A stretch of DNA of 64,000 nucleotides from Lachnospiraceae bacterium (GTDB lineage Bacteria > Bacillota > Clostridia > Lachnospirales > Lachnospiraceae). Position 1 is the first letter of the stretch. Each line of letters opens with the position of its first letter. Where the stretch lies: the NCBI GenBank assembly GCA_910574865.1, contig CAJTDN010000005.1:62001-126000 (forward strand). Reading direction: 5' to 3'. The position numbers were made by a program, and so were the translations under genes. The notes below the pieces were generated by a model. It was not told where the DNA came from. It did no database searches and saw only the letters and a program-made list of their open reading frames with translations. Positions 1-64,000 of this stretch are shown here, piece after piece.

Positions 1-173
1 AGATTCGTCCGCAGCGAAATCCCCTGCTCGGTCCTCGCTTCCACCGCCACTTCGTCATAAAGGTAAACAGACTGCATCACCATGCGCACGTCATGGTATC
101 CGTTTTCCCTTCTCCCCAGTACGTCAAGCCCCAGGTTGATTTTCGCCAAGGCCTTTAAAAACAGTTTTCTCAT
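1..173 (-). CDS. ispE: 4-diphosphocytidyl-2-C-methyl-D-erythritol kinase, N-terminal part
   Basis: IspE is a GHMP-family kinase that phosphorylates CDP-methylerythritol in the MEP isoprenoid pathway. Only the first 57 codons are visible; the gene runs off the left edge. They carry the IspE N-terminal signature: KINLGLDVLG, then NGYHDV and MVMQSV. The GHMP ATP loop lies outside the window. The ATG at 173 follows the sipL stop by 36 bp in the same direction. A sipL-ispE neighbourhood is common in Clostridia, which supports both calls. Confidence 0.9.
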   Translation of the reverse strand, partial: MRKLFLKALAKINLGLDVLGRRENGYHDVRMVMQSVYLYDEVAVEARTEQGISLRTN

Positions 174-209
174 TCTATTTTCTCCATTTGTATTCTGTGT
201 ACACGACAC

Positions 210-1766
210 TTATAGTATACTCATATTTTCCTTAAAAATCAATAATTTTTCACCTTCCTTTATTTGCGGGGAATCCAGCCCGTTCATCTCCCGGATTCCC
301 TCCTCCGTCGTGCGATACCGCTTGGCGAGCGTCCAAAGCTCGTCGCCGCTTTTCACGATATAACCGACGATGCCGGGGGCGCGCGCGATTTCCTCCTCCG
401 ATACCGGCGCGAATTCGACCTTGGTGATGACCTGCATCGTGATTGGCCTGCGCACCAGCGTGTCAAACGCCAGCACCGCCTTGATTTCCACCGCCTCGTT
501 ACCGGCCAGGTTCACCGACAGCTGCTCCACGTGGCGGGAAATGTCGCACCGGTCGTCATCCGTGATGCCCTGGCACTCCAACAGCCAGGAAAACGGCACC
601 ATTCCCTGCCAGCTTCCGAACGGCTGGGCGTCGTTCGCCCGCAAATAGAGGAAGCTTAAATGCAAAATGCCTTCCAGGCGCACTCCGCCCTCCTCCACCT
701 CCGTGTGGTCAATCTGTATCATCCCGTCACTGTGGCAGATTTGCAGCACGTCGTCTCCCAGCTCGGGCAACGACAATCGCTCGGAAATCTTGCATTTCGA
801 ATGATTCTGAATCAACAACTCCTCGTAAACCGCGCCCCGCGTCTCGAAACGGCACTCCTGCTCCAGCGAATACAGGTCTTCCAAAAGCTCTATGTTTTCT
901 TCCTTATAAATATTCATCTTAAGCCCCAGCGTGGCCTCCACGCCCAGCACGCGCATCTCCCCGTCCTCGTCCAGGCGGACATCAATCAGGCTGTCGGAGA
1001 GGGACGGCTGCACGTGGTAATACATTCCCTCCTCCACGCCTCCGCAGGCAATGCGCCCGCTGTACGGAATGCCCTGCTCCACCCAGTCCGTCTTGCCGTC
1101 CTCGGACAAATACATGCAGAACAACAAGATTTCCCCCTGCAAAATCAATTCGTCCTGCTGCACGCGGATTTCCAGGCGGCGGCTCTTGACGTCCGTCACC
1201 AGCATCTGCCCCACACTTTCCTTCGTCCCGGGCAGGGTGATTTCCTCCTTGATGCGGTACGTGTCCTTCTTCGTGGTGTGCAGGCCGAGCAGGGCGATTT
1301 GCCGCATTTTCTTATAAACCGGTATGGAAGACTCGACGTCCACCGTCGTCTCCTCGTCGCTTAAAACTTCCCGCCCGATTTCCATTTCCACCATCGCGCG
1401 CACGCTCATTTTACGGGAATGCACCAGCGTGGCCGTGAATTCCGTGCGCGTGTTCTCTATGTAGAATTGATCCTGGCCGCTTTCGACGTACACCATCTCC
1501 TCGAACGGCAGCGTCCCCTCGATTACCGCCGGCCGCGGATCCGCCGTGTCCGTAATATAAAGAATCTGATAGTACAACTTTCCGGCCACGCGCAGGTAAT
1601 TTTCCACCAGGCGGAGATCCTCCACCTTCACGTTGGCCTGCCCCTGCACGATGACGCCGACGTCCTCCTTGGCGTCGGGGACGTTTAAGTCCTCGTCCAA
1701 ATAAAATTGGTCGAAGGTGCGTCTGCCCCCCTGCATGTAATGAATTCGTTTCTGTACCAGTTCCAT
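210..1766 (-). CDS. sipL: SipL-like spore morphogenesis protein (SPOCS/DUF3794 repeats plus LysM)
   Basis: A 518-aa protein with repeated SPOCS (DUF3794) modules over roughly residues 1-450 and a C-terminal LysM module starting near GYIVKSGDELWTLAKRY. This is the architecture of SipL, which in Clostridioides difficile binds the coat ATPase SpoIVA through its LysM domain and is needed to encase the forespore in coat. Length and domain order are normal for the family. The ATG at 1766 is preceded by AAGGAGGG. It implies a spore-forming host. No sigma-E or sigma-K promoter was assigned; the DNA upstream is filled by palindromic repeats. Confidence 0.9.
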   Translation of the reverse strand: MELVQKRIHYMQGGRRTFDQFYLDEDLNVPDAKEDVGVIVQGQANVKVEDLRLVENYLRVAGKLYYQILYITDTADPRPAVIEGTLPFEEMVYVESGQDQFYIENTRTEFTATLVHSRKMSVRAMVEMEIGREVLSDEETTVDVESSIPVYKKMRQIALLGLHTTKKDTYRIKEEITLPGTKESVGQMLVTDVKSRRLEIRVQQDELILQGEILLFCMYLSEDGKTDWVEQGIPYSGRIACGGVEEGMYYHVQPSLSDSLIDVRLDEDGEMRVLGVEATLGLKMNIYKEENIELLEDLYSLEQECRFETRGAVYEELLIQNHSKCKISERLSLPELGDDVLQICHSDGMIQIDHTEVEEGGVRLEGILHLSFLYLRANDAQPFGSWQGMVPFSWLLECQGITDDDRCDISRHVEQLSVNLAGNEAVEIKAVLAFDTLVRRPITMQVITKVEFAPVSEEEIARAPGIVGYIVKSGDELWTLAKRYRTTEEGIREMNGLDSPQIKEGEKLLIFKENMSIL

Positions 1767-1778
1767 AGGAATCCCTCC

Positions 1779-1953
1779 TTACAATGAGCACTTAGTGACC
1801 GTCTTTTGGTCACTTACGTGCGAATGTAGTTACCTGACCACTTGCCCTGAACACTTAGCGAGGTTTTATACGAGCTTAGTGTGAATGCACTCCGCATATC
1901 TTGGCGAGATTTATCAAGCCTAGCCATGCGGTGTTTCCCGTTTCGAGCCTAGT
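1779..1953. repeat. Palindromic repeat family A, copy 1 (two full arms, further degenerate arms)
   Basis: This fills the sipL upstream gap. Arm 1 (about 1782-1812) is GCAC-TTAG closing a TGACC/GGTCA stem and ending CTTAC-GTGC. Arm 2 (1851-1882) is ACACTTAGC, a GAGGTTTT-type loop, then GCTTAGTGT. A third arm (1892-1931) has a CCGCAT/ATGCGG outer stem around CTTGGC, GAGATTTATCAA and GCCTAG. A half arm ends near 1953. The copy at 33563-33684 keeps the loop words but has different, still complementary stems. No gene or obvious promoter is seen here. Confidence 0.75.
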
Positions 1954-1984
1954 GGCAGCGTAACTTCCTTGTTTCTACTTGATG

Positions 1985-2623
1985 CTAATCAAACACCACC
2001 GTTTTGTCAATCGCCTCCAGCTTAATCACCACGTACGGAAACGTCGTGATTTCTTCCGTCCTCTCCCCCTTGGGCGGCCCCAAAAGGTTCGTGTGCAAAT
2101 AGACGGCCTCCTCCGTCTCGTACAATTCCGTCACCGAAACGCTGTAGCCGGTCTTTAACTGCGCCCCATACCCTTCCGCAATATACAAGAAACCTGCGTC
2201 CGTATAAGTCAGCCGGAAAGGCAGGTCCTTCTTCTGTTCTATGATATTGGAAAATTCCTGCGGGACGTCCTCCTTCGCCAACACCTCGAACGGAATGTCC
2301 CGAAGCTTTTCCGTCTTTTGTATTCGGTCAACGCATCCTGACAAAATCGTCACGGCCAGCAAAAGGACGATGACGCAGGCCCGCGCGGGGCCTACCGCAT
2401 GGAAAAATTTTCCGCCCCCGGCCATGGCACGTGACAACAACCTTTGCCCGCCGACAGCCTGCGTAAATTTCAAGCCACGCGGCCGCATGCCGCCTAGAAG
2501 CCGCGCGAGCTTCGCGCCACCGCAAAGATGCTTGACCCTCGCGACATACGACCGTGTCAACTTCACCTTCACACCTCGTTTCAAACATGGTTCTCGATTG
2601 CCCATATAATAACCTGAACACAT
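1985..2623 (-). CDS. PrcB-like lipoprotein
   Basis: The last ~120 residues resemble the PrcB C-terminal domain, first described in the Treponema PrcB-PrcA-PrtP protease complex. Recognisable points are the GYSVSVTELYE strand and the LLGPPKGE turn. A hydrophobic segment ending LLAVTILSGC looks like a lipoprotein signal with lipobox cysteine, so the mature protein is probably anchored outside the membrane. The long basic N-terminus is atypical. The true start may be an internal GTG near 2566, which has a GAGGTG-like site upstream. No protease gene is adjacent. Function is unknown; the domain call is moderate. Confidence 0.65.
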   Translation of the reverse strand: MCSGYYMGNREPCLKRGVKVKLTRSYVARVKHLCGGAKLARLLGGMRPRGLKFTQAVGGQRLLSRAMAGGGKFFHAVGPARACVIVLLLAVTILSGCVDRIQKTEKLRDIPFEVLAKEDVPQEFSNIIEQKKDLPFRLTYTDAGFLYIAEGYGAQLKTGYSVSVTELYETEEAVYLHTNLLGPPKGERTEEITTFPYVVIKLEAIDKTVVFD

Positions 2624-2717
2624 TTATTTTATTAACAATCTATTAGGGAACTGAATGAAATATGCATGAAAAAAGGATGCCGCAAAAACGCCACCCTTCC
2701 TTGTTTTATATTACCTT

Positions 2718-3865
2718 TTATATGCCTTTTCCAAACCGAACCTCGCAGTCCTTGCGATAAAACGCCACCCCGTAGCAGTCAATCTTCCGATATCCTTCCG
2801 TCCGCAACTCCTCCATATTTTTCCGCGCTGTCGTGCATGTCCGCGTAGGTAACTTCCTCGTGCACTTGTATGTCCAACGTTTCCCCGTTCAAGAGTCGCT
2901 CAATCTGTTCTTTTGTCTCCCTATCCACCTCTGCAATCAGCTCCTTAATAATGCCATTCGAACTAGTATGAATCCAATATGGATGCGGGAACGCATCGAC
3001 GTCCGAATACAAATCATACATGAACTTTATCACGCTCCATGGATTGTACACTTCCGTATCACCGAACAAATACCCGTCATACCAGTCCCCGACCTCCTGA
3101 ACGTGCGTGCCTAGGCCATAAAAATTCAACATGTCCTCTACCTCAGGTTGGGTGAAACCAAAATAGCCCGAAAACTTGTTCTCCAAAATAGAATAAATAT
3201 CCAGATTATTTAAGCCGGTAAATATGCTCTGACTGTAAATGCTTGGCAAGGTCTTTTCGAGCCTAGCATAAACGCCCACCTCATTCACTTGGCGAGGTTC
3301 TTTCGAGCCTAGTGATGATGGTGCATCCACATTAATGCGCAAACATCCGTCACGACGGCGAGCTGCAGGCAGTCGTTCGTCTTCAACGCCGATTCAAACA
3401 TCGAACGGACAAAGTCCATCATTTCTTCATAAAAGCCCCTAAAAAAACATTTTCAAGCGGCACATCGTACTCGTCCAGAAGAATGACCACGTTGGCTTTA
3501 TGATACTTTTTCAGGCACTCGAACAAAAAGGCGAGCGACTTTGCATAGGCAATCGGCTCCGCCCGACGATTCATGATGGCATAATACCTTTCATGGTACT
3601 CTTCCGTAAGACAGTCCGAATCCAAAATATAACTATGCCGGACATACTCCTTAATTATCTCGTCCACCAGACTTTCGTAAGACATGTGGTAATCCGGTTG
3701 TCTTGCGGACTTCAAGGACATGGAAATTACCAGGTAACGTCCCATGTGTCCAAGGTACTCCTCCCCTGCTTCCATAATCTTCATCCCGTCGAAGTAATGA
3801 CGATTGTCCGCCACGCTCCCGTCCGATGCAAGCTCCTTCTTAACCGATTTCCGCTTGTTCTCCCA
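2718..3865 (-). pseudogene. Broken AAA-ATPase-like/PD-(D/E)XK protein gene
   Basis: Fragments in three frames match the large DUF1703-type family (AAA-ATPase-like N-terminal region plus nuclease-like C-terminal region). From upstream: a piece with YFDGMKIMEAGEEYLGHMG and VVILLDEYDVPLEN (Walker-B-like); a frame change in a T7 run near 3430; FYEEMMDFVRSMFESALKTN; a one-base loss near 3345; then SIFTGLNNLDIYSILENKF. A C-terminal scrap ([15 protein letters not shown]) follows after an internal deletion near 2780 and stops at 2718. The N-terminus and its start are missing, replaced by the end of the Rpn gene. About 100 bp of foreign palindromic DNA (family A) lies in the middle. It cannot make the normal protein. 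Confidence 0.85.
3239..3314. repeat. Palindromic repeat family A, tandem pair inserted in a pseudogene
   Basis: Two adjacent arms: 3239-3269 (ATGCTTGGC, loop AAGGTCTTTTCGA, GCCTAGCAT) and 3286-3314 (CACTTGGC, loop GAGGTTCTTTCGA, GCCTAGTG). Loops are nearly identical while the outer stem bases differ but stay paired (ATGC/GCAT versus CACT/AGTG). They interrupt the AAA-ATPase-like gene between the parts encoding VVTGCLRI and SIFTGLNN, so this family can move into coding DNA. Confidence 0.75.
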
Positions 3866-4871
3866 AAAAATCCTTTGCCGCCTCTGCACTTAGTTGATAC
3901 CCTGACATCAATTTCTCCACAATCATTTCCTCGGAAATCGCAAGGGATTTAAGATTTTGAATCAGGATTCCAATCCCCCTGATTCTCTCTTTTTCTATTC
4001 CCTTTTCTATTCCTTTTCTCTCCACGCCTTCGCTCAAATTACACATTCGCAACACCTCGCCTTCCAATTCCTTCGTCATCTTTATATCAAATTCTTCCTG
4101 CAAGATTCTTTTCTTCTCCTCTGAATTTTTCTCCGAAGAAAGCAAAACATCCAATAACTTCAAAATCCCATCATACTTGTCATCCTCGGAATTCCCCAGA
4201 CAAATCATGACCACCGTCATCAAGTCATAATTTTCCTTCTTCTCCGCCGCGATTCCGACCATGTCATGCTCCTGAATGCCATACTCGGCAATCGTGTTTT
4301 CCCGATACTTGGGTGGATTTACACAGATCCAAATGGAATATACTTTGGAAATCTTCTCGTAATGCCCCTCCGTAAATTCCGTGCCATACTGCGACGAAAT
4401 CATCCGGCTGCAATAATAGACTCCCCGCTTGATAATCGGATACCCCGGATAAAAATCATTCTGAATCTCCACGTTTAAAAATAATTTTATCAAAACTCCC
4501 GTTTGTGGAACGATCGCATAGAAACGAACGTCATAAATGACCGTCCCTTCCTGAATGCTGGCATCTTCATTCTTCAGACCCGCTATCTGCACGTCTTGAC
4601 CATTCCAACCACCGCCACGCTCTTTCCCGCTTCCGCCAGCCTCTTCATCCGGATTCACCGCCGCTTGATTGACCTGCGGCATCCCTTCGATGTATTTCTC
4701 CGCAATCTCATCCACCGAAAAATCCTTGAACTCCCCGACACAGCTTTTCATAATCCATGCAAGGATTACCTTGTTTGCCAACAATCGCTTACAAGCCGCA
4801 TCATATTTTTCCTTTTCTCCCACCGCCGTAATGTTTCTCGCGAGTACCGTCTCCACTACCATCCGCCGCAT
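3840..4871 (-). CDS. Rpn/PD-(D/E)XK nuclease family protein
   Basis: A 343-aa protein of the Rpn (recombination-promoting nuclease) and PD-(D/E)XK transposase-like group that is abundant in Lachnospiraceae. Visible family features are YDVRFYAIVP and LFLNVEIQNDFYPGYPIIKRGVYY, which would hold the catalytic D and E-x-Q/K positions, and a C-terminal charged helix (EKGIEKERIRGIGILIQN) typical of the group. Family members promote RecA-independent recombination in E. coli; a role here is inferred. The second ATG, at codon 4, has better spacing from GGAGG than the first. The 3' end is fused directly to the downstream AAA-ATPase pseudogene, a deletion junction. Confidence 0.8.
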   Translation of the reverse strand: MRRMVVETVLARNITAVGEKEKYDAACKRLLANKVILAWIMKSCVGEFKDFSVDEIAEKYIEGMPQVNQAAVNPDEEAGGSGKERGGGWNGQDVQIAGLKNEDASIQEGTVIYDVRFYAIVPQTGVLIKLFLNVEIQNDFYPGYPIIKRGVYYCSRMISSQYGTEFTEGHYEKISKVYSIWICVNPPKYRENTIAEYGIQEHDMVGIAAEKKENYDLMTVVMICLGNSEDDKYDGILKLLDVLLSSEKNSEEKKRILQEEFDIKMTKELEGEVLRMCNLSEGVERKGIEKGIEKERIRGIGILIQNLKSLAISEEMIVEKLMSGYQLSAEAAKDFLGEQAEIG

Positions 4872-4924
4872 CTCCTCCCTGCCTCATGGCGGGAGGTTCA
4901 TCAGATTCTCCCGCTTTAACTAAA

Positions 4925-5315
4925 ACGTGGTTTAAAAGCATGGATTTTCTGATTTTTGAATTTACAAAGGATAATCTTAGATTGTTTTTTTGAAAATATG
5001 CTTTGAAATTATACTAGCACATGATGACGTTAATGACAATAAATTTTTCGCTTGATTTTCTCAATTGCGATTTTTTGTGAATATTGTATATTTGGCTTCT
5101 AATCCTTCGAGTTGCACCCCTGCAAGGCTCATTATTCCCAGGAAAAAATTTCACAAAAGGCCCGTCTACATACCCGATTTACTCAAGTATATAGACAGAC
5201 CCCGTCATACGCCAATTCCTTCACATCCTAGCACAGCATTGCATTAATTCCCGAGTAATCAGCACCCGATAATGGTCATACTCTCCGTCTCCGCGCATCG
5301 CAAAACAACTAACAC
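4925..5315. other. AT-rich gap, no gene seen; one hairpin
   Basis: A 391-bp stretch between the BspA-like gene and the Rpn gene. No convincing ORF on either strand. The left half is AT-rich and may contain the Rpn promoter, but no clear -35/-10 pair was identified. The only structure noticed is the hairpin at 5159-5201. Confidence 0.5.
5159..5201 (-). terminator. Possible terminator of the BspA-like gene at 5316
   Basis: GTCTATATAC (minus strand) pairs with GTATGTAGAC with one G-T pair, extended by GG/CC. On the minus strand it is followed by CCTTTTG and, a few bases later, TTTTTT. It lies about 115 bp after the stop, and the T-tract is displaced, so the call is weak. Confidence 0.3.
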
Positions 5316-7757
5316 TCAAATTCGTGTAATATTTATTCTTATATCATTTTTTCTCTTCGTCACGAATATCAGAATTCCAATGCCTGAAGACAAGAAAAGC
5401 AGACACATCACATATAGCGGCGATGCGTCTTCGGTTTTGGGTGCGCCGTTCGCAATGTTTTGATTTGCATTTCCACTTGCATTATTAGCGTTTCCCGGAA
5501 TTTGCGCATTGCCATTCTGATTCGTGTTCTCCACACTGCCCGTCTTCCTATCCATTATCGTCAATGTCGTGTCAATCGAACCGTAGGTGTAATTCAACGT
5601 CACCACATGGTCGCCGACGGAAAGCGTATCCAGATAGGACGACAAAAATGTCAGGACGGTGGAGCCCTCCGCCAAGGTGTAACAAGACGAATCCACAATC
5701 TGCCCGTCCACGGCGACACTGACAAAATCCTTCAATTCGCCGGTACACTTGATGATTGCATTGCTGCCACTGCCAATAAGGTAAGCCTTGTCCGTCACGT
5801 CCAGGACAATCTCCAATTTCGGATCTTCCGCCACGAAGATAAAGCCATTCTCCCCGGCATACTTCTGCGCGGCAGAACCGGTTCGACCGTAAATCGTAAA
5901 GCCTGGTATCTTTTCATAGCATCCCACTTCACTACCTGCCTCGTTGACATCATCGACCCCATCGTAAAAAGGGGTTCCATTTTGAGATTCGAAATATCCC
6001 AACGCTTTCCTTCCAATCTCAGTCACACTCGCGGGAATCCGCACGGATGACATCGCCCCGGCATCGTAAAACGCGAATCGGCCTATGTTCGTGACCCCTT
6101 CCGGAATCTCGATTTCCTTCAGGTTTTTGCATTCATAGAACGCGAACGCGGCAATTCCCTTCGTTCCGTCCTGAAGCTTTACAGAAGCTTCCGCCGGCAT
6201 GTCGCCCTTGTAGTGGTACAACACCTTTCCCGCATACACGGAGCCGTCTGCCTGTCCTGCGTACCATGCCGTTCCGTCCAATGCATGACCCTCGATTTTC
6301 GTTAATGTGTCTGGGAACGTGATGTCGGCCAACGTCTCACAGTTTTCAAATACCGCGTACTCCAGCCTCGTCACGTTCTGCGGAATGACAACCTTGCTTA
6401 ATTCCCGGTTCTTCGCAAATGCATAGCTGTCTATCATCTCCACCCGATTTCCTATTGTCACAGTTGTCAGTGCGCTGCCTTCAAACGACTTGGCTCCCAC
6501 AACCGCCACGCCATTTCCAATGGTCGCGGATGTCAGATTTTGGCAATACGAAAACGCTGCCCGTCCAATCTCCTCGACCGAATCCGGTATCTCGATTGCC
6601 ATAAGCCCGGAACCATTAAACGTACTTTCTCCAATCTTTTTAAGAGAATTCGGCAATTCGATTGATGTCAGATCCTGGCAGCCTGAAAACGTCCTCTCCA
6701 TCACCTTAAGCGACTTCGGCAGTTCGACTGTTACCAGTTTTCTACAGCTTGAAAACGCGCTTCCAAGCTCCTCGACCGAATCCGGTATCTTGATTGTTTC
6801 CAACCCCGTATTGTAAAATGCACCATTTCCGATACTCTTCAAACTATTTGGCAGTTCAATCTGACTAAGATTTTCGCACCACCAAAATGTGTCATTTTCA
6901 ATACGTGTAAGAGCGCTCTCCGATATCTGAACTGACCTTAGCCCCAAACACCAATAAAACGCACCCGCGCCCAAAGATTTCAACTGCTTTCCAAACACCA
7001 CGTTTTCCAAATCATTACATCCTCCAAAGGCTTCCGCTTCAACCGTTTCTACCGAAGGAGCGGCAAACGCTATCAATCCACTTTGTGCAAATGCCAGATT
7101 CCCTATCGTCTTCAGATTGTCCCCCGACAATTCCACGTTTTTTAAATTGGTACAACCATAGAACGACGCATATTGTATGGACGTGACAGAAGCCGGAAGA
7201 GTCACCTTCTCTATCGTATCATTCCGCTCAAACGCCGATTCCCCTATGCTGCTGACCGTTTTCCCTCCCAATGTTCCGGGGACGGACACTTCGTTTTCTG
7301 TTCCGTTGTACTTTGAGATAGCGACAGAATCATCCGCGAGGACGGCATATTCATAATTGCCCTCGCTTGCCAATGCCGCCCTTGCGGCTTTCCGCCCGTT
7401 TTCCGCGATGTCCCCTTCGACACCGTTATCCTCTTTTTCGGATTCCCCTATCGAAGTTTCCTCAGAGGTTACAACAGGACCTCCCGTAGATGTCACGACC
7501 GGTGTCTCCTCGGATGGCGTGACCAACGTCTCCCCGGATGGCGAGGCCAATGCCTCCTCGGACATCACGACCGGTGTTCCCTCGGATGGCGCGGCCGACG
7601 TCTCCTCGGGTATCGCGACCGATTCCCCTGTCTGCGCCTCTGCCGCAGGCTCTATCTCTCCCGCATACGCTGCCGCGCCGCAGGAGAGTACGGCGGCAAG
7701 GCACATGGTTACCGCCAGAAGCAACGCAACCACCTGCTTTTCAAATTTTGTAATCAT
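5316..7757 (-). CDS. BspA-type leucine-rich-repeat wall protein 1
   Basis: An 813-aa exported protein. It has a signal peptide (residues ~1-32, ending AAAYA), a Ser/Thr/Glu/Pro-rich repeated stretch (~35-110; units like SEETPVVTS), and BspA-like LRRs (~150-630; repeated LKSIGNGAFYN, VEEIGRAAFSYC). An Ig/X2-like module follows (~650-745; YLIGSGSNAIIKCTG, YLDTLSVGDHVVTLNYTYG). The end is GAPKTEDAS, a hydrophobic helix and KRK. That is a sortase-type signal, but GAPKTED differs from the PKTGD of its three paralogues. BspA-like LRR proteins often bind host matrix or other cells; that role is inferred. The ATG at 7757 has AAGGAG upstream. Confidence 0.9.
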   Translation of the reverse strand: MITKFEKQVVALLLAVTMCLAAVLSCGAAAYAGEIEPAAEAQTGESVAIPEETSAAPSEGTPVVMSEEALASPSGETLVTPSEETPVVTSTGGPVVTSEETSIGESEKEDNGVEGDIAENGRKAARAALASEGNYEYAVLADDSVAISKYNGTENEVSVPGTLGGKTVSSIGESAFERNDTIEKVTLPASVTSIQYASFYGCTNLKNVELSGDNLKTIGNLAFAQSGLIAFAAPSVETVEAEAFGGCNDLENVVFGKQLKSLGAGAFYWCLGLRSVQISESALTRIENDTFWWCENLSQIELPNSLKSIGNGAFYNTGLETIKIPDSVEELGSAFSSCRKLVTVELPKSLKVMERTFSGCQDLTSIELPNSLKKIGESTFNGSGLMAIEIPDSVEEIGRAAFSYCQNLTSATIGNGVAVVGAKSFEGSALTTVTIGNRVEMIDSYAFAKNRELSKVVIPQNVTRLEYAVFENCETLADITFPDTLTKIEGHALDGTAWYAGQADGSVYAGKVLYHYKGDMPAEASVKLQDGTKGIAAFAFYECKNLKEIEIPEGVTNIGRFAFYDAGAMSSVRIPASVTEIGRKALGYFESQNGTPFYDGVDDVNEAGSEVGCYEKIPGFTIYGRTGSAAQKYAGENGFIFVAEDPKLEIVLDVTDKAYLIGSGSNAIIKCTGELKDFVSVAVDGQIVDSSCYTLAEGSTVLTFLSSYLDTLSVGDHVVTLNYTYGSIDTTLTIMDRKTGSVENTNQNGNAQIPGNANNASGNANQNIANGAPKTEDASPLYVMCLLFLSSGIGILIFVTKRKNDIRINITRI

Positions 7758-7926
7758 GTTTCAAACTTTCTCCTTTCCTCGTTCTTTGACGGTATCAAAA
7801 ACCGCCCTTTCTTTCTCCCGAAATTACTTTTTTGAGAAATCTTCCTTGTACGATACTCCCTTTTCATTCCCACCTCCCTTCGGGGAAATCATTCAAAAAC
7901 AACTTGTGAACAATCCCCGGAGAACA

Positions 7927-9429
7927 TTACTGGCAGTCACATTCCCCCGGCATGTTTTGCTTTTTGTAATACCCCGTCTTTTGTTCCTCACAAAACTCAT
8001 TTGCCAGCAGCCCCGTCTTTTTGCAATATGCCGCCTCCGCCACGCTTTCCGGTTTCTGATACCCGATTTCTTCATGATGTTCCATCCGCACCATGATTTC
8101 CTTAAATACCGCCGGCGACTCGTTTTTCATTCCCGCCCTCGGCAATCGATACCACACCGCGCAGACATACTCCGGGGTCATCCCCACGAACCAATTATCC
8201 CTGGACTCGTCACTGGTTCCCGTCTTCCCGCAAATGTCCAGCCCCTCGATGTAGGCCGCCTCTCCCGTTCCCCCTTCTTCGACGACCGTCTTTAACATCC
8301 GATTCATGACATAAGCCGTTTCCGCCGAAAAAACCCTGGTGGTCTCTGAACCTTCCTGATAATATTCCTCCCCATTGCCAGTCCTGATGGCAACGACCGC
8401 ATGCATCGGCGTATAAATGCCCCCGTTTGCGAATATCTGATATGCGCCCAGCAAATCCCGCATGGTGACCCCCGCTTCCAGATACCCCAGCGCGAGATTC
8501 GGAAGCACCTCGTCTTCTTTTCCCTCTAAAACCGCCCGCTCTTCCACATCCGTTTTCAGCCCGAACGCCTCCCGGACGAAACGGCAGGAATCCCCCACTC
8601 CATAATCCTTTAATACCTTCACCGCGATTGCGTTATTTGACTTTTTCAACGCCTCCTGGACGGTCCACATTCTATTGGTATAACTTCCCGTATTCACGGG
8701 CCAGACCTCTTCCTCCCCGTCGGCATTTATGCTCTGACGGTAGGGGCTGTCCATGTACAAGTCGGACCAGCAGACGATGTCGTCCTCCACCGCCGGCCCG
8801 TAGACGCTTAAGGACTTGATGGTTGACCCGGCATAGGTCGGGTAAGTAACATAATTGCGCGACGAATCTTCCGCCGAACGACTATAGCAGGCCAGGATAT
8901 GCCCTTTCGTGTCGCTGACCGCCGCGGCCCGTTCGGATGCCAAAATTCCCGAAAGCATTGATTCCTCCGCGCACACGTCCAACAATCCCCCCATCACGTC
9001 CGGGCAAAGCGTCGTCTGAACCGTCATCTCCTCCTCCACGAGCATCCCAAAGGCCTCCGCCTCCCTTATACCTTCCCGCTCGCATAGAATCTTTGCGGCC
9101 TCCCTGCACGCAAGGTCGATATACGCCTCATACCTGTCCTCGCAGTCATAACGGACAGTCCGATCTCCACCCATCTGGTTGTCATCGGTTTGACTTCCAT
9201 ACATGAGCCTCGCGATTTCTTTTCCCTCTATGTCCGTGACGATGCCAGTTTTCTCCCTACTTAAAATGTGACCGGCAACGACAAGCAGCACGCACACCGC
9301 AGCCGTGGCCGCCACGCCCGCGATTCTCTTTCCGCGCATCCCCGCGCTCTTATTCCTCTCGACATTTCTGTTTATCTCCGCTTTCCCATCCGTTCCCGCT
9401 TTCTTGCTCATTCCCGTTTTCCCGCTCAT
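7927..9429 (-). CDS. Membrane-anchored penicillin-binding transpeptidase without glycosyltransferase domain
   Basis: A 500-aa protein with a basic cytoplasmic tail, one membrane anchor (~36-56) and a transpeptidase domain carrying all three active-site motifs: STIK (Ser ~202), SNN (~264) and KTGT (~402). It is closest in layout to the transpeptidase half of class A PBPs (ALKKSNNAIAVKVLKDYGV, NLALGYLEAGVTMRDLLGAY), but the N-terminal region is too short and lacks a GT51 domain. It should cross-link cell-wall peptides outside the membrane. Its start overlaps the stop of the O-antigen-ligase-like gene by 4 bp, so the two are translationally coupled and may act on the same envelope polymer. Confidence 0.85.
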   Translation of the reverse strand: MSGKTGMSKKAGTDGKAEINRNVERNKSAGMRGKRIAGVAATAAVCVLLVVAGHILSREKTGIVTDIEGKEIARLMYGSQTDDNQMGGDRTVRYDCEDRYEAYIDLACREAAKILCEREGIREAEAFGMLVEEEMTVQTTLCPDVMGGLLDVCAEESMLSGILASERAAAVSDTKGHILACYSRSAEDSSRNYVTYPTYAGSTIKSLSVYGPAVEDDIVCWSDLYMDSPYRQSINADGEEEVWPVNTGSYTNRMWTVQEALKKSNNAIAVKVLKDYGVGDSCRFVREAFGLKTDVEERAVLEGKEDEVLPNLALGYLEAGVTMRDLLGAYQIFANGGIYTPMHAVVAIRTGNGEEYYQEGSETTRVFSAETAYVMNRMLKTVVEEGGTGEAAYIEGLDICGKTGTSDESRDNWFVGMTPEYVCAVWYRLPRAGMKNESPAVFKEIMVRMEHHEEIGYQKPESVAEAAYCKKTGLLANEFCEEQKTGYYKKQNMPGECDCQ

Positions 9430-11108
9430 TCCATCTCCTCGATTAATTCCATATTTTCCCGGGACAATGTCACCTCCGGGCGGTCGTTAATCATCCACGC
9501 CAGGCGGCTTGTCCTTTCCTTTACCTCCTTAAGCATCCCGGGAATCTCCTTCGCCCGCTCCACGCAAAACCTCGCGCTCTCCTCGTCCCCCGCCTCGCGG
9601 TAAAGCTTCACGCTATAAACCAGGACTGCCAGGTAATCCAGATATTCCTCGTGCTGGTACGGTGCCAGCCGTATTGCCGCCAGCTTGTTCTGGACAAAAC
9701 CTTGCACGTCCCCCCGCGCGAACACGACCCGTGCCTTGGCACTGTAGGCGACCGAGACATGGCCGTTTCCCTCCAGAATCGAATCCGCCAACGCCTCCAG
9801 CTCCCCCGCGTCCTCCGCCTGGCTTAGCAGTTCCATCTTCGCCAAAGTGTTCCCGTCATAAACCCTGACCGCCTTGTCCGGTTTCCTATTGATATATAAA
9901 AATTCCGAAGTCCCGACCACGCCGGACAGCACGGTAATGGCAGCCAACGCCGCCACGGCCGTCCCCTTCGTCAGAACGGAGATTTTTATTTCCTTTACAT
10001 TTCGCACGTCCAAAAATAACAATAGCACGAAACACATTGCCAGAAACTGAAAATCATAATCAAACAAGCTGTGCAGGAGCATGACCAGCAAGACGACCCG
10101 GTTTCTTTCCGACATGTTTTTTGACAATATGGAACGGAGAATGGCGCCATACATCAGAATCGCGGGAATAATCCCGATATCCAGCATAATCTGCAGAAAT
10201 TCATTGTGGACGTTCACCACGGAATAGACCCCCGTCTGCATCTCCTGCTGCACGAAATAATACCCGTAATATCCCATCCCGAAAGGATGCGCCGCGATGA
10301 TTCGCAACGCGTCTTGGTCGTACAAAAGCCTCCCCCAGAACGTGCTCGCGTTTCCCGCCACGGCCAGGATTCTCTGGTAGATTCCCGTCCCAAATCCGCA
10401 GAAGGCCAAAACCACGACTGCGGCCAAAAAGATTCCCACGCACGGCAAGGCATATTTACGTAACTCCTTTTTAAAGAGGAAAAGCAGAAAAAACGTACCC
10501 GCGGCCAGGGCCATGACCGTCCGGCTCCCGCTCAGGTAAATCCCGACCAGGGCGGCCAGCATGTGGACGACAAGCATCCAGTCCACTTGTTCCAGACGAA
10601 TCTGGTAGACTGAAACCACCATGCACACCAACAAAAACATGGCATATGTATTCGGATACTGGAAAAACCCAGCCAGCCTCCCCGCCACGCTAACATAGGG
10701 CGAAAACACGGGGAACTGCATCATCACGAAGGAAAACAAGGTCATCAGGCTTCCCAGAACCGGCAGAAGACATATCAGCCGCTCCCTCTCCTCCAACGCC
10801 TGGCACATGAGGAAAAAATAAAGGAAAACCGGCAGAAACTTGACCCCTCCCATCAAGGCCATGCCGGAATCGACCGCCCATAAGCCGACCACGAAATATC
10901 CAACTACCAGCACGGCGATTGCCACAAGGTTCCAGTCAAAGGATAGGCGAAAGCCGCCCGTGCGCACCATGAAAACAACCACCGCCGCCATAAGGAGGAC
11001 AGATTCCACCGCCGACACATAACAAAAATTCCCTCCCCCGACCATGCCAGAGCATACGAGCACCATTAACATAAAAACATATAAATAATTCTTCTGACTT
11101 TTTGCCAT
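9426..11108 (-). CDS. O-antigen ligase/polymerase-like membrane protein
   Basis: A 560-aa polytopic protein of the Wzy_C/O-antigen-ligase superfamily. It has about ten membrane helices over residues ~8-400. A large external loop holds the family-typical G-R-L segment (TFWGRLLYDQDALRII), the AHPFGMGYYGYY motif and NVHNEFLQIMLDIG. A helical TPR-like tail (~420-560) follows. The family joins or polymerises polyprenyl-linked glycans; in Gram-positives it serves teichuronic or capsular polymers, or protein glycosylation. The start is 6 bp after the upstream gene and the stop overlaps the transpeptidase gene. The substrate cannot be told. Confidence 0.85.
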   Translation of the reverse strand: MAKSQKNYLYVFMLMVLVCSGMVGGGNFCYVSAVESVLLMAAVVVFMVRTGGFRLSFDWNLVAIAVLVVGYFVVGLWAVDSGMALMGGVKFLPVFLYFFLMCQALEERERLICLLPVLGSLMTLFSFVMMQFPVFSPYVSVAGRLAGFFQYPNTYAMFLLVCMVVSVYQIRLEQVDWMLVVHMLAALVGIYLSGSRTVMALAAGTFFLLFLFKKELRKYALPCVGIFLAAVVVLAFCGFGTGIYQRILAVAGNASTFWGRLLYDQDALRIIAAHPFGMGYYGYYFVQQEMQTGVYSVVNVHNEFLQIMLDIGIIPAILMYGAILRSILSKNMSERNRVVLLVMLLHSLFDYDFQFLAMCFVLLLFLDVRNVKEIKISVLTKGTAVAALAAITVLSGVVGTSEFLYINRKPDKAVRVYDGNTLAKMELLSQAEDAGELEALADSILEGNGHVSVAYSAKARVVFARGDVQGFVQNKLAAIRLAPYQHEEYLDYLAVLVYSVKLYREAGDEESARFCVERAKEIPGMLKEVKERTSRLAWMINDRPEVTLSRENMELIEEME

Positions 11109-11114
11109 CTTCTT

Positions 11115-11903
11115 TCACCGTCGGGATACCCCCAGCCTTTCGATGATTTCTATCATCTCATCCTGCTCAAACGCTCCCTCATAGCCCCATATTGCTTTAT
11201 CCTTGTCATACGCCTCGTTTAAATTCTCTTCATATTCTTTCTTTGAAACCTCGTCCCCGTCCCAGCTATACACATAAAGGGGATTTCCTTCCGCATCGCA
11301 TTGCACGCGAGAATTATCCTCCGCGCCGAACTCTCCTTTGTGCCATATAATCGCGCCTTCCTCACCAAGGGAATAGACATAATCATAATACATGTCCATG
11401 TGTCCGCCACTGTCGCAAAAGCTATTTTCCCGCTCCAGATAAGATAATCCATAGTTATACATATGGATACCATATATCTCTCCATCTTTATAAACGCACA
11501 GCATGTCCCCTTGCGCGGTGCAATTCCCGACAATGTACAGTTCGGGAATCTCATCGTCATCTATATAGACCAATTTGTACTGGACACTGTCCCCTCCCGG
11601 CTTACTCATAAGGTCAAGATACGCCTGCTTCCATTCTTGCGACATAATCGAAGCGGTGTCATCATTCCTTATTGTTGCACTATCGTCATCACCATCCTGG
11701 CTCCCCTGCGCCACGTCATCTGCAATGTCATTCTCCACTCCATTTTTCTCTTCCAGACTTTCTCTTTGAAAATGCTCAAAAATCTTATCCAGAAATGGAA
11801 TATCTATAATGTCAAAATACGCAACCGTCCCCGTCGCGTAAACCATCACATTTAATGCCGCCAACAAAGCGATTACCCTTTTCAAAACGCCTTTATTTCC
11901 CAT
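11115..11903 (-). CDS. Exported protein of unknown function
   Basis: A 262-aa protein with an N-terminal hydrophobic segment (VIALLAALNVMVYATGTVAY), an acidic low-complexity linker (~50-90, rich in D and E), and a globular part that opens SQEWKQAYLDLM and includes YKLVYIDDDEIPELYIVG. That WKxAYxxxI...LVYIDDDxxPEL pattern recurs in many clostridial exported proteins and may bind a metal through its Asp cluster; this is inference. It sits in an operon with the 139-aa membrane protein upstream (4 bp apart) and the O-antigen-ligase-like gene downstream (6 bp). Confidence 0.75.
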   Translation of the reverse strand: MGNKGVLKRVIALLAALNVMVYATGTVAYFDIIDIPFLDKIFEHFQRESLEEKNGVENDIADDVAQGSQDGDDDSATIRNDDTASIMSQEWKQAYLDLMSKPGGDSVQYKLVYIDDDEIPELYIVGNCTAQGDMLCVYKDGEIYGIHMYNYGLSYLERENSFCDSGGHMDMYYDYVYSLGEEGAIIWHKGEFGAEDNSRVQCDAEGNPLYVYSWDGDEVSKKEYEENLNEAYDKDKAIWGYEGAFEQDEMIEIIERLGVSRR

Positions 11904-11907
11904 CTGC

Positions 11908-12327
11908 TTAATTCCCCATGTGCTTGTTTATCAAATTGTCAATCATCGGTATAGCGACCGTTCCCTGCGTGATGGCTTTCACGCCCATCATAAGCAGCAA
12001 AATCGTTTTCACCATGTCCAGACACGTCTCAACGGCCGCAAAAAAGTTTATAGCAAAAGCCGGCGTAAAATATCCCCCAAACATCATAAAAATATTATCA
12101 ACGATGTGAATAAGGCTCGGAAACAATCCTATCACCGACGATGCCAGAGAAAATCCCATCATAAGCGCAAGTGTTTTTATCGCCGTTTTTCGCAGCCAAA
12201 TGTTTTCCTCGAACAATAAGACATATCCAACGAGCACCCCCGTAAGCAAATACCCGCCAAAAAGTCCCGAAAAGCAGATTGCCGCACCTAACAATCCAAC
12301 TGAAATTCCTAATTTTGTCCTTTGCAT
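11908..12327 (-). CDS. Small polytopic membrane protein
   Basis: A 139-aa protein that I do not recognise. About four hydrophobic segments are visible (LGISVGLLGAAICFSGLFGG, the region around ALMMGFSLASSVIGLF, FTPAFAINFFAAVETC, and TILLLMMGVKAI). It ends with a polar NLINKHMGN. It lies between a zinc-ribbon protein gene (19 bp upstream) and the 262-aa exported protein gene (4 bp downstream), so it is probably part of the same envelope operon. Confidence 0.7.
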   Translation of the reverse strand: MQRTKLGISVGLLGAAICFSGLFGGYLLTGVLVGYVLLFEENIWLRKTAIKTLALMMGFSLASSVIGLFPSLIHIVDNIFMMFGGYFTPAFAINFFAAVETCLDMVKTILLLMMGVKAITQGTVAIPMIDNLINKHMGN

Positions 12328-12346
12328 TTTACATCCTCTCCCTTTG

Positions 12347-12808
12347 TCAACTTAATTTTTGTCCGCATTCGGTACAAAACAGATTGTCAGCCTCTATTCT
12401 CGCGCCACATCTTGGACATGTCCCCACGTTTCCCTGACTTGCCACCTGCACTTTTCTTGGCATGGCGGCACCACACGCGTTACAAAACGCGGCCGTATTG
12501 GCCACTTCCGCGCCACACCGTTCGCAGCGTACCACGCCCTTGATTGTTTGAATCCGCTCCCGATAACTTTTTATCCGAAGTTCCGACTCCCTTATAGCCG
12601 CGACCATGCCGTCAAATTCCTTGTCCCACTCTTCCGCATGCATGGATATGTACAGTTTCCCGACTTGTACATAGACATTGTCAATTTTTTTCTCCTCCTC
12701 GGCAATATCCGCACTAAGGCGGGCGACATCCGTCATTACCATTGCTTTCTGCGCTGCCGTCTGTCCAGCCATACCAATCTTTTTCCCGATATCGTCCATA
12801 AACGCCAT
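12347..12808 (-). CDS. Coiled-coil protein with C-terminal double zinc ribbon
   Basis: A 153-aa cytoplasmic-looking protein. Residues ~1-90 form a helical, probably coiled-coil region (VARLSADIAEEEKKIDNVYV, ESELRIKSYRERIQTIKG). Residues ~93-153 hold two zinc ribbons with CERC/CNAC and CPRC/CTEC pairs. The same ribbon type caps three membrane proteins nearby (12848, 13496, 16844). A shared zinc-ribbon interaction or sorting function across the operon is a reasonable inference. No enzymatic motif is seen. Confidence 0.8.
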   Translation of the reverse strand: MAFMDDIGKKIGMAGQTAAQKAMVMTDVARLSADIAEEEKKIDNVYVQVGKLYISMHAEEWDKEFDGMVAAIRESELRIKSYRERIQTIKGVVRCERCGAEVANTAAFCNACGAAMPRKVQVASQGNVGTCPRCGARIEADNLFCTECGQKLS

Positions 12809-12847
12809 TTCAAGTTTCCTCCTAATTCTATCGCTTTACGCAAAATC

Positions 12848-13474
12848 TCACCATCTTATGTAGCTCAAAAACGAAGAAATGACCGGCATAAGGAATATGA
12901 GAATCACGACGACCCACAAAATAACCACGCAAAATTGTGCTCTTGCGAAATTCCTCAAATTGATATTGCTTGTCCCGCCAAACGCATAAATCAATTGCAT
13001 AATCAAGCCTATCAGCGGAATGCTAAAAAGCAATGAATAACCAAAATATCCCCACATCCCGATTGGTTCATAACCATACGGAATATTCTGTCCTTGTTGT
13101 GCGCCTTGCCCCTGCCAGGCATTCTGATTCTGTTGCACGTTCTGTCCCTGCCAAGCGTTCTGATTCTGTTGCACACTCTGTTCCTGTCGCACATTTTGCT
13201 CCTGCCAGGCACCTTGTTCCTGCTGTGCACTTTGTCCTTGCCAGGCATCTTGCTCTTGCGGCGTATTTTGTCCCTGCCACACACTTTGTTCTTGCGGCAG
13301 TTCTCCTTGCAATTCCGCCGCTTGGTAATTCACATAACCTTCACCCTGCTCCAGAAACGAAGTCTGCGCGTCATCATCTGCCAAAACTTGCTCCGCACGT
13401 CCCAGCTTCACCCCACAACCTTTGCAAAACTTAGCTCCGTCCTGATTCTCCATACCGCATTTTCCACAATACAT
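12848..13474 (-). CDS. Zinc-ribbon membrane protein with Gln/Trp-rich repeat linker
   Basis: A 208-aa protein. An N-terminal zinc ribbon (MYCGKCGMENQDGAKFCKGC) is followed by a ~75-residue low-complexity linker built from degenerate units such as QQNQNAWQGQN, then two membrane helices (~135-205; LLFSIPLIGLIMQLIYAFG and VVILWVVVILIFLMPVI). Similar ribbon-linker-two-helix proteins are widespread in Firmicutes and unassigned. The linker DNA is internally repetitive (13080-13330) and probably changes length by slippage. It lies 21 bp downstream of the WG-repeat gene. Confidence 0.8.
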   Translation of the reverse strand: MYCGKCGMENQDGAKFCKGCGVKLGRAEQVLADDDAQTSFLEQGEGYVNYQAAELQGELPQEQSVWQGQNTPQEQDAWQGQSAQQEQGAWQEQNVRQEQSVQQNQNAWQGQNVQQNQNAWQGQGAQQGQNIPYGYEPIGMWGYFGYSLLFSIPLIGLIMQLIYAFGGTSNINLRNFARAQFCVVILWVVVILIFLMPVISSFLSYIRW

Positions 13475-13495
13475 TTTTCTCGTCCTCCTATGTTC

Positions 13496-15046
13496 TTATT
13501 TTACATATACAAATGGATATACCGCATCATACTCATCCGATAAATCTAGTACCACGTTCTTATTCTTATCCATATAATAGCATTTCCTGCCCTCGCCATC
13601 TTCCTCAATTTTATTAACAGCAAACCAATGATTTTCACCCACCGATAGGTATTTTATATTATCTGTCGGCATAATCGGTCGCCCCGTCTCATCAGCAATC
13701 CCATATTGTATGTCAGAGTAGTCCTTGTAATCCTCTGTATAAAACAATCTATATTTTTCTCCTTGCACTTCATAAGTCTCCCCAAATCGCCTATCTCGTT
13801 CTGCCACACTAACACTGAAAACTTCTCGTCCAAATTCATCGATTACACATACAGCCGCCCTAGACGATTGCACCCTTTCAAAAGGTATATAGTCTTTATA
13901 CACTACCGCATAACCATATTCATCAAACTTTTCACACTGAGAATACGATTCATCATATATTACTAAATCACCTTTCTCGTCAATATATCCAAATCCCAAA
14001 CCTTTCGGAAGTTCTACTGCCGCCAACCCATTTGATGCAAACTCTTCCGCATCATCAAACTGAAACGGAATGGCAATATTTCCGTCTCTATCAATGTATC
14101 CCCATAAACCATCTTTTTCTACTGCGGCGAGTCCATTTTCAGAAAATTTTTCTGCCCAGTCATAAACAAAAGGAATTACCTTTTCTCCCTTGTCATTTAC
14201 ATATCCCCACCCTTCATCCCGTTCTACGGCTATCAAATCAGTAATCCCCAAATCATAATGAAAAAAATATTGATCCGCAAAAGGAACAATCACCTTTCCC
14301 TTTTCATCAATCACCCCATATTCTTCATCCTTCCGAACTGCAATCCATCCTCTTTCATTCCACTCACTCGCCATATAATAGTCGTTCCACCTGCCATCAT
14401 CATATTGGCACGAAATCACCTCTCTCCCTTTTGTGTCAATAAATCCCCACTCATACTTTGGTTCTCCTTCGCTATCCACCCCATTTTGTTTGGCCACGGA
14501 CATTAACCCTTGCTTACTAAAACCGGATATAAAGCCAACCTTGTCATACTCACTCAAATCAGCAATGGTATTCCCCTTTTTGTCAATCAGTTTACAACTA
14601 TAATGTGTTAATTCGTACACGTCATCTTCCATTGTCGAATCTTTTTTAACGGCCACGACAGCCACCTTACTGTCGCCTCCCGAAAATCCTATCGTGTAAT
14701 CATATTTATCGCCATTGATATTTTCCCCCTTCTCATTAATTAGTACGTATTTCCCTTCTTTATCAATTGCAAACGCGACATATTTTCCCGAAAAATATGA
14801 ATGAAGACCATAAATCCCCCCAATAATGCCAATCGCCAGGAAAAGAATCGCAAAAACCAGTACCCTCCCTCTTTTTTTCCCACTGCTCCTTTCACTTTGA
14901 GCAATATCGCTTTGATATAGGTACTGTTCGTTTTGCTCGTTTTCACTCAAACCACTTCTTTCAGACATGTTGCCCACAAGATTCCCACAATTCGTACAGA
15001 ACTTACTGCCCTTTTCAAGCTCCTGCCCACACTTTCCACAATACAT
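13496..15046 (-). CDS. Zinc-ribbon, single-pass membrane protein with extracytoplasmic WG repeats
   Basis: A 516-aa protein: zinc ribbon (MYCGKCGQELEKGSKFCTNC), polar linker, one membrane helix (~62-82; VLVFAILFLAIGIIGGIYGL), then seven or more WG (KWG) repeats, each like EGWGYVNDKGEKVIPF or GLWGYIDRDGNIAIPF. WG repeats form a propeller-like ligand-binding array. Topology suggests the ribbon is inside and the repeats outside. It follows the amidase/beta-lactamase fusion gene by 4 bp, pointing to an envelope role. The ligand is unknown. Confidence 0.85.
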   Translation of the reverse strand: MYCGKCGQELEKGSKFCTNCGNLVGNMSERSGLSENEQNEQYLYQSDIAQSERSSGKKRGRVLVFAILFLAIGIIGGIYGLHSYFSGKYVAFAIDKEGKYVLINEKGENINGDKYDYTIGFSGGDSKVAVVAVKKDSTMEDDVYELTHYSCKLIDKKGNTIADLSEYDKVGFISGFSKQGLMSVAKQNGVDSEGEPKYEWGFIDTKGREVISCQYDDGRWNDYYMASEWNERGWIAVRKDEEYGVIDEKGKVIVPFADQYFFHYDLGITDLIAVERDEGWGYVNDKGEKVIPFVYDWAEKFSENGLAAVEKDGLWGYIDRDGNIAIPFQFDDAEEFASNGLAAVELPKGLGFGYIDEKGDLVIYDESYSQCEKFDEYGYAVVYKDYIPFERVQSSRAAVCVIDEFGREVFSVSVAERDRRFGETYEVQGEKYRLFYTEDYKDYSDIQYGIADETGRPIMPTDNIKYLSVGENHWFAVNKIEEDGEGRKCYYMDKNKNVVLDLSDEYDAVYPFVYVK

Positions 15047-15050
15047 CCCT

Positions 15051-16646
15051 TCACTCCTCCTGCCATGTACGCCTTTCCACCATGTACTGATAGATATTTC
15101 CCGACAACTCCGTTATCGTCTGCCTCGCCGCCCCCGCATCACTCAAATCGTTCGTCATTACGCAAAGACTGTAGACTCCACTTTTCGCATACACGATTGC
15201 CACGTCATTTTCCACATCGGTCAGTTCCCCCGTCTTGTTTGCCGTCGCAACCCCTTCCGGCACTCCCGCCGGTATCTTGCCCCTGCGTTCCTGGTATTTC
15301 ATATAGGAAAGAATCTGTTCCGAACCAGATAATCGCCCGCCGTAAATGTCACGCAAAAAACTCCCGCAATCTTGTACCGACGTATAATTGTCCCCATCCG
15401 AATTGAAATCCAGCATCTGCCGGCCGATGCTCGTTTGGACATAACCATGGTTCATACAAAACTGATTAATTCGCGTCATCCCGCTTTCCGCGCTCCCGTT
15501 CCCCAACCGGGAAATCAACGTGTTCGTGGCATCATTATCGCTGCTTTGAATCATCCTGCAAATCAAGTTTTCCGTCTCCCCCGCATATTGCTCCCCTGCT
15601 TGCAATTCTCCCATATGCTCATACGCGCATCCCGCGACATAAAGCTTAATCAGGCTTGCCGATTTCATGGACGAATTGCTAAAAAATACTTTCGCGCCGT
15701 TTGTCAAATCCTCCACGTAAACCGACACCTTTGCCCCCGTTTCCTGCAATGCCCTTACATTTTCTTGTATTTTCATGTCCAGTCCTTGTAATTCGGGTTT
15801 ATAATACACATTAATCCCCTCGACAATCCCCTCCACCATTTTCTTCCGATACTCCGCGTCCGCCATGTTCCAGTCATCCTGCTCGTTTGTCATGAAGCCC
15901 ATTTCCAAAATGATGACCGGTATCTGGCTCCAGTTAATTCCCGTCATGTGGTCATTCGTAACGATTCCACGATTTTGCATCCCGGTTTTATCACAATAAG
16001 CGTTCAAAATGCTTTCGCCTAAACGGTAGCTTTGCTCGTATAAATGTCCCACGTAATCATTTGACTGTGAACCGACCAAGACCAACGCCCCGTTCGCGCT
16101 CGCATCCTCGCTCCCGTTCGCGTGAATGCGAATCAGGATGTCCGCGCCCGAATCATTTGCCAACACGGCCCGCTCCGCATTGCTGATTGCCGTTTCATTA
16201 TTTTCCCTGGTCAGCAACACGTCGTACCCTTGTTCCTCCAACGCATCTCTCAAGGCAAGGGAAATGTCCAAATTTAATTGATACTCCGGAATCCCCGTAT
16301 AACGTCCGCTGGTGCCGCCCGTCGCTTTCATTTTCATGCTGTCGCTCCCCGGAGCTTCCGGTTCCAACGCGCTCATATCGACCGACTCGCCCTGGTGTCC
16401 GGGGTCAATCGCAATCAAAATGCCTTTCTTCGTCGGCTCCGCGTTTACAGATTCTTCACCCGGAAGTTCCGCCTCGCTCGGCCCTGCCGTTTCCACCTCG
16501 TCTCGTGGCTCCGTGTCAAGAATGATTTCCAAGTCCTTCACTTCCACTTTATTTTCTGTGGTATCACTTTCTTCCTTACACCCGGTCAACATGCATATAA
16601 TGAAAAGAACGCACCACATCGTTCGCATTATTCTACAAATTTTCAA
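15051..16646 (-). CDS. Lipoprotein fusing an Amidase_3 cell-wall amidase to a class A beta-lactamase-fold domain
   Basis: A 531-aa protein with lipobox LTGC near residue 22. Residues ~75-275 are an N-acetylmuramoyl-L-alanine amidase (Amidase_3) domain: IAIDPGHQG (zinc His), a Glu in GIPEYQLNLDIS, RIHANGS, and catalytic Glu in VIILEMGFMTN. Residues ~285-525 are a class A serine beta-lactamase fold with SLIK (Ser ~331), SDN (~369) and KTG (~471). I did not find a confident omega-loop glutamate. It may bind or hydrolyse peptidoglycan stems or beta-lactams; this is not established. The TTG at 16646 or the ATG at 16628 is the start; an AAGGTGAT site favours TTG. Confidence 0.85.
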   Translation of the reverse strand: MKICRIMRTMWCVLFIICMLTGCKEESDTTENKVEVKDLEIILDTEPRDEVETAGPSEAELPGEESVNAEPTKKGILIAIDPGHQGESVDMSALEPEAPGSDSMKMKATGGTSGRYTGIPEYQLNLDISLALRDALEEQGYDVLLTRENNETAISNAERAVLANDSGADILIRIHANGSEDASANGALVLVGSQSNDYVGHLYEQSYRLGESILNAYCDKTGMQNRGIVTNDHMTGINWSQIPVIILEMGFMTNEQDDWNMADAEYRKKMVEGIVEGINVYYKPELQGLDMKIQENVRALQETGAKVSVYVEDLTNGAKVFFSNSSMKSASLIKLYVAGCAYEHMGELQAGEQYAGETENLICRMIQSSDNDATNTLISRLGNGSAESGMTRINQFCMNHGYVQTSIGRQMLDFNSDGDNYTSVQDCGSFLRDIYGGRLSGSEQILSYMKYQERRGKIPAGVPEGVATANKTGELTDVENDVAIVYAKSGVYSLCVMTNDLSDAGAARQTITELSGNIYQYMVERRTWQEE

Positions 16647-16671
16647 AATTTCACATCACCTTCCACCTTGG

Positions 16672-16712
16672 CGTCGGTGTACAGATGGCAACACGCCTTC
16701 TGTATGCCGACG
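16672..16712. repeat. Palindrome family E, full copy
   Basis: CGTCGG and TACAGA pair with TCTGTA and CCGACG around the loop GGCAACACGCC, with a symmetrical TG/TG internal loop. The GCGTC-GTGTAC and GGCAACACGCCT words recur at 56192-56219, where the right arm differs. It lies in the gap between the YARHG protein gene and the amidase fusion gene. Confidence 0.6.
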
Positions 16713-16782
16713 TTAGGAACCGTAAATAAATAACTTTGCAGTTCCTTATATTTTACTCTTTATATCTTCTAATGAGGTTAGC

Positions 16783-16820
16783 GTCTTGTCCCGTTGACTT
16801 TCAGCAAAACGGGGCAAGAC
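16783..16820. repeat. Long hairpin after the YARHG gene
   Basis: GTCTTGTCCCGTT and AACGGGGCAAGAC form a 13-bp stem with one mismatch, starting 23 bp after the stop at 16844. No T-run follows on either strand, so it is not a standard intrinsic terminator. Confidence 0.5.
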
Positions 16821-16843
16821 ACCAGGACAAACCATGTTCGAAA

Positions 16844-17584
16844 TCAATTTGCGTCCAACTGATACCCGTTCGGCGCAATCGCAAACTCCTTTTCGCTCAA
16901 AAAATCGGCGTTCTTTTTTTCAAAATCATTCAGCACTCTCCCGCTATAATTTTGGTCAAAATCCTCCGGGCTATATTTCCCCACGTACCACGAAGTCGAA
17001 TCAAAATAATCTTGCAATTCCTGGGACTTGAACCTTCTGCCATGCCTTGCATAAATTTCATTTTTGGCATAATTGATTTCCTGTAAGGTCAGACCCTTCA
17101 CGTCCGCGTCCGTAAGATACCTCGACGCGCTGTCCTCGATGATATATTCACTTTTTTTCTCGTCAATATCATCCTCTTTCATGCCCCTATTCGCGGAATT
17201 CCCATACGTCACGCCGGCACCGTATTCCAGATAATCCTTCGCGTCCATCGCCCCGACTATTTCCATCGCATCTTTTCCTTCCTCTGCTTTAGAAACACCG
17301 CCGTCATTTCGCGCCCCATCCACTATGGAAACAGTACTCTCACTTCGCGGCTGCTCATAGCGCGCTATCGCTTCACGGCGCGCCCGCTCCTCCTCCACTT
17401 CCTCGTTGTGTTTATCAAAAAGAAGTTTTCCGAACATCCACGCTCCCAAAACTAACGTAAAAGTAAGCCCCATTATGATAATTCTCAAATGGTCACCTTG
17501 TCCTTTCGGCGGGAGCTTGCAACCGCACTCCGAACAAAATACCGAATCATCCGTTATTTTCGTTTTACATCTTGGACAACGCAT
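16844..17584 (-). CDS. Zinc-ribbon, single-pass membrane protein with YARHG domain
   Basis: A 246-aa protein: zinc ribbon (MRCPRCKTKITDDSVFCSEC), one membrane helix (~33-55), an acidic linker, and a C-terminal YARHG domain (~165-240) with INYAKNEIYARHGRRF and a Trp-Tyr pair. The YARHG domain is an extracellular module of unknown function found in Firmicutes, often with zinc ribbons or PBPs. It is the first gene of the envelope block that continues with the amidase fusion. The ATG at 17584 is supported by GAGGGGGA just upstream. Confidence 0.85.
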   Translation of the reverse strand: MRCPRCKTKITDDSVFCSECGCKLPPKGQGDHLRIIIMGLTFTLVLGAWMFGKLLFDKHNEEVEEERARREAIARYEQPRSESTVSIVDGARNDGGVSKAEEGKDAMEIVGAMDAKDYLEYGAGVTYGNSANRGMKEDDIDEKKSEYIIEDSASRYLTDADVKGLTLQEINYAKNEIYARHGRRFKSQELQDYFDSTSWYVGKYSPEDFDQNYSGRVLNDFEKKNADFLSEKEFAIAPNGYQLDAN

Positions 17585-17619
17585 CTTGAGTCCCCCTCTG
17601 AATTATTTTTGTAGCAGCA

Positions 17620-19344
17620 TCACCGTGCAAACCTTCTCTTCTTCGTCCATGCCAACAGAACACAACCGCCACCTGCCATCATCATGACAAGCAACCATGA
17701 TGTCATTAACGTATTATCACCAGTTTTCGGTGCCCCACCTTGTGTTGAAGCGCTTTGTGACACCTTCGGAGTAGCACTTGTATTTCCTATATTTCCCGTA
17801 TTACCCGCATTTCCAATCACATTTGTTCCATTACCATTTTCTGTCATATTCGAATCCTGCGCATTTGTATTCCTATCCAACACCGTCAATGTCGTATCAA
17901 TCGAACCATAGGTATAATTCAACGTCACCACATGGTCACCGACGGAAAGCTTGTCCAAGTAGGATGATAAAAATGTCAGCACCGTGGATCCTTCCGACGC
18001 GATATAGCAGGAGATATCTACAAGTTGTCCATCCATAAACACACTGACAAAATCCTTTAGTTCACCGGTACATTTGATTGTCGCGTCACCGCCACTACCA
18101 ATGAAATATTCTCTATCCGTCACTTCCATGACAATTGCAAGTTCTGTATTACTTACATTTTCCACATTCCCCATATTTTCATTATCATTTACAGTTTCAT
18201 TTTTCTCATTTACCGTCAACATCGAATCTATCGAACCGTATGTATAGTTTAAAGTAACCGTATGATTCCCAACAGATAGTGTGTCCAAATAAGCCGACAA
18301 CAGTGTCAAAACAGTAGGCTCTACCATTGCCGTATAACAAGACGAATCTAATAGCTGCCCATCCACCGCGACACTAACGAAATCATCTAATTCACCAGTA
18401 CACTTGATTACCGCATTACTGCCACTTCCAATCAGATATTCCTTGTCAGTTGACTCGAGGACGATAGCCAGTTCGGCTGCACGATCCCATGGTATCCACG
18501 TCAACGTCCCGCTTGTGCCACAATCGGCTCTTACATCTTCCGTCCATGTAGATTTTTCAATCGGATAATATACCTTTGCTGTCACCTGAAAAAATGAGGG
18601 AAAAATCATTTCACTGTCCGTCAGGTCGGCTCTGTCTTCTTCGTCTATTGCGTTAAAAGCAGGCGCGTCGCCCTTAAAGTAAATGGTGGAAAGCTGCGTA
18701 CACTGAGCGAATGCGCCGCTGTTTATCGCAGTAACGGACGCTGAAATTTTCACTTCCTGCAGTCTGGTGCAAAACCAAAAAGCATTACTTCTGATACAAG
18801 TCACGGTATTAGGAATCGTAACATTCGTCAGATATCTGCAATAACAAAACGCGCCTTGTTTTATAAGTTCCACACCTTTCGGAATCTCAATTTCTTTTAA
18901 TCCAGGACACTCGGCAAATGCATTAATACCGATACTTTTTACGCTATTCGGAATATGGATTTCTGTCAATTCGCCACATTTTTCAAACGTACCATTTCCT
19001 ATTGATGTTACACCTTCTTTAATAATCACTTTCTTAATAGCATCTTTTTTGGCAAAAGGAGAATCTGTATCTGAACGAAAATACATATAATCATCCATCG
19101 CTCCCAATCCACTAATCGTCAGTGTTCCATCTTCCGTCAGTTCATAGGTCAAATTTTCTCCGCAGCTTCCTGATTCAACCACATCTCCCACTGCTTGCGT
19201 CTCAATCATATCTGCTTCTTCACTCATATATGTTTCTGCTTCTGCCGTACTTGTTTCCTCATCTGCCATCACGGAAACAGACTGGGTTTCCATTATCAAC
19301 ACCACCGCCAGCATCATCGTCAATATTCTTTTTACTCGTTTCAT
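17620..19344 (-). CDS. BspA-type leucine-rich-repeat wall protein 2
   Basis: A 574-aa protein from the ATG at 19344, which has GAGGTG upstream; the longer open frame overlaps the previous gene and is rejected. Signal peptide (MKRVKRILTMMLAVVLIMET), then a CGENLTYELTEDGTLTISG strand motif and BspA LRRs (VTSIGNGTFEKC, LTNVTIPNTVTCIRSNAF). Two copies of the Ig/X2-like module follow (YLIGSGSNAVIKCTGELDD and YFIGSGGDATIKCTGELKD). It ends GAPKTGDNT, hydrophobic helix, KKRR: a PKTG-type sortase signal. It has one more X2-like module than its paralogues. Confidence 0.9.
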   Translation of the reverse strand: MKRVKRILTMMLAVVLIMETQSVSVMADEETSTAEAETYMSEEADMIETQAVGDVVESGSCGENLTYELTEDGTLTISGLGAMDDYMYFRSDTDSPFAKKDAIKKVIIKEGVTSIGNGTFEKCGELTEIHIPNSVKSIGINAFAECPGLKEIEIPKGVELIKQGAFCYCRYLTNVTIPNTVTCIRSNAFWFCTRLQEVKISASVTAINSGAFAQCTQLSTIYFKGDAPAFNAIDEEDRADLTDSEMIFPSFFQVTAKVYYPIEKSTWTEDVRADCGTSGTLTWIPWDRAAELAIVLESTDKEYLIGSGSNAVIKCTGELDDFVSVAVDGQLLDSSCYTAMVEPTVLTLLSAYLDTLSVGNHTVTLNYTYGSIDSMLTVNEKNETVNDNENMGNVENVSNTELAIVMEVTDREYFIGSGGDATIKCTGELKDFVSVFMDGQLVDISCYIASEGSTVLTFLSSYLDKLSVGDHVVTLNYTYGSIDTTLTVLDRNTNAQDSNMTENGNGTNVIGNAGNTGNIGNTSATPKVSQSASTQGGAPKTGDNTLMTSWLLVMMMAGGGCVLLAWTKKRRFAR

Positions 19345-19355
19345 CTTTTTGCACC

Positions 19356-21212
19356 TCACTTTCTGGCTCTCATCATTCTCATCAATACAAGACAACCACA
19401 ACTTGCAATTATCATAAGTTGCATCCACAATATTAGCGATACATTATCTCCCGTTTTAGGTACGCCGCCTTGCGTCGAACCATTCTTCCCAGTATTGGAA
19501 CCACCATTTGCATTTCCCACATTGCCCGATGTATTTGTTCCATTTGCAGGCGTGTTTAAATTCGTTCCATTCTCAAGCACTGTCAACGACGTATCCACGG
19601 AACCATAGGTATAATTCAATGTAACCACATGGTCGCCGACGGAAAGCGTGTCCAAATAGGACGATAAAAACGTAAGTACCGTGGAACCTTCCGCCACCGT
19701 ATAATTTGATGAATCCACAATCACGCCATCCACTGCGACACTGATGAATTTCCCCAATTCCTCGGTACACTTAATTGTCGCGCCATTGGAACTCCCTTTC
19801 ACATAAACACTATCCGTGGCTTCTTCCACAATATAAAGATTCCACGCACTCCATGTAAGCGTACCTCCATAATTTTGCATTTTGTCAGCAGTCCAGGTTG
19901 GATTATTTTCGGGATGATATGCATTGGCCGTAACCATCAAAAAAGTATTTGACTCCTCACCTTCAAACTCAGGTGCATCCCCATCAAAACGTACACTTTT
20001 TAACGAAGAACAGCCCCAAAATGCACCGTATCCAATTTTTGACACACTACCAGGTATTACGATTTCTTTCAAACTACTGCAAGTATCAAAAGCCGATGCT
20101 CCAATGGATGTCACACTTTGTGGTATTTCAATTTGTTCTAGAGCCTCGCAATGACTGAATGCCCCACTTTCTATTTGCATAACTCCGTTCTCTAATATTA
20201 CTCTTTTTAAATTGTAACAATAGCCAAACGCCGCTACATCTATGCATTCCACACTGCCAGGAATTACAATTTCCATTAAACCACTATTGTAAAACGCGCC
20301 CTCCCCAATGTTTGTTACATGAGTCGGAATCTTAACCTCTGTCAGCGCCGTGCAACAATCAAATGCACCGTCACCTATCATTCTTAAACTATTTGGCAGT
20401 TTAATTTTTTTCAACTCCTGACATTCATAAAATGTCCAATTCCCTATTTCTGTTACACCTTCTGGAATTTCTATCTCTTCCAAAGACATACACATATAAA
20501 ACATATTATCTTTTATGTCTTTAATATTGTTCGAAAACTTTACGCGTGTCAAACTTTCACAAATAGAAAACATGCCTGACCCCATTTCGTTTACACTATC
20601 TGGAATCTCTATTTCTTGTAAACTATCACATCGAGCAAACGCTCTTTCACCAATTTTCGTCACACTATTCGGAATTTCAAAACTTTCCGTAGTATGATAC
20701 CATTCGAACGCGTAATCCCCTATACTGGTCACCCCATCTTCAATGACTACTTTTCGAACTACAAAGGGATTGGGAAAATCCACGGCAATACCATTCTCAT
20801 CCCTTGTATAATCCCGCATCGGCCCGTTTCCGGAAATCGTCAATACTCCATCATCCGACAATGTCCATGTCAAATTGTCACCGCACGTTCCCGATTTCGG
20901 CACGTCTCCTTCCGCATATGTTTCTACTTCTTCCGATGTCGCATACGTTTCCATGCCATCAGCCACAGAATCCTCATTTTCCCCATCTACAATCTCTGTT
21001 CCTATCGTTTCATCTTCCGAAATCGCTTCTCCCTCGTCAATAAGCGTACTCTCCACTTTTCCAGTTCTTTTTTCATTTTCTTTATTTTCAACACTTACAC
21101 TTGACTCTTCCACAACATTTTCTTCTCCATCTGCAAACACTGTAAATGATTGTGTCCCAATCACCATAATCATTGCCAGTATAAACATCAAACTTCTTTT
21201 TAATTTCTTCAT
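19356..21212 (-). CDS. BspA-type leucine-rich-repeat wall protein 3
   Basis: A 618-aa wall protein: signal peptide, acidic stalk (~30-105), CGDNLTWTLSDDGVLTISG motif, ten or more BspA LRRs (VTSIGASAFDTCSSLKEIVI), one X2-like module (YVKGSSNGATIKCTEELGKF; SYLDTLSVGDHVVTLNY), Asn/Gly/Thr-rich linker and GVPKTGDNV sorting signal. N- and C-terminal parts are near-identical to protein 4 (21323) while the LRR block differs, so the two are recent duplicates with a variable middle. The ATG at 21212 has AGGAGAGG upstream. Confidence 0.9.
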   Translation of the reverse strand: MKKLKRSLMFILAMIMVIGTQSFTVFADGEENVVEESSVSVENKENEKRTGKVESTLIDEGEAISEDETIGTEIVDGENEDSVADGMETYATSEEVETYAEGDVPKSGTCGDNLTWTLSDDGVLTISGNGPMRDYTRDENGIAVDFPNPFVVRKVVIEDGVTSIGDYAFEWYHTTESFEIPNSVTKIGERAFARCDSLQEIEIPDSVNEMGSGMFSICESLTRVKFSNNIKDIKDNMFYMCMSLEEIEIPEGVTEIGNWTFYECQELKKIKLPNSLRMIGDGAFDCCTALTEVKIPTHVTNIGEGAFYNSGLMEIVIPGSVECIDVAAFGYCYNLKRVILENGVMQIESGAFSHCEALEQIEIPQSVTSIGASAFDTCSSLKEIVIPGSVSKIGYGAFWGCSSLKSVRFDGDAPEFEGEESNTFLMVTANAYHPENNPTWTADKMQNYGGTLTWSAWNLYIVEEATDSVYVKGSSNGATIKCTEELGKFISVAVDGVIVDSSNYTVAEGSTVLTFLSSYLDTLSVGDHVVTLNYTYGSVDTSLTVLENGTNLNTPANGTNTSGNVGNANGGSNTGKNGSTQGGVPKTGDNVSLILWMQLMIIASCGCLVLMRMMRARK

Positions 21213-21322
21213 CTTCTCAATCCTCTCCTACTCATCACATTCACACATATCATATTTACATGCTTTAATATTTTTGATTTATTTACACATAACGCTTTTA
21301 TTCACTCTTACACTTCAAATTT

Positions 21323-22924
21323 TTAATTTACTTTTCTCTTCATGTAAGGCAATACAACGCAACCACTTCCTGCTGCCAACACAGCAAACAGCCATAGCAT
21401 CATACTTGTATTATCTCCCGTTTTAGGTACGCCGCCCTGCGCCGAACCATTCTTCCCAGTATCAGAACCACCATTCACATTTCCCGTATTACCCGATGTA
21501 TTTGTTCCATTTGCAGGCGTGTTTAAATTCGTTCCATCCTCAACCTCAAGCACTGTCAACGACGTATCCACGGAGCCATATGTATAATTCAACGTCACCA
21601 CATGGTCACCAACGAAAAGTGTGTCCAAATAAGATGACAAAAACGTAAGTACCGTGGAACCTTCCACCACCGTATAATTAGACGAATCCACAATCACGCC
21701 ATCCACTGCGACACTGATGAATTTTCCCAATTCCTCGGTGCACTTAATCGTCGCACCGTTCGAACTTCCTTTCACATAAACACTGTCCGTGGCTTCTTCC
21801 ACGATGAAAAGATTCCATGGATGCCATGTAAGATTACCACCGTAATTTTGCATTTTATCGGCTGTCCACGTCGAATTGTTTTCGGGATAATACACATCAG
21901 CCGTCACTCCCCAAAACGCTCCCAACTCATCCTCTCCTCCAACGGCAAACTCCGGGGCATCCCCTTCGAAGCGTATACTATCTAACGGACACTCCTGAAA
22001 CGCCTCATAGCCAATCTTACTTACTCCTCTGGAAATCGTGACTTCTTTTAAATTACACCATTTAAATGCATAATTTCCAATGCTCTTCAATCCTTCTGGT
22101 AATACAACCTTTTCCAAACCACTCTGGACAAATGCCCCATCTTCTATTTCTACCACGCTACTCGGAATCTCAATTTCCACCAGCTGACATAAAAAGAATG
22201 TACCATTTTTGATAGTAGTAATATTATTAGAAAGTTTTACTCTCTCCAAACTATCACAAAAATCAAATGCTATTTCCCCTATATAACTAACACTGTCTGG
22301 AATCTCAATTTCCACTAAGGCATGACACCCCCAGAACGCCCCTTCCCCAATTCTTGTCACACTATCAGGTATTGTAACTCCTTGATTCCATTCAGGATCC
22401 ATATTGATAATATTCGCCAATGCGTAATCTCCAATACTCGTCACCCCATCTTCAATAATCACCGAACGAACCCATTGCGGTGCCGGAAAATCCACGTCAA
22501 TACCATTCTTCTCCCTTGTATAATTCCGCATCGTCCCACTTCCCGAAATCGTCAATACCCCGTCATCCGATAACGTCCATGTCAAATTGTCACCGCACGT
22601 TCCTGATTTCGGTACATCTTCTTCCACATATGTTCCTGCTTCATCCAACTCCATATATGCTTCCACACCATTATCCACGAAATCGGCATTTTCCCCGTCT
22701 ACAATTTCTGTTCCTATCACTTCATCTTCTGAAACCGCTTCTCCCTTGTCTGCAAACGCACCCTCCACTTTTTCAATTCTTTCTTCAATTTCTTTATTTT
22801 CAACATTTAAGCTTGATTCTTCCACAACGTTTTCTTCTCCATCTGCAAACACCGTAAGCGACTGTATTCCAACTACCATAACTATCGCCAACATCACTGC
22901 TAAGATTCTTTTTGTTTTCCTCAT
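21323..22924 (-). CDS. BspA-type leucine-rich-repeat wall protein 4
   Basis: A protein of ~533 aa with the same order as protein 3 but a shorter LRR block: signal peptide (RILAVMLAIVMVVGIQSLTV), acidic stalk, CGDNLTWTLSDDGVLTISG, LRRs (VTRIGEGAFWGCHALVEIEI), one X2-like module and GVPKTGDNT sorting signal. The second in-frame ATG (22924) has better spacing from GAGG than the first (22930). No sortase gene lies in the window, so anchoring must use one elsewhere. Confidence 0.9.
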   Translation of the reverse strand: MRKTKRILAVMLAIVMVVGIQSLTVFADGEENVVEESSLNVENKEIEERIEKVEGAFADKGEAVSEDEVIGTEIVDGENADFVDNGVEAYMELDEAGTYVEEDVPKSGTCGDNLTWTLSDDGVLTISGSGTMRNYTREKNGIDVDFPAPQWVRSVIIEDGVTSIGDYALANIINMDPEWNQGVTIPDSVTRIGEGAFWGCHALVEIEIPDSVSYIGEIAFDFCDSLERVKLSNNITTIKNGTFFLCQLVEIEIPSSVVEIEDGAFVQSGLEKVVLPEGLKSIGNYAFKWCNLKEVTISRGVSKIGYEAFQECPLDSIRFEGDAPEFAVGGEDELGAFWGVTADVYYPENNSTWTADKMQNYGGNLTWHPWNLFIVEEATDSVYVKGSSNGATIKCTEELGKFISVAVDGVIVDSSNYTVVEGSTVLTFLSSYLDTLFVGDHVVTLNYTYGSVDTSLTVLEVEDGTNLNTPANGTNTSGNTGNVNGGSDTGKNGSAQGGVPKTGDNTSMMLWLFAVLAAGSGCVVLPYMKRKVN

Positions 22925-23009
22925 TTTCATTTCCTCTTTTCTTTGATAATCTTTGTCCCTAACAACAATCCATTTCCCTATCTCTTTCTTGCACTTTCGT
23001 CAACATCCT

Positions 23010-24821
23010 TTACCCCATCTCAAACACGAACCCTTCATCCGACAGTTTTATCACCGCCTGGTTTTCCAGTGGCACGTCCACATTACTTTCTATCATCATC
23101 CCATTGACATAAGTATGGTTTTTCGACCCCGCGTCCACGATATAAAATGTATCTCCTTTTTTAACGATAACCGCATGGCAGCGGCCGATGGTCGGATTCC
23201 CCTCTATACAATAGTCCACCACTTCGCGTTTCCTGCCGATGCGGAACACGTCCTTTTGCAGGAAAATAATTTCCTGATTTCGTTCGCGCACCAGCCTAGG
23301 CTCGTTATCAAGCAACGTGGTTACTTCATCCCCATCCATTGCAATAGATGTCTCATCTGGATTGTACGGCACATTACCGCCATACGGATAACCGCTTCCA
23401 GCATTTCCCGTTCCTTCTATATTTGGCTTTTTTCCACCAAAAATATTTCCAAAAATCCCTACCGATTTTTTCCCTCCTTGTTCCTTCTTGGATAATTTTT
23501 TCTTGTCGTCCGTTTTCTTATTTTTTTCTTCCTTATCAGACTTACTGCCAAACAATGACCATTTCTTCTTTTCCTTTTCCATCGCGGGTTCTGCTGCCGC
23601 CGCGCCGGGTATTTCGAAACCAACGGATTGGGACTGACTGCCTTGTGCGCCCGTACCCGGCGTTCCCGACATGCCGCGCATTCCCAGCGAACCTTGCGCT
23701 CGTGACATTGGCTGCACCGGGGATATTCCTCCTACCGGCGATATGCCATACGCTCCTATCCCCCCGTTCTTCCCCGGCATGCTGCCTACACCTCGTGCTT
23801 GTGAAGCGCCGCCTATTCCTGACATGCCACTTACACCTTGCGCTTGCCCTTCGGCACTCACTCCCTGCATGCCATTTGTTCCCGACGTGCCACTTACATT
23901 TCTCACTCCTGCCATATCATTCATCCCCGGGGTTCCTGACATCCCTATCATTCCCGAAGTTCCATTTTTCCCTGACATTCCTTGCATTCCTGCCAGCGTC
24001 GGCGTTCCATTCCTTCCAACCGTCCCTTGCATTCCTGCCATCGTCGACGTTCCATTTTTTCCAACCACTCCTTGCATTCCTGCCATCGTCGACGTTCCAT
24101 TTTTTCCAACCGCCCCTTGCATTCCTGCCATCGCTGGTGCGCTATTTCTTCCAGCCACGGCTTGTGTTCCTCTCGCTCCCGGCACGGCATTGTTCCCCAC
24201 CGCGCCAGACATGACGCCCGCTCCCGCTGCCACTCTCGCTCCCGTCCCGCCTTGCATCCCTTGCGTTTCCTTTTCCAGTTCCATCAGCAAGTTACGGAAA
24301 TTCACCAGCGAAAATGTTTCCGCGCGGTTTAAATGGTTGATAATCCGTGCCACATAATCGCAGTTTTCGTTCGAGTCAAAAATCGCGTTGGAACCGAACA
24401 TGATGTTTTTAAAAAACGCGCTGACGTCCGTGCCTTTCATATCCATAAGCGGGAGACATATCATCACCGTTTCCCCCGTCTGCGAATCAACAAAAACATG
24501 CTCAGGTTCCTGCAAAATGGAAGACGGCTCTATCATATATTCTTCCGCTTCCAAAATCGTTTCCGTTACCGAACGGAAGATTTTCAAAATGCGTTCCCGG
24601 CTCAGTATTCCCGTCAAATATTGAGACAGGGATGTCTTGGAAGAAATGTTATAGCGCAGGCACTGCACCTCGTCCATCTGCCCGTAAATGACCGGCGCCA
24701 GCCCGCGAATCTTGTTATTTAGCAACATTCCCAAACTTAAGCTGTCCACTTCTTCCTCTTTTGAAATCTCGTACACCATGTACGTATTGGCTCCTTGTTT
24801 TTCACATTGAAACGCATTCAT
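23010..24821 (-). CDS. FHA-domain signalling protein with N-terminal DUF6382-like region
   Basis: About 603 aa from the ATG at 24821, preceded by AGGAGG; an upstream in-frame extension is rejected. Residues ~1-195 resemble the DUF6382-type domain that partners FHA in Firmicutes (CLRYNISSKTSLSQYLTG). A ~200-residue Gly/Met/Asn linker contains 15-aa tandem repeats (GMQG-VGKNGTSTMA). A Lys-rich stretch precedes a C-terminal FHA domain (~505-600) with RIGR, GRCHAVI and GSKNHTYVNG, the phosphothreonine-binding positions. It closes the Tad locus that also encodes a Ser/Thr kinase and PP2C phosphatase, so it is the likely phospho-reader. Confidence 0.88.
   Translation of the reverse strand: MNAFQCEKQGANTYMVYEISKEEEVDSLSLGMLLNNKIRGLAPVIYGQMDEVQCLRYNISSKTSLSQYLTGILSRERILKIFRSVTETILEAEEYMIEPSSILQEPEHVFVDSQTGETVMICLPLMDMKGTDVSAFFKNIMFGSNAIFDSNENCDYVARIINHLNRAETFSLVNFRNLLMELEKETQGMQGGTGARVAAGAGVMSGAVGNNAVPGARGTQAVAGRNSAPAMAGMQGAVGKNGTSTMAGMQGVVGKNGTSTMAGMQGTVGRNGTPTLAGMQGMSGKNGTSGMIGMSGTPGMNDMAGVRNVSGTSGTNGMQGVSAEGQAQGVSGMSGIGGASQARGVGSMPGKNGGIGAYGISPVGGISPVQPMSRAQGSLGMRGMSGTPGTGAQGSQSQSVGFEIPGAAAAEPAMEKEKKKWSLFGSKSDKEEKNKKTDDKKKLSKKEQGGKKSVGIFGNIFGGKKPNIEGTGNAGSGYPYGGNVPYNPDETSIAMDGDEVTTLLDNEPRLVRERNQEIIFLQKDVFRIGRKREVVDYCIEGNPTIGRCHAVIVKKGDTFYIVDAGSKNHTYVNGMMIESNVDVPLENQAVIKLSDEGFVFEMG
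23965..24175. repeat. 45-bp coding tandem repeats in the FHA protein gene
   Basis: About four head-to-tail units of 45 bp encode variants of GMQGVVGKNGTSTMA. The reading frame is maintained, and unit-to-unit changes are mostly conservative. Copy number is likely variable between strains. Confidence 0.75.
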
Positions 24822-24835
24822 CCTTCGACATCCTC

Positions 24836-26152
24836 CTATTTGTAATTGTTCCTCATCAATTTCAAAATCTTCCATTTCCCGTTCATTTTCACGAACACGC
24901 ACCCCCGCTCGTTAAAATCCTTTGCTCCCTCGAACGCGAACTCAATAACCGGCTTCCCGGCGGCGTCGATAAATCCCCACGAACCGTCTTTTTTCACGGC
25001 CGCGAACTGGTTGCAAAACGAACGCGCCTCCTCGTACCGCGGCTCTATCATCATCTTGCCATCCTTGTCTGCGAAGCCCCATTTTCCATTCACCTCAACC
25101 GCCGCGTATCCGTCCGCCTGCAAAAACAATTGTGCGTCGTCATATGTCTGTTCCCCAATCTGGTTTCCTTCCTTGTCAATCATAAGAACCTGGTTATTCT
25201 TTTCCACGAACACCCGGTCATTGCGGAACGCAATCCCTTTCTCGTCCAGAATCACATTATCATATCCCGCGTCCGTGAGCATTTTTCCATCCGCCCCGAT
25301 CAAATCCCATTTCCCGTCTCTTTCGACCGCCGCCACGTCGCCGTTCATGGCCGTCGCATAAGAAAATTCACCGTCAAACACTTTCTCAAATTTCTGGTTA
25401 TAATACGCATATTTCCCATTATCCCCAGCGGGCAGAACCTGGTTTATGGAAAGTCCCAAATCCATGCATTTTTCCAGATTTTGGATGGCTATTTTCTTAT
25501 TGCCCGACTCCGAAATGTAATAAAAATTTCCGTTTTCATCCTGCACCGGGGCCACCCCGTCCGTGGTGAACGCACCCGCCCACAAAAATTTCGCCTTGAT
25601 TTCCTCATCCCCGTATAAATCACAATAGCCCCACTTTTCTTCGTCCAGCACGGCGCAATATCCATTGCCAAACACGCCTACCTCGTCATAAGTGGAGTAT
25701 TCCATTTCAAAAACATATTCAATTTGCCCCATCAATTCCTCGAACGCGGCGTTTACCGCCTCGCGCCCCTCTGCCTGGTCGCGGAGCACGAAGCACTTGT
25801 CATAATGCTGCGCGCTAATATATTGTTGCAGCAGAAATTCATACGCGGCCGGTTCCTCCGGGTATTTTTCCACCACGCCCTCGCCCCACGAAATGGCCTC
25901 GCTCAGCCACCCGTTGTCCACGTACATCCGCCCGATTTCGATATTCACGTCCACCGTGTCCTTCATGTCCAACGCCTTGCGGTAATTCGCGGCCGCATCC
26001 TCGATAACCTCCAGTTCGGCCATCTCCCGCGCCGCCGTAAGATACCCCTCGTATTCCTTTTCCTGGTCATTCGCGTTGGCCACCGTGGAATAAATGCTAA
26101 ATACCATCAATGCCACCATGGCGATTGCCACCGCGTTCTTGTAATTTTTCAT
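24836..26152 (-). CDS. WG-repeat exported protein with TPR-like N-terminus
   Basis: A 438-aa protein: a hydrophobic N-terminal segment (AVAIAMVALMVFSIYSTVA, signal or anchor), TPR-like helices (~30-130; AAANYRKALDMKDTVDVNIE), then about six WG repeats (GSWGFIDAAGKPVIEF, KWGFADKDGKMMIEP). It lies 14 bp upstream of the FHA gene start and 208 bp downstream of the prepilin peptidase gene. The context suggests an accessory of the pilus machine. The ATG at 26152 follows AAAGGATAACGAC. Confidence 0.85.
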   Translation of the reverse strand: MKNYKNAVAIAMVALMVFSIYSTVANANDQEKEYEGYLTAAREMAELEVIEDAAANYRKALDMKDTVDVNIEIGRMYVDNGWLSEAISWGEGVVEKYPEEPAAYEFLLQQYISAQHYDKCFVLRDQAEGREAVNAAFEELMGQIEYVFEMEYSTYDEVGVFGNGYCAVLDEEKWGYCDLYGDEEIKAKFLWAGAFTTDGVAPVQDENGNFYYISESGNKKIAIQNLEKCMDLGLSINQVLPAGDNGKYAYYNQKFEKVFDGEFSYATAMNGDVAAVERDGKWDLIGADGKMLTDAGYDNVILDEKGIAFRNDRVFVEKNNQVLMIDKEGNQIGEQTYDDAQLFLQADGYAAVEVNGKWGFADKDGKMMIEPRYEEARSFCNQFAAVKKDGSWGFIDAAGKPVIEFAFEGAKDFNERGCVFVKMNGKWKILKLMRNNYK

Positions 26153-26178
26153 GTCGTTATCCTTTCAAGAAACATCCA

Positions 26179-26196
26179 TGTCGCCTGACGGCGACA
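26179..26196. repeat. Hairpin family F, copy 1
   Basis: TGTCGCC-TGAC-GGCGACA. A sister hairpin at 46834-46851 is TGTCACC-TGAC-GGTGACA: same loop, one G-C pair replaced by A-T. It lies just upstream of the WG gene's ribosome binding site. Confidence 0.5.
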
Positions 26197-26205
26197 CCAC
26201 CACAA

Positions 26206-26364
26206 GTAAAAGTCGATTGCTTCGTGCAAGGCACTCCCGCAATCGCCACCCGCATTCACAATTCGGGCTATCGCCCTACTTGTTCATACGGGTTAGCCCG
26301 TCCGATGTCGAAACGAATATGCAAGCCAACTTGCATTCGTTTCGCCGCCGTCCGGGACTTTTAC
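26206..26364. repeat. Multi-arm palindromic element D1
   Basis: An outer stem GTAAAAGTC (26206-26214) / GACTTTTAC (26356-26364) encloses four hairpins: GATTGC/GCAATC with inner GTGC-AAG-GCAC (26215-26244); GGGC/GCCC (26265-26276); ACGGG/CCCGT (26288-26301); and CGAAACGAAT plus GCAAG / CTTGC plus ATTCGTTTCG (26309-26344). The outer stem contains the stop codon of the prepilin peptidase gene. Architecture is like D2 at 60298 although the sequence differs. Confidence 0.65.
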
Positions 26365-27005
26365 AGTAAAATCGTTATCACGCATCCTGCCAAAATCGCC
26401 GGACACATCGGTATCACGTCTTTTTTCCCTTTTTTCTTTGTAATCAGAAAATAACAGGATTGGACGAATACCACGAGCAGCGAATAAATGACCGCCGTGA
26501 ATCCATTTATCATTCCGAAAAATAATGGCAATATGGAGAGCAGTTTCACGTCGCCCATTCCCAGCCCGTTGCGTGAAAAAAAACGCAGCATGATGCACAC
26601 GCACAACAGAATGCCGCACCCCAGCAAATCCGCCACGATACGCGCCGCCGCGTCCGCCGGCCCATAAAGCAGTTCACAAATCCAGATTAGCCCCCGCAGG
26701 GCGATTCCCTGCAAAATCCATTCATTGGGAATCGTGTTCGTCCTCCAGTCGATGAACGCGACCGGCCAGAGCAACGCCACCACCGCCACAAACTTCCAGC
26801 CATCAAACACACGCGCCGCGTCCGTCCTCCAAATCAGGTACACGGCCAGGAGCACGAGGGCGAACGGCATGCATTGAAAATACAGTTTTTCCCGTTTCGA
26901 CTCCGGCTTCGGCACGTCCTTTATTTTTTTCATAAATTGATACTCCGCGGCGCAGAGTAAAACCGCCACAATGATTGTCGCGTACCGTATCACGTTCAAA
27001 ATCAT
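26361..27005 (-). CDS. tadV: Prepilin peptidase (TadV/CpaA-like, A24 family)
   Basis: About 214 aa with six or more membrane helices. It carries both aspartates of the GxGD aspartyl protease family: FIDWRTNTIPN (first Asp) and GMGDVKL (second Asp). There is no N-terminal methylase domain, as usual for TadV/CpaA. It would cleave Flp and the TadE-like pseudopilins encoded upstream in this locus. The in-frame ATG at 27005 has better spacing from AGGAG than the one at 27014. Confidence 0.9.
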   Translation of the reverse strand: MILNVIRYATIIVAVLLCAAEYQFMKKIKDVPKPESKREKLYFQCMPFALVLLAVYLIWRTDAARVFDGWKFVAVVALLWPVAFIDWRTNTIPNEWILQGIALRGLIWICELLYGPADAAARIVADLLGCGILLCVCIMLRFFSRNGLGMGDVKLLSILPLFFGMINGFTAVIYSLLVVFVQSCYFLITKKKGKKDVIPMCPAILAGCVITILL

Positions 27006-27082
27006 TTTCCCCATACTCCTGTTCTTTGCTACAATCCGCCGCTTAGGAACCGTTAAGAAGTGTCACGTTTTCCGCCGCGCTT

Positions 27083-28345
27083 TCATTTCCGCGCCGCCCT
27101 CCACAATCCGACCTCCGCGTCATATTCTATCGTGTAACCATTGTCTTCCAGCCATTCCACTTCCTGTCTGTAAATGCCGGACGCCTGTCTTGGATTCACT
27201 CCCATATAGAAATTTTTCCCATAACCGTCCTGTTCTTCTAAAAATCCTTTTACGATTTCCCATTGCGCGTCCGCGTCTTTTTTCGGAAGGCTGTTCCAAT
27301 CCTCCTTGGACATGCTGAAATATGTCATTCCGTATAAATCGGCCATAGCCTCATGTGATGAACCAAGTTCCAGCGTTCCTGGCATCGTGCCAATATAAAC
27401 CTGCGTGGAAAATGGGTTATGCGTGGAGTCGGATATGTACTCCCTCGTCGTTTTTTGCTTTGTCTCTTCCCCCGATGTAACGGTTTCGTCCTGCCCCTCC
27501 GTCTCATCTGACCCGCCGGTCTGTTCCTCGTTCTCCATCCCGTTTGACTCTTCTGACCCGTCCGTTTCTCCCGAACCGTCCTGCCCGTCCGCTTGCGCGT
27601 CACCTGCATTTTCTCCCCCTTCGGAGCCTTCGGATTTCGAATCTTCTTTCTTCCCTCCGACGTCCCTTCTGTCATCACCGCTTCTCGCGCACCAAGTCTT
27701 CGTATACGCGCACTGCTCAAACCGAAAATTAAAATCCACCCCCAGAAGTTTTAACAAATGCACCTCGTACTCCACGATAATCTTGATGTCGTCACCACCG
27801 CCCGAACAAACTTCGGAACGTTCAAAATGTAATCCATTATCAACCCCGCCTTCAATTCCCAGATGACGAAGATATGTGTCCGCGTCCGTTCCCATGCTCG
27901 CCAGCCGTTTCCTTGCCGCAAGCTTACACAACCCGTCCACGGTCTCCCCCTTTATCATATTGATGCCGCCCTCCGCCACCAAATTCAAAGAGCTCTCCCA
28001 AAACTCCTTGTCCATCACCGTCTTGGACAATTCGGAGATTTTCCCATATACTTCCGTGCTGCCATCCTTGAATTCGCTTGGTAATTTACCCGCCGTATCC
28101 AAGGTCTTGCGGCTATAATCCGCCTTTGCCGAAATCGCCGCCTCCTTTTCGTTCAGCCCCATCAGGGTATAAATATAGGTATAATTGGAAATGTCCTTGG
28201 CAATCCCATGCGTCAGCGTACTGATTTTCGCCTGCACCAGACAAATATTGACGATGGACAATATCGTGACAATTAAAAACATCACCGTCGTCAGGGAAAT
28301 CGTCGCCTCAATCACGACCGCCCCTTCCTGCCTTTTCCTTCTCAT
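27083..28345 (-). CDS. TadE-like pseudopilin with long extracellular region
   Basis: About 420 aa from the ATG at 28345, preceded by AGGAGG. A class III prepilin-like start (QEGAVVIEATISL, hydrophobic helix TTVMFLIVTILSIVNICLV) is followed by a large external part with an acidic Gly/Glu/Asp/Ser-rich linker (~235-295). It ends QEVEWLEDNGYTIEYDAEVG. It is one of two TadE-like proteins in the locus; minor pseudopilins are thought to initiate or cap the pilus. The C-terminal ~100 residues (THNPFSTQVYIGTMP) are unrecognised. Confidence 0.8.
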   Translation of the reverse strand: MRRKRQEGAVVIEATISLTTVMFLIVTILSIVNICLVQAKISTLTHGIAKDISNYTYIYTLMGLNEKEAAISAKADYSRKTLDTAGKLPSEFKDGSTEVYGKISELSKTVMDKEFWESSLNLVAEGGINMIKGETVDGLCKLAARKRLASMGTDADTYLRHLGIEGGVDNGLHFERSEVCSGGGDDIKIIVEYEVHLLKLLGVDFNFRFEQCAYTKTWCARSGDDRRDVGGKKEDSKSEGSEGGENAGDAQADGQDGSGETDGSEESNGMENEEQTGGSDETEGQDETVTSGEETKQKTTREYISDSTHNPFSTQVYIGTMPGTLELGSSHEAMADLYGMTYFSMSKEDWNSLPKKDADAQWEIVKGFLEEQDGYGKNFYMGVNPRQASGIYRQEVEWLEDNGYTIEYDAEVGLWRAARK

Positions 28346-28382
28346 CCAGCTTCCTCCTGCCATGCCTTCCTCTTTACATCTT

Positions 28383-31300
28383 TCAATATCCGCGGATTGA
28401 CTTGTATGGAATCTGATTCCAGCCGCCGCCCTCCGGCGCGTCCACACCGTAATTTGTCGCGATTGGCAAATCCAGCATCAGCGGGGCGACTTCCAACGTT
28501 GCGGTGCCTTGGAAATACACGACCGACTTGTTCATGGCAAATGAATTGCCGGTCACGTTATTCATGTTGACTTGTATCACGTCGGCTACCCTGGCATATA
28601 CGTTGTATTCCTCGCTTCCCATCAACTTCAAAAACAACAAAATCTTGAGATAATCGCTATAAAACATCGCGGAGGCCGATTTGCTTTTATTCTTCGTCGT
28701 CTCATTGACACCGTCTTCTGAAAACGTGCATTCCAAATCGTCCTTGCTCTTGGTTAATTCAATCGGCATCCCACATTTCAAGTACTGGATATCTTTTGCC
28801 GCCTCCATCGCGGTAAGCCCCAATATGACCACCAGCTTGAACAACGGCTTGGGAATAATCCCATAGGAAGCCGTTTGTACGCCGGCCGCTATCCCCTCCA
28901 ACAATTTACTATCCGTATAACCGTTATTTGCATTCCAATACCGCTGGAATACGGGAAACAAATCCAAGGCATAACGTATGGCAAATATCGTCCCATAGGC
29001 CGACTGCTTGTTTTCCTTGTTGCTCTTCCCATACAGAATATATTCCACTTCATTTCCATAAGAATAATTATTCGCCGTGTCAATCAACTTGTTTGTCAGG
29101 CTTTTATTATAAGTATCCTTTAATTCCTTACTCACCCACTCTTTTGATACGGCAGCATACATCCCCGTATAATTGTCCAACGTAACCGTCTGTTTCTTCT
29201 TCATACAAAGCTCATATTTCCCCTCATATTCAAACGTGTCATAGCTAAACATGCGGGTAATATAGTCGAGCGCGTACAAGTCGTCCCGCAAAGCCACCGC
29301 GCTCTGCCCCACGTTCGCCCCGAAATTTGAAAACAGGTTCGCCACTTTCTCGGATATTTTTGACACGTCCGTCGTGATAATGCCCTCCGAAAGGTCTTTT
29401 CCATACTGCGCGGAGGGAAGGTTATCGCCCGTAATCTCATTATTGCTGTTCGGATTCCCTTTCCCCACGTCCTTTTGTTCTACCTTATCCTTGTATTTCT
29501 TTTCCTCATCTTTCTTCTTGTTCTCCTGCTCGTTTATCTTGCCGTCGTCGGCATCCTTGAATCTATTTACCATCCACTTATACAATTTGGGACTGTTCAC
29601 GTCCAATGACGGATTGTTTGAATTTGTTATCTGGATGTTCCCCACATTCTCCGGACCACTAAACACAAAACTGTTTTCCGCATAGATGTCCAGCGCGTTC
29701 TTGTCATATGTAATCCGCTTCGCGTCCACGCCCGACTTACTTTTGAACTTCTGATAACTGTCAATGTCCCTGACGCGGGTGCCATTGTATTTGTACCCGT
29801 CCACCATCGCCTTCAGGCTTTCCATCAGGCTCTTCATATTTTTCAGCCGCTCGAGCAACTCACCCACGGCCTCTTTCGTCACGTTTTTCTTGACCTCTTC
29901 GTCCAGTTCCGCAATCGCGCCCCTATCTTCCTTGGCCAAGTCCGTGCTATAGTTCGTGGCCGCCGAATTCCATTGCTCAAACGATGATTGATATTTATTC
30001 ACCAAATTCTTTAATTCTTCCGTTTTTTTAATCGCATTGTCAAGATACTTAATCGCGTTGTCAAATTTTGAATAATATTCGTTAAACGTACTATGAATCG
30101 ACTGAATCTTCGCGTTTGTCTCACCTGAATCTATACTACCTATATAATTATTTGAAAACCGATTCATCAAATTCGTTATCTGCTGGTAGGCGCTATTTGA
30201 ATTCTTCAAATACTCCTTGCACAACTTGTCATATTGGTCCTTCAAACTTTTATAATGCTCCTTCCGTGATTTCGTACCATCACTGTCGACCCCGCTTCTC
30301 CACGTCAAGGCGTATACTTCATTTTTTTCCTCCTCCGAAAGTTCCCATGTAGCTCCCTCTTCTCCCATTATTTTTGTAAGTCTTGCCATCCGTTTAATCA
30401 ACTTGTTAGCACTTGAAACATATTGGTCATAAGTCGAACGATTCGAACGTAAATTTCTATCCCACTCCCGCCAAAACTGGATGTCATACACAGTACCCGA
30501 ATTATATGTCGGTAGTTGGCGGTACAAGCCATCCAGACTGTTCGCCCTTGTCAAAAACTCACTGATATACTGCGATGTCGTATCAATATAAATATCCACC
30601 TGATCTTTTCTCACTTCGCTTGCCGTTGCCTGATAATTCACATCAATATATCCCTCTTGGAACTTTCCCATTCCTTCCGTATTAAAAAGATCCTTCACCA
30701 TTTTTTCATGGCATTGCCTATACTGGTTTTCCGCATCTTGAAGCGTCTGCTTCATCGTGTTCACCGCGTTCTCGTCAATCCCCAGGTTATTGTATTTTTT
30801 CAATTCTTTATATACTTCGTACGCCTTTTTACATACTTCGCCCTCGGCCTCGTAATAGTCCTTCTTTTTCTCCGTCAAATCCGCGTCGTCTTTTGTTCCC
30901 TCCAAATCCTTCGCCGCATTGCGCATCCTATCTAAAAGCTCCGCCACAGCGTCAATCGGTGCCCGGTATTTCATAAACTCCACGATTTCCTTTTTTACCA
31001 ACGCCGGATTGGCCAGCGTTCCGTTCGCCACCGGTGCCACCGTGAACTCTCCCCCGTCCGCCTCGCCAATCTGCAAAAGGTCAACGATTTCACCGCCATT
31101 TCCATTTATCATGCCGCTTATCTGATCCACATATTTTCTCGCGTCCGAATGCTCCACGCCTTGCGATGTGACACATGCCATGAAATACTCGTCCGCCGTC
31201 GCCAGAAATTCATCAATGTCCTGACACGATGCCAGCATCCCATAATAATCATTCAATATCGGGTCATATTGCGTCAGCACCGTATTCAGCGTCAAGTCCC

Positions 31301-31439
31301 CGGCCGATGACACGACCGACTGCGCCAGCCGGATCCGGCTCGCGTCCACGAACAAACAGCTAATCACGATAATCGGCACTAAAATGATGGTCAGAAAAAC
31401 CGTCACCGCCCCGTCCTTTTTACGAAATATCCGCATCAT
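28383..31439 (-). CDS. DUF5702 (TadG-like) pilus-associated protein
   Basis: About 1018 aa. The N-terminal KKDGAVTVFLTIILVPII helix is typical of DUF5702/TadG-like proteins, followed by a conserved SRIRLAQSVVSSAGDLTLN. A long external region rich in coiled coil (~150-600) and a Lys/Glu stretch (QENKKKDEEKKYKDKVEQK) precede a conserved C-terminal half with YALDYITRMFSYDTFEY. Such proteins sit in Firmicute Tad loci and may tether or guide the pilus at the surface. The start at 31439 follows a GGGGGACGAAGG region. Confidence 0.85.
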   Translation of the reverse strand: MMRIFRKKDGAVTVFLTIILVPIIVISCLFVDASRIRLAQSVVSSAGDLTLNTVLTQYDPILNDYYGMLASCQDIDEFLATADEYFMACVTSQGVEHSDARKYVDQISGMINGNGGEIVDLLQIGEADGGEFTVAPVANGTLANPALVKKEIVEFMKYRAPIDAVAELLDRMRNAAKDLEGTKDDADLTEKKKDYYEAEGEVCKKAYEVYKELKKYNNLGIDENAVNTMKQTLQDAENQYRQCHEKMVKDLFNTEGMGKFQEGYIDVNYQATASEVRKDQVDIYIDTTSQYISEFLTRANSLDGLYRQLPTYNSGTVYDIQFWREWDRNLRSNRSTYDQYVSSANKLIKRMARLTKIMGEEGATWELSEEEKNEVYALTWRSGVDSDGTKSRKEHYKSLKDQYDKLCKEYLKNSNSAYQQITNLMNRFSNNYIGSIDSGETNAKIQSIHSTFNEYYSKFDNAIKYLDNAIKKTEELKNLVNKYQSSFEQWNSAATNYSTDLAKEDRGAIAELDEEVKKNVTKEAVGELLERLKNMKSLMESLKAMVDGYKYNGTRVRDIDSYQKFKSKSGVDAKRITYDKNALDIYAENSFVFSGPENVGNIQITNSNNPSLDVNSPKLYKWMVNRFKDADDGKINEQENKKKDEEKKYKDKVEQKDVGKGNPNSNNEITGDNLPSAQYGKDLSEGIITTDVSKISEKVANLFSNFGANVGQSAVALRDDLYALDYITRMFSYDTFEYEGKYELCMKKKQTVTLDNYTGMYAAVSKEWVSKELKDTYNKSLTNKLIDTANNYSYGNEVEYILYGKSNKENKQSAYGTIFAIRYALDLFPVFQRYWNANNGYTDSKLLEGIAAGVQTASYGIIPKPLFKLVVILGLTAMEAAKDIQYLKCGMPIELTKSKDDLECTFSEDGVNETTKNKSKSASAMFYSDYLKILLFLKLMGSEEYNVYARVADVIQVNMNNVTGNSFAMNKSVVYFQGTATLEVAPLMLDLPIATNYGVDAPEGGGWNQIPYKSIRGY

Positions 31440-31467
31440 GTCCTTCGTCCCCCTGCCTTGCAAATTT

Positions 31468-32088
31468 TCACTTGAAAAATTCTCCCACTTTTGACGTGAA
31501 ATCTTTCACTTTGTCCGTCACTCCCGTGGAATCCGCAAAATCCATCGCCATGTCCACGTTTTGAATAAATTCCGGCGTGTCCGTCACCGGCACCGTGGTC
31601 TGGGAGCGAATCTGCAAAATCACTGGCGAATTCTCTCCCAGGAAACGGATGGGAAATCGAATCCGATATGTCACCTTCACGGAAAACGTGCTGGCGACCA
31701 AAGAACCGTTATATTGGAACTCGTCAATCACGATATCGCGCAATCCCATCCCGGCGAAAAAACCGGTTCCCAACGTCCTCAACTGTGTGTCTAATTCTTC
31801 GCGTACCTTTTCAACGGATGTCGATTTTCCCATCACACTGTGGTAAGGCTGGATATCATTCATCTGCCCCGGCACGGAACCTTGTTCCATGATGGTCTTC
31901 AGTTGCGGATCCGCCTGGTAAGCCGCCGCCTTCACCGCCGCTTTCGCCACGATGGCATCCACCTGGGAGCGCATGTAAAACATGTTGCCCATATATATCA
32001 AAAAAAGTAAAACAAAAAACATGATTGGAAACACGTAAGCCGCCTCGATAATCAAGGAACCTTTGTTTTCTTTCCATAAATTTCTCAT
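31468..32088 (-). CDS. tadE: TadE-like minor pseudopilin
   Basis: About 206 aa from the ATG at 32088 (AGGAAAATCA upstream). A class III leader and helix, NKGSLIIEAAYVFPIMFFVL, with Glu at the +5-like position as in TadE, and a ~150-aa external part. The upstream in-frame extension lacks a ribosome binding site and is rejected. It lies between the Flp pilin gene and the DUF5702 gene. It is a probable substrate of the A24 peptidase at 26361. Confidence 0.87.
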   Translation of the reverse strand: MRNLWKENKGSLIIEAAYVFPIMFFVLLFLIYMGNMFYMRSQVDAIVAKAAVKAAAYQADPQLKTIMEQGSVPGQMNDIQPYHSVMGKSTSVEKVREELDTQLRTLGTGFFAGMGLRDIVIDEFQYNGSLVASTFSVKVTYRIRFPIRFLGENSPVILQIRSQTTVPVTDTPEFIQNVDMAMDFADSTGVTDKVKDFTSKVGEFFK

Positions 32089-32159
32089 TGATTTTCCTCG
32101 CCTGGACAAGGGAGTGCGCCACGCCGGACGGCACGGCACATCTCCCCTTTCATTTCTTC

Positions 32160-32381
32160 CTAATTCACCGCATCTGTCGCATTTTGTGTAATCGTATTAA
32201 ACAATGTCTCTAACAGCCCTTGAATCTGAGTCCGAAACAACACCGCCAGCAGTACCGCCACACCTATCAGCACCACCATACTCACGATGTTCACATCCCC
32301 CTCTTCATCATACACGAGGCTCCATGCGAACATCTTCGCCTGCACCACGAGGCGCAACAACATTGCATCTACTTTGTCCAT
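32160..32381 (-). CDS. flp: Flp-type major pilin
   Basis: A 73-aa protein with the Flp1-like pattern: short basic N-terminus, DEEGDVNIVSMVVLIGVAVL with Glu at the processing site, a hydrophobic helix, and a short polar tail (LFNTITQNATDAVN). It is the probable structural subunit of the Tad pilus. The ATG at 32381 is 9 bp from GGAGG; the in-frame ATG at 32390 touches the site and is less likely. A GC-rich hairpin (32408) directly precedes the ribosome binding site and could protect or separately control this mRNA. Confidence 0.87.
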   Translation of the reverse strand: MDKVDAMLLRLVVQAKMFAWSLVYDEEGDVNIVSMVVLIGVAVLLAVLFRTQIQGLLETLFNTITQNATDAVN

Positions 32382-32407
32382 CGTTTTCATCCTCCTTCTT
32401 TTTTACC

Positions 32408-32430
32408 GCGCCCGCACGGGCGCTTTTTCT
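32408..32430 (+). terminator. GC hairpin plus T-tract antisense to the pilin leader
   Basis: GCGCCC-GCAC-GGGCGC followed on the plus strand by TTTTTCTTATTT is a textbook intrinsic terminator on the plus strand, where no gene ends. On the minus strand the same hairpin lies about 15 bases before the flp ribosome binding site. It may act as a 5' stability hairpin or stop antisense transcription. Confidence 0.6.
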
Positions 32431-32437
32431 TATTTCT

Positions 32438-32556
32438 ATACTCACGGTCGATGAGATCCGCCGTGAGTATTGCGCCAGCCGCAGCCGCAAAGCGGCATGT
32501 TTCCTTATGCGGCTGTGCGCATCCTCTTGTGCTGTGGGGCAAAAGTTTTGCCCCAC
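32438..32556. repeat. Palindromic repeat family B, copy 1 (three hairpins)
   Basis: Hairpins: ATACTCACGG/CCGTGAGTAT (32438-32470); GCGC plus AGCCGCA / TGCGGCT plus GCGC around GCCGCAAAGCGGCATGTTTC (32472-32520); GTGGGGCAAAA/TTTTGCCCCAC (32534-32556). The middle hairpin is homologous to 61986-62036, with conserved loop and changed stem. A small CCGC hairpin (about 32572-32590) follows. The gap from flp to tadC holds no gene. Confidence 0.7.
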
Positions 32557-32671
32557 GGTATATATCTAATCTGCGGCATACACCGCACCCTTGCTTCATC
32601 CATCCACCATACTGGCGCAAGTACTATATGGATGCCACCCGGACTATGGCAAGCCACGGCGCATTCCGCAG

Positions 32672-33547
32672 TTAGACACCACCTAAATTAGTAAATATCG
32701 GAACGACCACCATAATCAGTATCCCGATAAACATCATGAAGATGGGCAGCATCAGCTTGCTCGCCGCTTTCTCGCCCTCCCGCCTGACGTTTTGCTTCCG
32801 CACGTTCCACACTTCCGCGCTCTGCTCCTGCAGCATCGTCGTCAATTCCTTATTTCCTTTTTCCGTCCCTTGAATCAGCGTGGCAGAAAATTTCTTCACT
32901 TCCGGTATCATGCAGCGGATGCCGAACCGCCGGTACGCCTCCACCTCGGAAATCCCGTTGTGCATCTCATCCACTGAAAGGCGCATTTCTTCATAAAATG
33001 TCCCTTGCCCCGCACCCGCAATCAGTTCCCACGCCTCGCGCAATATCATTCCCGCATTGGTCAGAAGCGCCAGCTTGGACACCACCTCGGAAAAGTCCTT
33101 CAACAATTCCTCCGAGCGTTTTTTGATTTTTTGCCCGCTTTCCGTCAAAAAATAGTAAATCGCCACGCCGCTGTACACCACTGCAAGCGGAAGCAACATA
33201 ATTTCCCCCGAAAGCCCATACAAGATAAAGCCGGACAGAAACAGCAGCATCCCATAGGTAAGCGCCCTCGCGTAGGCCACGCGCAAATAAAATTCCACGT
33301 ATTTCTTCTCATAGAGCACTTCCAGTTCCTGGCGGAATTTTCGGTCATATTTGCTTTTATAATTGTAATGCGCCAGTTCCAAAACCGCGTATCCCGTGGA
33401 ATACAACTCTTTCAGTGGATATTCCTTTTCGTCCAGTGTCTGGAAAATGCTGTCGTATTTTTTTGATTGCAAGAAAAACAGCAACCAGATTCCCAGGAAC
33501 ACGCAGCCGATTCCCAAAACCACCAAATCCAAAATTGGTAAAAACAT
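32672..33547 (-). CDS. tadC: Tad pilus inner-membrane platform protein TadC
   Basis: About 291 aa with the type II secretion F (GspF) domain in its C-terminal half (LLKDFSEVVSKLALLTNAGM; GIRCMIPEVKKFSATLIQG) and four membrane helices, the last near the C-terminus (LMLPIFMMFIGILIMVVVPI). TadB and TadC together form the platform on which the ATPase acts. The start at 33547 (ATG after GAGGAGAGAAGAA) is preferred over an upstream in-frame start. Confidence 0.9.
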   Translation of the reverse strand: MFLPILDLVVLGIGCVFLGIWLLFFLQSKKYDSIFQTLDEKEYPLKELYSTGYAVLELAHYNYKSKYDRKFRQELEVLYEKKYVEFYLRVAYARALTYGMLLFLSGFILYGLSGEIMLLPLAVVYSGVAIYYFLTESGQKIKKRSEELLKDFSEVVSKLALLTNAGMILREAWELIAGAGQGTFYEEMRLSVDEMHNGISEVEAYRRFGIRCMIPEVKKFSATLIQGTEKGNKELTTMLQEQSAEVWNVRKQNVRREGEKAASKLMLPIFMMFIGILIMVVVPIFTNLGGV

Positions 33548-33562
33548 TTCTTCTCTCCTCGT

Positions 33563-33684
33563 TATGAGCACTTAGCGTTTGTGTTTTATACTAAGCGACA
33601 GATTTATCTGGCGCACAGTATAAACGCTTACGTGCGATACATGTCACCGCCGTTAGCGAGGTTTTCCCGAGCTTACCAGGTGAC
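33563..33684. repeat. Palindromic repeat family A, copy 2
   Basis: This lies between the kinase and tadC genes. Arm 1: GCAC-TTAG, a CGTTT/AAACG stem enclosing further hairpins (CAGAT-TT-ATCTG), then CTTAC-GTGC. Arm 2 (33643-33684): GTCACC, GTTAGC, loop GAGGTTTTCCCGA, GCTTAC, GGTGAC. The words ATGAGCACTTAG, CTTACGTGCGA and TTAGCGAGGTTTT match copy 1 at 1779-1882, whereas the stems differ compensatorily. Confidence 0.75.
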
Positions 33685-33687
33685 GCG

Positions 33688-36600
33688 TTATGAGCACTTC
33701 GCCATTAATTCTTCCATATTATAAACGTGTGTCTTTCGCACATATCCGCCCGGATAATCAAAGTACAATTCCGCCCCAATCACGTCGCTTAAGTATGGCA
33801 GTTTGGCCAGCACTTCACAGTTTCCATTTAACAAAATGCCATAATAACTTCCGTCCGTGGCGGCATATTGTGTGACAATGTAATCGCCTACCTCCGTCAC
33901 GTATGTCAGATAGGCATCCTTTTCCAGCTCGCACACCGGCTTGCCCGATTCCCTGTCATACACCGTCGGCGTTCCATGAAGCGGAGCCACGATTCTGTAG
34001 GCTTGCGTGAAATATTCCTCGTCCGCGTCCATTTGCGGTTTCTCGCCCGGCGATTCGGAAACCATTTCTCCCGTCTGCCCGTCATAAACCAGCATCGTCC
34101 CGTCACTGTAAGTCACTTCAAGCCGCTCGCCATCGCCGTCCCTGACATATTGTTGGTCATAAATTTGCCCGGCATCAGGCATTTCCACTTCGGCGACCAC
34201 CGCCCCATCGACTTCGCAAATACGAAATCCCCGGTAAGAAAACAACATCACCGTCTTTTCATCCGCACTGACCCGCGCCTCGGCGTGCTCATAGGAGGCA
34301 TCATAGCGAAACACTTCCGTTTCCGCCCGGCTTTCATAGCGCAAGATTTTTATAACCGGCGAATTCAGGCTGCCGCTCACCGCCACGCCATTTGCCGTCT
34401 GCACGAATTCGCCCGACCCGTCCTCCTCAAAACTTCCCTCCGATTTTGCGTTTTCATCAAAACATAACAACTTGTCCGCGGTCACGGCCACCGTATGTAA
34501 TCCGTCCGTGTGGAAGCTTCGAATGTCACCCGTCATGTCAACCAACGGCGTTTGCTCCCCGGTAAGCACATCCATTTTCACCAGCACGTTATTCCGCTGC
34601 AAATAAATTCCATTTGCATCCGTCGCCACCTTGCAGTACCCGTCCGACGCAAAGCCGCCCACCTGCGTTTTCACATCGGTGTCAATCACCACCACGATGC
34701 ACTTTGTCGCATTTGCCGATGCTTGCGGCTCCGAACCCGATTCCAACGCGGCGGTAGCCGACGGATTCGTATGCGCCTCCGAACCCGCCTCCGATGCGGT
34801 TTGCGATTGACCCGAGTCCGCCTCCGGCGACTTTATCCCTGATTCCGTTCCTGACAAATCAGACGCATTCTCCCGCGCCGCCGCCCGGTTCACGCCCGCC
34901 GAAAACGCGAAATATTTCCCGTAAAATCCGCCGTCAAAATTCGTATACCCGGATGTCTCATCTAAAATTTCCAAAACCGTGCCTGGCACTTGCACGCCTG
35001 ACACACTTAAATCCGCACCCGCTCCCGCCTCTCGCGAACCCGCATTGCGCAATCGACCCACATCATAGATTCTCAACGTCCCGTCCCGGAAGCTTACCGC
35101 CAGCAGCGTGCCGTCCTCGCTCAGTGCCAGCAAATTGTTATTCGGGTTCGCAAAGCCGTCATTTTCCGCCACGTTCTGGCTTTTTCCCTGAAAATCCACG
35201 CTGCCCAGTTCCTGCCCCGTGTCCGCGTCATACACGGTGGCAAATGTTTCTCCCTTATATATGGCCGCCACGGTTTTTCCATCTTTTGAAACGGCAATCG
35301 CCGTGGCGGGCCGTCCCGACCAGACTTCTCCGCCTTTCACAATATCATAAACCGCAATTCCATCCCGTCCCGCATAAACAATTCTTTCATTATTTAAATA
35401 CCGAACCTCGGCCAACGCCGACGTTTCTGCCGAAAACGTGGCCACGATTTTCGCCGTTTCCGTGTCGATTACTGCCACGAATCCTTCATAAATGCAGGCG
35501 GCCGTTTTTCCATCCGGCGCGATGCGCATCATGAGCGGATTACTTGGTAATTCCACGGCCTTGTATTTCTTAAAACCATCCGCCAGGTCATACACGCCCA
35601 GCGCGTCCGCCAACGCCCTCTGCGATTGTGGGAGACAGGCCGGGGTAAGCGGCCCGTCCTTTTCCGGCACGGTTTCCAGCGCAAGCCTCACCGCTTCCTG
35701 CTTGTCGCCTTTTGCAAGTGCGTTCTGAGAATACTCAATCAATTTTAAACGGCTTTCCACCACCTGAATCCGTTTCAAGCCGACAAACGAGGACAGCACG
35801 CCCAGCGCGAAACAAGCCCCGATTGCCGTGTACGCGATTCGGTTCGTCCTCTTAAAACGCCTCATGCGCGTGTCATTTTCATGCAAACGTGAAAACGCCT
35901 CCAGCATTTCCCCCGCCGTCTGATAACGCAAATCCGGGTTCGGATGCATTGCCTTGGAAATAATTTTCACAATCTGCGGGCTGAATTCCTTTTCCGAGAG
36001 CGAGGCCACCTCCATCGCGTGCCTGGCCGGCCTTCTTCCGCAAAGCAGATGATAAAGGGTCGCGCCCACGCTATAAATGTCCGACCTCACGTCGGGGACG
36101 ATTTTCTTCATCGACGAACCGGACGACCTTGATATCCCGGAGCCGAAATCGGAGGACATATTCGACGAGGAATTTGCCACCTTACGCGGTGGCACGCCAA
36201 ACGACACATTTGACAAACGCGGGTTCGGCTGGGAATCTGTTTCTATATTCCCGGTATCCGCCATCGTGCCCATATCAGAATATACGGTCTCCGTGTCCGT
36301 ATCCAGCATCGTCTCCGTATCCGTATCAAGCGCCGTTTCCGTATCAGGTTCCGCGCGTGTTCCCATATGTCGCGAATCCCCCGCCTCATTCATTGTTTCC
36401 GTTCTCGTGCCGGTCATCCCGCCCACCATCGAAAAATCCAGCCCGTAATGTTCCGGCGAGGCATATCCCGCGCTGCAGCCGACCACGTTTTCCTCGCCCA
36501 GCGCGAGGGCGATGTTGAAATCAATCAGACAAACATTTCCATCCCTCGTCCGCATCAGGTTCGCCGGCTTAATGTCACTGTGCACGAACCCCCGCGGCGG

Positions 36601-36981
36601 ATTCCCGTGCGTGGGACTATGTAAATAGCAAAGGGCCTCCAACAATTGCCTGCCCCACTTTATCACCTGCGGCTGGGAAAATTTCTCGCCCCGTTTCAGG
36701 GGTCTGTCCAGGCTTTCCCCCTTGATATAATCCATGACCGTGTAGACGGTGTCTTCTTCCACGAAAAAATCATACACCTGGGGAATGTAGGAATGGCTCA
36801 AATCCTTCAGCGTGTCCACCTCGCGCCGTAACAGCTCCGGGCGGGCGGTGATTTTCCGCTTGTCCGCCTTTAAGACCACTTTCTTGCCCAGCCGCAAATG
36901 GTTCGCCAAGAAAACGTTCCCGCCCCCGCCGGAACCTATTTTTTTTATGATTTCATATGTTGCCCCTATGATTTCCGGCAT
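33688..36981 (-). CDS. Membrane Ser/Thr protein kinase with C-terminal beta-propeller
   Basis: A 1097-aa protein. The N-terminal kinase domain has GSGGGGNV (P-loop), VVLKAD (Lys), FVHSDIKPANL (HRD region with Ser) and IDFN (DFG region with Asn). After SPEHYG, about 110 residues rich in T, D, E and S (units like DTDTET) split the C-lobe before VRSDIYSVGATLYHLL. One membrane helix (~375-395; AIGACFALGVLSSFVGL) leads to a ~680-aa WD40/PQQ-like propeller interrupted by an A/S/E-rich loop. The kinase is inside, the sensor probably outside. The PP2C and FHA proteins of the locus are natural partners. GGAAGGGGG precedes the start. Confidence 0.9.
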   Translation of the reverse strand: MPEIIGATYEIIKKIGSGGGGNVFLANHLRLGKKVVLKADKRKITARPELLRREVDTLKDLSHSYIPQVYDFFVEEDTVYTVMDYIKGESLDRPLKRGEKFSQPQVIKWGRQLLEALCYLHSPTHGNPPRGFVHSDIKPANLMRTRDGNVCLIDFNIALALGEENVVGCSAGYASPEHYGLDFSMVGGMTGTRTETMNEAGDSRHMGTRAEPDTETALDTDTETMLDTDTETVYSDMGTMADTGNIETDSQPNPRLSNVSFGVPPRKVANSSSNMSSDFGSGISRSSGSSMKKIVPDVRSDIYSVGATLYHLLCGRRPARHAMEVASLSEKEFSPQIVKIISKAMHPNPDLRYQTAGEMLEAFSRLHENDTRMRRFKRTNRIAYTAIGACFALGVLSSFVGLKRIQVVESRLKLIEYSQNALAKGDKQEAVRLALETVPEKDGPLTPACLPQSQRALADALGVYDLADGFKKYKAVELPSNPLMMRIAPDGKTAACIYEGFVAVIDTETAKIVATFSAETSALAEVRYLNNERIVYAGRDGIAVYDIVKGGEVWSGRPATAIAVSKDGKTVAAIYKGETFATVYDADTGQELGSVDFQGKSQNVAENDGFANPNNNLLALSEDGTLLAVSFRDGTLRIYDVGRLRNAGSREAGAGADLSVSGVQVPGTVLEILDETSGYTNFDGGFYGKYFAFSAGVNRAAARENASDLSGTESGIKSPEADSGQSQTASEAGSEAHTNPSATAALESGSEPQASANATKCIVVVIDTDVKTQVGGFASDGYCKVATDANGIYLQRNNVLVKMDVLTGEQTPLVDMTGDIRSFHTDGLHTVAVTADKLLCFDENAKSEGSFEEDGSGEFVQTANGVAVSGSLNSPVIKILRYESRAETEVFRYDASYEHAEARVSADEKTVMLFSYRGFRICEVDGAVVAEVEMPDAGQIYDQQYVRDGDGERLEVTYSDGTMLVYDGQTGEMVSESPGEKPQMDADEEYFTQAYRIVAPLHGTPTVYDRESGKPVCELEKDAYLTYVTEVGDYIVTQYAATDGSYYGILLNGNCEVLAKLPYLSDVIGAELYFDYPGGYVRKTHVYNMEELMAKCS

Positions 36982-37038
36982 GCTCGCACCCCCTTCCTAC
37001 GCCGTCATCCTTATTTCTCATATCTATCGCTTTTTGTG

Positions 37039-37108
37039 TCGCGCCGTTGCACTCTTCTTGTCACGCCTACTGCTTCCGCATCGCGTCGTCGCCCTTTTCT
37101 TGTCACAC
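37039..37108. repeat. Two 28-bp direct repeats in the kinase leader
   Basis: 37039-37066 and 37081-37108 match at 23 of 28 positions with a 42-bp period; shared words are TCGCG-CGT and TTCTTGTCAC. They lie between the 50-aa gene and the kinase start. They could be a protein-binding site or a decayed duplication. Confidence 0.5.
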
Positions 37109-37118
37109 CCGGCATTTC

Positions 37119-37271
37119 TTATTTTCGCGGCCCGTACTCCGCATCCAGTTGCACGCCAAGGCGCACCGCCTTAATTCTGGAAATACAAAAATATAGCACC
37201 GCCGCGACAAGCGAACACGCCGCCACGCTTAAGCCGCCATACAACATCATCTCATTTGTCAGCCAATCCAT
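37119..37271 (-). CDS. 50-aa single-pass membrane protein of the Tad locus
   Basis: A gene of 50 codons: MDWLTNEMMLYGGLSVAACS, then a membrane helix continuing through LVAAVLYFCI, a basic stop (SRIKAVRLG) and a polar tail ending YGPRK. TGAGGAAAAA precedes the ATG at 37271. It lies between tadB and the kinase gene on the same strand. Many Firmicute Tad loci seem to have small unannotated membrane proteins; I do not recognise this family. Frame, ribosome binding site, topology and position all support a real gene. A role in linking kinase and platform is speculation. Confidence 0.7.
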   Translation of the reverse strand: MDWLTNEMMLYGGLSVAACSLVAAVLYFCISRIKAVRLGVQLDAEYGPRK

Positions 37272-37292
37272 TTTTTCCTCACCGCTTTCTTG

Positions 37293-37470
37293 CATTTTGA
37301 CCCCATGATACCCACGAATTACTCCGCACTACGTGCTCTCGTAATTCTAAAACACCTCGAATCCGCTCATTTTCCTTTGGAAAATGGCTACTTTTCGGTG
37401 TTTTGCGAGTTCCAAAGTCATGTATTGACATGCGAGCATGTCATACATGACCTTTTGCCCCTTGGTATCA
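37293..37470 (+). repeat. Interspersed repeat family C, copy 1
   Basis: A ~178-bp element homologous to 49496-49693 (reverse orientation) and 52611-52740. Shared words: TTACTCCG, CTAAAACACCTC, AATGGCT-CTTTTCGGTGTT, CAAAGTCAT and GACCTTTTG. Internal hairpins include CATTTTC-type and GTCATGTAT-TGACATGC / GCATGTCA-TACATGAC. The right end GGTATCA supplies the TGA stop of tadB. The left inverted terminus is missing. Confidence 0.8.
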
Positions 37471-38412
37471 CGCTATATCAATATCCAAAATCATTTTCCC
37501 GATATAATATGCCGCCACGAAACAGCCAATAGCGATTGTAGTCGATATCACCCCCGTTACCGTCGCGAAATTGGCCGCGAATTCCGGGCTCATCCCCTTG
37601 ATTACGGCAATCAGCACGATTGGCATGACAATCATCATGTTCTGCTCCGTCTTGTTCGACGTGACCACCGTCTCGATGTCCTCCCGAATCTCCATCTTGT
37701 CATTCAAAATGGCATGCGTGTTGCGGATAATATCCTTCATATTACCGCCCTTGCGGTAGCTCACCTTGAACACTTCGGCAAAGCTCTTGATATCGTCAAT
37801 CCCGCTTCGCATCCCGAAATCGTATAGCATTTCCTCGATGGGAACGCCGTTGTACATTCCTTTCAAAATCACGTCCAGTTCCTTCAAAATGAACGCGTCC
37901 TCCTCGTACTGCATCTGCAAGTCTTCTTTCGCAGCGCGGAAGGAATCCGTCACGTTGTTTCCCGCCCCCAGCGAAGTCGTCAAAGCATCCAGCATGTCGC
38001 GGAACTGATTGCTCAACTGCTGCCGCCTCTTATGGATAATCTGCCCCGTGCGAACCGGCAAAAACAGTTTTCCCGCCACGCCGCCTACCGCGACCGATAT
38101 CGTGACATTCAGAATCCACGTAAGAAGCGTCTCTTGTCCGAACTCGTCCTTGGCCAGCCCCCCATAAAACAAGTACCCGACCACCGCCCCAACGATAAAC
38201 GCCAGCACGAAATATGCCACCGATTCCTTCTTGCTCATGTAGTACACTTTGTAATTCAATGTCGGAATGTTCGTCACCGCCGATGTGTAGTACTGCGGCT
38301 CCTTTTCCTCCTCATGTCCCTTGGGCTTTCGCTTTTTCACCTTTTTCCCTTTTGCCTTTTTTTCTATTTCCGATTCTCTTGTTTTCGTCCCTTTATTTTT
38401 CTTGCGAAACAT
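37468..38412 (-). CDS. tadB: Tad pilus inner-membrane platform protein TadB
   Basis: About 314 aa: a Lys-rich N-terminal tail, two membrane helices (~65-125), a GspF domain (QLSNQFRDMLDALTTSLGAG, SGIDDIKSFAEVFKVSYRKG) and two C-terminal helices. It partners TadC and the TadA ATPase. The ATG at 38412 (8 bp from GAGG) is preferred over 38418. The stop codon sits at the end of a family C repeat, which separates it from the next gene by ~200 bp. Confidence 0.9.
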   Translation of the reverse strand: MFRKKNKGTKTRESEIEKKAKGKKVKKRKPKGHEEEKEPQYYTSAVTNIPTLNYKVYYMSKKESVAYFVLAFIVGAVVGYLFYGGLAKDEFGQETLLTWILNVTISVAVGGVAGKLFLPVRTGQIIHKRRQQLSNQFRDMLDALTTSLGAGNNVTDSFRAAKEDLQMQYEEDAFILKELDVILKGMYNGVPIEEMLYDFGMRSGIDDIKSFAEVFKVSYRKGGNMKDIIRNTHAILNDKMEIREDIETVVTSNKTEQNMMIVMPIVLIAVIKGMSPEFAANFATVTGVISTTIAIGCFVAAYYIGKMILDIDIA

Positions 38413-38524
38413 TTCCATGCCCTCTTCCCTATGATTACCGCCAATCTATGAAACCAATATTCCTGCAGTCCCCACCACTGTCTTCACAACTTTAACGTAT
38501 TCCCGACAAATGCAGCTGCCGGCA

Positions 38525-39763
38525 TTACAACTCCAGCCGATACCCCGATAATTGAAGTTTGTAATCATGCACCATCTTGTTCTTCGTCCGCTTCAAGCTC
38601 CCGGACACCTTGGCCAGCGTGCTGTATTTGTCCTCTTCAAATTGATACAGCGGGTTCAATATGATTTCCCCGTTTTCATAACCGACCACCTCGGTAATTT
38701 CCATCGTCTTCCGCGTATGGTCGCGCAGCCTCGACAAAAAAATCATGATGTCCACCGCCGAAGCGATTTGTTGGCGAATCGCTTCCAGCGGCAGGCCCTC
38801 CGCGCCTTGCAGCACCATCGTTTCCAAACGGCTCAGCATATCCTTGGCCGAATTCGCGTGGCCGGTGGAGAGCGACCCGTCATGACCCGTGTTCATGGCC
38901 TGCAGCATGTCCAACGCCTCCCCGCCGCGCACCTCGCCCACGACGATGCGCTCGGGGCGCATACGCAGCGACGACCTAATCAAGTCCCGGATGCTGATTT
39001 CACCCGCCCCGGCCGCGTTGGCATTCCGCGTTTCCATGCTCACCAGGTTATCCACGCCGGTAATCTGCAGCTCGGCCGAATCCTCTATCGTGATAATCCG
39101 CTCGTTTTTCGGGATATAATTTGACAAGGCGTTCAAAAATGTCGTCTTGCCCGAACCCGTCCCCCCGCAAATGAAAATGTTATATTTGGACTTCACCAAT
39201 ATTTCCAAAACATCGGCGATTTCCTGTGTCAGCGACCCGTAGGCAACCAGCCGTTCTATCGTCATCGGCTCCTTGGAAAATTTTCGGATTGTGACCGTCG
39301 GCCCGCACAAGGCGATGGGCGGCAGCACCACGTTGACACGTGAACCGTCCGGCAGACGGGTATCGACAATGGGGTTGGCCTGGTTGACCTCGCGCCCCGC
39401 CAAACCCACGATACGCTGGATAATGTCCTCCAATCGACGGGCATCTTCGAATTCCTGATCCAGTTTCTGCAGCTCGCCCTTCTTTTCAATGAAAATGTTT
39501 TTCGGCCCGTTCACCATGATCTCCGTGATATCGTCGTCATTCATGATTACGTCAAGAATGCCGAATCCCCGGATGGAACTGAAAATCTGCTTGACAATAT
39601 TGACCCGCTTGTCAATCGAACAGTATTGCCCGGATAATTTTTCATCCACCACTTCCTCGATTTTTTCTTCCAGTTCCTCGTCCGTATATTCGCTGAGCGG
39701 AAGGTTGGCCGCGATGTACGTCTTGACTTCCCGCACGAACTCTTCCACGTTTACATTATCCAT
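38525..39763 (-). CDS. tadA: Tad pilus assembly ATPase TadA (CpaF family)
   Basis: About 412 aa from the ATG at 39763 (AAGGGAACATGT upstream). It is a type II/IV secretion ATPase with Walker A GGTGSGKTTFLNAL, an Asp box (IITIEDSAELQI), Walker B RPERIVVGEVRGGEALDMLQ and a His box (GHDGSLSTGHANS). The N-terminal PILDV-type region (FGILDVIMNDDDITEIMVNG) is typical of CpaF. It powers Flp pilin assembly through TadB/TadC. Start codons of adjacent genes are close, as in an operon. Confidence 0.93.
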   Translation of the reverse strand: MDNVNVEEFVREVKTYIAANLPLSEYTDEELEEKIEEVVDEKLSGQYCSIDKRVNIVKQIFSSIRGFGILDVIMNDDDITEIMVNGPKNIFIEKKGELQKLDQEFEDARRLEDIIQRIVGLAGREVNQANPIVDTRLPDGSRVNVVLPPIALCGPTVTIRKFSKEPMTIERLVAYGSLTQEIADVLEILVKSKYNIFICGGTGSGKTTFLNALSNYIPKNERIITIEDSAELQITGVDNLVSMETRNANAAGAGEISIRDLIRSSLRMRPERIVVGEVRGGEALDMLQAMNTGHDGSLSTGHANSAKDMLSRLETMVLQGAEGLPLEAIRQQIASAVDIMIFLSRLRDHTRKTMEITEVVGYENGEIILNPLYQFEEDKYSTLAKVSGSLKRTKNKMVHDYKLQLSGYRLEL

Positions 39764-39812
39764 ACATGTTCCCTTCCCCGCCCTATGGCGACCGTGACCA
39801 CATTTGCCACGT

Positions 39813-40877
39813 TTACTCAAACCGACCGAATATCGTAAGCGCGTCCGTCTGCGCCAATATTTGTGAAACTGACGCGCGTGGCTCCACCTTACAAATTCGT
39901 CCCATCACGAGAGAATTCCACTCGCCCGGCATTTCCACCGCTTTATCATCCACTCCGTTGTACAAAAGGCGCACCTTGCTCATCACCGCGTCCTCCTTCT
40001 GTTCATCCAGAATGCGAATGGCCTCCAACGCCCGCGCTGTCTTATCATTCGCCGCCGGACTGCCATTCGTGACAAAAATGGTCTGGCCGGATTTTCGAAC
40101 CATCTCGAACACCCTCCCTTGCAACGCGAACGGCGCGTCCAATATGAGAAAATCAAAATCTCCGCCGGACTCCAACACCTCCATCAGCGTTTTCATTTCC
40201 TCGGCGCGAAATTCCATCATGTCCAGCGCGCTCGGCGATGATTGAAAAAAGCAAACCCCCGTCTCGTCCCGCCTTACGCAGCTCTCGATTTTCAGGACGA
40301 AATTTGATTTTTTACTTTTCAACGCATAAAGCACGCTGCTAAAATCGGCGGTTCCTTCCGCGTGGAACAAGGTTTCCGCCCGCTCAAAGATTGACAGCGG
40401 AAAATACAGCACCCGCTTTCCCTTCACCGCCAAAGCACCTGCACAAGCCGCTGCCGCCGTGCTGCATCCCGTCCCGCCCGCTGCGGACGTGAACAAAACG
40501 ACCCGCGCCCGGCTCCCATCGGTCTTGAAGCCAATGACCTCGGACACGTTTTCCGAATAAATGTCCAAAATCTCTTTATAAATCAGTTCTGCTTTCTGAA
40601 ATTTGCAGACGGTGCGTTCACCCCGTATCGTGTCAATGTCCGGCGTATCGGTCAAATAGGCAAACCCGCACTTCTTCGGAATTTTCTGTTGGTCAATCTC
40701 AAATCCCCCGTCACTCAAAAAAACATCTATTTTTTGCGTGGACAACGCCTCCATCGCCTTATCCTGATTTGTAAACAAATACAATTCCAGCTTGTCGGAA
40801 TACAAGTTATTAAAATTAGCCGACATCCGCCTAATATAATTCGCATTTTCCGACAACATCGCAACCTTGATTACCAT
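39813..40877 (-). CDS. tadZ: TadZ/CpaE-like ParA-superfamily protein
   Basis: About 354 aa from the ATG at 40877. N-terminal receiver-like region (KIDVFLSDGGFEI) then a MinD/ParA-type ATPase domain with a deviant P-loop (SAAGGTGCSTAAAA) and a FDFLILDAPF strand. TadZ proteins localise the Tad machine, often to a pole. The signature Lys of ParA (KGGVGKT) is replaced (SAAGGTG), as in several TadZ proteins that bind ATP but hydrolyse poorly. Upstream PP2C and downstream tadA are in the same transcription unit. Confidence 0.87.
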   Translation of the reverse strand: MVIKVAMLSENANYIRRMSANFNNLYSDKLELYLFTNQDKAMEALSTQKIDVFLSDGGFEIDQQKIPKKCGFAYLTDTPDIDTIRGERTVCKFQKAELIYKEILDIYSENVSEVIGFKTDGSRARVVLFTSAAGGTGCSTAAAACAGALAVKGKRVLYFPLSIFERAETLFHAEGTADFSSVLYALKSKKSNFVLKIESCVRRDETGVCFFQSSPSALDMMEFRAEEMKTLMEVLESGGDFDFLILDAPFALQGRVFEMVRKSGQTIFVTNGSPAANDKTARALEAIRILDEQKEDAVMSKVRLLYNGVDDKAVEMPGEWNSLVMGRICKVEPRASVSQILAQTDALTIFGRFE

Positions 40878-40930
40878 GGTGTTTGCCCGCCTTCCTTTCT
40901 TATGATTCGTTCGTTCTTTCTCTTTCCTTT

Positions 40931-42028
40931 TCAACCGTAATGATTTATAACCTCGTCCGCATGGATTATCGTGATGCTTTGCAAGATTTCCGTTATTTCC
41001 AGATTTTTAGGTTTCAGCGTTGGCAGCTCCGCAGTCTGTTCTAGCTCCGATGCCGTGTCCAGTTTCCCCGATTGTCCCGGTTCTGCCATTGAGAACACTT
41101 TCATCGATGGCCCCACTTCTGCCGCCGGGGACAATTCCTCCGATTCCTCACATTGAATGACCGCCACGGAAATATTGTCCTTTTCCCCCCTCTCCTTTAC
41201 CAGCTTCACCAGCTTCTTTCCATTCCTTTCCAACCGCTTGGCATTCCCGAACGCCACCGAATAAAGATTCTTATACATCTCCCCCTCGCTCAACACATGC
41301 CGAAATCCATCTGAGCATAACAGAAACACCGTTCCCGCCCGAACCTCTCCCAAAACGACCTGTGGTTCTACCTCCCGCGACGCTCCAACACATTGTAGCA
41401 ACACACTTCTTTTGGCATGCGTCCTTGCCTGCTCGGGTGTCATATTCCCCAAACGCACTTCCCTGGCCACGTAAGTCTGATCCAGGGTAAGCTGCCGAAT
41501 GCCGCCTTTCCAACATCCTTTGCCTGACGCGCCTTGTCTCAACGGCCATCTGATAATCGGCAAAGTTCGTCCTTTCGAACATATCGTGTCCGACGTGACT
41601 CGTGTCGGTGAAAACGCCTCTCCCGTCATGGCATAAATCCGGGTATCACCCACGTGCGCGATGACAAACTCGTTTCCCATCAAAAATAATGCGCTGCACG
41701 TCGTTCCTATGTTCACGTGTATCTTTCTGCCAAATTCAAGAATCCGACGATTCTCCTCCCTAAGCATCCGTTTCCACGCTTCAGAGATCTCTTCCATGGA
41801 ATACAAGAAAAGTCCCTGGGATACCACGCGTTCAAACCAATTCGAAAACATGCGTACCACCGTGGCGCTGGCCACCTCTCCCTTGGATAGCCCGCCCATC
41901 CCGTCACAAATGACGGCCATCGCCACCTGGCCATGTTCCTTCGTATTCGCGACGCGTATGCAAATGCCATCTTGATTGGTTTGCTTCCTGGTTCCCACGT
42001 CCGTTACCGCCGACGCACAATAATACAC
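40931..42028 (-). CDS. PP2C-family Ser/Thr protein phosphatase
   Basis: A 365-aa protein with the PP2C metal-binding motifs: KQTNQDGICI (first Asp), VICDGMGGLSKGEVAS (DG-GG), VIAHVGDTRIY, and later LLCSDGFRHVLS and KDNISVAVIQ. A ~70-residue low-complexity tail follows. It starts at a GTG (42028) after GAGGAGCGGGGAATC. Between VGDTRIY and the SDG motif is a stretch with RWPLRQGASGKGCWKGGIRQ and LTLDQTYVAREV. It should oppose the kinase at 33688 and act on proteins read by the FHA domain. It is the first gene of the Tad operon. Confidence 0.92.
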   Translation of the reverse strand: MYYCASAVTDVGTRKQTNQDGICIRVANTKEHGQVAMAVICDGMGGLSKGEVASATVVRMFSNWFERVVSQGLFLYSMEEISEAWKRMLREENRRILEFGRKIHVNIGTTCSALFLMGNEFVIAHVGDTRIYAMTGEAFSPTRVTSDTICSKGRTLPIIRWPLRQGASGKGCWKGGIRQLTLDQTYVAREVRLGNMTPEQARTHAKRSVLLQCVGASREVEPQVVLGEVRAGTVFLLCSDGFRHVLSEGEMYKNLYSVAFGNAKRLERNGKKLVKLVKERGEKDNISVAVIQCEESEELSPAAEVGPSMKVFSMAEPGQSGKLDTASELEQTAELPTLKPKNLEITEILQSITIIHADEVINHYG

Positions 42029-42078
42029 GATTCCCCGCTCCTCTTCCCTATACCGTTCTGAAAATGTGTTTTCGCTCT

Positions 42079-42107
42079 ATTATACCGCTATAATTAGTAA
42101 AAATCAA
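42079..42107 (-). promoter_or_regulatory. Sigma-A-type promoter for the PP2C/Tad operon
   Basis: On the minus strand: -35 TTGATT (42102-42107), 17-bp spacer, -10 TATAAT (42079-42084). It lies ~50 bp before the GTG start of the phosphatase gene. Nearby, TACCGTTC-GAA words at about 42051 and 42137 form a direct repeat. Confidence 0.75.
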
Positions 42108-42114
42108 TAATAAT

Positions 42115-42140
42115 CGGTAATTTAATCGTGAATATTACCG
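42115..42140. promoter_or_regulatory. Inverted repeat between divergent regulator and Tad operon
   Basis: CGGTAAT (42115-42121) and ATTACCG (42134-42140) form a 7-bp dyad in the divergent intergenic region, upstream of both the XRE gene and the Tad promoter. It is a plausible operator for the XRE regulator; this is inferred from position only. Confidence 0.45.
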
Positions 42141-42182
42141 TTCAGAATAGTTTATACTATCAAAAAAGTGGTGGTGTTTCTT

Positions 42183-42542
42183 ATGGATGAGAATTTTGTT
42201 CGACAACGACTGACAGAACTGCGGATTAAAAAAGGTGTCTCGGAGTACAAGATGAGTACCGACCTAGGCCATAGCAAAAGCTACATTCAAAGCATTTCTT
42301 CGGGAAGGGCCTTGCCGTCCCTCTCCGAATTTATTTTCATGTGCGAATATCTGGGGATTACCCCCAGGGATTTTTTTGACGAGGAAAATACGGAACCAAT
42401 CCTCGTGCGCCAGCTTTGTAACACGGTACGCAAGATGCCCGACAAAGACCTGCTGGCACTGCTCAATATCGCTGAGAGGTTGAGCGAAAAGCAGCGCGAC
42501 CTGGACACGTTAAGGCATCCGGCCCCGACAGAGGTTCGATGA
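42183..42542 (+). CDS. XRE-family transcriptional regulator
   Basis: A 119-aa protein from the ATG at 42183. The N-terminal helix-turn-helix (VSEYKMSTDLGHSKSYIQSI) is followed by YLGITPRDFFD, as in Cro/CI-type regulators that fuse a short helical tail. GTGGTGGTG lies upstream; an in-frame GTG at 42168 is less likely. A TATACT -10 is at 42153. It is divergently transcribed from the Tad operon, so it may control pilus expression. Confidence 0.85.
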   Translation: MDENFVRQRLTELRIKKGVSEYKMSTDLGHSKSYIQSISSGRALPSLSEFIFMCEYLGITPRDFFDEENTEPILVRQLCNTVRKMPDKDLLALLNIAERLSEKQRDLDTLRHPAPTEVR

Positions 42543-42584
42543 ATCGCGGATAAGTTTTGTTTTCCCCTTTTTCTCATTTCTCCA

Positions 42585-42613
42585 TTGTCTTTTTCTCCCT
42601 ATTTTAGTATAAT
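42585..42613 (+). promoter_or_regulatory. Sigma-A-type promoter for plsC
   Basis: -35 TTGTCT (42585-42590), 17-bp spacer, -10 TATAAT (42608-42613). The predicted transcript starts near the beginning of the hairpin at 42622. Confidence 0.7.
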
Positions 42614-42621
42614 GTAGGAAC

Positions 42622-42662
42622 AAAGAGTCCGGCTTGCCGGACTCTCGCGCCGGAGCGCGGCC
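42622..42662. repeat. Palindrome family G, copy 1, in the plsC leader
   Basis: AGAGTCCGGC-TT-GCCGGACTCT (perfect 10-bp stem) followed by CGCGCCGGAGCGCGGCC. At 54141-54181 the same flanks occur (ACTCTCGCGCCGG, CGCGGCC) with a different, still largely paired, stem. The remaining leader to 42773 holds no ORF that I can support. Confidence 0.6.
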
Positions 42663-42773
42663 GCGTCAGATTTTATCAAAAATGTATTTTGTCAGCATGG
42701 CTGACTTGTGCGCCGCCGCAAGAATGCCGGTGGCGTTCTTGAACAATGATTCAAACGAAAAGGGGATATGGGC

Positions 42774-43508
42774 ATGTTTCGATTTATATGTATCATCACG
42801 TTTTTATTTCTTTTCCTTGTCTGCAGCATTCCGCTCTTCTTTATCGAGTGGGTGGTGGGAAAGTTCAACCGACACGCAAAAGACATCAGCTCCTTACGCA
42901 TCGTGCAGTGGGCGTTTGGCGTCATCATCCGCATGACCGGCGTGGAGCTGACCGTAATCGGGGAGGAAAACGTTCCCGACGAGCCGGTGCTCTTCATTGG
43001 CAACCACCGCAGCTATTTTGACATCGTCATCACGTACGCGCGCTGCAAGCGCTTGACCGGCTACGTTTCAAAAAAAGAGATGGAAAGCTTCCCCCTGCTT
43101 TCCATCTGGATGAAGTACCTTTACTGTCTATTTTTGGATCGCGAAAACGCGCGGGCGGGGCTCAAGACCATCCTGACCGCCATCGAGTATGTCAAAAACG
43201 GCATCTCCATCTGCATTTTCCCGGAAGGGACGCGCAACGACGGGGAAGAACTCAGCATGTTGGACTTCAAGGACGGGGCGTTCAAGATTGCCACCAAGAC
43301 CGGCTGCGCGATTGTCCCAATTTCCATCAACAACATGGCGGACATGTTCGAGGCACATTTGCCGCGCGTCAAAAAAACGCACGTCGTCATCGAGTATGGC
43401 CAGCCCATTTATCCGGACAAATTAGACAAGGACACGAAAAAGCACATTGGTAATTATGTAAAAAACATTATTCAGGAGACAATAAACAAAAACGCGGCGC
43501 TCGTATAG
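42774..43508 (+). CDS. plsC: 1-acyl-sn-glycerol-3-phosphate acyltransferase
   Basis: About 244 aa, single N-terminal membrane anchor (FICIITFLFLFLVCSIPLFF). It acylates lysophosphatidate to phosphatidate for phospholipid synthesis. The acyltransferase motifs are NHRSYFD (NHxxxxD), FPEGTRNDGEE and a VPISI strand. The ATG at 42774 is 8 bp from GGGG; an in-frame ATG at 42768 is too close. The length is normal for the family. Promoter and leader hairpin are listed separately. Confidence 0.92.
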   Translation: MFRFICIITFLFLFLVCSIPLFFIEWVVGKFNRHAKDISSLRIVQWAFGVIIRMTGVELTVIGEENVPDEPVLFIGNHRSYFDIVITYARCKRLTGYVSKKEMESFPLLSIWMKYLYCLFLDRENARAGLKTILTAIEYVKNGISICIFPEGTRNDGEELSMLDFKDGAFKIATKTGCAIVPISINNMADMFEAHLPRVKKTHVVIEYGQPIYPDKLDKDTKKHIGNYVKNIIQETINKNAALV

Positions 43509-43598
43509 CTTCCTATCGGCAAATTCGGCGGCATTTGGCAAAAGGCCTTGCCGCCATGCATACGCGCGGTCATTTTCCACAAAGGAGTGTATAAAATA

Positions 43599-45059
43599 AT
43601 GAATACCAGAAACCTTACCTTATTGACGGACTTGTACGAATTGACCATGATGCAGGGATATTTCGAGACGCAGGAGAACGACACGGTCGTGTTCGACGTC
43701 TTCTTCCGGGAGAACCCGAACAAGGGTGGCTACTCCGTCATGGCCGGCTTAGAGCAGGTAATCGAGTACGTGAAAAATTTAAACTTTTCCTACGAGGACG
43801 TGGACTACCTGCGCGGCCTTGGCATTTTCAGCGAGGACTTCCTTCAATATTTAAGCGGGTTCCATTTCAGCGGCAACATTTACGCCATCCCCGAGGGAAC
43901 CGTGATTTTCCCCAAGGAGCCGCTTTTAAAGGTCGTGGCTCCCATCATGGAGGCTCAGCTCGTGGAAACGGCGATTCTCAACATCATCAACCACCAGAGC
44001 CTGATTGCCACAAAGGCTTCCCGCGTCGTGTACGCGGCGGAGGGCAACGGCATCATGGAGTTTGGCCTGCGGAGGGCACAGGGACCGGACGCCGGACTGT
44101 ATGGTGCGCGCGCGGCCATCATCGGTGGATGCGTGGGAACCTCCAACGTCCTCGCCGGACAGATGTTTGACGTCCCCGTCATGGGAACGCACGCCCACAG
44201 CTGGATCATGAGTTTCAAGGACGAGTACACCGCCTTCAAGGAATATGCCAGGCTCTATCCCAATGCCTGCACGCTCCTGGTGGACACCTATGACACCCTC
44301 AAATCCGGCGTGCCAAACGCCATCCGCGTATTTCAGGAGATGAGGGATGAGGGCGTCCGCCCGAAATCCTACGGCATCCGCTTAGACAGCGGCGACCTTG
44401 CCTATTTGTCCAAAAAGGCCCGGAAAATGCTTGACGAAGCCGGATTTACCGACGCGGTCATCGCCGCCTCCAACGACCTGGACGAGCTATTAATCCACGA
44501 CCTCAAGGTGCAGGGCGCGGCCATCACATCCTGGGGGGTCGGCACGAACCTCATCACCTCCAAGGACTGCCCGTCGTTCGGCGGCGTGTACAAGCTGGCA
44601 GCCATCCAGGACGCGAATGGCGAGTTCGTCCCCAAAATCAAGATTTCGGAAAACACGGAAAAAATCACAAATCCGGGTAACAAAACCATTTTCCGCGTAT
44701 ATGATAAAGAAACCGGAAAAATGCGTGCGGATTTGATTTGTTTTGCGGACGAAGCCTTTGACGAGTCCGAAGACCTGCTTTTGTTCGACCCGAGCGCGAC
44801 TTGGAAAAAAACGCACCTGCAGGGCGGAACCTATACGCTGCGGGAAATTTTGCGGCCGATTTTCATCAACGGCGAATGCAAGTACCAGTCCCCGTCCGTA
44901 AAAGAAATCGCCGCCTACTGCCGGGCGGAAAAGGCGACCTTGTGGGACGAGACGATGCGCCTGTTCAACCCGCACCGGGTTTACGTGGACTTGTCGCAAA
45001 AGCTTTATGACACGAAGACGAGGCTGCTCAACGAAATGAGCAAGTCCGCGGAGGCGTGA
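43599..45059 (+). CDS. pncB: Nicotinate phosphoribosyltransferase
   Basis: A 486-aa protein converting nicotinate and PRPP to nicotinate mononucleotide in NAD salvage. Family landmarks: LLTDLYELTMMQGYF at the N-terminus, a phosphohistidine-region THAHSWIMSF, YGIRLDSGDLAYLSKKAR, ISWGVGTNL-like ITSWGVGTNLITSKD, and a C-terminal LREILRPIF block. The ATG at 43599 follows AAAGGAG; an upstream in-frame start is rejected. No other NAD gene is adjacent. Confidence 0.93.
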   Translation: MNTRNLTLLTDLYELTMMQGYFETQENDTVVFDVFFRENPNKGGYSVMAGLEQVIEYVKNLNFSYEDVDYLRGLGIFSEDFLQYLSGFHFSGNIYAIPEGTVIFPKEPLLKVVAPIMEAQLVETAILNIINHQSLIATKASRVVYAAEGNGIMEFGLRRAQGPDAGLYGARAAIIGGCVGTSNVLAGQMFDVPVMGTHAHSWIMSFKDEYTAFKEYARLYPNACTLLVDTYDTLKSGVPNAIRVFQEMRDEGVRPKSYGIRLDSGDLAYLSKKARKMLDEAGFTDAVIAASNDLDELLIHDLKVQGAAITSWGVGTNLITSKDCPSFGGVYKLAAIQDANGEFVPKIKISENTEKITNPGNKTIFRVYDKETGKMRADLICFADEAFDESEDLLLFDPSATWKKTHLQGGTYTLREILRPIFINGECKYQSPSVKEIAAYCRAEKATLWDETMRLFNPHRVYVDLSQKLYDTKTRLLNEMSKSAEA

Positions 45060-45075
45060 CCGTTACGCTTTTTGT
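45053..45075 (+). terminator. Possible pncB terminator
   Basis: GCGTG-ACCGT-TACGC followed by TTTTTGTTT, overlapping the pncB stop codon. The stem is only five pairs including a G-T, so this is weak. Confidence 0.35.
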
Positions 45076-45089
45076 TTCCGCTCCGAATA

Positions 45090-45255
45090 CTAGTGTACTG
45101 ACACGTTGATTTTTGATAAAACCACACTGAATATTTGTGCATCGACAAGGCGGATGAAAGAGGCGATGCGGTGGCATCGTCGATTGAATCCAACGCAGTT
45201 CGATGTCGCAAATAGGCAAGTAGTTTTACTTAATATGAACGTGTCAGTACACTAG
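45090..45255. mobile_element. 166-bp MITE with 18-bp perfect terminal inverted repeats
   Basis: The left end CTAGTGTACTGACACGTT (45090-45107) is perfectly inverted at 45238-45255. The outer CTAG is palindromic, so the structure can be read as 14-bp inverted repeats (TGTACTGACACGTT) flanked by a 4-bp CTAG target duplication. The interior has no transposase frame. It therefore resembles an internally deleted insertion sequence. It sits between pncB and murF. The rest of the 308-bp gap shows nothing else certain. Confidence 0.8.
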
Positions 45256-45367
45256 CATCGCCCCGTCAGGGCCGGCGCATCCAGAAATGCATGCCGCCTC
45301 CCTGCCCGACACGACATGTCGATAATTGGACGCACGCACTACCTTATCTGGAATGGAGAATCTATAA

Positions 45368-46813
45368 ATGAAACATATGACTTTGAGAGAAATCACCGCC
45401 GCCTGCGGCGGGACTTATTTTGGTGACGTCGAACACGAGGCAAAGGAAGTTTCCAGCGTCGTGATTGACAGCCGCAAGGTGGAAAAGGACAGCTTGTTCA
45501 TCGCCATCCGCGGCGCACGGGCGGACGGACACACCTTCATCCCCCAAACGATAAAGGACGGCGCGCTGTGCGCCGTCTCCGAGGAAGACCTGGGAGCGGT
45601 TTCCCATCCTTACATCCTCGTGGATTCCTGCGAGCAGGCATTGAAGGACATTGCCGAGCACTACCGCCGCTCGCTTGACATCAAGGTGGTCGGCATCAGC
45701 GGAAGCGTCGGCAAGACCAGCACGAAGGAAATGATTGCCTCCGTGCTGTCACAAAAATATAACGTCCTGAAGACGGCGGGCAATTTCAACAACGAAATCG
45801 GCCTGCCGCTGACCATTTTCAATATCCGCGAGGAACACGAGATCGCCGTATTGGAAATGGGCATCAGCCATTTTGGCGAAATGACGAGGCTGGCCAAAAT
45901 CGCACGCCCGGACATTTGCGTGATTACCAACATCGGTTACGCGCACATGGAAAATTTGAAGAATCGCGACGGCATTTTAAAGGCCAAGACGGAAATGTTC
46001 GCCTACATGAATCCCGAAGGCTACATCATCTTAAACGGGGACGACGACAAGCTGGCCGGGTACGCCCCGGAAAACAAGGTCGAACCTACTTATTTCGGAC
46101 TGGACGAGGCACGTCCGTTCCACGCCCTGCATATCGAGGACCGTGGGATGCGCGGAACGATGGTGACGTTCGTCACGCCGGACTCCTCTTTTACGGCACA
46201 CATTTCGGTTCCCGGCGGCCACATGGTTCACAACGCGCTGGCGGCCACGGCGGTCGGCTACGCCCTTGGCATGACCGACAGGCAAATCAAGGCCGGCATC
46301 GAGGCGCTCGTCCCGCTTGCCGGGCGCGGCCGCCTGGTAGAGACCGAAAAATTCGCCATCATTGACGACTGCTACAACGCCAACCCGGCTTCCATGAAGT
46401 CCTCGCTCGACGTGCTTGCCAAGGCCGAAGAACGCAAGGTCGCCATCCTGGGCGACATGTTCGAACTTGGCGAAAACGAAATCAACCTCCATCATGAAAT
46501 CGGCGCGTACGCCGTCGAAATCGGAATCGACGTGTTAGTGTGCATCGGCTCGCTGTCGAAGCACATGGCGGCCGGGGCGGAAAAAGCCGTGACCCAAAAT
46601 AAACATGACGGTAAAACACGCGGAAATGCCATTTATACACAAAAAGCTGATATTGACGCGGGTTCTTCTGACACGAAAATATTTTACTTTGAGGACAAGG
46701 CAGAGTTTTTCGCGGGGCTTGACCAAATTTTAAAAGCAAAAGACACGATTCTCGTCAAGGCCTCCCATGGGATGGAATTCACGGAAATCATCGACGTACT
46801 GGAAAAACACTAG
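45368..46813 (+). CDS. murF: UDP-N-acetylmuramoyl-tripeptide--D-alanyl-D-alanine ligase
   Basis: A 481-aa Mur ligase that adds D-Ala-D-Ala to the UDP-MurNAc tripeptide in the cytoplasm. The N-terminal Mur domain has VVIDSRKVEKDSLFIAIRG. The ATP site is GISGSVGKTSTKEMIASVL; FNNEIGLPLTIF, EMGISHFGEM and ITNIGYAHMENL follow, and the C-terminal domain begins IIDDCYNANPASMKSSLDVL. A small insert near residues 410-435 (KHDGKTRGN) is not in most homologues. TGGAGAATCTATAA precedes the ATG. Confidence 0.95.
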   Translation: MKHMTLREITAACGGTYFGDVEHEAKEVSSVVIDSRKVEKDSLFIAIRGARADGHTFIPQTIKDGALCAVSEEDLGAVSHPYILVDSCEQALKDIAEHYRRSLDIKVVGISGSVGKTSTKEMIASVLSQKYNVLKTAGNFNNEIGLPLTIFNIREEHEIAVLEMGISHFGEMTRLAKIARPDICVITNIGYAHMENLKNRDGILKAKTEMFAYMNPEGYIILNGDDDKLAGYAPENKVEPTYFGLDEARPFHALHIEDRGMRGTMVTFVTPDSSFTAHISVPGGHMVHNALAATAVGYALGMTDRQIKAGIEALVPLAGRGRLVETEKFAIIDDCYNANPASMKSSLDVLAKAEERKVAILGDMFELGENEINLHHEIGAYAVEIGIDVLVCIGSLSKHMAAGAEKAVTQNKHDGKTRGNAIYTQKADIDAGSSDTKIFYFEDKAEFFAGLDQILKAKDTILVKASHGMEFTEIIDVLEKH

Positions 46814-46833
46814 ATAGCATATCAAAACTGAAA

Positions 46834-46851
46834 TGTCACCTGACGGTGACA
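46834..46851. repeat. Hairpin family F, copy 2
   Basis: TGTCACC-TGAC-GGTGACA, 20 bp after the murF stop. It shares its loop with 26179-26196 and differs by one compensatory base pair. No T-run follows. Confidence 0.5.
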
Positions 46852-46885
46852 CGATCGCAAATAAACGTACTGGAGAAATATCAAC

Positions 46886-47890
46886 ATGAACGCAAAGGCA
46901 AAAAGTAACCTGATGCTCGTCGTGACTGCCCTGATATGGGGCAGCGCGTTCGTGGCACAGAGCGTGGGAATGGACTATCTCGGTCCATTCACTTTTAACT
47001 CCGTCCGCTGCTTCCTGGGCGGACTTATTTTACTTCCGGTAATAAAACTGTTTGACATGCAAAAGAAGAACGGCGCGGCGGACGCGCGGGCTAATGACGG
47101 ATTACGGGGCGCGACGCAAAATGCGGCGGACGCACGGGCTAACGGCGGATTACGGGGCGCCGCGCAAACAGACGCGGAGAACGATACGGAAGGAAAAAAT
47201 CCGCGCACGCTGCTTATCGGCGGCATTTGCTGCGGAACCGCCCTGGCCGTTGCCAGTTCCCTGCAACAACTGGGACTCGTTTACACCACTGCCGGGAAGG
47301 CCGGGTTTATCACGGCTCTTTACATTTTAATCGTCCCCGTCATGGGACTCCTCCTCAAGAAAAAAGTCGGAGTCAAGACATGGATTGGAGTCGTGTTGGC
47401 AGTCGGCGGCATGTATTTTTTGTGCATTACCGACGGCTTCTCCATTTCCGGGGGGGATTTCCTCGTATTTTTGTGCGCAATTGTATTTGCCGTGCACATC
47501 ATGGTCATCGACCATTTTTCCCCTCGAGTGGACGGCGTGAAAATGTCTTGCATCCAGTTTTTCGTCTGCGGCATTTTGTGCGCCATTCCGATGCTTCTTT
47601 TTGAGCGGCCCGACCCGACACAAATCCTGGCCGCCTGGATGCCGCTTTGTTACGCCGGATTCCTCTCCTGCGGCGTGGCCTACACATTGCAAATCGTGGC
47701 ACAAAAAAACACGAACCCGACAGTGGCCTCACTCCTGATGAGCCTCGAATCCGTGTTTGCCGTGCTGACCGGTTGGATTATCCTGGGCGAACGCCTGACG
47801 CCAAGGGAGTTTGTCGGATGCGCGCTGATGTTCGCGGCCATCATCCTGGCACAATTGCCTGAGAAAAAGAAAACGGTCTCGGCTCCGTAA
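46886..47890 (+). CDS. EamA/DMT-family transporter with duplicated cytoplasmic loop
   Basis: A 334-aa ten-helix drug/metabolite transporter: two EamA repeats, the first opening LVVTALIWGSAFVAQSVGMDYLGPF, the second with GGDFLVFLCAIVFAVHIMVI. Between helices 2 and 3, residues ~64-95 hold two copies of AADARAN-GLRGA-Q, encoded by a 48-bp tandem duplication (47075-47170). Most EamA proteins lack this loop. The substrate is unknown. The stop codon lies in the loop of the terminator at 47863-47902. Confidence 0.88.
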   Translation: MNAKAKSNLMLVVTALIWGSAFVAQSVGMDYLGPFTFNSVRCFLGGLILLPVIKLFDMQKKNGAADARANDGLRGATQNAADARANGGLRGAAQTDAENDTEGKNPRTLLIGGICCGTALAVASSLQQLGLVYTTAGKAGFITALYILIVPVMGLLLKKKVGVKTWIGVVLAVGGMYFLCITDGFSISGGDFLVFLCAIVFAVHIMVIDHFSPRVDGVKMSCIQFFVCGILCAIPMLLFERPDPTQILAAWMPLCYAGFLSCGVAYTLQIVAQKNTNPTVASLLMSLESVFAVLTGWIILGERLTPREFVGCALMFAAIILAQLPEKKKTVSAP

Positions 47891-47902
47891 GGAGCGAGAC
47901 CG
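47863..47902 (-). terminator. Intrinsic terminator of the MATE gene (convergent region)
   Basis: On the minus strand: CGGTCTCG-CTCC, loop TTAC, GGAG-CCGAGACCG (12 bp, one bulge), followed by TTTTCTTTTTCTC. It is downstream of the MATE gene ending at 47950 and overlaps the 3' end of the converging EamA gene. This is the clearest intrinsic terminator seen in the window. Confidence 0.85.
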
Positions 47903-47949
47903 AAATGTCAAAAGGCATGATGAACGCACATGGAGAGTATTCCTTTTTC

Positions 47950-49296
47950 TTACTGCCCTATCAAGTTTTTCTTTTTCCAATGTCCCGTGCGATACCACGT
48001 ATAGGATATCAGATAGTTTACCGCCCACCCCAGCGGAACCGCGTACCAAATCACTTCGATGCCGAATACCGGGGAGAGCAGCCGCGCCACCGACACGCGC
48101 AGCGTCAAATTGACGAGGTTCGCCAGCATATAGACGTTCACGTCCCCCGCCGCCCGCAAGATGCCGTCGGTGATGGACTTGAACCCAATCAGGCACATGA
48201 AGCAGGCCTCAAACCGAAAACAGGCCGCGCCCACGGAAAATGCCACCGCCGACTCCGTCTCACTGACGAACAACGACACGATAGGACGACAAAAAAGCTG
48301 CGATATTACGAGAAGCAGCACGGCAAACCCGATGATAATCCGATACGCGGCGTGATAGCCTTCCCGCACCCGTTCCACTTTGTTCGCCCCCAGGTTTTGC
48401 GCGGCGAAGGTGGACATCGCATTCCCGGTGGCAATCATCGGCACGATGCAAATGGATTCCAGCCGCATGCCTGCCGAATATCCCGCCACGGAGGACGACC
48501 CGAACACGTTGACCGCCGACTGCGTGAGCAATAGGCCGATGCTGACAATGGACTGCTGCACGATGGAGGGAATGGCAATTTTCAGGCCGCCAAAAAACAT
48601 CCCCACATCAAAAAGCCTCCCCGTCTTCGCACCATATTCCTTCAGTTTCCGCAATAATACGGCGAACGAAATCAGCGAGGACACGCCCTGCGCCAATACC
48701 GTGGCGATGGCCACGCCAGCCACGCCCAAATGAAACACGAGCACCATCACCAAATCCAAAAAGACATTTAACACGGACGAAAAAATTAGCAAATAAAGCG
48801 GAATTTCCGACTTGCCCAGGGCGTTAAAGTTTGCCGCCAAAATATTGTACATGAACAGGAACGGCAATCCCACGAAGTAAATCTGCAGATACGTCACCGC
48901 GTCGGCGAAAATATTGTCCGGCGTTTTTAGAACCTTCAGAATCGTCGGGTTGGCAAAAAAGCCGAAGAGTGCCAGTAACGTTCCGAACACCGCGAACGCC
49001 AATAAAAACGTCGATACCGCCGTCTTCATTTCCCCATATTTCCTCGCGCCGAGATACTGGCTGACCAGAACCGACGCGCCCATCCCGCCACCGATGGCCA
49101 CCATGATAAATACCGTGGTGAAAGAGTACGAGGCCCCGACCGCCGCCAGCGCGTCCTCCCCCACGAAGCGTCCCACGATGATGGAGTCCGCCATGTTATA
49201 GAACTGTTGAAACAAATTACCCGCAATCATCGGCAGGGCAAACAAAAACATCGACTGCCCCGGTTTTCCGTTTATCAAATCCACCTTCTGCCTCAT
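47950..49296 (-). CDS. MATE-family efflux transporter
   Basis: About 448 aa, twelve membrane helices in two MatE repeats (LFALPMIAGNLFQQFYNMADSII; second repeat around IAIPSIVQQSIVSIGLLL). N-terminal ADSIIVGRFVGEDALAAVG matches the family pattern. It exports cationic compounds or metabolites using Na+ or H+. An ATG at 49296 starts the protein; an in-frame GTG at 49308 is possible. It is convergent with the EamA gene and divergent from the AEC gene. Confidence 0.9.
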   Translation of the reverse strand: MRQKVDLINGKPGQSMFLFALPMIAGNLFQQFYNMADSIIVGRFVGEDALAAVGASYSFTTVFIMVAIGGGMGASVLVSQYLGARKYGEMKTAVSTFLLAFAVFGTLLALFGFFANPTILKVLKTPDNIFADAVTYLQIYFVGLPFLFMYNILAANFNALGKSEIPLYLLIFSSVLNVFLDLVMVLVFHLGVAGVAIATVLAQGVSSLISFAVLLRKLKEYGAKTGRLFDVGMFFGGLKIAIPSIVQQSIVSIGLLLTQSAVNVFGSSSVAGYSAGMRLESICIVPMIATGNAMSTFAAQNLGANKVERVREGYHAAYRIIIGFAVLLLVISQLFCRPIVSLFVSETESAVAFSVGAACFRFEACFMCLIGFKSITDGILRAAGDVNVYMLANLVNLTLRVSVARLLSPVFGIEVIWYAVPLGWAVNYLISYTWYRTGHWKKKNLIGQ

Positions 49297-49308
49297 ATAT
49301 ACGACCAC

Positions 49309-49495
49309 CGCCTATTTCCTGCTATTAAAATCTCACCTTGATGCCACGGATTGCCTTGCACTTCGCGCTCTCGCCGTCCGGTGCTTTTAAAGTAAATGAT
49401 ACAACAATATGATTTCCATATCAAGTCATAAAGACAAATATGTGAACAAAATCACAAATAATTTATAGCATTTTACTTCTCCTTTGTGGTATGAT
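49309..49495. other. Divergent regulatory gap, first part
   Basis: This 187-bp part of the 469-bp gap between the MATE and AEC genes is AT-rich from ~49390 on and holds the palindrome at 49441. No gene is seen. The second part of the gap is the family C repeat at 49496-49693. A short leader with AAGGAGAAG follows before the AEC start at 49778. Confidence 0.5.
49441..49456. promoter_or_regulatory. Crp/Fnr- or Rex-like operator
   Basis: TGTGAACAAAATCACA is a perfect TGTGA-N6-TCACA dyad, the Crp/Fnr-family pattern. Extended to 18 bases it also fits the Rex consensus (TTGTGAA-N4-TTCACAA) with two mismatches. It lies between the divergent MATE and AEC genes; which regulator binds is unknown. Confidence 0.5.
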
Positions 49496-49693
49496 ATGAT
49501 ACAAGCGTCAAAAGGTCATGCGTTTCATGCTTGCATGAAAAAGGATGACTTTGGGACGCGCAAAACACCGAAAAGCAGCCATTTTTCGCAGAAAAATGAG
49601 CGGATTTGAGGTGTTTTAGGATTACGGGAGTGCGTTAGCACGGAGTAATCCGTGTATCATGAGCGTCAAAATACCTTTTGACGCTTGTATCAT
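49496..49693 (-). repeat. Interspersed repeat family C, complete copy with terminal inverted repeats
   Basis: A 198-bp element bounded by 21-bp perfect inverted repeats (49496-49516 and 49673-49693; core ACAAGCGTCAAAAGG). Inside are a GCGTCAAAA/TTTTGACGC hairpin, TTTCATGC/GCATGAAA, a CATTTTTC/GAAAAATG hairpin, and GGATTAC/GTAATCC. It is homologous, in reverse orientation, to 37293-37470 and 52611-52740. No ORF. Structure is MITE-like. Confidence 0.85.
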
Positions 49694-49777
49694 GATATGT
49701 CAAGATACAAAAATACAATCCCATGAATAAGTGGCATGAAAAAACATGACTGAAAATGAATAAGGAGAAGCTTTTAT

Positions 49778-50692
49778 ATGGACATCGTATTATTATTGTT
49801 AAAGCAAAACATCATCATGTTCGTCTACCTTTTAATCGGATATTTCCTATTCCGCAAGAAGCTGGTAAGCACGCAGGGAAGCGCGGATATCGGGCGAATG
49901 CTTTTATATGCCGTGATGCCGGTGGTCATCATAAAGTCCTACCTGGTCGAATTTTCCCTGGAAAAGCTCGAAGGACTTGCCATTTCCTTCGTGCTGGCCG
50001 CGCTCTCGCTGCTTCTGTCCATCCTCGTCTCCCGCGTCTTCTTTAAAAAGGAGTGCGGCATCGAGCGGTTCGGCGTGGCATTTTCCAACGCCGGGTTTAT
50101 CGGCATCCCACTGGTACAAATGACGCTTGGGGAAGAGGCCGTCTTTTACGTGGCCGCTTTCGTCGCCCTGCTCAACATCCTGCAGTGGACTTATGGCGTA
50201 CTCGCCATCACGGGGGACAAGTCGGCGGTTTCCATCAAAAAAATCAGCACGAATCCCATCGTGCTAAGCTTTTTGGCGAGCATCCTGCTTTTCCTGCTGC
50301 CCATAAGCCTCCCCGCGGCCGTGACCGGGGTCATCGGCACGATCGCGTCCATGAACGGCCCGCTGGCCATGATCGTCCTCGGCGTTTATTTGGCGCAGGT
50401 TCCGCTCAAGGAATTATTTACGGACAAGCAGGTGTACAAGGCGACCGCCGTGCGGCTGCTCGTCATTCCGGCGCTGACCATCGTGCTGATGCTCGTGTTT
50501 CCTTCCAAGTACCTTTTAATCAAGCTGACCGTGATGATTGCCGCCTCCGCGCCGATTGGCTCCAACGTGGCGATATTCGCGCAGATTTATGGTAAGGACT
50601 ATACGCAGGCGGTCAAGGAAATCTGCACGAGCACGCTGCTTTGCATCATCACGCTGCCCATCATGATTGGAATCGCGAACGCGATACTATAA
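49778..50692 (+). CDS. AEC-family (auxin efflux carrier-like) transporter
   Basis: A 304-aa protein with ten membrane helices. AEC features: FLFRKKLVSTQGSADIGRML, FSNAGFIGIPLVQMTLGEEA (the conserved N-x-GF-GxP motif after helix 4), and ASAPIGSNVAIFAQIYG near the end. Bacterial members carry dicarboxylates such as malate, or other organic acids. AAGGAGAAGCTTTTAT precedes the ATG. The SGNH hydrolase gene follows by ~45 bp. Confidence 0.9.
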   Translation: MDIVLLLLKQNIIMFVYLLIGYFLFRKKLVSTQGSADIGRMLLYAVMPVVIIKSYLVEFSLEKLEGLAISFVLAALSLLLSILVSRVFFKKECGIERFGVAFSNAGFIGIPLVQMTLGEEAVFYVAAFVALLNILQWTYGVLAITGDKSAVSIKKISTNPIVLSFLASILLFLLPISLPAAVTGVIGTIASMNGPLAMIVLGVYLAQVPLKELFTDKQVYKATAVRLLVIPALTIVLMLVFPSKYLLIKLTVMIAASAPIGSNVAIFAQIYGKDYTQAVKEICTSTLLCIITLPIMIGIANAIL

Positions 50693-50738
50693 TTACGTGA
50701 ATTCAAAATTCAAATATATCAAAAGGAGAGATTTAAAA

Positions 50739-51452
50739 ATGGAAAACAAACAAGCAAACCCAATGGGAAACATGCCGACAGACCCGATGGAAATCTTCAA
50801 GGCAATGAGCGAGAGGGAACGCCAAGACAAAATCAACCGCTTCCGCGTCCTCAACCAGACCGTCAAGAAGGGCGAAACCCTTTTCACCGGCTCTTCCCTG
50901 ATGGAACAGTTTCCCATCAACGAACTGGCGCAGGATTTTGACGTCAAGACCGTCATTTACAACCGCGGCATCGGCGGCTATACCACCGACGACATGCTCG
51001 CGCACATGGACGAGCAGATTTTCGGCGTGGGGCCGTCCCGCATTTTCATTAACATCGGCACCAACGACATCGGCATGCCGATAAATACGTTCGAGGAAAA
51101 CTTGTCACACATGCTGACAAATTACCGCGAGATTTTGACACAAATCAAAAACAGGCTGCCGGAAGCGGAAGTGTTTCTGATGGCCTATTATCCGGTCAAT
51201 GAAAATGCCGCCGGGGAGGACGCCCCGGAATATTTGAAGTACATGTTCAAGAACCGCACGAACGAAAACATCCTCACGGCCAACACGGAAGTGGAAAAGC
51301 TGGCCGCCGAATTCGGCTACCATTACATTGACGTCAATGACGGCCTGCGCGGCGAGGACGGACGACTGAAAAAAGAATTTACCATCGAGGGCATCCACAT
51401 GTACGCAAATGGCTATTGCGTCGTGCTGGAAAATATGAGAAAATATCTGTAA
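50739..51452 (+). CDS. SGNH/GDSL-type hydrolase
   Basis: A 237-aa cytoplasmic protein. Blocks: TLFTGSSLMEQFPINE (GDSL block; catalytic Ser), YNRGIGGYTTDDML (block II Gly), FINIGTNDIG (block III, GxND) and EGIHMYANGY (block V Asp-x-x-His region, here with Glu at the Asp position). Family members hydrolyse esters of sugars, lipids or acyl groups. AAGGAGAG upstream favours the ATG at 50739; the upstream in-frame extension overlaps the AEC gene and is rejected. The substrate is unknown. Confidence 0.87.
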   Translation: MENKQANPMGNMPTDPMEIFKAMSERERQDKINRFRVLNQTVKKGETLFTGSSLMEQFPINELAQDFDVKTVIYNRGIGGYTTDDMLAHMDEQIFGVGPSRIFINIGTNDIGMPINTFEENLSHMLTNYREILTQIKNRLPEAEVFLMAYYPVNENAAGEDAPEYLKYMFKNRTNENILTANTEVEKLAAEFGYHYIDVNDGLRGEDGRLKKEFTIEGIHMYANGYCVVLENMRKYL

Positions 51453-51488
51453 TCTAACGGCAAATCAGCAAAAAGAGGGAGGATTCTC

Positions 51489-52604
51489 ATGGGATATTTA
51501 GGTGAAGACATTCAGAAGCTTGGGTTCGGCCTGATGCGCCTTCCCCAGAAGGACGGCCAGATTGACGTCGAGCAGACGAAGGAAATGGTCGATTTGTTCC
51601 TGGAGGCCGGATTTACATATTTTGACACCGCGTGGGCCTACGCAGGCAGCGAGGACGCCATTCGCCAGGCACTGGTGGAGCGGTACCCGCGCGAGCGGTT
51701 CCAGCTCGCGACCAAGAACGCGGCCTGGATCAACTGCAAGACGAGGGAAGAGGCCGTCGCGCAGTTTGACACCTCGCTAAAGCAAACCGGGGCGGGATAT
51801 TTTGACTTTTACCTGCTGCACAACCTCGGGGAACATCGGACAAAGTATTTCGACGATTTCGACATGTGGAATTTCGCGGCCGAGAAAAAGGCCGAGGGAA
51901 AAATCAAGCACGTCGGGTTTTCCTTCCACTCCACGCCGGAAGAACTGGAAGAAATCCTCATCAAGCACCCGGAAATGGAATTCGTGCAGCTGCAGATTAA
52001 CTATGCGGACTGGGAAAACCCGTCCATCCAGTCGCGCGGATGCTACGAGATGGCACGTAAATATGGTAAGCCGGTCATCATCATGGAGCCGGTCAAGGGC
52101 GGCATGCTGGCCAATCCCCCAAAGCCGGTCAGGGATGTCTTTGCCGAGGCAGATAAGGAGGCCTCGTGCGCGTCCTGGGCCATCCGCTTCGCCGCCAGCC
52201 TGGACGGCATCATCACCGTGCTTTCCGGCATGAGCAACGTGGAGCAAATGAAGGATAACTTGTCTTTCATGAAATCCTTTACCACGCTTTCGGATGAGGA
52301 GCGCAAGATACTTTCCAAGGCGCAGGAGGCACTCGCAACCATCCCATTGATTCCCTGCACGACCTGCAATTATTGCGCCAAAGTCTGTCCGGAAAACATC
52401 GGCATCTCCGGTTCTTTCACGGCCATGAACTATCACACCCTATATGGCAAGGAAAATGCCATGGGACAGCTTAACTGGCTGGTAGACGGGCACGACAAAA
52501 AACGCGCCGACAAATGCATCCGTTGTGGAAAATGCGAGCAGGCCTGCCCGCAGCATATAGCGATTCGCGAGGAATTGAAGAACGTTGCGGCAACCCTCGT
52601 ATAG
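51489..52604 (+). CDS. Aldo/keto reductase with C-terminal 4Fe-4S ferredoxin motifs
   Basis: A 371-aa protein. Residues ~1-275 are an aldo/keto reductase barrel (LGFGLMRLPQ, FDTAWAYAGSEDAIRQAL, DFYLLHNLGEH, KHVGFSFHSTPEELEEIL). Two cysteine clusters follow: CTTCNYCAKVCPENI (~296) and CIRCGKCEQACPQHI (~346), which bind [4Fe-4S]. This fused form is common in anaerobes and presumably passes electrons between the barrel's nucleotide and ferredoxin-like partners. AGAGGGAGGATTCTC precedes the ATG. Confidence 0.92.
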   Translation: MGYLGEDIQKLGFGLMRLPQKDGQIDVEQTKEMVDLFLEAGFTYFDTAWAYAGSEDAIRQALVERYPRERFQLATKNAAWINCKTREEAVAQFDTSLKQTGAGYFDFYLLHNLGEHRTKYFDDFDMWNFAAEKKAEGKIKHVGFSFHSTPEELEEILIKHPEMEFVQLQINYADWENPSIQSRGCYEMARKYGKPVIIMEPVKGGMLANPPKPVRDVFAEADKEASCASWAIRFAASLDGIITVLSGMSNVEQMKDNLSFMKSFTTLSDEERKILSKAQEALATIPLIPCTTCNYCAKVCPENIGISGSFTAMNYHTLYGKENAMGQLNWLVDGHDKKRADKCIRCGKCEQACPQHIAIREELKNVAATLV

Positions 52605-52610
52605 GGCGTG

Positions 52611-52740
52611 CAATCCTAAAGCACCTCAAATTCGCTCATTTTTCTACGAAAAATGGCTACTTTTCGGTGTTTTACGGATCTCAAAGTCATGTATTGACAC
52701 GCAGGCATGTCATACATAACCTTTTGACCCCGCCATCATA
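52611..52740 (+). repeat. Interspersed repeat family C, copy 3 (left-truncated)
   Basis: It begins just after the aldo/keto reductase stop with AATCCTAAAGCACCTC, then GAAAAATGGCTACTTTTCGG, CAAAGTCATG, TGACACGC/GCATGTCA and CCTTTTGACCCCG. It is missing the first hairpin and left terminus seen at 49496-49693. Confidence 0.8.
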
Positions 52741-52783
52741 TTATAAAAATTGGGATAGAAGAAATAGAAAGCCGGCCTTTATC

Positions 52784-54139
52784 ATGCAGACAAATTCGAA
52801 AGGAAATTTTGGTCAGGGGAAGATAGGTTCCCTCATACTTGCACAAGCGATTCCGCTCACGCTGGCGCAATTCGTGCAAGTCATCTATAACGTGGTGGAC
52901 AGAATGTACATCGGACACATCCCCGGCGAGGAGGCAGGAGCCGCCCTCACCGGGGTTGGTTTGACGTTTCCGCTGATTACGTTGGTCGCGGCTTTCATCA
53001 ACCTTTTTTCCAGCGGCGGAGCCCCGCTCTGCTCCATGGCGCGGGGCAAGGACGACACGGAACGGGCCAGAAAAATCGAGGCCAACGCCTTTACCATGCA
53101 AATTTACGTGGGCCTCGCCGCCGCGATCGTCCTTTTTTTGCTGATGAGGCCGCTTTTATATTTGTTCGGCGCAAGCGACATTGCTTACGCCTATGCAAGC
53201 CAATATCTTTCCATCTACCTTTTGGGAAGCGTGTTTTTAACCATCGGAACCGGCATGAACAGCTTCATCAACCTCCAGGGCTTTCCCCGGATTGGCATGT
53301 GCACGACCCTCATCGGGGCTGTGCTGAACCTGGTCCTTGACCCACTTTTCATTTTCGGGCTGGACATGGGCGTTCGCGGCGCGGCACTGGCCACCGTGAT
53401 TTCCCAATTCGTCTCCGCATGCTGGGTCATGTTGTTCCTTTTTGGAAAAAATGCCGTGGTCGAACTTCGTTTCCGCGACCTCTTCCATCTTGACTTTTCA
53501 CTGTTAAAAGAAATGGTCGCCCTCGGATTGTCGGGATTTATCATGGCCGCCACCAACAGCGCCTGCCAGGCGGTTTGCAACGCCACGCTTTCCGTCCACG
53601 GCGGCGACATTTACATTGGGGTCATGACCATCATCAATTCCGTGCGGGAAATGATCGGCCTGCCGGTTGGCGGCATCACCAGCGGCGCGCAGCCAATCCT
53701 TTCCTTTAACTATGGCGCGCAGAACAACCACCGCGTGAAGCAGGGCATCCGCTTTACCGCGTGGGTCGGCTTTTTGTACACCTTCTTCATGTGGCTGCTC
53801 GTCATGCTCCTGCCGATGGCATTCTTACGAATCTTCACGCCCGACCAGAGCCTGGTTTCGGCCGGAAAAATGCCGCTCATCATTTATTTCATGGGCTTTT
53901 TCATGATGTCGTTCCAATTCGCGGGACAGTCGGCCTTCGTCTCCCTCGGGAAATCGAAACAGGCGGTCTTTTTCTCGCTCTTCCGCAAAATCATCATCGT
54001 CGTGCCGCTGACCGTCCTGCTGCCAAACATCCCGGCCCTGGGCGTGATGGGGGTCTTTTTGGCCGAACCGATTTCCAACCTTGTCGGCGGGCTGGCCTGC
54101 TTTGTGACCATGTACCTGACGGTGTACCGGAAATTATGA
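52784..54139 (+). CDS. MATE-family efflux transporter 2
   Basis: A 451-aa MATE protein (GSLILAQAIPLTLAQFVQVI, YNVVDRMYIGHIPGEEAGAA; second half LLKEMVALGLSGFIMAATNS, GGITSGAQPILSFNYGAQ). The order and the GAQPILSFNYGA motif resemble the MepA/NorM-like group. The start is the ATG at 52784; a longer open frame reads through the family C repeat and is rejected. The ribosome binding site is poor (GAAAG, 13 bp away), so translation may be weak or start elsewhere. Confidence 0.9.
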   Translation: MQTNSKGNFGQGKIGSLILAQAIPLTLAQFVQVIYNVVDRMYIGHIPGEEAGAALTGVGLTFPLITLVAAFINLFSSGGAPLCSMARGKDDTERARKIEANAFTMQIYVGLAAAIVLFLLMRPLLYLFGASDIAYAYASQYLSIYLLGSVFLTIGTGMNSFINLQGFPRIGMCTTLIGAVLNLVLDPLFIFGLDMGVRGAALATVISQFVSACWVMLFLFGKNAVVELRFRDLFHLDFSLLKEMVALGLSGFIMAATNSACQAVCNATLSVHGGDIYIGVMTIINSVREMIGLPVGGITSGAQPILSFNYGAQNNHRVKQGIRFTAWVGFLYTFFMWLLVMLLPMAFLRIFTPDQSLVSAGKMPLIIYFMGFFMMSFQFAGQSAFVSLGKSKQAVFFSLFRKIIIVVPLTVLLPNIPALGVMGVFLAEPISNLVGGLACFVTMYLTVYRKL

Positions 54140-54140
54140 G

Positions 54141-54181
54141 AAAGAGGTTCGCTTGCAAAACTCTCGCGCCGGAACGCGGCC
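54141..54181. repeat. Palindrome family G, copy 2
   Basis: Begins at the MATE stop codon: AAAGAGGTTCGC-TT-GCAAAACTCT, then CGCGCCGGAACGCGGCC. It has the same flanks as 42622-42662, with TT/AA replacing CC/GG in the stem. Confidence 0.55.
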
Positions 54182-54245
54182 TGGATTAATTGCAAGACCA
54201 GGGTGGTTTCGCTCTCAATCTCATCCAGTAAATCCATTACCGACC

Positions 54246-54425
54246 TTACCTCTGCCTGTTTCTCCCTGCCCGCCATTTCCTCAAGGTATTCCCCAAAGTC
54301 GCTTGTCCATCGGTAAAACCGCCTATTGGAATTAAATAGAGAGGATAGTTTTTCAAAATCGTTTCTTCTCTGATTTTGTTACGGGTCTTATTTCCGCAAA
54401 TAGGACAGCGTATCCATTCCGTCAC
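54246..54425 (-). pseudogene. Truncated cysteine-rich KTR-domain protein
   Basis: The GTG at 54425 starts MTEWIRCPICGNKTRNKIRE, the N-terminus of the KTR-domain proteins that follow resistance cargo in Tn916-like elements. After KNYPLYLI the frame leaves the family (the second Cys pair, normally CPKCK, is missing) and stops at 54246. The alternative frame here encodes RRFYRWTSDFGEYLEEMAG, a fragment of another protein, so this is a deletion junction. It begins 6 bp after the MerR gene. Confidence 0.7.
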
Positions 54426-54431
54426 AATTAA

Positions 54432-55181
54432 TTACACCTTTCTTTTACTGCAATATACAACAATAGCCTGTTTGACAAAATCAGCAGTTCCATCACCACC
54501 CGCGTTATCAATATTGTTCCTAAAGCGTTCATCACCTACATACATTTCACCCAATCCACTAAGCACTTTATTGGTGCATTCATAACAATTATCTGTTATA
54601 AATTTCTGTATTGCAGCGATTCCGTTTTGTACTTCATCAGCATTAGGTGTTAAATGCTTTAATTTTCCTAATTCAGAAAATATTGTCATCAGTTCGTTTG
54701 CAATCTTACTATAACTACCTCCGTTTCGGGCAATATCCTTTTGCCTATAATCTTGATACTCTTTGGTATTGCCCCACTTTGCTTTGATTTCCGCTTTATA
54801 CTTTTCAATCTCGCTTTTGCCGAAAACCTCAAAATTCATTGTCGTTATTCCCTTGTTTTGAATTTCACGTGCAAAGATAATAAGTTCCTCTATATGTTTA
54901 CATTTTAATTCTAACAGCTCAATTTGTTGAGAAATAGCTTCTGATGCGTCAAAGTTAGGGCTGTCAAGAATTGCTTTAATTTCCTTTAAAGGAAATTCTA
55001 ACTCACGGAACAATAAAATACTTTGCAACCTGCTAAGTGCTGTATCGTCATACATTCGATAGCCCGCTTCGGTTAATCTCGTAGGCTTCAAAATCCCAAT
55101 TTCATCATAATAATGAAGTGTACGGGCGGTGATACCAGTCAATTTAGCAACTTCATGGACAGACATGGTTTTTTTAGTCAT
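54432..55181 (-). CDS. MerR-family regulator with TipAS drug-recognition domain
   Basis: A 249-aa protein. N-terminal MerR winged helix (SVHEVAKLTGITARTLHYYD, EAGYRMYDDTALSRLQSI), coiled-coil linker (~75-110), and a TipAS-type effector domain (~120-245) that in Streptomyces TipAL binds thiopeptides. It would activate transcription upon ligand binding. Its start overlaps the upstream peptidase gene's stop by 8 bp, so both are one operon. The promoter at 56119-56149 has the long spacer of MerR-controlled promoters, suggesting autoregulation. The pair has been preserved while its mobile element decayed. Confidence 0.88.
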   Translation of the reverse strand: MTKKTMSVHEVAKLTGITARTLHYYDEIGILKPTRLTEAGYRMYDDTALSRLQSILLFRELEFPLKEIKAILDSPNFDASEAISQQIELLELKCKHIEELIIFAREIQNKGITTMNFEVFGKSEIEKYKAEIKAKWGNTKEYQDYRQKDIARNGGSYSKIANELMTIFSELGKLKHLTPNADEVQNGIAAIQKFITDNCYECTNKVLSGLGEMYVGDERFRNNIDNAGGDGTADFVKQAIVVYCSKRKV

Positions 55182-56085
55182 TCCAAAAATCCTCCGCAGC
55201 GTCTAAAATTTCTTTTGCGGGTAAGAGTGTCGCTTCAATTATACTTTTACCAGTTTTTTTCAAGAAATGCTTCACTAAATAATAGCCGCAGGCATATCCA
55301 GCACAATAAGGCAGCCCAACAGGGGGATAGTTTTGTAAAGCCGCCATTTCATCGCCATATAAATAAGCATTGAGATTTTCAAGCCCCTGTACATCCAGTC
55401 CGTCATAAATAATTGGTTTGATATATTCATTTAGCATCTTCGTATTTGTTTTTTTAACCCACGGTCCTGCCTTATCTTCTCCATACAAATATGTGGCAAA
55501 ATTTTCTGCAAGCCCCTCACTGACCATCATTTCTCCGAGTGTAATATCATTTTTCCATTTAATAAACTGGAAACGCACATTATGATTCGTTTCATGTGCA
55601 AGTGCAACCGGAAGATGCTCTATTGTATAATCGTTAGGGATTAGCCAAGCCATAATATATCCTGGGATGCCCCCATCCCCGCAATACCCCTCATTCATTA
55701 TGGTATAAGGACTTTCAGCATTAGCCAACAGAATGGTAAACAAATACTCTTGAACAGGCAGTTCAACTCCCGCTTTAGAAAAACATTTTAACGACCTTTG
55801 GATTGACTGTTTACAATCAATCCAAAGACTATCAGAAGATATACGTTCAATATTATCCCGTTGAATTTCATCCACTTTTGTTGGCACAATATGACCAAGC
55901 ATGCCACTTGCCATTATCACGTCATATCCATTTGGTGTAGTTGCTTTCAGCGGTATACCGTAGCAAGCCAATTTTTTTTCAAAAGGCATCATCATCTCAT
56001 AACGATAAATATCGTCTTTCTTATCAAACGGAGCTTTCATAATTTTGGCGTAAATACCGTCTGAACGAATTGCATTTACATTCAT
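55174..56085 (-). CDS. DUF2268-type putative zinc metallopeptidase
   Basis: A 303-aa protein with the zinc-binding motif HETNH in VALAHETNHNVRFQF (HExxH-like with Thr-Asn) and a downstream Glu in VSEGLAENFATYLYG, as in DUF2268 proteins. Other landmarks: MASGMLGHIVPTKVDEIQ, PPVGLPYCAGYACGYYLVKH. No signal peptide is visible, so it is cytoplasmic. It is co-transcribed with the TipAS-MerR regulator; peptidase plus drug-sensing regulator suggests degradation or detoxification of a peptide ligand, which is inference. Confidence 0.82.
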   Translation of the reverse strand: MNVNAIRSDGIYAKIMKAPFDKKDDIYRYEMMMPFEKKLACYGIPLKATTPNGYDVIMASGMLGHIVPTKVDEIQRDNIERISSDSLWIDCKQSIQRSLKCFSKAGVELPVQEYLFTILLANAESPYTIMNEGYCGDGGIPGYIMAWLIPNDYTIEHLPVALAHETNHNVRFQFIKWKNDITLGEMMVSEGLAENFATYLYGEDKAGPWVKKTNTKMLNEYIKPIIYDGLDVQGLENLNAYLYGDEMAALQNYPPVGLPYCAGYACGYYLVKHFLKKTGKSIIEATLLPAKEILDAAEDFWND

Positions 56086-56118
56086 ATTATATCATCCTTC
56101 CTCCCTAATTTTTTTATA

Positions 56119-56149
56119 ATTATAAACTATTACGTTGCGTTAAAGTCAA
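56119..56149 (-). promoter_or_regulatory. MerR-type promoter of the peptidase/MerR operon
   Basis: On the minus strand: -35 TTGACT (56144-56149), 19-bp spacer, -10 TATAAT (56119-56124). An imperfect dyad ACTTTAACG / CGTAATAGT occupies the spacer. Spacers of 19-20 bp with an internal dyad are the hallmark of MerR-regulated promoters. Confidence 0.8.
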
Positions 56150-56191
56150 GTGTATTCCCGAAAAAAGCGACTTTTATATTTTTATTTCCTA

Positions 56192-56325
56192 GCGTCAGTG
56201 TACGGAGGGCAACACGCCTCAGCCCATGTGATTTCAAGGGTTTTCAGCGTCATCTTCAATCGGCGTACGTCCTTGTACGCCTCATTCATCTTCCTTGAAA
56301 ACCCTTGAAATCCCTATGGGTGAGG
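56192..56325. repeat. Composite palindrome: family E half copy plus large hairpin
   Basis: 56192-56219 repeats the GCGTC-GTGTAC-GGCAACACGCC words of 16672-16712. From 56216 a large inverted repeat follows: CCTCA, CCCAT and GATTTCAAGGGTTTTCA (56230-56246) pair with TGAAAACCCTTGAAATC (56296-56312), ATGGG and TGAGG. A GGCGTAC/GTACGCC hairpin sits in its loop. It lies upstream of the MerR-type promoter. Confidence 0.65.
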
Positions 56326-56398
56326 TCGCAGAGTCGTGAAGAGGCATTCTTGTTGGCGGTGTCCACCCCGTCATTGAGGACGATATATCTTACATTTT

Positions 56399-56494
56399 TC
56401 ATTGGGAAATAAATACTTCCTTCATATCCTTACTGCCCGTATAAACAGGCTGAACCGTTATCTTCGGGCGTGTAATTGTCCTTGCCATAGGCAT
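56399..56494 (-). CDS. Short peptide from a conjugative element, probably truncated
   Basis: A 31-codon frame after GGGAGGATAT: MARTITRPKITVQPVYTGSK followed by DMKEVFISQ. I recall similar short proteins near recombinase genes of Firmicute conjugative elements, but cannot verify this here. The ATG at 56488 may be the real start. It ends abruptly just before the composite palindrome region, so it is probably cut short. Confidence 0.45.
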   Translation of the reverse strand: MPMARTITRPKITVQPVYTGSKDMKEVFISQ

Positions 56495-56555
56495 ATATCC
56501 TCCCTTAAAGACAGAAAAGGAGCGTCTGAAAACGCCCCTAATCCAGATAAAATAA

Positions 56556-57090
56556 TTATTGCGCCAACTCTTTTTTCAATGAGGCAAGGAGATTTCCCGC
56601 TTCTTTTTCAGTCAGCGTAATGCCCTTGCCACATTTCTCACGGTTCAGTGAAAAGCTGCTGATGTCATACTTTGGCCCTTTCCCGCTCCATGCCGATTTT
56701 CACGGTTTCTTTCTGGTTTCCCTTTTCCTCCGTCATAATCGCAAAGATGGTGTCCATGTCAAGCCGCCGCTCCGATGGCAGGATGTTTTCACGCTGTAAG
56801 TTGCTGTCCACAAGAGTGATGACGGCTCGGTCACGGTCTAAGGGCAGGACAAAAGCGGGGATTGTGTTTATCCCTGCAAGCTCCGAAGCACGGACACGCC
56901 GCTGTCCCGCAATGATTTCGTAGCCGTTCCCGTCCTCTTTCGGGCGTGTGATTATCGGCGTTACGATTCCAAACTCTTTGATACTCTCTGCTAACTCTGA
57001 CAGCGTTTCATCCTCCACCACATGAAACGGGTATAAATCTGCGGTCTTGGCGGCTGCTATAAAGTTTTCAAGGAGCGGTAATCTATTGTA
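56556..57090 (-). pseudogene. ParB/RepB-like partition protein remnant fused to another gene tail
   Basis: The frame runs NQYNRLPLLENF, then ETLSELAESIKEFGIVTPII, GYEIIAGQRRVRASELAG and AVITLVDSNLQRENILPSER, the ParB nuclease-like domain of ICE/plasmid partition proteins. Right after ILPSER the sequence changes to RLDMDTIFAIMTEEKGNQKE, then a frame change near 56665 leads into YDISSFSLNREKCGKGITLT and KKELAQ. No start codon is preserved upstream. It is a deletion fusion of two element genes. Confidence 0.75.
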
Positions 57091-57214
57091 TTGGTTTCAT
57101 GGCAATAAAAATGGGTGGGAGGATTTGACCTCTCACCCAACAGACCAAAAAGGGAAGTATATTTTTAGACGTTGTATTCATTTTTTGATAAAATAGAAAC
57201 ACCCGCCTTCTTAA

Positions 57215-58387
57215 CTAAAATTCATATGTCCTGCGCGCGATTCCCAATTCCTCGTCGGTCGGGATCACACGGACGCAGACCGCGGAATCCGCCGTCGAAA
57301 TCACGCGCGCATTCTTTTCATTGGCCGCCTCGTCAAGCTTCACGCCGATTACCGAGAGCTTTTCGCACACCATGCGCCGAATCTGCGGGGAATGTTCCCC
57401 GATTCCCGCCGTAAACACCAAATCGTCAAGTCCGCCCAAATCCAGATAAAACGCGCCGATATAGTGGACAATCCCGTTCACGAACACGTCCACCGCCAGC
57501 CGTGCGCGCTCCTGCCCCTGCCCGGCCGCCTCCATCACGTAACGCAAATCGTTGCTCACGCCAGAAATGCCCAGCAGGCCGCCCCTCTTCTGGCAGCCTT
57601 CCAGGATTTCCTCCCGTGAAAGCCCCTCCTGCTCCAGGAAACAAATCATCGTCGGGTCCATGTCCCCCACCCGGTTGGCATGAATCAGGCCGGTTTCCAG
57701 AGACATCCCGAAGCTCGTGTCGACACTCTTACCGTTTAAAATGCCGCAGATGGACGCGCTGCCTCCCAGATGGCAGGAAATCGCCCGGTACTCTTTCTTC
57801 TCACTTCCCAGCACGTCCGCGATATAGCCGTGGGACGCACCGTGATATCCAAGACGCTGAATCCCATATTTCTCATACCATTCATACGGCACGCCATAGA
57901 TTTTGCGTTCCAGCGGGATGTCCCGGTGAAACGCCGTCTCAAACACGCCCACCAGCTTCGCGGCGGGCAAGGCTTCTTTCACGACCTCGATTGCTTTTAA
58001 ATATGCCGCATTATGGACGGGCGCGAGGGCGAACCATTCCCGCATCCCTTCCAGCGCCCCCTCGTCCAGTTCGTGGACGCCGAAATGCCCTTTCGAAAGC
58101 ACGGTCTTGAAGCCTACCCTCTCAATCTGCGAAACATCCTGCAGCACGGCTCCCTCGCCTTCCGTCAGTTCCTTTAAAAAGCGTTCGATGCCAACCCGGT
58201 AATCCGGGATGGACTGTTGCGCGAGTTCCACTTGGAAATCCGCGCCACAATTGCGGTACCCGAATACCGCGTCATCCGAAGACCCCACCCGCTCGACTTT
58301 GCCGGTCGCGAGCACCTTGCATTCCGGCATCTCGTAAAGTTTGAATTTCAGGGAAGTGCTCCCCGCATTGCATACCAATATTTTCAT
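57215..58387 (-). CDS. Acetate kinase-family protein with altered active site
   Basis: A 390-aa ASKHA-fold kinase from the ATG at 58387 (GAAGGGAGAAGCGGG upstream). It aligns end to end with acetate kinase: CNAGSTSLKFKLYE, ALAPVHN, FETAFH, GYHGASH, CHLGGSAS, DTSFG, FTAGIGEHS and PTDEELGIAR. Against Methanosarcina thermophila Ack, key positions differ: Arg91 to Lys (VGFKTV), Asp148 to Glu, Asn211 to Gly, Phe179 to Tyr, and the Pro232 region. His180, Arg241 and Glu384 are kept. It is the last gene of the FdrA/DUF1116 operon, so its acyl phosphate is probably not acetyl phosphate. Acetate/propionate kinase is the fallback call. Confidence 0.85.
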   Translation of the reverse strand: MKILVCNAGSTSLKFKLYEMPECKVLATGKVERVGSSDDAVFGYRNCGADFQVELAQQSIPDYRVGIERFLKELTEGEGAVLQDVSQIERVGFKTVLSKGHFGVHELDEGALEGMREWFALAPVHNAAYLKAIEVVKEALPAAKLVGVFETAFHRDIPLERKIYGVPYEWYEKYGIQRLGYHGASHGYIADVLGSEKKEYRAISCHLGGSASICGILNGKSVDTSFGMSLETGLIHANRVGDMDPTMICFLEQEGLSREEILEGCQKRGGLLGISGVSNDLRYVMEAAGQGQERARLAVDVFVNGIVHYIGAFYLDLGGLDDLVFTAGIGEHSPQIRRMVCEKLSVIGVKLDEAANEKNARVISTADSAVCVRVIPTDEELGIARRTYEF

Positions 58388-58417
58388 CCCGCTTCTCCCT
58401 TCATTTGTCATACTCAC

Positions 58418-58510
58418 GGTAACCGCGGCCGGTTAAGCCGTGAATTGTAACCATAATTCCTTATACGGCCGCGCACGGTATACGCCACGCTTCCCGTGCT
58501 GTTTATCCAC
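58418..58510. repeat. Hairpin pair between the FdrA C-terminal gene and the kinase gene
   Basis: On the minus strand: GCACGG/CCGTGC, then TCACGG-CT-TAACCG, loop GCCG, CGGTTA-CCGTGA. The 130-bp gap has no ORF. No T-run follows either hairpin. Confidence 0.5.
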
Positions 58511-58516
58511 GGTTCC

Positions 58517-58717
58517 TCAGTCCAAGCCGCCCAGCAAATCCAGAATCTCCTGCATTTCCTTGTCGCCCCCCGCGGCGGGCTTCCAGTCCACCTGAATCGC
58601 CTTGTACCCTTGTTTTTCCAACGCCGTCGCAAGAATTTTCGGCCCCACGTTTACCGTCACCAGTTCCGAGCGGAACAAGTTCAAAATTTTTTCACATCCC
58701 ACATTATTAGAGTTCAT
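58517..58717 (-). CDS. Stand-alone FdrA C-terminal domain protein
   Basis: A 66-aa protein: LNLFRSELVTVNVGPKILAT, KAIQVDWKPAAGGDKEMQEI. This matches the end of full-length FdrA proteins (a ...NxGL..F...G..V...W.P.AGG pattern), so here that domain is a separate gene. Its ATG overlaps the FdrA stop (ATGA), giving tight translational coupling. Combined with the 518-residue frame upstream, the pair approaches the length of one-piece FdrA (~555 aa in E. coli). Confidence 0.8.
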   Translation of the reverse strand: MNSNNVGCEKILNLFRSELVTVNVGPKILATALEKQGYKAIQVDWKPAAGGDKEMQEILDLLGGLD

Positions 58718-60264
58718 TCGTCCCTCTCCTTTTTCTGACGGATAATCTCACCGGCAAGCACCGCCGCCCGGTAATTACTCTGACATACAATCACGCCCGC
58801 CCCTTCAAGCTGCCGCCGCTGTTTGCAAAGATCCTGCAAATCCGCGGTCGTTCCGAGCACCGAGGCGATAAAAATCAAATGTCTGTTTTCCGCCTCGGCC
58901 ATCTCCTGCGCCATGCGGATATCGTCCAGCACGTATCCGGTCGGATCCATATGCCCCGGCGGCGTGAGAATAAAGTCTAATAGGATCACCGCCACCTCCG
59001 GATCCGCCGCCTCGCGCAAAATCTCAGGCTTGCGGATACTCGGGTCAATCGCCGGGTGCGGTCGTCCGAGAGTAAATTCCTCCTCGCCGTAATCCACGCA
59101 GCTATTCTCCACGCTTACATAAGAATCCTCCAGTTTCCATTCCGGTTTCAACGGGCAGTTCGACCAAATGGTTCCAATTCGATCCACCAGCGCGTTGCTC
59201 GCCTCATCCATATATGTACCGCCGGTGAACATTCCCCGCAGATATTTCTGCTCCGGCGAAAGTTTTTCCACTTCTTTCGCGGCCTGTTCCGCCAGTTCTT
59301 TCTCACTTGCGAACGGATAATTTACTCCAATCAACTCCAGGCATTTCTGTCCGCAGTCGTCCAGGCTGTCCGCATAAATGGCTCCGGCCGCCTCCACGTC
59401 CTTCCGGTCGCTTCCCATAAACAACGCCACCACCGGCTTCGTGCAGCGAGACACCCTCTCCAGTATCTTCGGAAACGTCTTCTCGCCCGGCTTCCTTGAA
59501 ATCAAGGCAATGTATTCCGTCTCCGGATCCGCTTCCAGCGCGTCAATCCCCATCAACATCATGATGCCGCCCACCGGATCCTTCAAATCATTTCCGCCCG
59601 TGCCAATCGTCTGGCTGACGCCGCTTCCCGCCTCGTGCAAGATTGCCGCCACATGTTGGATTCCCGTGCCGGACGCGCCGCAGATGCCGAACGGCCCCCT
59701 GTTGTTGATACTCGAAAGTACCAGCGCCGCGCCGTTGATATTGGCGACGCCGCAGTCCGGACCCATGCACAAAAGACCCTTTTCCCTCGCGAGTTCCTTC
59801 ATCTCCCGCTCCTGGTCAAGCGGCACGTTATTACTGAACACCACGCAATGCAATCCCGCGTTTAACGCCTTCTTTACTTCGCCCAGAGCATTTTCCCCCG
59901 GCACGGCGATGGAACACAAGTTTGCCTCCGGGTGCTTTAAAACGGCTGCCCGTGTGCTGACAAAATGCTCTTCCTCCGCCTGGTCTGGCTCTTCCGCGTC
60001 AAATGACGCATAAACCGCCCCTACCGCCGCTTCAAAGACCGCCATGTCCTCGCAACGCGCCACGATCACGAAATCATTGCCCGTGGCCATGTCAAGCTTC
60101 TGGCTATAGAGCCCTTCCGAGCGCAGCGTGTCCTTGAACGAATCGGCGGCGACCCCGACATAACCACTGTCCACGCCGGGCTGTTCCGCCAATATGGAAC
60201 TGGCATAGAGCGTTTCCAACGAATCCATATAGCGACCCGCTTCTATCTTTACAAATATATCCAT
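58714..60264 (-). CDS. fdrA: FdrA-family protein (succinyl-CoA synthetase alpha-like), lacking its C-terminal domain
   Basis: A 516-aa protein. CoA-ligase-type Rossmann region with GICGASGTGIQHVAAILHEA and QTIGTGGNDLKDPVGGI (His-phosphorylation loop region of succinyl-CoA synthetases), EYIALISRKPGEKTFPKIL, FMGSDRKDVEAAGAIYADSL, RKPEILREAADPEVAVILLD. In E. coli, FdrA with YlbE (DUF1116) and YlbF is reported as a carbamoyltransferase acting on oxamate. The ATG at 60264 is 8 bp after AGGAGG. DUF1116 is encoded upstream; YlbF and carbamate kinase are not in the window. Confidence 0.88.
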   Translation of the reverse strand: MDIFVKIEAGRYMDSLETLYASSILAEQPGVDSGYVGVAADSFKDTLRSEGLYSQKLDMATGNDFVIVARCEDMAVFEAAVGAVYASFDAEEPDQAEEEHFVSTRAAVLKHPEANLCSIAVPGENALGEVKKALNAGLHCVVFSNNVPLDQEREMKELAREKGLLCMGPDCGVANINGAALVLSSINNRGPFGICGASGTGIQHVAAILHEAGSGVSQTIGTGGNDLKDPVGGIMMLMGIDALEADPETEYIALISRKPGEKTFPKILERVSRCTKPVVALFMGSDRKDVEAAGAIYADSLDDCGQKCLELIGVNYPFASEKELAEQAAKEVEKLSPEQKYLRGMFTGGTYMDEASNALVDRIGTIWSNCPLKPEWKLEDSYVSVENSCVDYGEEEFTLGRPHPAIDPSIRKPEILREAADPEVAVILLDFILTPPGHMDPTGYVLDDIRMAQEMAEAENRHLIFIASVLGTTADLQDLCKQRRQLEGAGVIVCQSNYRAAVLAGEIIRQKKERDE

Positions 60265-60297
60265 GGTCAATCCCTCCTGTTCTCCCTAAAGAACTTT

Positions 60298-60492
60298 CCA
60301 ACTGTGCGGTTGCAATCCGATAACCGACTGGAATGCAATTTATTGCAGTGACAGCCGGTTATCGGATTAGCAACCCATCCCCCTAATGAGTAAAACACGG
60401 CTGCGTCAGCAGACGTAAGAGCGCGTAAGCGCGAGTTTTACGAATGTATGGATGGGTTGGATAATCTTTAGATTATCCAACCGCACAGCTGG
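60298..60492. repeat. Multi-arm palindromic element D2 (closed four-helix junction)
   Basis: Helix 1: 60298-60311 with 60479-60492 (13 of 14 pairs, CTGTGCGGTT core). Helix 2: AATCCGATAACCG (60314) with CGGTTATCGGATT (60356), plus inner TGCAAT-TT-ATTGCA. Helix 3: AACCCATCC (60372) with GGATGGGTT (60450), plus inner GTAAAAC/GTTTTAC. Helix 4: GGATAATC-TTTA-GATTATCC (60459-60478). Linkers between helices are 2, 3, 0 and 0 bases. It lies in the 304-bp gap between the DUF1116 and fdrA genes, which has no ORF. Confidence 0.8.
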
Positions 60493-60503
60493 AGAACTTT
60501 TGC

Positions 60504-60592
60504 CGGTTGCAATCCACGGCCGCTCAGCCCTGCCACCACAACCCTTTTCCGTCACGATTCACGGCCGCTCAGCCTTGTGAATCGCAACTTTT
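60504..60592. repeat. 46-bp imperfect tandem repeat at the DUF1116 gene end
   Basis: Two units share ACGGCCGCTCAGCC. Each is a hairpin: GGTTG/CAACC in the first and GATTCAC/GTGAATC in the second. The second unit's loop contains the DUF1116 stop codon, so part of the gene tail has been duplicated downstream. Confidence 0.6.
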
Positions 60593-61831
60593 TGCCTGCG
60601 CGTAAATGCCCCGCAACGCTTCTTTAAAGCACTCCATCGGCAGCTCTGCCGCCCCGGCGCCGCCTTGTCCGCCACTCCTTAAGGCACTGCCTCCATGGCT
60701 GATTGGCAGGATTTGGTATCCCACGACCTTGCGGGCGTCCACCCCGACCGGAAATCCTGCCATGTCCTCCCACGGCACCGGCGCGAACGTGTGCTCCCCG
60801 AGACTGACCGCGCGCGCCTTCTCCGTGCGGCTCCTCGCCTCGGCATAGTTCGAGCCGGTCAGGCGCATGTACGCCGGACCCGCGATGGCGGACATTCCCC
60901 CGAGTCCGTACACCTCCGTCACGCAGCTGTCGCCCAGATAGCCGACGAGGTCGGATTCCTTGTAGCTTGGCTTGAGGAACGTCCCCTTAATCTTCGGTGC
61001 TTTCGTGGTATACCACCGGTTGGCCGTGCCTGCCATCTGAACGCCAAATTCCTCGCCGTTTCCACCCATTCCTACCATGACGGTAGACAGTTCGATTCCC
61101 TTGCACTTCGCGGTCAGGCTTTCCACGCCCGCCATCATCACGTGAAGGAAAAACCGGTCGTTTGCAGCAAAATCCTTGATAATCTTATTTTTCTGCGGAT
61201 GGTCGATTTCCAGCAGATACGGAATTAGCTGCAGAGCCAGACACATTGAGGCCGCCGGCTGACGGTTGTGGTTCTCATCGCCCATCCCGGCCGTCTTCGA
61301 GAGGATCGTAATCAAATCCACGCCGCCGCTTGCCCGCACGGCCTGCGACAAGGCCGGACCGTAATCACTCCGAAACCAGCTTAAATCCGCCTCAACCTCC
61401 TCGTCATATAACCCCCAGCGCAGACATTTCGGATTCGGGCCGGGGTGGATTGGCGCGAACCCCTTCCCGCCGTACACCGAATCTTCCACCACGATTACCG
61501 GCATGCTCGCGGAGGTAACCATGCAGGCGGCATTGCCGCAGCTATAATTCTGGGAAGACGCCACCATAATCTTCCCTTCCTCCACCAGTTTCCACGCCTC
61601 TTCCTTCGTTTTCGCCAATCCCTCATGGATTGCCGCGCCGCAAATTGACGTACGCAGCGGCGGCGTAATCCGCTCCGTCTCAATGGACGGGCCGGGCATC
61701 AGAATGGTTTCCGGCGTCATGCCCGGAATCACTTCCAAGGCCGGACGCACGTCCACCCAGCGCGGACGGCCCTTGGTCAATATTTCCAACACCTGCCGGT
61801 TGGCTTCGTTTACACGTTCTTCTATCGTCAT
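60569..61831 (-). CDS. DUF1116 (YlbE/YahG-like) protein
   Basis: About 420 aa. Family features: ILTKGRPRWVDVRPALEVIP, LMPGPSIETERITPPLRTSI, ASSQNYSCGNAACMVTSASM, GDENHNRQPAAS, MVGMGGNGEEFGVQMAGTAN, VYGLGGMSAIAGPAYMRLTG. In E. coli the DUF1116 proteins YlbE and YahG sit beside FdrA homologues. Reported function there is oxamate carbamoyltransferase together with FdrA. The ATG at 61831 (after AAAGG) fits family N-termini; an in-frame GTG at 61876 is a weaker start. It is the first gene of the operon leading to fdrA and the variant kinase. Confidence 0.87.
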   Translation of the reverse strand: MTIEERVNEANRQVLEILTKGRPRWVDVRPALEVIPGMTPETILMPGPSIETERITPPLRTSICGAAIHEGLAKTKEEAWKLVEEGKIMVASSQNYSCGNAACMVTSASMPVIVVEDSVYGGKGFAPIHPGPNPKCLRWGLYDEEVEADLSWFRSDYGPALSQAVRASGGVDLITILSKTAGMGDENHNRQPAASMCLALQLIPYLLEIDHPQKNKIIKDFAANDRFFLHVMMAGVESLTAKCKGIELSTVMVGMGGNGEEFGVQMAGTANRWYTTKAPKIKGTFLKPSYKESDLVGYLGDSCVTEVYGLGGMSAIAGPAYMRLTGSNYAEARSRTEKARAVSLGEHTFAPVPWEDMAGFPVGVDARKVVGYQILPISHGGSALRSGGQGGAGAAELPMECFKEALRGIYAQAKSCDSQG

Positions 61832-61946
61832 CTCGTCAAAACCTTTCTGTAACCGCTTAGTTTCCTCGCAGTTCACCTTTCTTTATTTATTCCCGCTTTG
61901 CCACACATTCAAGCCATAATCCCCCGCAAAATCCCCTTTATCTTAT

Positions 61947-62090
61947 AGGAAACGAACAAAATGCTTGCATTTTGATTCGTTTCCTGCGCCGGATGCACGC
62001 CGCAAAGCGACATATTTCCTATGTGCATCCTTGCGCATCCTCGCGGAGCGGTGTATAGTAAACGCATTTACTTAATGCGTTTACTATACA
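61947..62090. repeat. Palindromic repeat family B, copy 2 (three hairpins)
   Basis: Hairpins: AGGAAACGAA plus AAAATGC / GCATTTT plus TTCGTTTCCT (61947-61985); GCGC plus GGATGCAC / GTGCATCC plus GCGC around GCCGCAAAGCGACATATTTC (61986-62036); TGTATAGTAAACGCATT / AATGCGTTTACTATACA (62052-62090). The last contains the stop codon of the esterase gene. The middle hairpin matches 32472-32520 in loop and architecture but not in stem sequence. Confidence 0.72.
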
Positions 62091-63180
62091 GTGTCTCCGA
62101 CATCCACGCAATTCGCTGCCGGACCACTTCCTGAACGAACGGATTATCCACATCGGCGTCAAACCCGTGGTACGAACCGGAAATCTCGCGAAGCGTCACG
62201 TCCACTCCCGCCTCCGTCAGACGCCGCGCGTAGGTTGCCGCCTCATCGTGCAAGATGTCCATCTCCTGCGGTTCGATATAGGTTTTCGGAAGGCCGCCAA
62301 CATCCGCCGTCCTCATCGGAACCAGAAATTCCTCGTCCGCCGAAACGGCTTTTAAGTATTCCCGCCACATGGCGAGGTTATTTTTCAACGGCCATGCGGC
62401 CTCGCTGTACGTTCTGGCAGACGGGTATCGGCCGCACCGGTTGTCAAGCGCCGGGTAAACAAGCATCTGCCCTGCCGGGAAATGGTTCGATTTCACATCC
62501 GAGCCAGCGCGGGCGGAACATTTTTTCTGTTCCCGCGCCCACAGCGCGATTCCCGCCGCAAGCGTCCCCCCGGCACTTTCCCCATACAAGAGAATCCTAT
62601 CCGGGTCAATGCGAAGACTCCTTGCATGCATTTCCAGAAAACACCATGCATCCTGACAATCCCAAAGAGGCACGGGTGCCGGATGCTCCGGCAGAAAGCG
62701 GTATTCTGGCAGAAACACCTTCATCTTTAACTCCAGCGTGTACCGTGCCGCCAGCTGCATCATCATTAGCTGGATGGGGAGAAAGAAACCGCCGCCATGG
62801 CAATAAAGCATTGCGGGCGTTCCCTTTCCCGTTTCTTTTTCTGTTTCTTCCGCCCCAGACACGAAGCATCCCGTTTCTTTTCTCGTTTCATTTTCTTCCG
62901 GCTCAAACACGAAACATTCCATCTCCTGGCCGTCACGCAGCGAGATTTTGACCGTTCGAACCACCACGCCGGAAGGCGGCGCAAACTCCCGGTTCTGCCT
63001 CTGCAATGTCTGTATCATCACCCGCAAGGCGGGCACAAGCTTCGGATTGCCAAAATCCAGCCCCGTCCATTTGCCCGGGCCTTTTAGTTCCCGGCGGTAT
63101 CCCCGTCCGGGCATCCCGCCTCTGACGTGCTTCGCGCCAGCGGACTCCCCGGGCCCGTTAACGTCTGCCAACACACACAT
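62068..63180 (-). CDS. Alpha/beta-hydrolase-3 (HSL-type) esterase
   Basis: A 370-aa hydrolase of the hormone-sensitive-lipase group: LYCHGGGFFLP (oxyanion HGGG), LLYGESAGGTLAAG (nucleophile GxSxG), EMDILHDEAATYARRL (acid region), GSYHGFDADVDNPF (catalytic His). An insert of charged residues (~110-140; ETRKETGCFVSG) interrupts the strand before HGGG. Cytoplasmic; removes short acyl esters, possibly from glycans or xenobiotics. The ATG follows AGGAGGTGACGGC. It is 12 bp downstream of the glycosidase-like gene, so the two are co-transcribed. Confidence 0.9.
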   Translation of the reverse strand: MCVLADVNGPGESAGAKHVRGGMPGRGYRRELKGPGKWTGLDFGNPKLVPALRVMIQTLQRQNREFAPPSGVVVRTVKISLRDGQEMECFVFEPEENETRKETGCFVSGAEETEKETGKGTPAMLYCHGGGFFLPIQLMMMQLAARYTLELKMKVFLPEYRFLPEHPAPVPLWDCQDAWCFLEMHARSLRIDPDRILLYGESAGGTLAAGIALWAREQKKCSARAGSDVKSNHFPAGQMLVYPALDNRCGRYPSARTYSEAAWPLKNNLAMWREYLKAVSADEEFLVPMRTADVGGLPKTYIEPQEMDILHDEAATYARRLTEAGVDVTLREISGSYHGFDADVDNPFVQEVVRQRIAWMSETLYSKRIK

Positions 63181-63191
63181 GCCGTCACCTC

Positions 63192-64000
63192 CTAAAGCAG
63201 GATAATTTCATAGGCCTCCAGCCGGTCCAGGGTCACGATTCGCTCCGTCTTTGTCCTTCGCACGGTGGCCGTCCCCCCGTTATAGGCTTTTGCCTCTGCC
63301 GCCGTATCGCCGAACTGTTTCTCTTCCGTTTCTCCCGCGTTGTCAAGCGGCAGGTGAAGTTCAATCCCGTACACCGGAAGCGGTTCAAAAAAGCTGTTGG
63401 AAAAGACGCCCGACGTGTTGATCAATTGCAGGACCGTCTGATTTCCTTTCTTCCCGACCAGCACTTCCACCATCGGAGTCAGGTCCGGCGCGATCTGCCT
63501 TGCCCCGCATACATTACAAAGCACGTCCTGCATCACTTGGAACGTATTCTGGTATCCTTCCTCATAGTAGAACGTCCCCGCCAGCCATGGCAGATACACG
63601 CCCTTCCCCTTTCCGTACGGAAATGCCGTCACGCCCGGATGCCCCGTCACGTCCGCGTCCGTGTAATAGCAGATTTCCGGCGGGCCGTACGGATGCTCGC
63701 CGACCAGGTTCAGGTATTTTTGCGTCCCCTCCTCAAACTCCGCCATCACAAGATTTTCGCCGAACGGGATGAGCGACGCTTCCATACAATGCGGGAATGC
63801 CTCCCGGTCTTTTTCCTCTACCATGAACACGGAAGAGCGAAGATTCGCTCTCTTTTCCTGTATCCGCTTGATTCCCATGCACTTAAGCGGGAACGGCGCG
63901 GAAGGATTCTGCATCGCCGACATCAGCGCGGTATCTCCGGTCACAAGTACGACGCCGCCGTTTTCGGCGAACGCGTCCAAAACCTGTGCCTGCTGATCGT
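63192..64000 (-). CDS. C-terminal part of a glycoside-hydrolase-like protein
   Basis: Only the last ~269 codons are in the window; the frame is open to the right edge. DQQAQVLDAFAENGGVVLVT and EICYYTDADVTGHPGVTAFP resemble the beta-galactosidase trimerisation-like (glutamine amidotransferase-fold) domain, followed by a beta-rich C-terminal domain with LTPMVEVLVGKKGNQTVLQL and INTSG, as in clostridial enzymes of the alpha-amylase/hypothetical glycosyl hydrolase 6 group. The catalytic domain is outside the window, so substrate cannot be given. Confidence 0.7.
   Translation of the reverse strand, partial: DQQAQVLDAFAENGGVVLVTGDTALMSAMQNPSAPFPLKCMGIKRIQEKRANLRSSVFMVEEKDREAFPHCMEASLIPFGENLVMAEFEEGTQKYLNLVGEHPYGPPEICYYTDADVTGHPGVTAFPYGKGKGVYLPWLAGTFYYEEGYQNTFQVMQDVLCNVCGARQIAPDLTPMVEVLVGKKGNQTVLQLINTSGVFSNSFFEPLPVYGIELHLPLDNAGETEEKQFGDTAAEAKAYNGGTATVRRTKTERIVTLDRLEAYEIILL

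Follow-up and report, generated by a model that had tools for sequence, protein, structure and literature searches.

An operon pairing FdrA and AllG homologues with an acetokinase-family kinase may release a non-carbamoyl acyl phosphate

Introduction

Which phosphorylated compound would be produced by an operon that joins relatives of a transcarbamylase to a relative of acetate kinase? Such an operon is present in a Lachnospiraceae bacterium, near the end of the 64,000-nucleotide stretch of DNA analyzed here (the window). In E. coli, according to PMC11326118, the oxamic transcarbamylase AllFGH works with the carbamate kinase AllK, its activity requires three genes, and the transcarbamylase containing FdrA was assayed with carbamoyl phosphate and oxamate. 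A first-pass annotation of the window proposed that FdrA and the DUF1116 protein (AllG) release an acyl or carbamoyl phosphate that the kinase converts to ATP.

Results

The first-pass annotation listed AllG/DUF1116, a split FdrA and an acetate-kinase homologue, and we confirmed each of these genes at its place on the minus strand. AllG, of the kinase-linked type, occupies 60569..61831 (best start ATG at 61831, stop at 60569; PF06545, E 1.4e-60). The FdrA/AllF subunit, which has a succinyl-CoA-synthetase-like fold and no C-terminal domain, occupies 58714..60264 (ATG at 60264; tool-listed start TTG at 60270; PF00549), and its stop is overlapped by the start of the split C-terminal domain of 66 amino acids (58517..58717). 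The variant acetokinase-family kinase lies at 57215..58387 (ATG at 58387; tool-listed from GTG at 58417; PF00871, E 3.1e-99). On the same strand, an alpha/beta hydrolase gene (Abhydrolase_3, PF07859) is found at 62068..63180, and the C-terminal part of a GHL6 glycosidase-like protein at 63192..64000, with its gene start beyond the window end; a relative carries the complete GHL6 gene (L037:10193-12250; PF14871, E 5.3e-33). The AllG and FdrA genes are about 300 bp apart in the window, and in window-group relatives they are within about 20 bp of each other or overlap. This unusually wide gap is the site of a palindromic MITE-like element (60297..60493, no strand assigned) with 16-nt outer inverted repeats (94%) and two inner ones.

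We examined FdrA and its split piece by profile and structure comparison. The window FdrA matched the solved FdrA 3dmy with E 1.2e-60 and scored 367 bits against NF004760 ("acyl-CoA synthetase FdrA"), below the cut-off of 433. The 66-residue piece aligned with residues 511-553 of E. coli FdrA and residues 430-475 of 3dmy (E 0.019), and it is also similar to the N-terminus of AllG in two loci (L032 and L188). The database name and the succinyl-CoA-synthetase fold would together suggest that FdrA makes or uses an acyl-CoA and that the kinase acts on the corresponding acyl phosphate. Alignment to 2yv1, however, places an Ala in the window FdrA opposite the His of the succinyl-CoA synthetase alpha chain, which we take to be the catalytic phospho-acceptor, and this weakens the acyl-CoA reading. 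AllG would also have no obvious place in it, and E. coli FdrA is described in PMC11326118 as part of a transcarbamylase. We consider an acyl-CoA synthetase role very improbable.

The window AllG, for which 3clq is a solved homologue, is 30.5% identical to E. coli AllG. In a tree of 65 of the 80 AllG rows (15 near-identical or partial rows were removed, and the partial matches L027 (= L036), L028, L185 and L186 were set aside), a single branch with support of 100/99 separated all 29 kinase-linked rows and L187 from 35 ureide, cyclase and other rows. Switched positions were located by comparing 27 kinase-side with 28 other rows, omitting 3 and 7, and were tabulated over all 65 tree rows and E. 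coli. At positions 117, 191, 257, 315, 379 and 380 (numbered from ATG 61831), E. coli and 32 of the 35 rows on the other side of the branch, where the carbamate-kinase rows fall, have NNRMNT, which in the window is replaced by D117, Q191, G257, A315, H379 and G380. Judged by eye, the solved homologue 3clq has the residues of the carbamoyl side. DQGAHG is found in 24 of the 29 kinase-linked rows, and the remaining five deviate at one place each. D at 117 is not exclusive, as it occurs in 2 of the 35 other-side rows, and one other-side row reads NNRLTT. L187, whose contig ends beside AllG, has a mixed signature (DQGSNG). A seventh position, 395 (V/A), also passed in the 27 versus 28 row comparison. 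Q191, G257 and G380 are each adjacent to an invariant residue. FdrA showed only two comparable switches.

The kinase scored 336 bits against TIGR00016, above the cut-off. Mapping on 1tuu showed that the active-site residues Arg91 and Asp148 of AckA are both replaced, by K94 and E150, and that V124, G209 and L230 stand for L122, N211 and P232. Lys and Glu at the two active-site positions were found in 83/83 clade kinases, the window's included, and Arg and Asp were retained in all 16 AckA controls. In a kinase tree of 88 of 113 rows (25 mostly near-identical or partial rows were removed), the window-type clade stood apart from AckA. FdrA-linked and unlinked kinases were intermixed in this tree, with 9-10 label changes, two labels being wrong: L082 is called FdrA-linked through a weak succinyl-CoA-synthetase match, and L040_5, entered as an unlinked kinase, is its genome's AckA. 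Strict dedication of the kinase to FdrA was rejected on account of this interspersion.

We then compared the pairing from both sides. The kinase was found within 8 kb of AllG in 40 of 80 AllG rows, carbamate kinase in 17 and both in none; since 31 of the 40 had been found via the kinase, the unbiased figure is the remaining nine. The co-occurrence that the first-pass annotation proposed to look for was borne out on the AllG side: in AllG surveys that did not start from the kinase, it lay beside 9 of 11 full-length, low-scoring (window-type) AllG loci, and the other two loci are at contig ends. From the kinase side, no FdrA/AllG piece was present on the fetched stretch in 45 of the 80 named-genome kinase loci, which are the best 80 matches of the scan, and 25 of these 45 are flanked by 5 kb or more of sequence in each direction. 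Among the matches listed, 11 genomes have a typical kinase, and 7 of them lack window-type AllG; five further genomes with the pair carry divergent kinases below the strict kinase profile, and with these counted in, both genes occur in 9 of 16. The broad clade is thus mostly without fdrA among the best-listed loci, which the first-pass annotation had named as evidence against its proposal, but the window's own subclade is FdrA-linked in 18 of 21 tree rows. Taken together, the clade counts and the AllG-survey counts show that the clade as a whole does not serve FdrA exclusively, yet FdrA/AllG of the window type regularly comes with this kinase.

In L070 and L071, kinases of the clade lie next to glycerate kinases that belong to two distinct Pfam families. 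One FdrA-less member of the clade stands before two glgC-like genes. Three FdrA-less members adjoin AllH (L087, L090 and L093, with L090 also near an AllD-like gene), which is readable as a ureide link. The frequent FdrA-less loci, such as the one before the glgC-like genes, would suit an operon that combines two unrelated functions, the kinase being an ordinary acetate or propionate kinase and FdrA/AllG having a separate role. This explanation appears quite unlikely, given that the pair is kept in 9/9 survey AllG loci that are not contig-cut, across deep divergence and several gene orders, that the active-site residues of the kinase are altered, and that the genome has its own acetate kinase (534 bits, C3:228577). 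The ORF beside the latter is phosphate acetyltransferase-like, as judged by eye.

Carbamate kinase and AllH were searched for across the genome. The lack of arcC reported by the first-pass annotation holds for the operon and not for the genome, which has one carbamate kinase above the arcC cut-off (G000:C2:306052) and a weaker second match (C1:246904). The absence of YlbF/AllH from the window, also reported there, extends further: AllH (PF11392) was not found in a search of the whole genome, which is 96.4% complete, so its absence is not confined to the window, and no hidden copy turned up elsewhere. Three sister-group operons examined have AllH by Pfam.

Neighboring genes were labeled with small custom HMMs and single-sequence searches, with a Pfam/NCBIfam check on chosen examples only. 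The 32 loci of the window group, among them near-duplicates and short contigs, contained tartronate-semialdehyde reductase (TSR) in 15, glycerate 2-kinase in 12 and GHL6 in 22, and an HMM of the alpha/beta hydrolase family found it in 27, the window and its near-duplicates included. AllC, AllD, AllE, AllH, ArcC and PucR were found in 0/32 of these loci, and IlvD-type dehydratase likewise in 0/32 stretches; a mannonate-dehydratase-like gene (named by eye) lies several kb away in L066, L067 and L118. Near the 13 sister-group AllG loci were an IlvD-type dehydratase (10), an SDR (10), a fumarate-reductase-like flavoprotein (10) and a KDPG-type aldolase (8). No MOFRL-type glycerate kinase was found in the window genome, which elsewhere contains a PF02595-type glycerate kinase and two TSR genes. 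Of 10 genomes with the window AllG type, some of them fragmented, 7 gave no match to the FAH family (PF01557) and three have it on other contigs; hydrolytic Route III was rejected for these organisms on these counts.

Acetate kinases are able to use carbamoyl phosphate. The operon could thus encode an ordinary ureide enzyme, in which carbamoyl phosphate is still the product of FdrA/AllG and the role of carbamate kinase has passed to the acetokinase relative. Clear homology to AllFG, the Pfam name of the AllG family (oxamate carbamoyltransferase subunit), the carbamate kinase elsewhere in the genome and the FdrA-less kinases adjoining AllH, one of them near an AllD-like gene, are all consistent with this. 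Within the same bacterial family, however, carbamate kinase is present on the fetched stretch in 12 of 14 FdrA-AllG fusion loci, AllC, AllD, AllE, ArcC and PucR were found in none of the window-group loci, and AllG is changed at positions that E. coli and most other-side rows conserve. In view of the altered AllG and of the failure to find ureide genes next to the operons, plain arcC replacement was dropped as first choice, and we regard it as unlikely.

Discussion

We favor, at a probability of roughly 0.6, a reading in which FdrA, its split piece and AllG form a phosphorolytic acyltransferase that acts on a sugar-derived acid and sets free an acyl phosphate other than carbamoyl phosphate, with ATP made by the kinase. 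The complex would be related to the E. coli oxamic transcarbamylase and act on another substrate, cleaving the acid with inorganic phosphate; the kinase would then use the acyl phosphate and ADP to form ATP and a carboxylate, probably a hydroxycarboxylate such as glycerate. Gene order, clade split, residue changes and the context of relatives are observed; the chemistry, the non-carbamoyl product and the kinase direction are inferred. A set altered at conserved sites, an altered acetate-kinase relative and sugar-type neighbors together suggest a probably different, carbon-based acyl phosphate. The type of kinase, the signature of AllG and the neighboring genes switch together, which favors a non-carbamoyl product, although these changes coincide with a single branch and are therefore not independent replicates. 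The first-pass proposal of an acyl or carbamoyl phosphate feeding ATP synthesis thus fits the findings in its acyl form, and its carbamoyl form is disfavored by the same three features. Points against the proposed function are the FdrA-less kinases (45/80 best-listed loci), AllH, required in E. coli yet not found here, and the lack of an IlvD-type dehydratase on the window-group stretches and of a MOFRL-type glycerate kinase in the window genome.

The simplest guess for the substrate would be a 2,4-diketo-3-deoxy acid, which is the carbon analogue of oxalurate and would be split into pyruvate and a hydroxyacyl phosphate. As a possible but tentative extension, FdrA/AllG (with AllH in the sister group) may use phosphate to cleave the C-C bond in 2,4-diketo-3-deoxy sugar acids, yielding pyruvate and glyceroyl, lactoyl or glycoloyl phosphate, from which the kinase clade would make ATP; this would be a new form of substrate-level phosphorylation that saves as ATP the energy lost by FAH-type hydrolases. 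A point against is the aldolase in sister operons, which could consume the same keto-deoxy acid.

No report of the FdrA/AllG-kinase pairing was found in the open-access literature, among the matches listed. If the proposal is true, the "oxamate carbamoyltransferase" Pfam family includes a second functional class, in anaerobic bacteria and with a different substrate, so that automatic annotation mislabels family members. The module would add a new ATP-forming reaction to the breakdown of sugars or sugar acids. Phosphorolysis of a carbon analogue of oxalurate would be a type of reaction new to the fold, and the kinase clade, in which the R91K/D148E pair is fixed, would bring a new substrate class to a textbook family of enzymes. 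Since the proteins resemble ordinary soluble families, the idea is directly testable in vitro.

Among known systems, AllFGH/AllK, as described in PMC11326118, is similar in its homologous FdrA and AllG subunits and in an operon with a kinase for a putative acyl-type phosphate. The window system differs in that AllH was not found, FdrA is split, the AllG signature is changed, the kinase has the acetokinase fold, and no ureide genes were found adjacent. AckA (1tuu) and the propionate kinases belong to the same family as the window kinase and align over its whole length, whereas the latter differs by R91K, D148E, N211G, L122V and P232L and falls in a separate clade. The glycerate branch (TSR and glycerate kinase) is shared with part of the window-group operons, at the frequencies given above, but its genes here accompany FdrA/AllG and an acyl kinase, with no allantoin genes alongside. 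The non-phosphorylative Route III sugar-acid pathway, as presented in PMC6336799, employs dehydratase and SDR dehydrogenase families that are also found beside sister FdrA/AllG/kinase operons; its last step is hydrolysis by an FAH-family enzyme, whereas phosphorolysis is proposed for FdrA/AllG.

The operon and its genome

The operon lies on the minus strand (57215-61831) and comprises four genes, encoding in order AllG (the DUF1116 subunit), FdrA (AllF), a 66-aa FdrA C-terminal piece and an acetokinase-family kinase, hereafter the kinase. The same strand carries, further upstream, an alpha/beta hydrolase gene (62068-63180) and a GHL6 glycosidase-like gene whose start lies past the window end. 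The first-pass annotation had described FdrA as split, which was borne out by alignment of the small ORF with residues 511-553 of E. coli FdrA; this piece also matched the C terminus of the solved FdrA 3dmy (E 0.019) and is fused onto the AllG N terminus in two relatives (L032 and L188). Between AllG and FdrA lies a MITE-like palindromic element (60297-60493) with outer inverted repeats of 16 nt, and among 238 loci a 45-base stretch of it found exact matches only in the two that derive from this same location. After the operon, a ParB-like short ORF of 118 aa (PF02195, 56665-57021) looks like a fragment.

The annotation had also held that carbamate kinase (ArcC) is absent, which stands for the operon but not for the genome, where the gene occurs elsewhere. 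AllH (YlbF/DUF2877) is indeed missing from the window, as had been stated, and was not found by whole-genome search either. A normal acetate kinase (AckA) is present elsewhere in the genome, as is a PF02595 glycerate kinase.

Occurrence of AllG and the kinase

AllG was detected in 18 of 299 genomes of the window's family. Three of these (the window genome, G139 and G211) carry a low-scoring AllG (195-207 bits), and the other 15 yielded 14 loci with an FdrA-AllG fusion of ~1000 aa, 12 of which have carbamate kinase on the stretch, mostly with the ureide genes AllC, AllD or AllE. Kinase profile A2 matched 7 of the 299 genomes at scores of at least 592 bits (next match, 449.5), three being exactly those with low-scoring AllG and four being without AllG. 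Across 391 genomes sampled class-wide, 24 had AllG and 5 had the kinase at a strict threshold that overlooks divergent kinases, whose scores overlap the AckA range. Pooling the two AllG surveys gave 11 loci with a full-length AllG of low score (187-229 bits; next score, 268), nine of which have an acetokinase-family gene nearby (G000, the window genome; G139, G211, G606, G410, G349, G471, G339 and G310:C13); the remaining two (L187 and L193) are at contig ends.

A contig profile scan placed the best 80 kinase loci in Oscillospiraceae, Lachnospiraceae, Erysipelotrichaceae, other Bacillota, one Sphaerochaeta and one Latescibacteria. Since FdrA, AllG or the small piece is present on just 35 of these 80, the kinase clade is broader than its FdrA association; for 25 of the remaining 45, the stretch extends at least 5 kb to both sides of the kinase. 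The finding of FdrA/AllG with this kinase type is real and beyond chance, and a chance operon, in which kinase and FdrA/AllG genes adjoin by accident, is unlikely.

Two FdrA-less kinases (L070 and L071) adjoin glycerate kinases from two different Pfam families. Other settings were also seen, some assigned by eye. At L195 and L197, FdrA-less on the stretch, the kinase stands in a run with a split altronate-dehydratase-type pair, LarA-like and HMGL-like genes and a LIV-type ABC transporter, and the FdrA-less kinase of L092 adjoins LrgAB-like genes (by eye). AllH directly follows the kinase at L087, L090 and L093, where FdrA/AllG was not found on the stretch; L090 has an AllD-like gene upstream as well. 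In several Clostridia (L104, L106-L109, L111 and L114), the kinase occurs in a stand-alone form directly ahead of two glgC-like genes.

Kinase residues

When the window kinase was aligned with the Methanosarcina acetate kinase 1tuu, R91 proved to be replaced by Lys, D148 by Glu, L122 by Val, N211 by Gly and P232 by Leu. The acetate pocket of the Methanosarcina enzyme consists of V93, L122, F179 and P232 in the available portion of one report (PMC5517563), and the part seen of another assigns the R91 and D148 equivalents to nucleotide and metal binding (PMC3475010). Lys and Glu were common to 83 of 83 kinases among the matches listed, the window's included; Arg and Asp were kept in 16 of 16 acetate kinases. 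Five of the nine kinases near low-scoring AllG are divergent (360-420 bits against the kinase HMM) and have the same Lys/Glu pair. The kinase clade was separated from AckA (SH-aLRT 100), with FdrA-linked and unlinked members mixed within it.

Two kinds of AllG

Within 8 kb of 80 AllG rows, we found the kinase in 40 (31 of which had been located via the kinase), carbamate kinase in 17, neither in 23 and both in none. That the product is carbamoyl phosphate, with the kinase as a substitute for carbamate kinase, is unlikely. A tree of 65 AllG rows has a branch (support 100/99) that separates all 29 kinase-linked rows and L187 from the 35 others. Six conserved positions change along this divide: E. 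coli and 32 of the 35 other-side rows have N117, N191, R257, M315, N379 and T380, where the kinase side has D, Q, G, A, H and G. All six kinase-side residues occur in the window AllG and in 24 of the 29 kinase-linked rows, five deviating at one position; the exceptions are D117 in two other-side rows, NNRLTT in one, and L187, which is mixed (DQGSNG). A seventh position, 395 (V/A), likewise passed the filter. FdrA has only two such switches, S185/N and E395/D (26 versus 25 rows). This distribution of residues suggests that AllG is the seat of substrate choice. The traits that follow the AllG split are one evolutionary change, so their agreement counts as a single concerted shift and no more. 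CoA chemistry is improbable; in the window FdrA, Ala stands where succinyl-CoA synthetase has its catalytic His.

A third context was observed in 14 loci (L033, L204, L205, L217-L220, L222, L223, L225-L228 and L231), with FdrA, AllG and often AllH and PucR adjoining a cyclase-type gene, for which PF04199 was checked in a single locus, L033; in 13 of the 14, neither carbamate kinase nor the kinase lies within 8 kb. In two genomes (L034 and L035), AllG is duplicated with a transporter between the copies, and FdrA and the small piece are separate; L034 has an amidase nearby, and L035 carries carbamate kinase and, besides these genes, an FdrA-AllG fusion.

Gene neighbourhoods

Kinase-linked AllG loci formed a window group and a sister group. 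The 13 sister-group AllG loci contain an IlvD-type dehydratase (10), SDR (10), a fumarate-reductase-like flavoprotein (10) and a KDPG-type aldolase (8), and AllH was present in 3 of 3 examples examined by Pfam. L094 has a galactarate/altronate-dehydratase-type protein instead, and L091 has a rhamnose-mutarotase-like gene. The window group, whose 32 loci include the window, near-duplicates and short contigs, has alpha/beta hydrolase (27), GHL6 (22), AraC (17), 2-hydroxyacid dehydrogenase (16), tartronate-semialdehyde reductase (TSR; 15) and glycerate 2-kinase (12); AllH, ArcC, AllC, AllD, AllE, PucR and IlvD were found in 0 of the 32. By library search, one TSR example exceeded its cut-off and one glycerate 2-kinase example matched NF040791/NF041176 below both cut-offs, with DUF4147 and MOFRL by Pfam.

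The window genome has a TSR gene of the window-group type away from the operon, with an AraC regulator and an MFS transporter that are likewise group-type (L236). A second TSR gene (L235, G000:C9:66000-82000) adjoins transketolase halves, an SDR gene and, by eye, a gene for an enolase-superfamily-dehydratase-like protein, a set that is possibly another sugar-acid pathway.

A candidate reaction and its known relatives

Oxalurate is HOOC-CO-NH-CO-NH2, and by analogy its carbon counterpart would be a 2,4-diketo acid, HOOC-CO-CH2-CO-R. E. coli AllFGH interconverts oxalurate plus phosphate with oxamate plus carbamoyl phosphate, as described in the accessible part of PMC11326118. Phosphorolysis of a 2,4-diketo acid would yield pyruvate and a hydroxyacyl phosphate, from which the kinase would form ATP and a hydroxyacid; glycerate kinase would fit where the hydroxyacid is glycerate. 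This candidate is the boldest reading, and it would account jointly for the gene context, the kinase type and the AllG changes. Against diketo-acid phosphorolysis stand, as weak points, the lack of an IlvD-type dehydratase in window-group operons and the aldolase also present in sister operons.

Within the FdrA/AllG family, the window type forms a class of its own that comes with its own type of kinase; no description of this class was found in the literature searched, and it offers a concrete, putative path to a novel reaction. Of 10 genomes with kinase-type AllG, 7 gave no match to PF01557 (FAH family), and in the other three the match lies on a different contig. In Route III sugar-acid breakdown, as given in the portion of PMC6336799 available, the proposed intermediates are 2,4-diketo acids, not directly identified there, which would arise by way of a dehydratase and an SDR dehydrogenase; an FAH/MhpD-type hydrolase then releases pyruvate and glycolate or lactate. 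The dehydratase and SDR dehydrogenase types of Route III are also carried by the sister FdrA/AllG/kinase operons.
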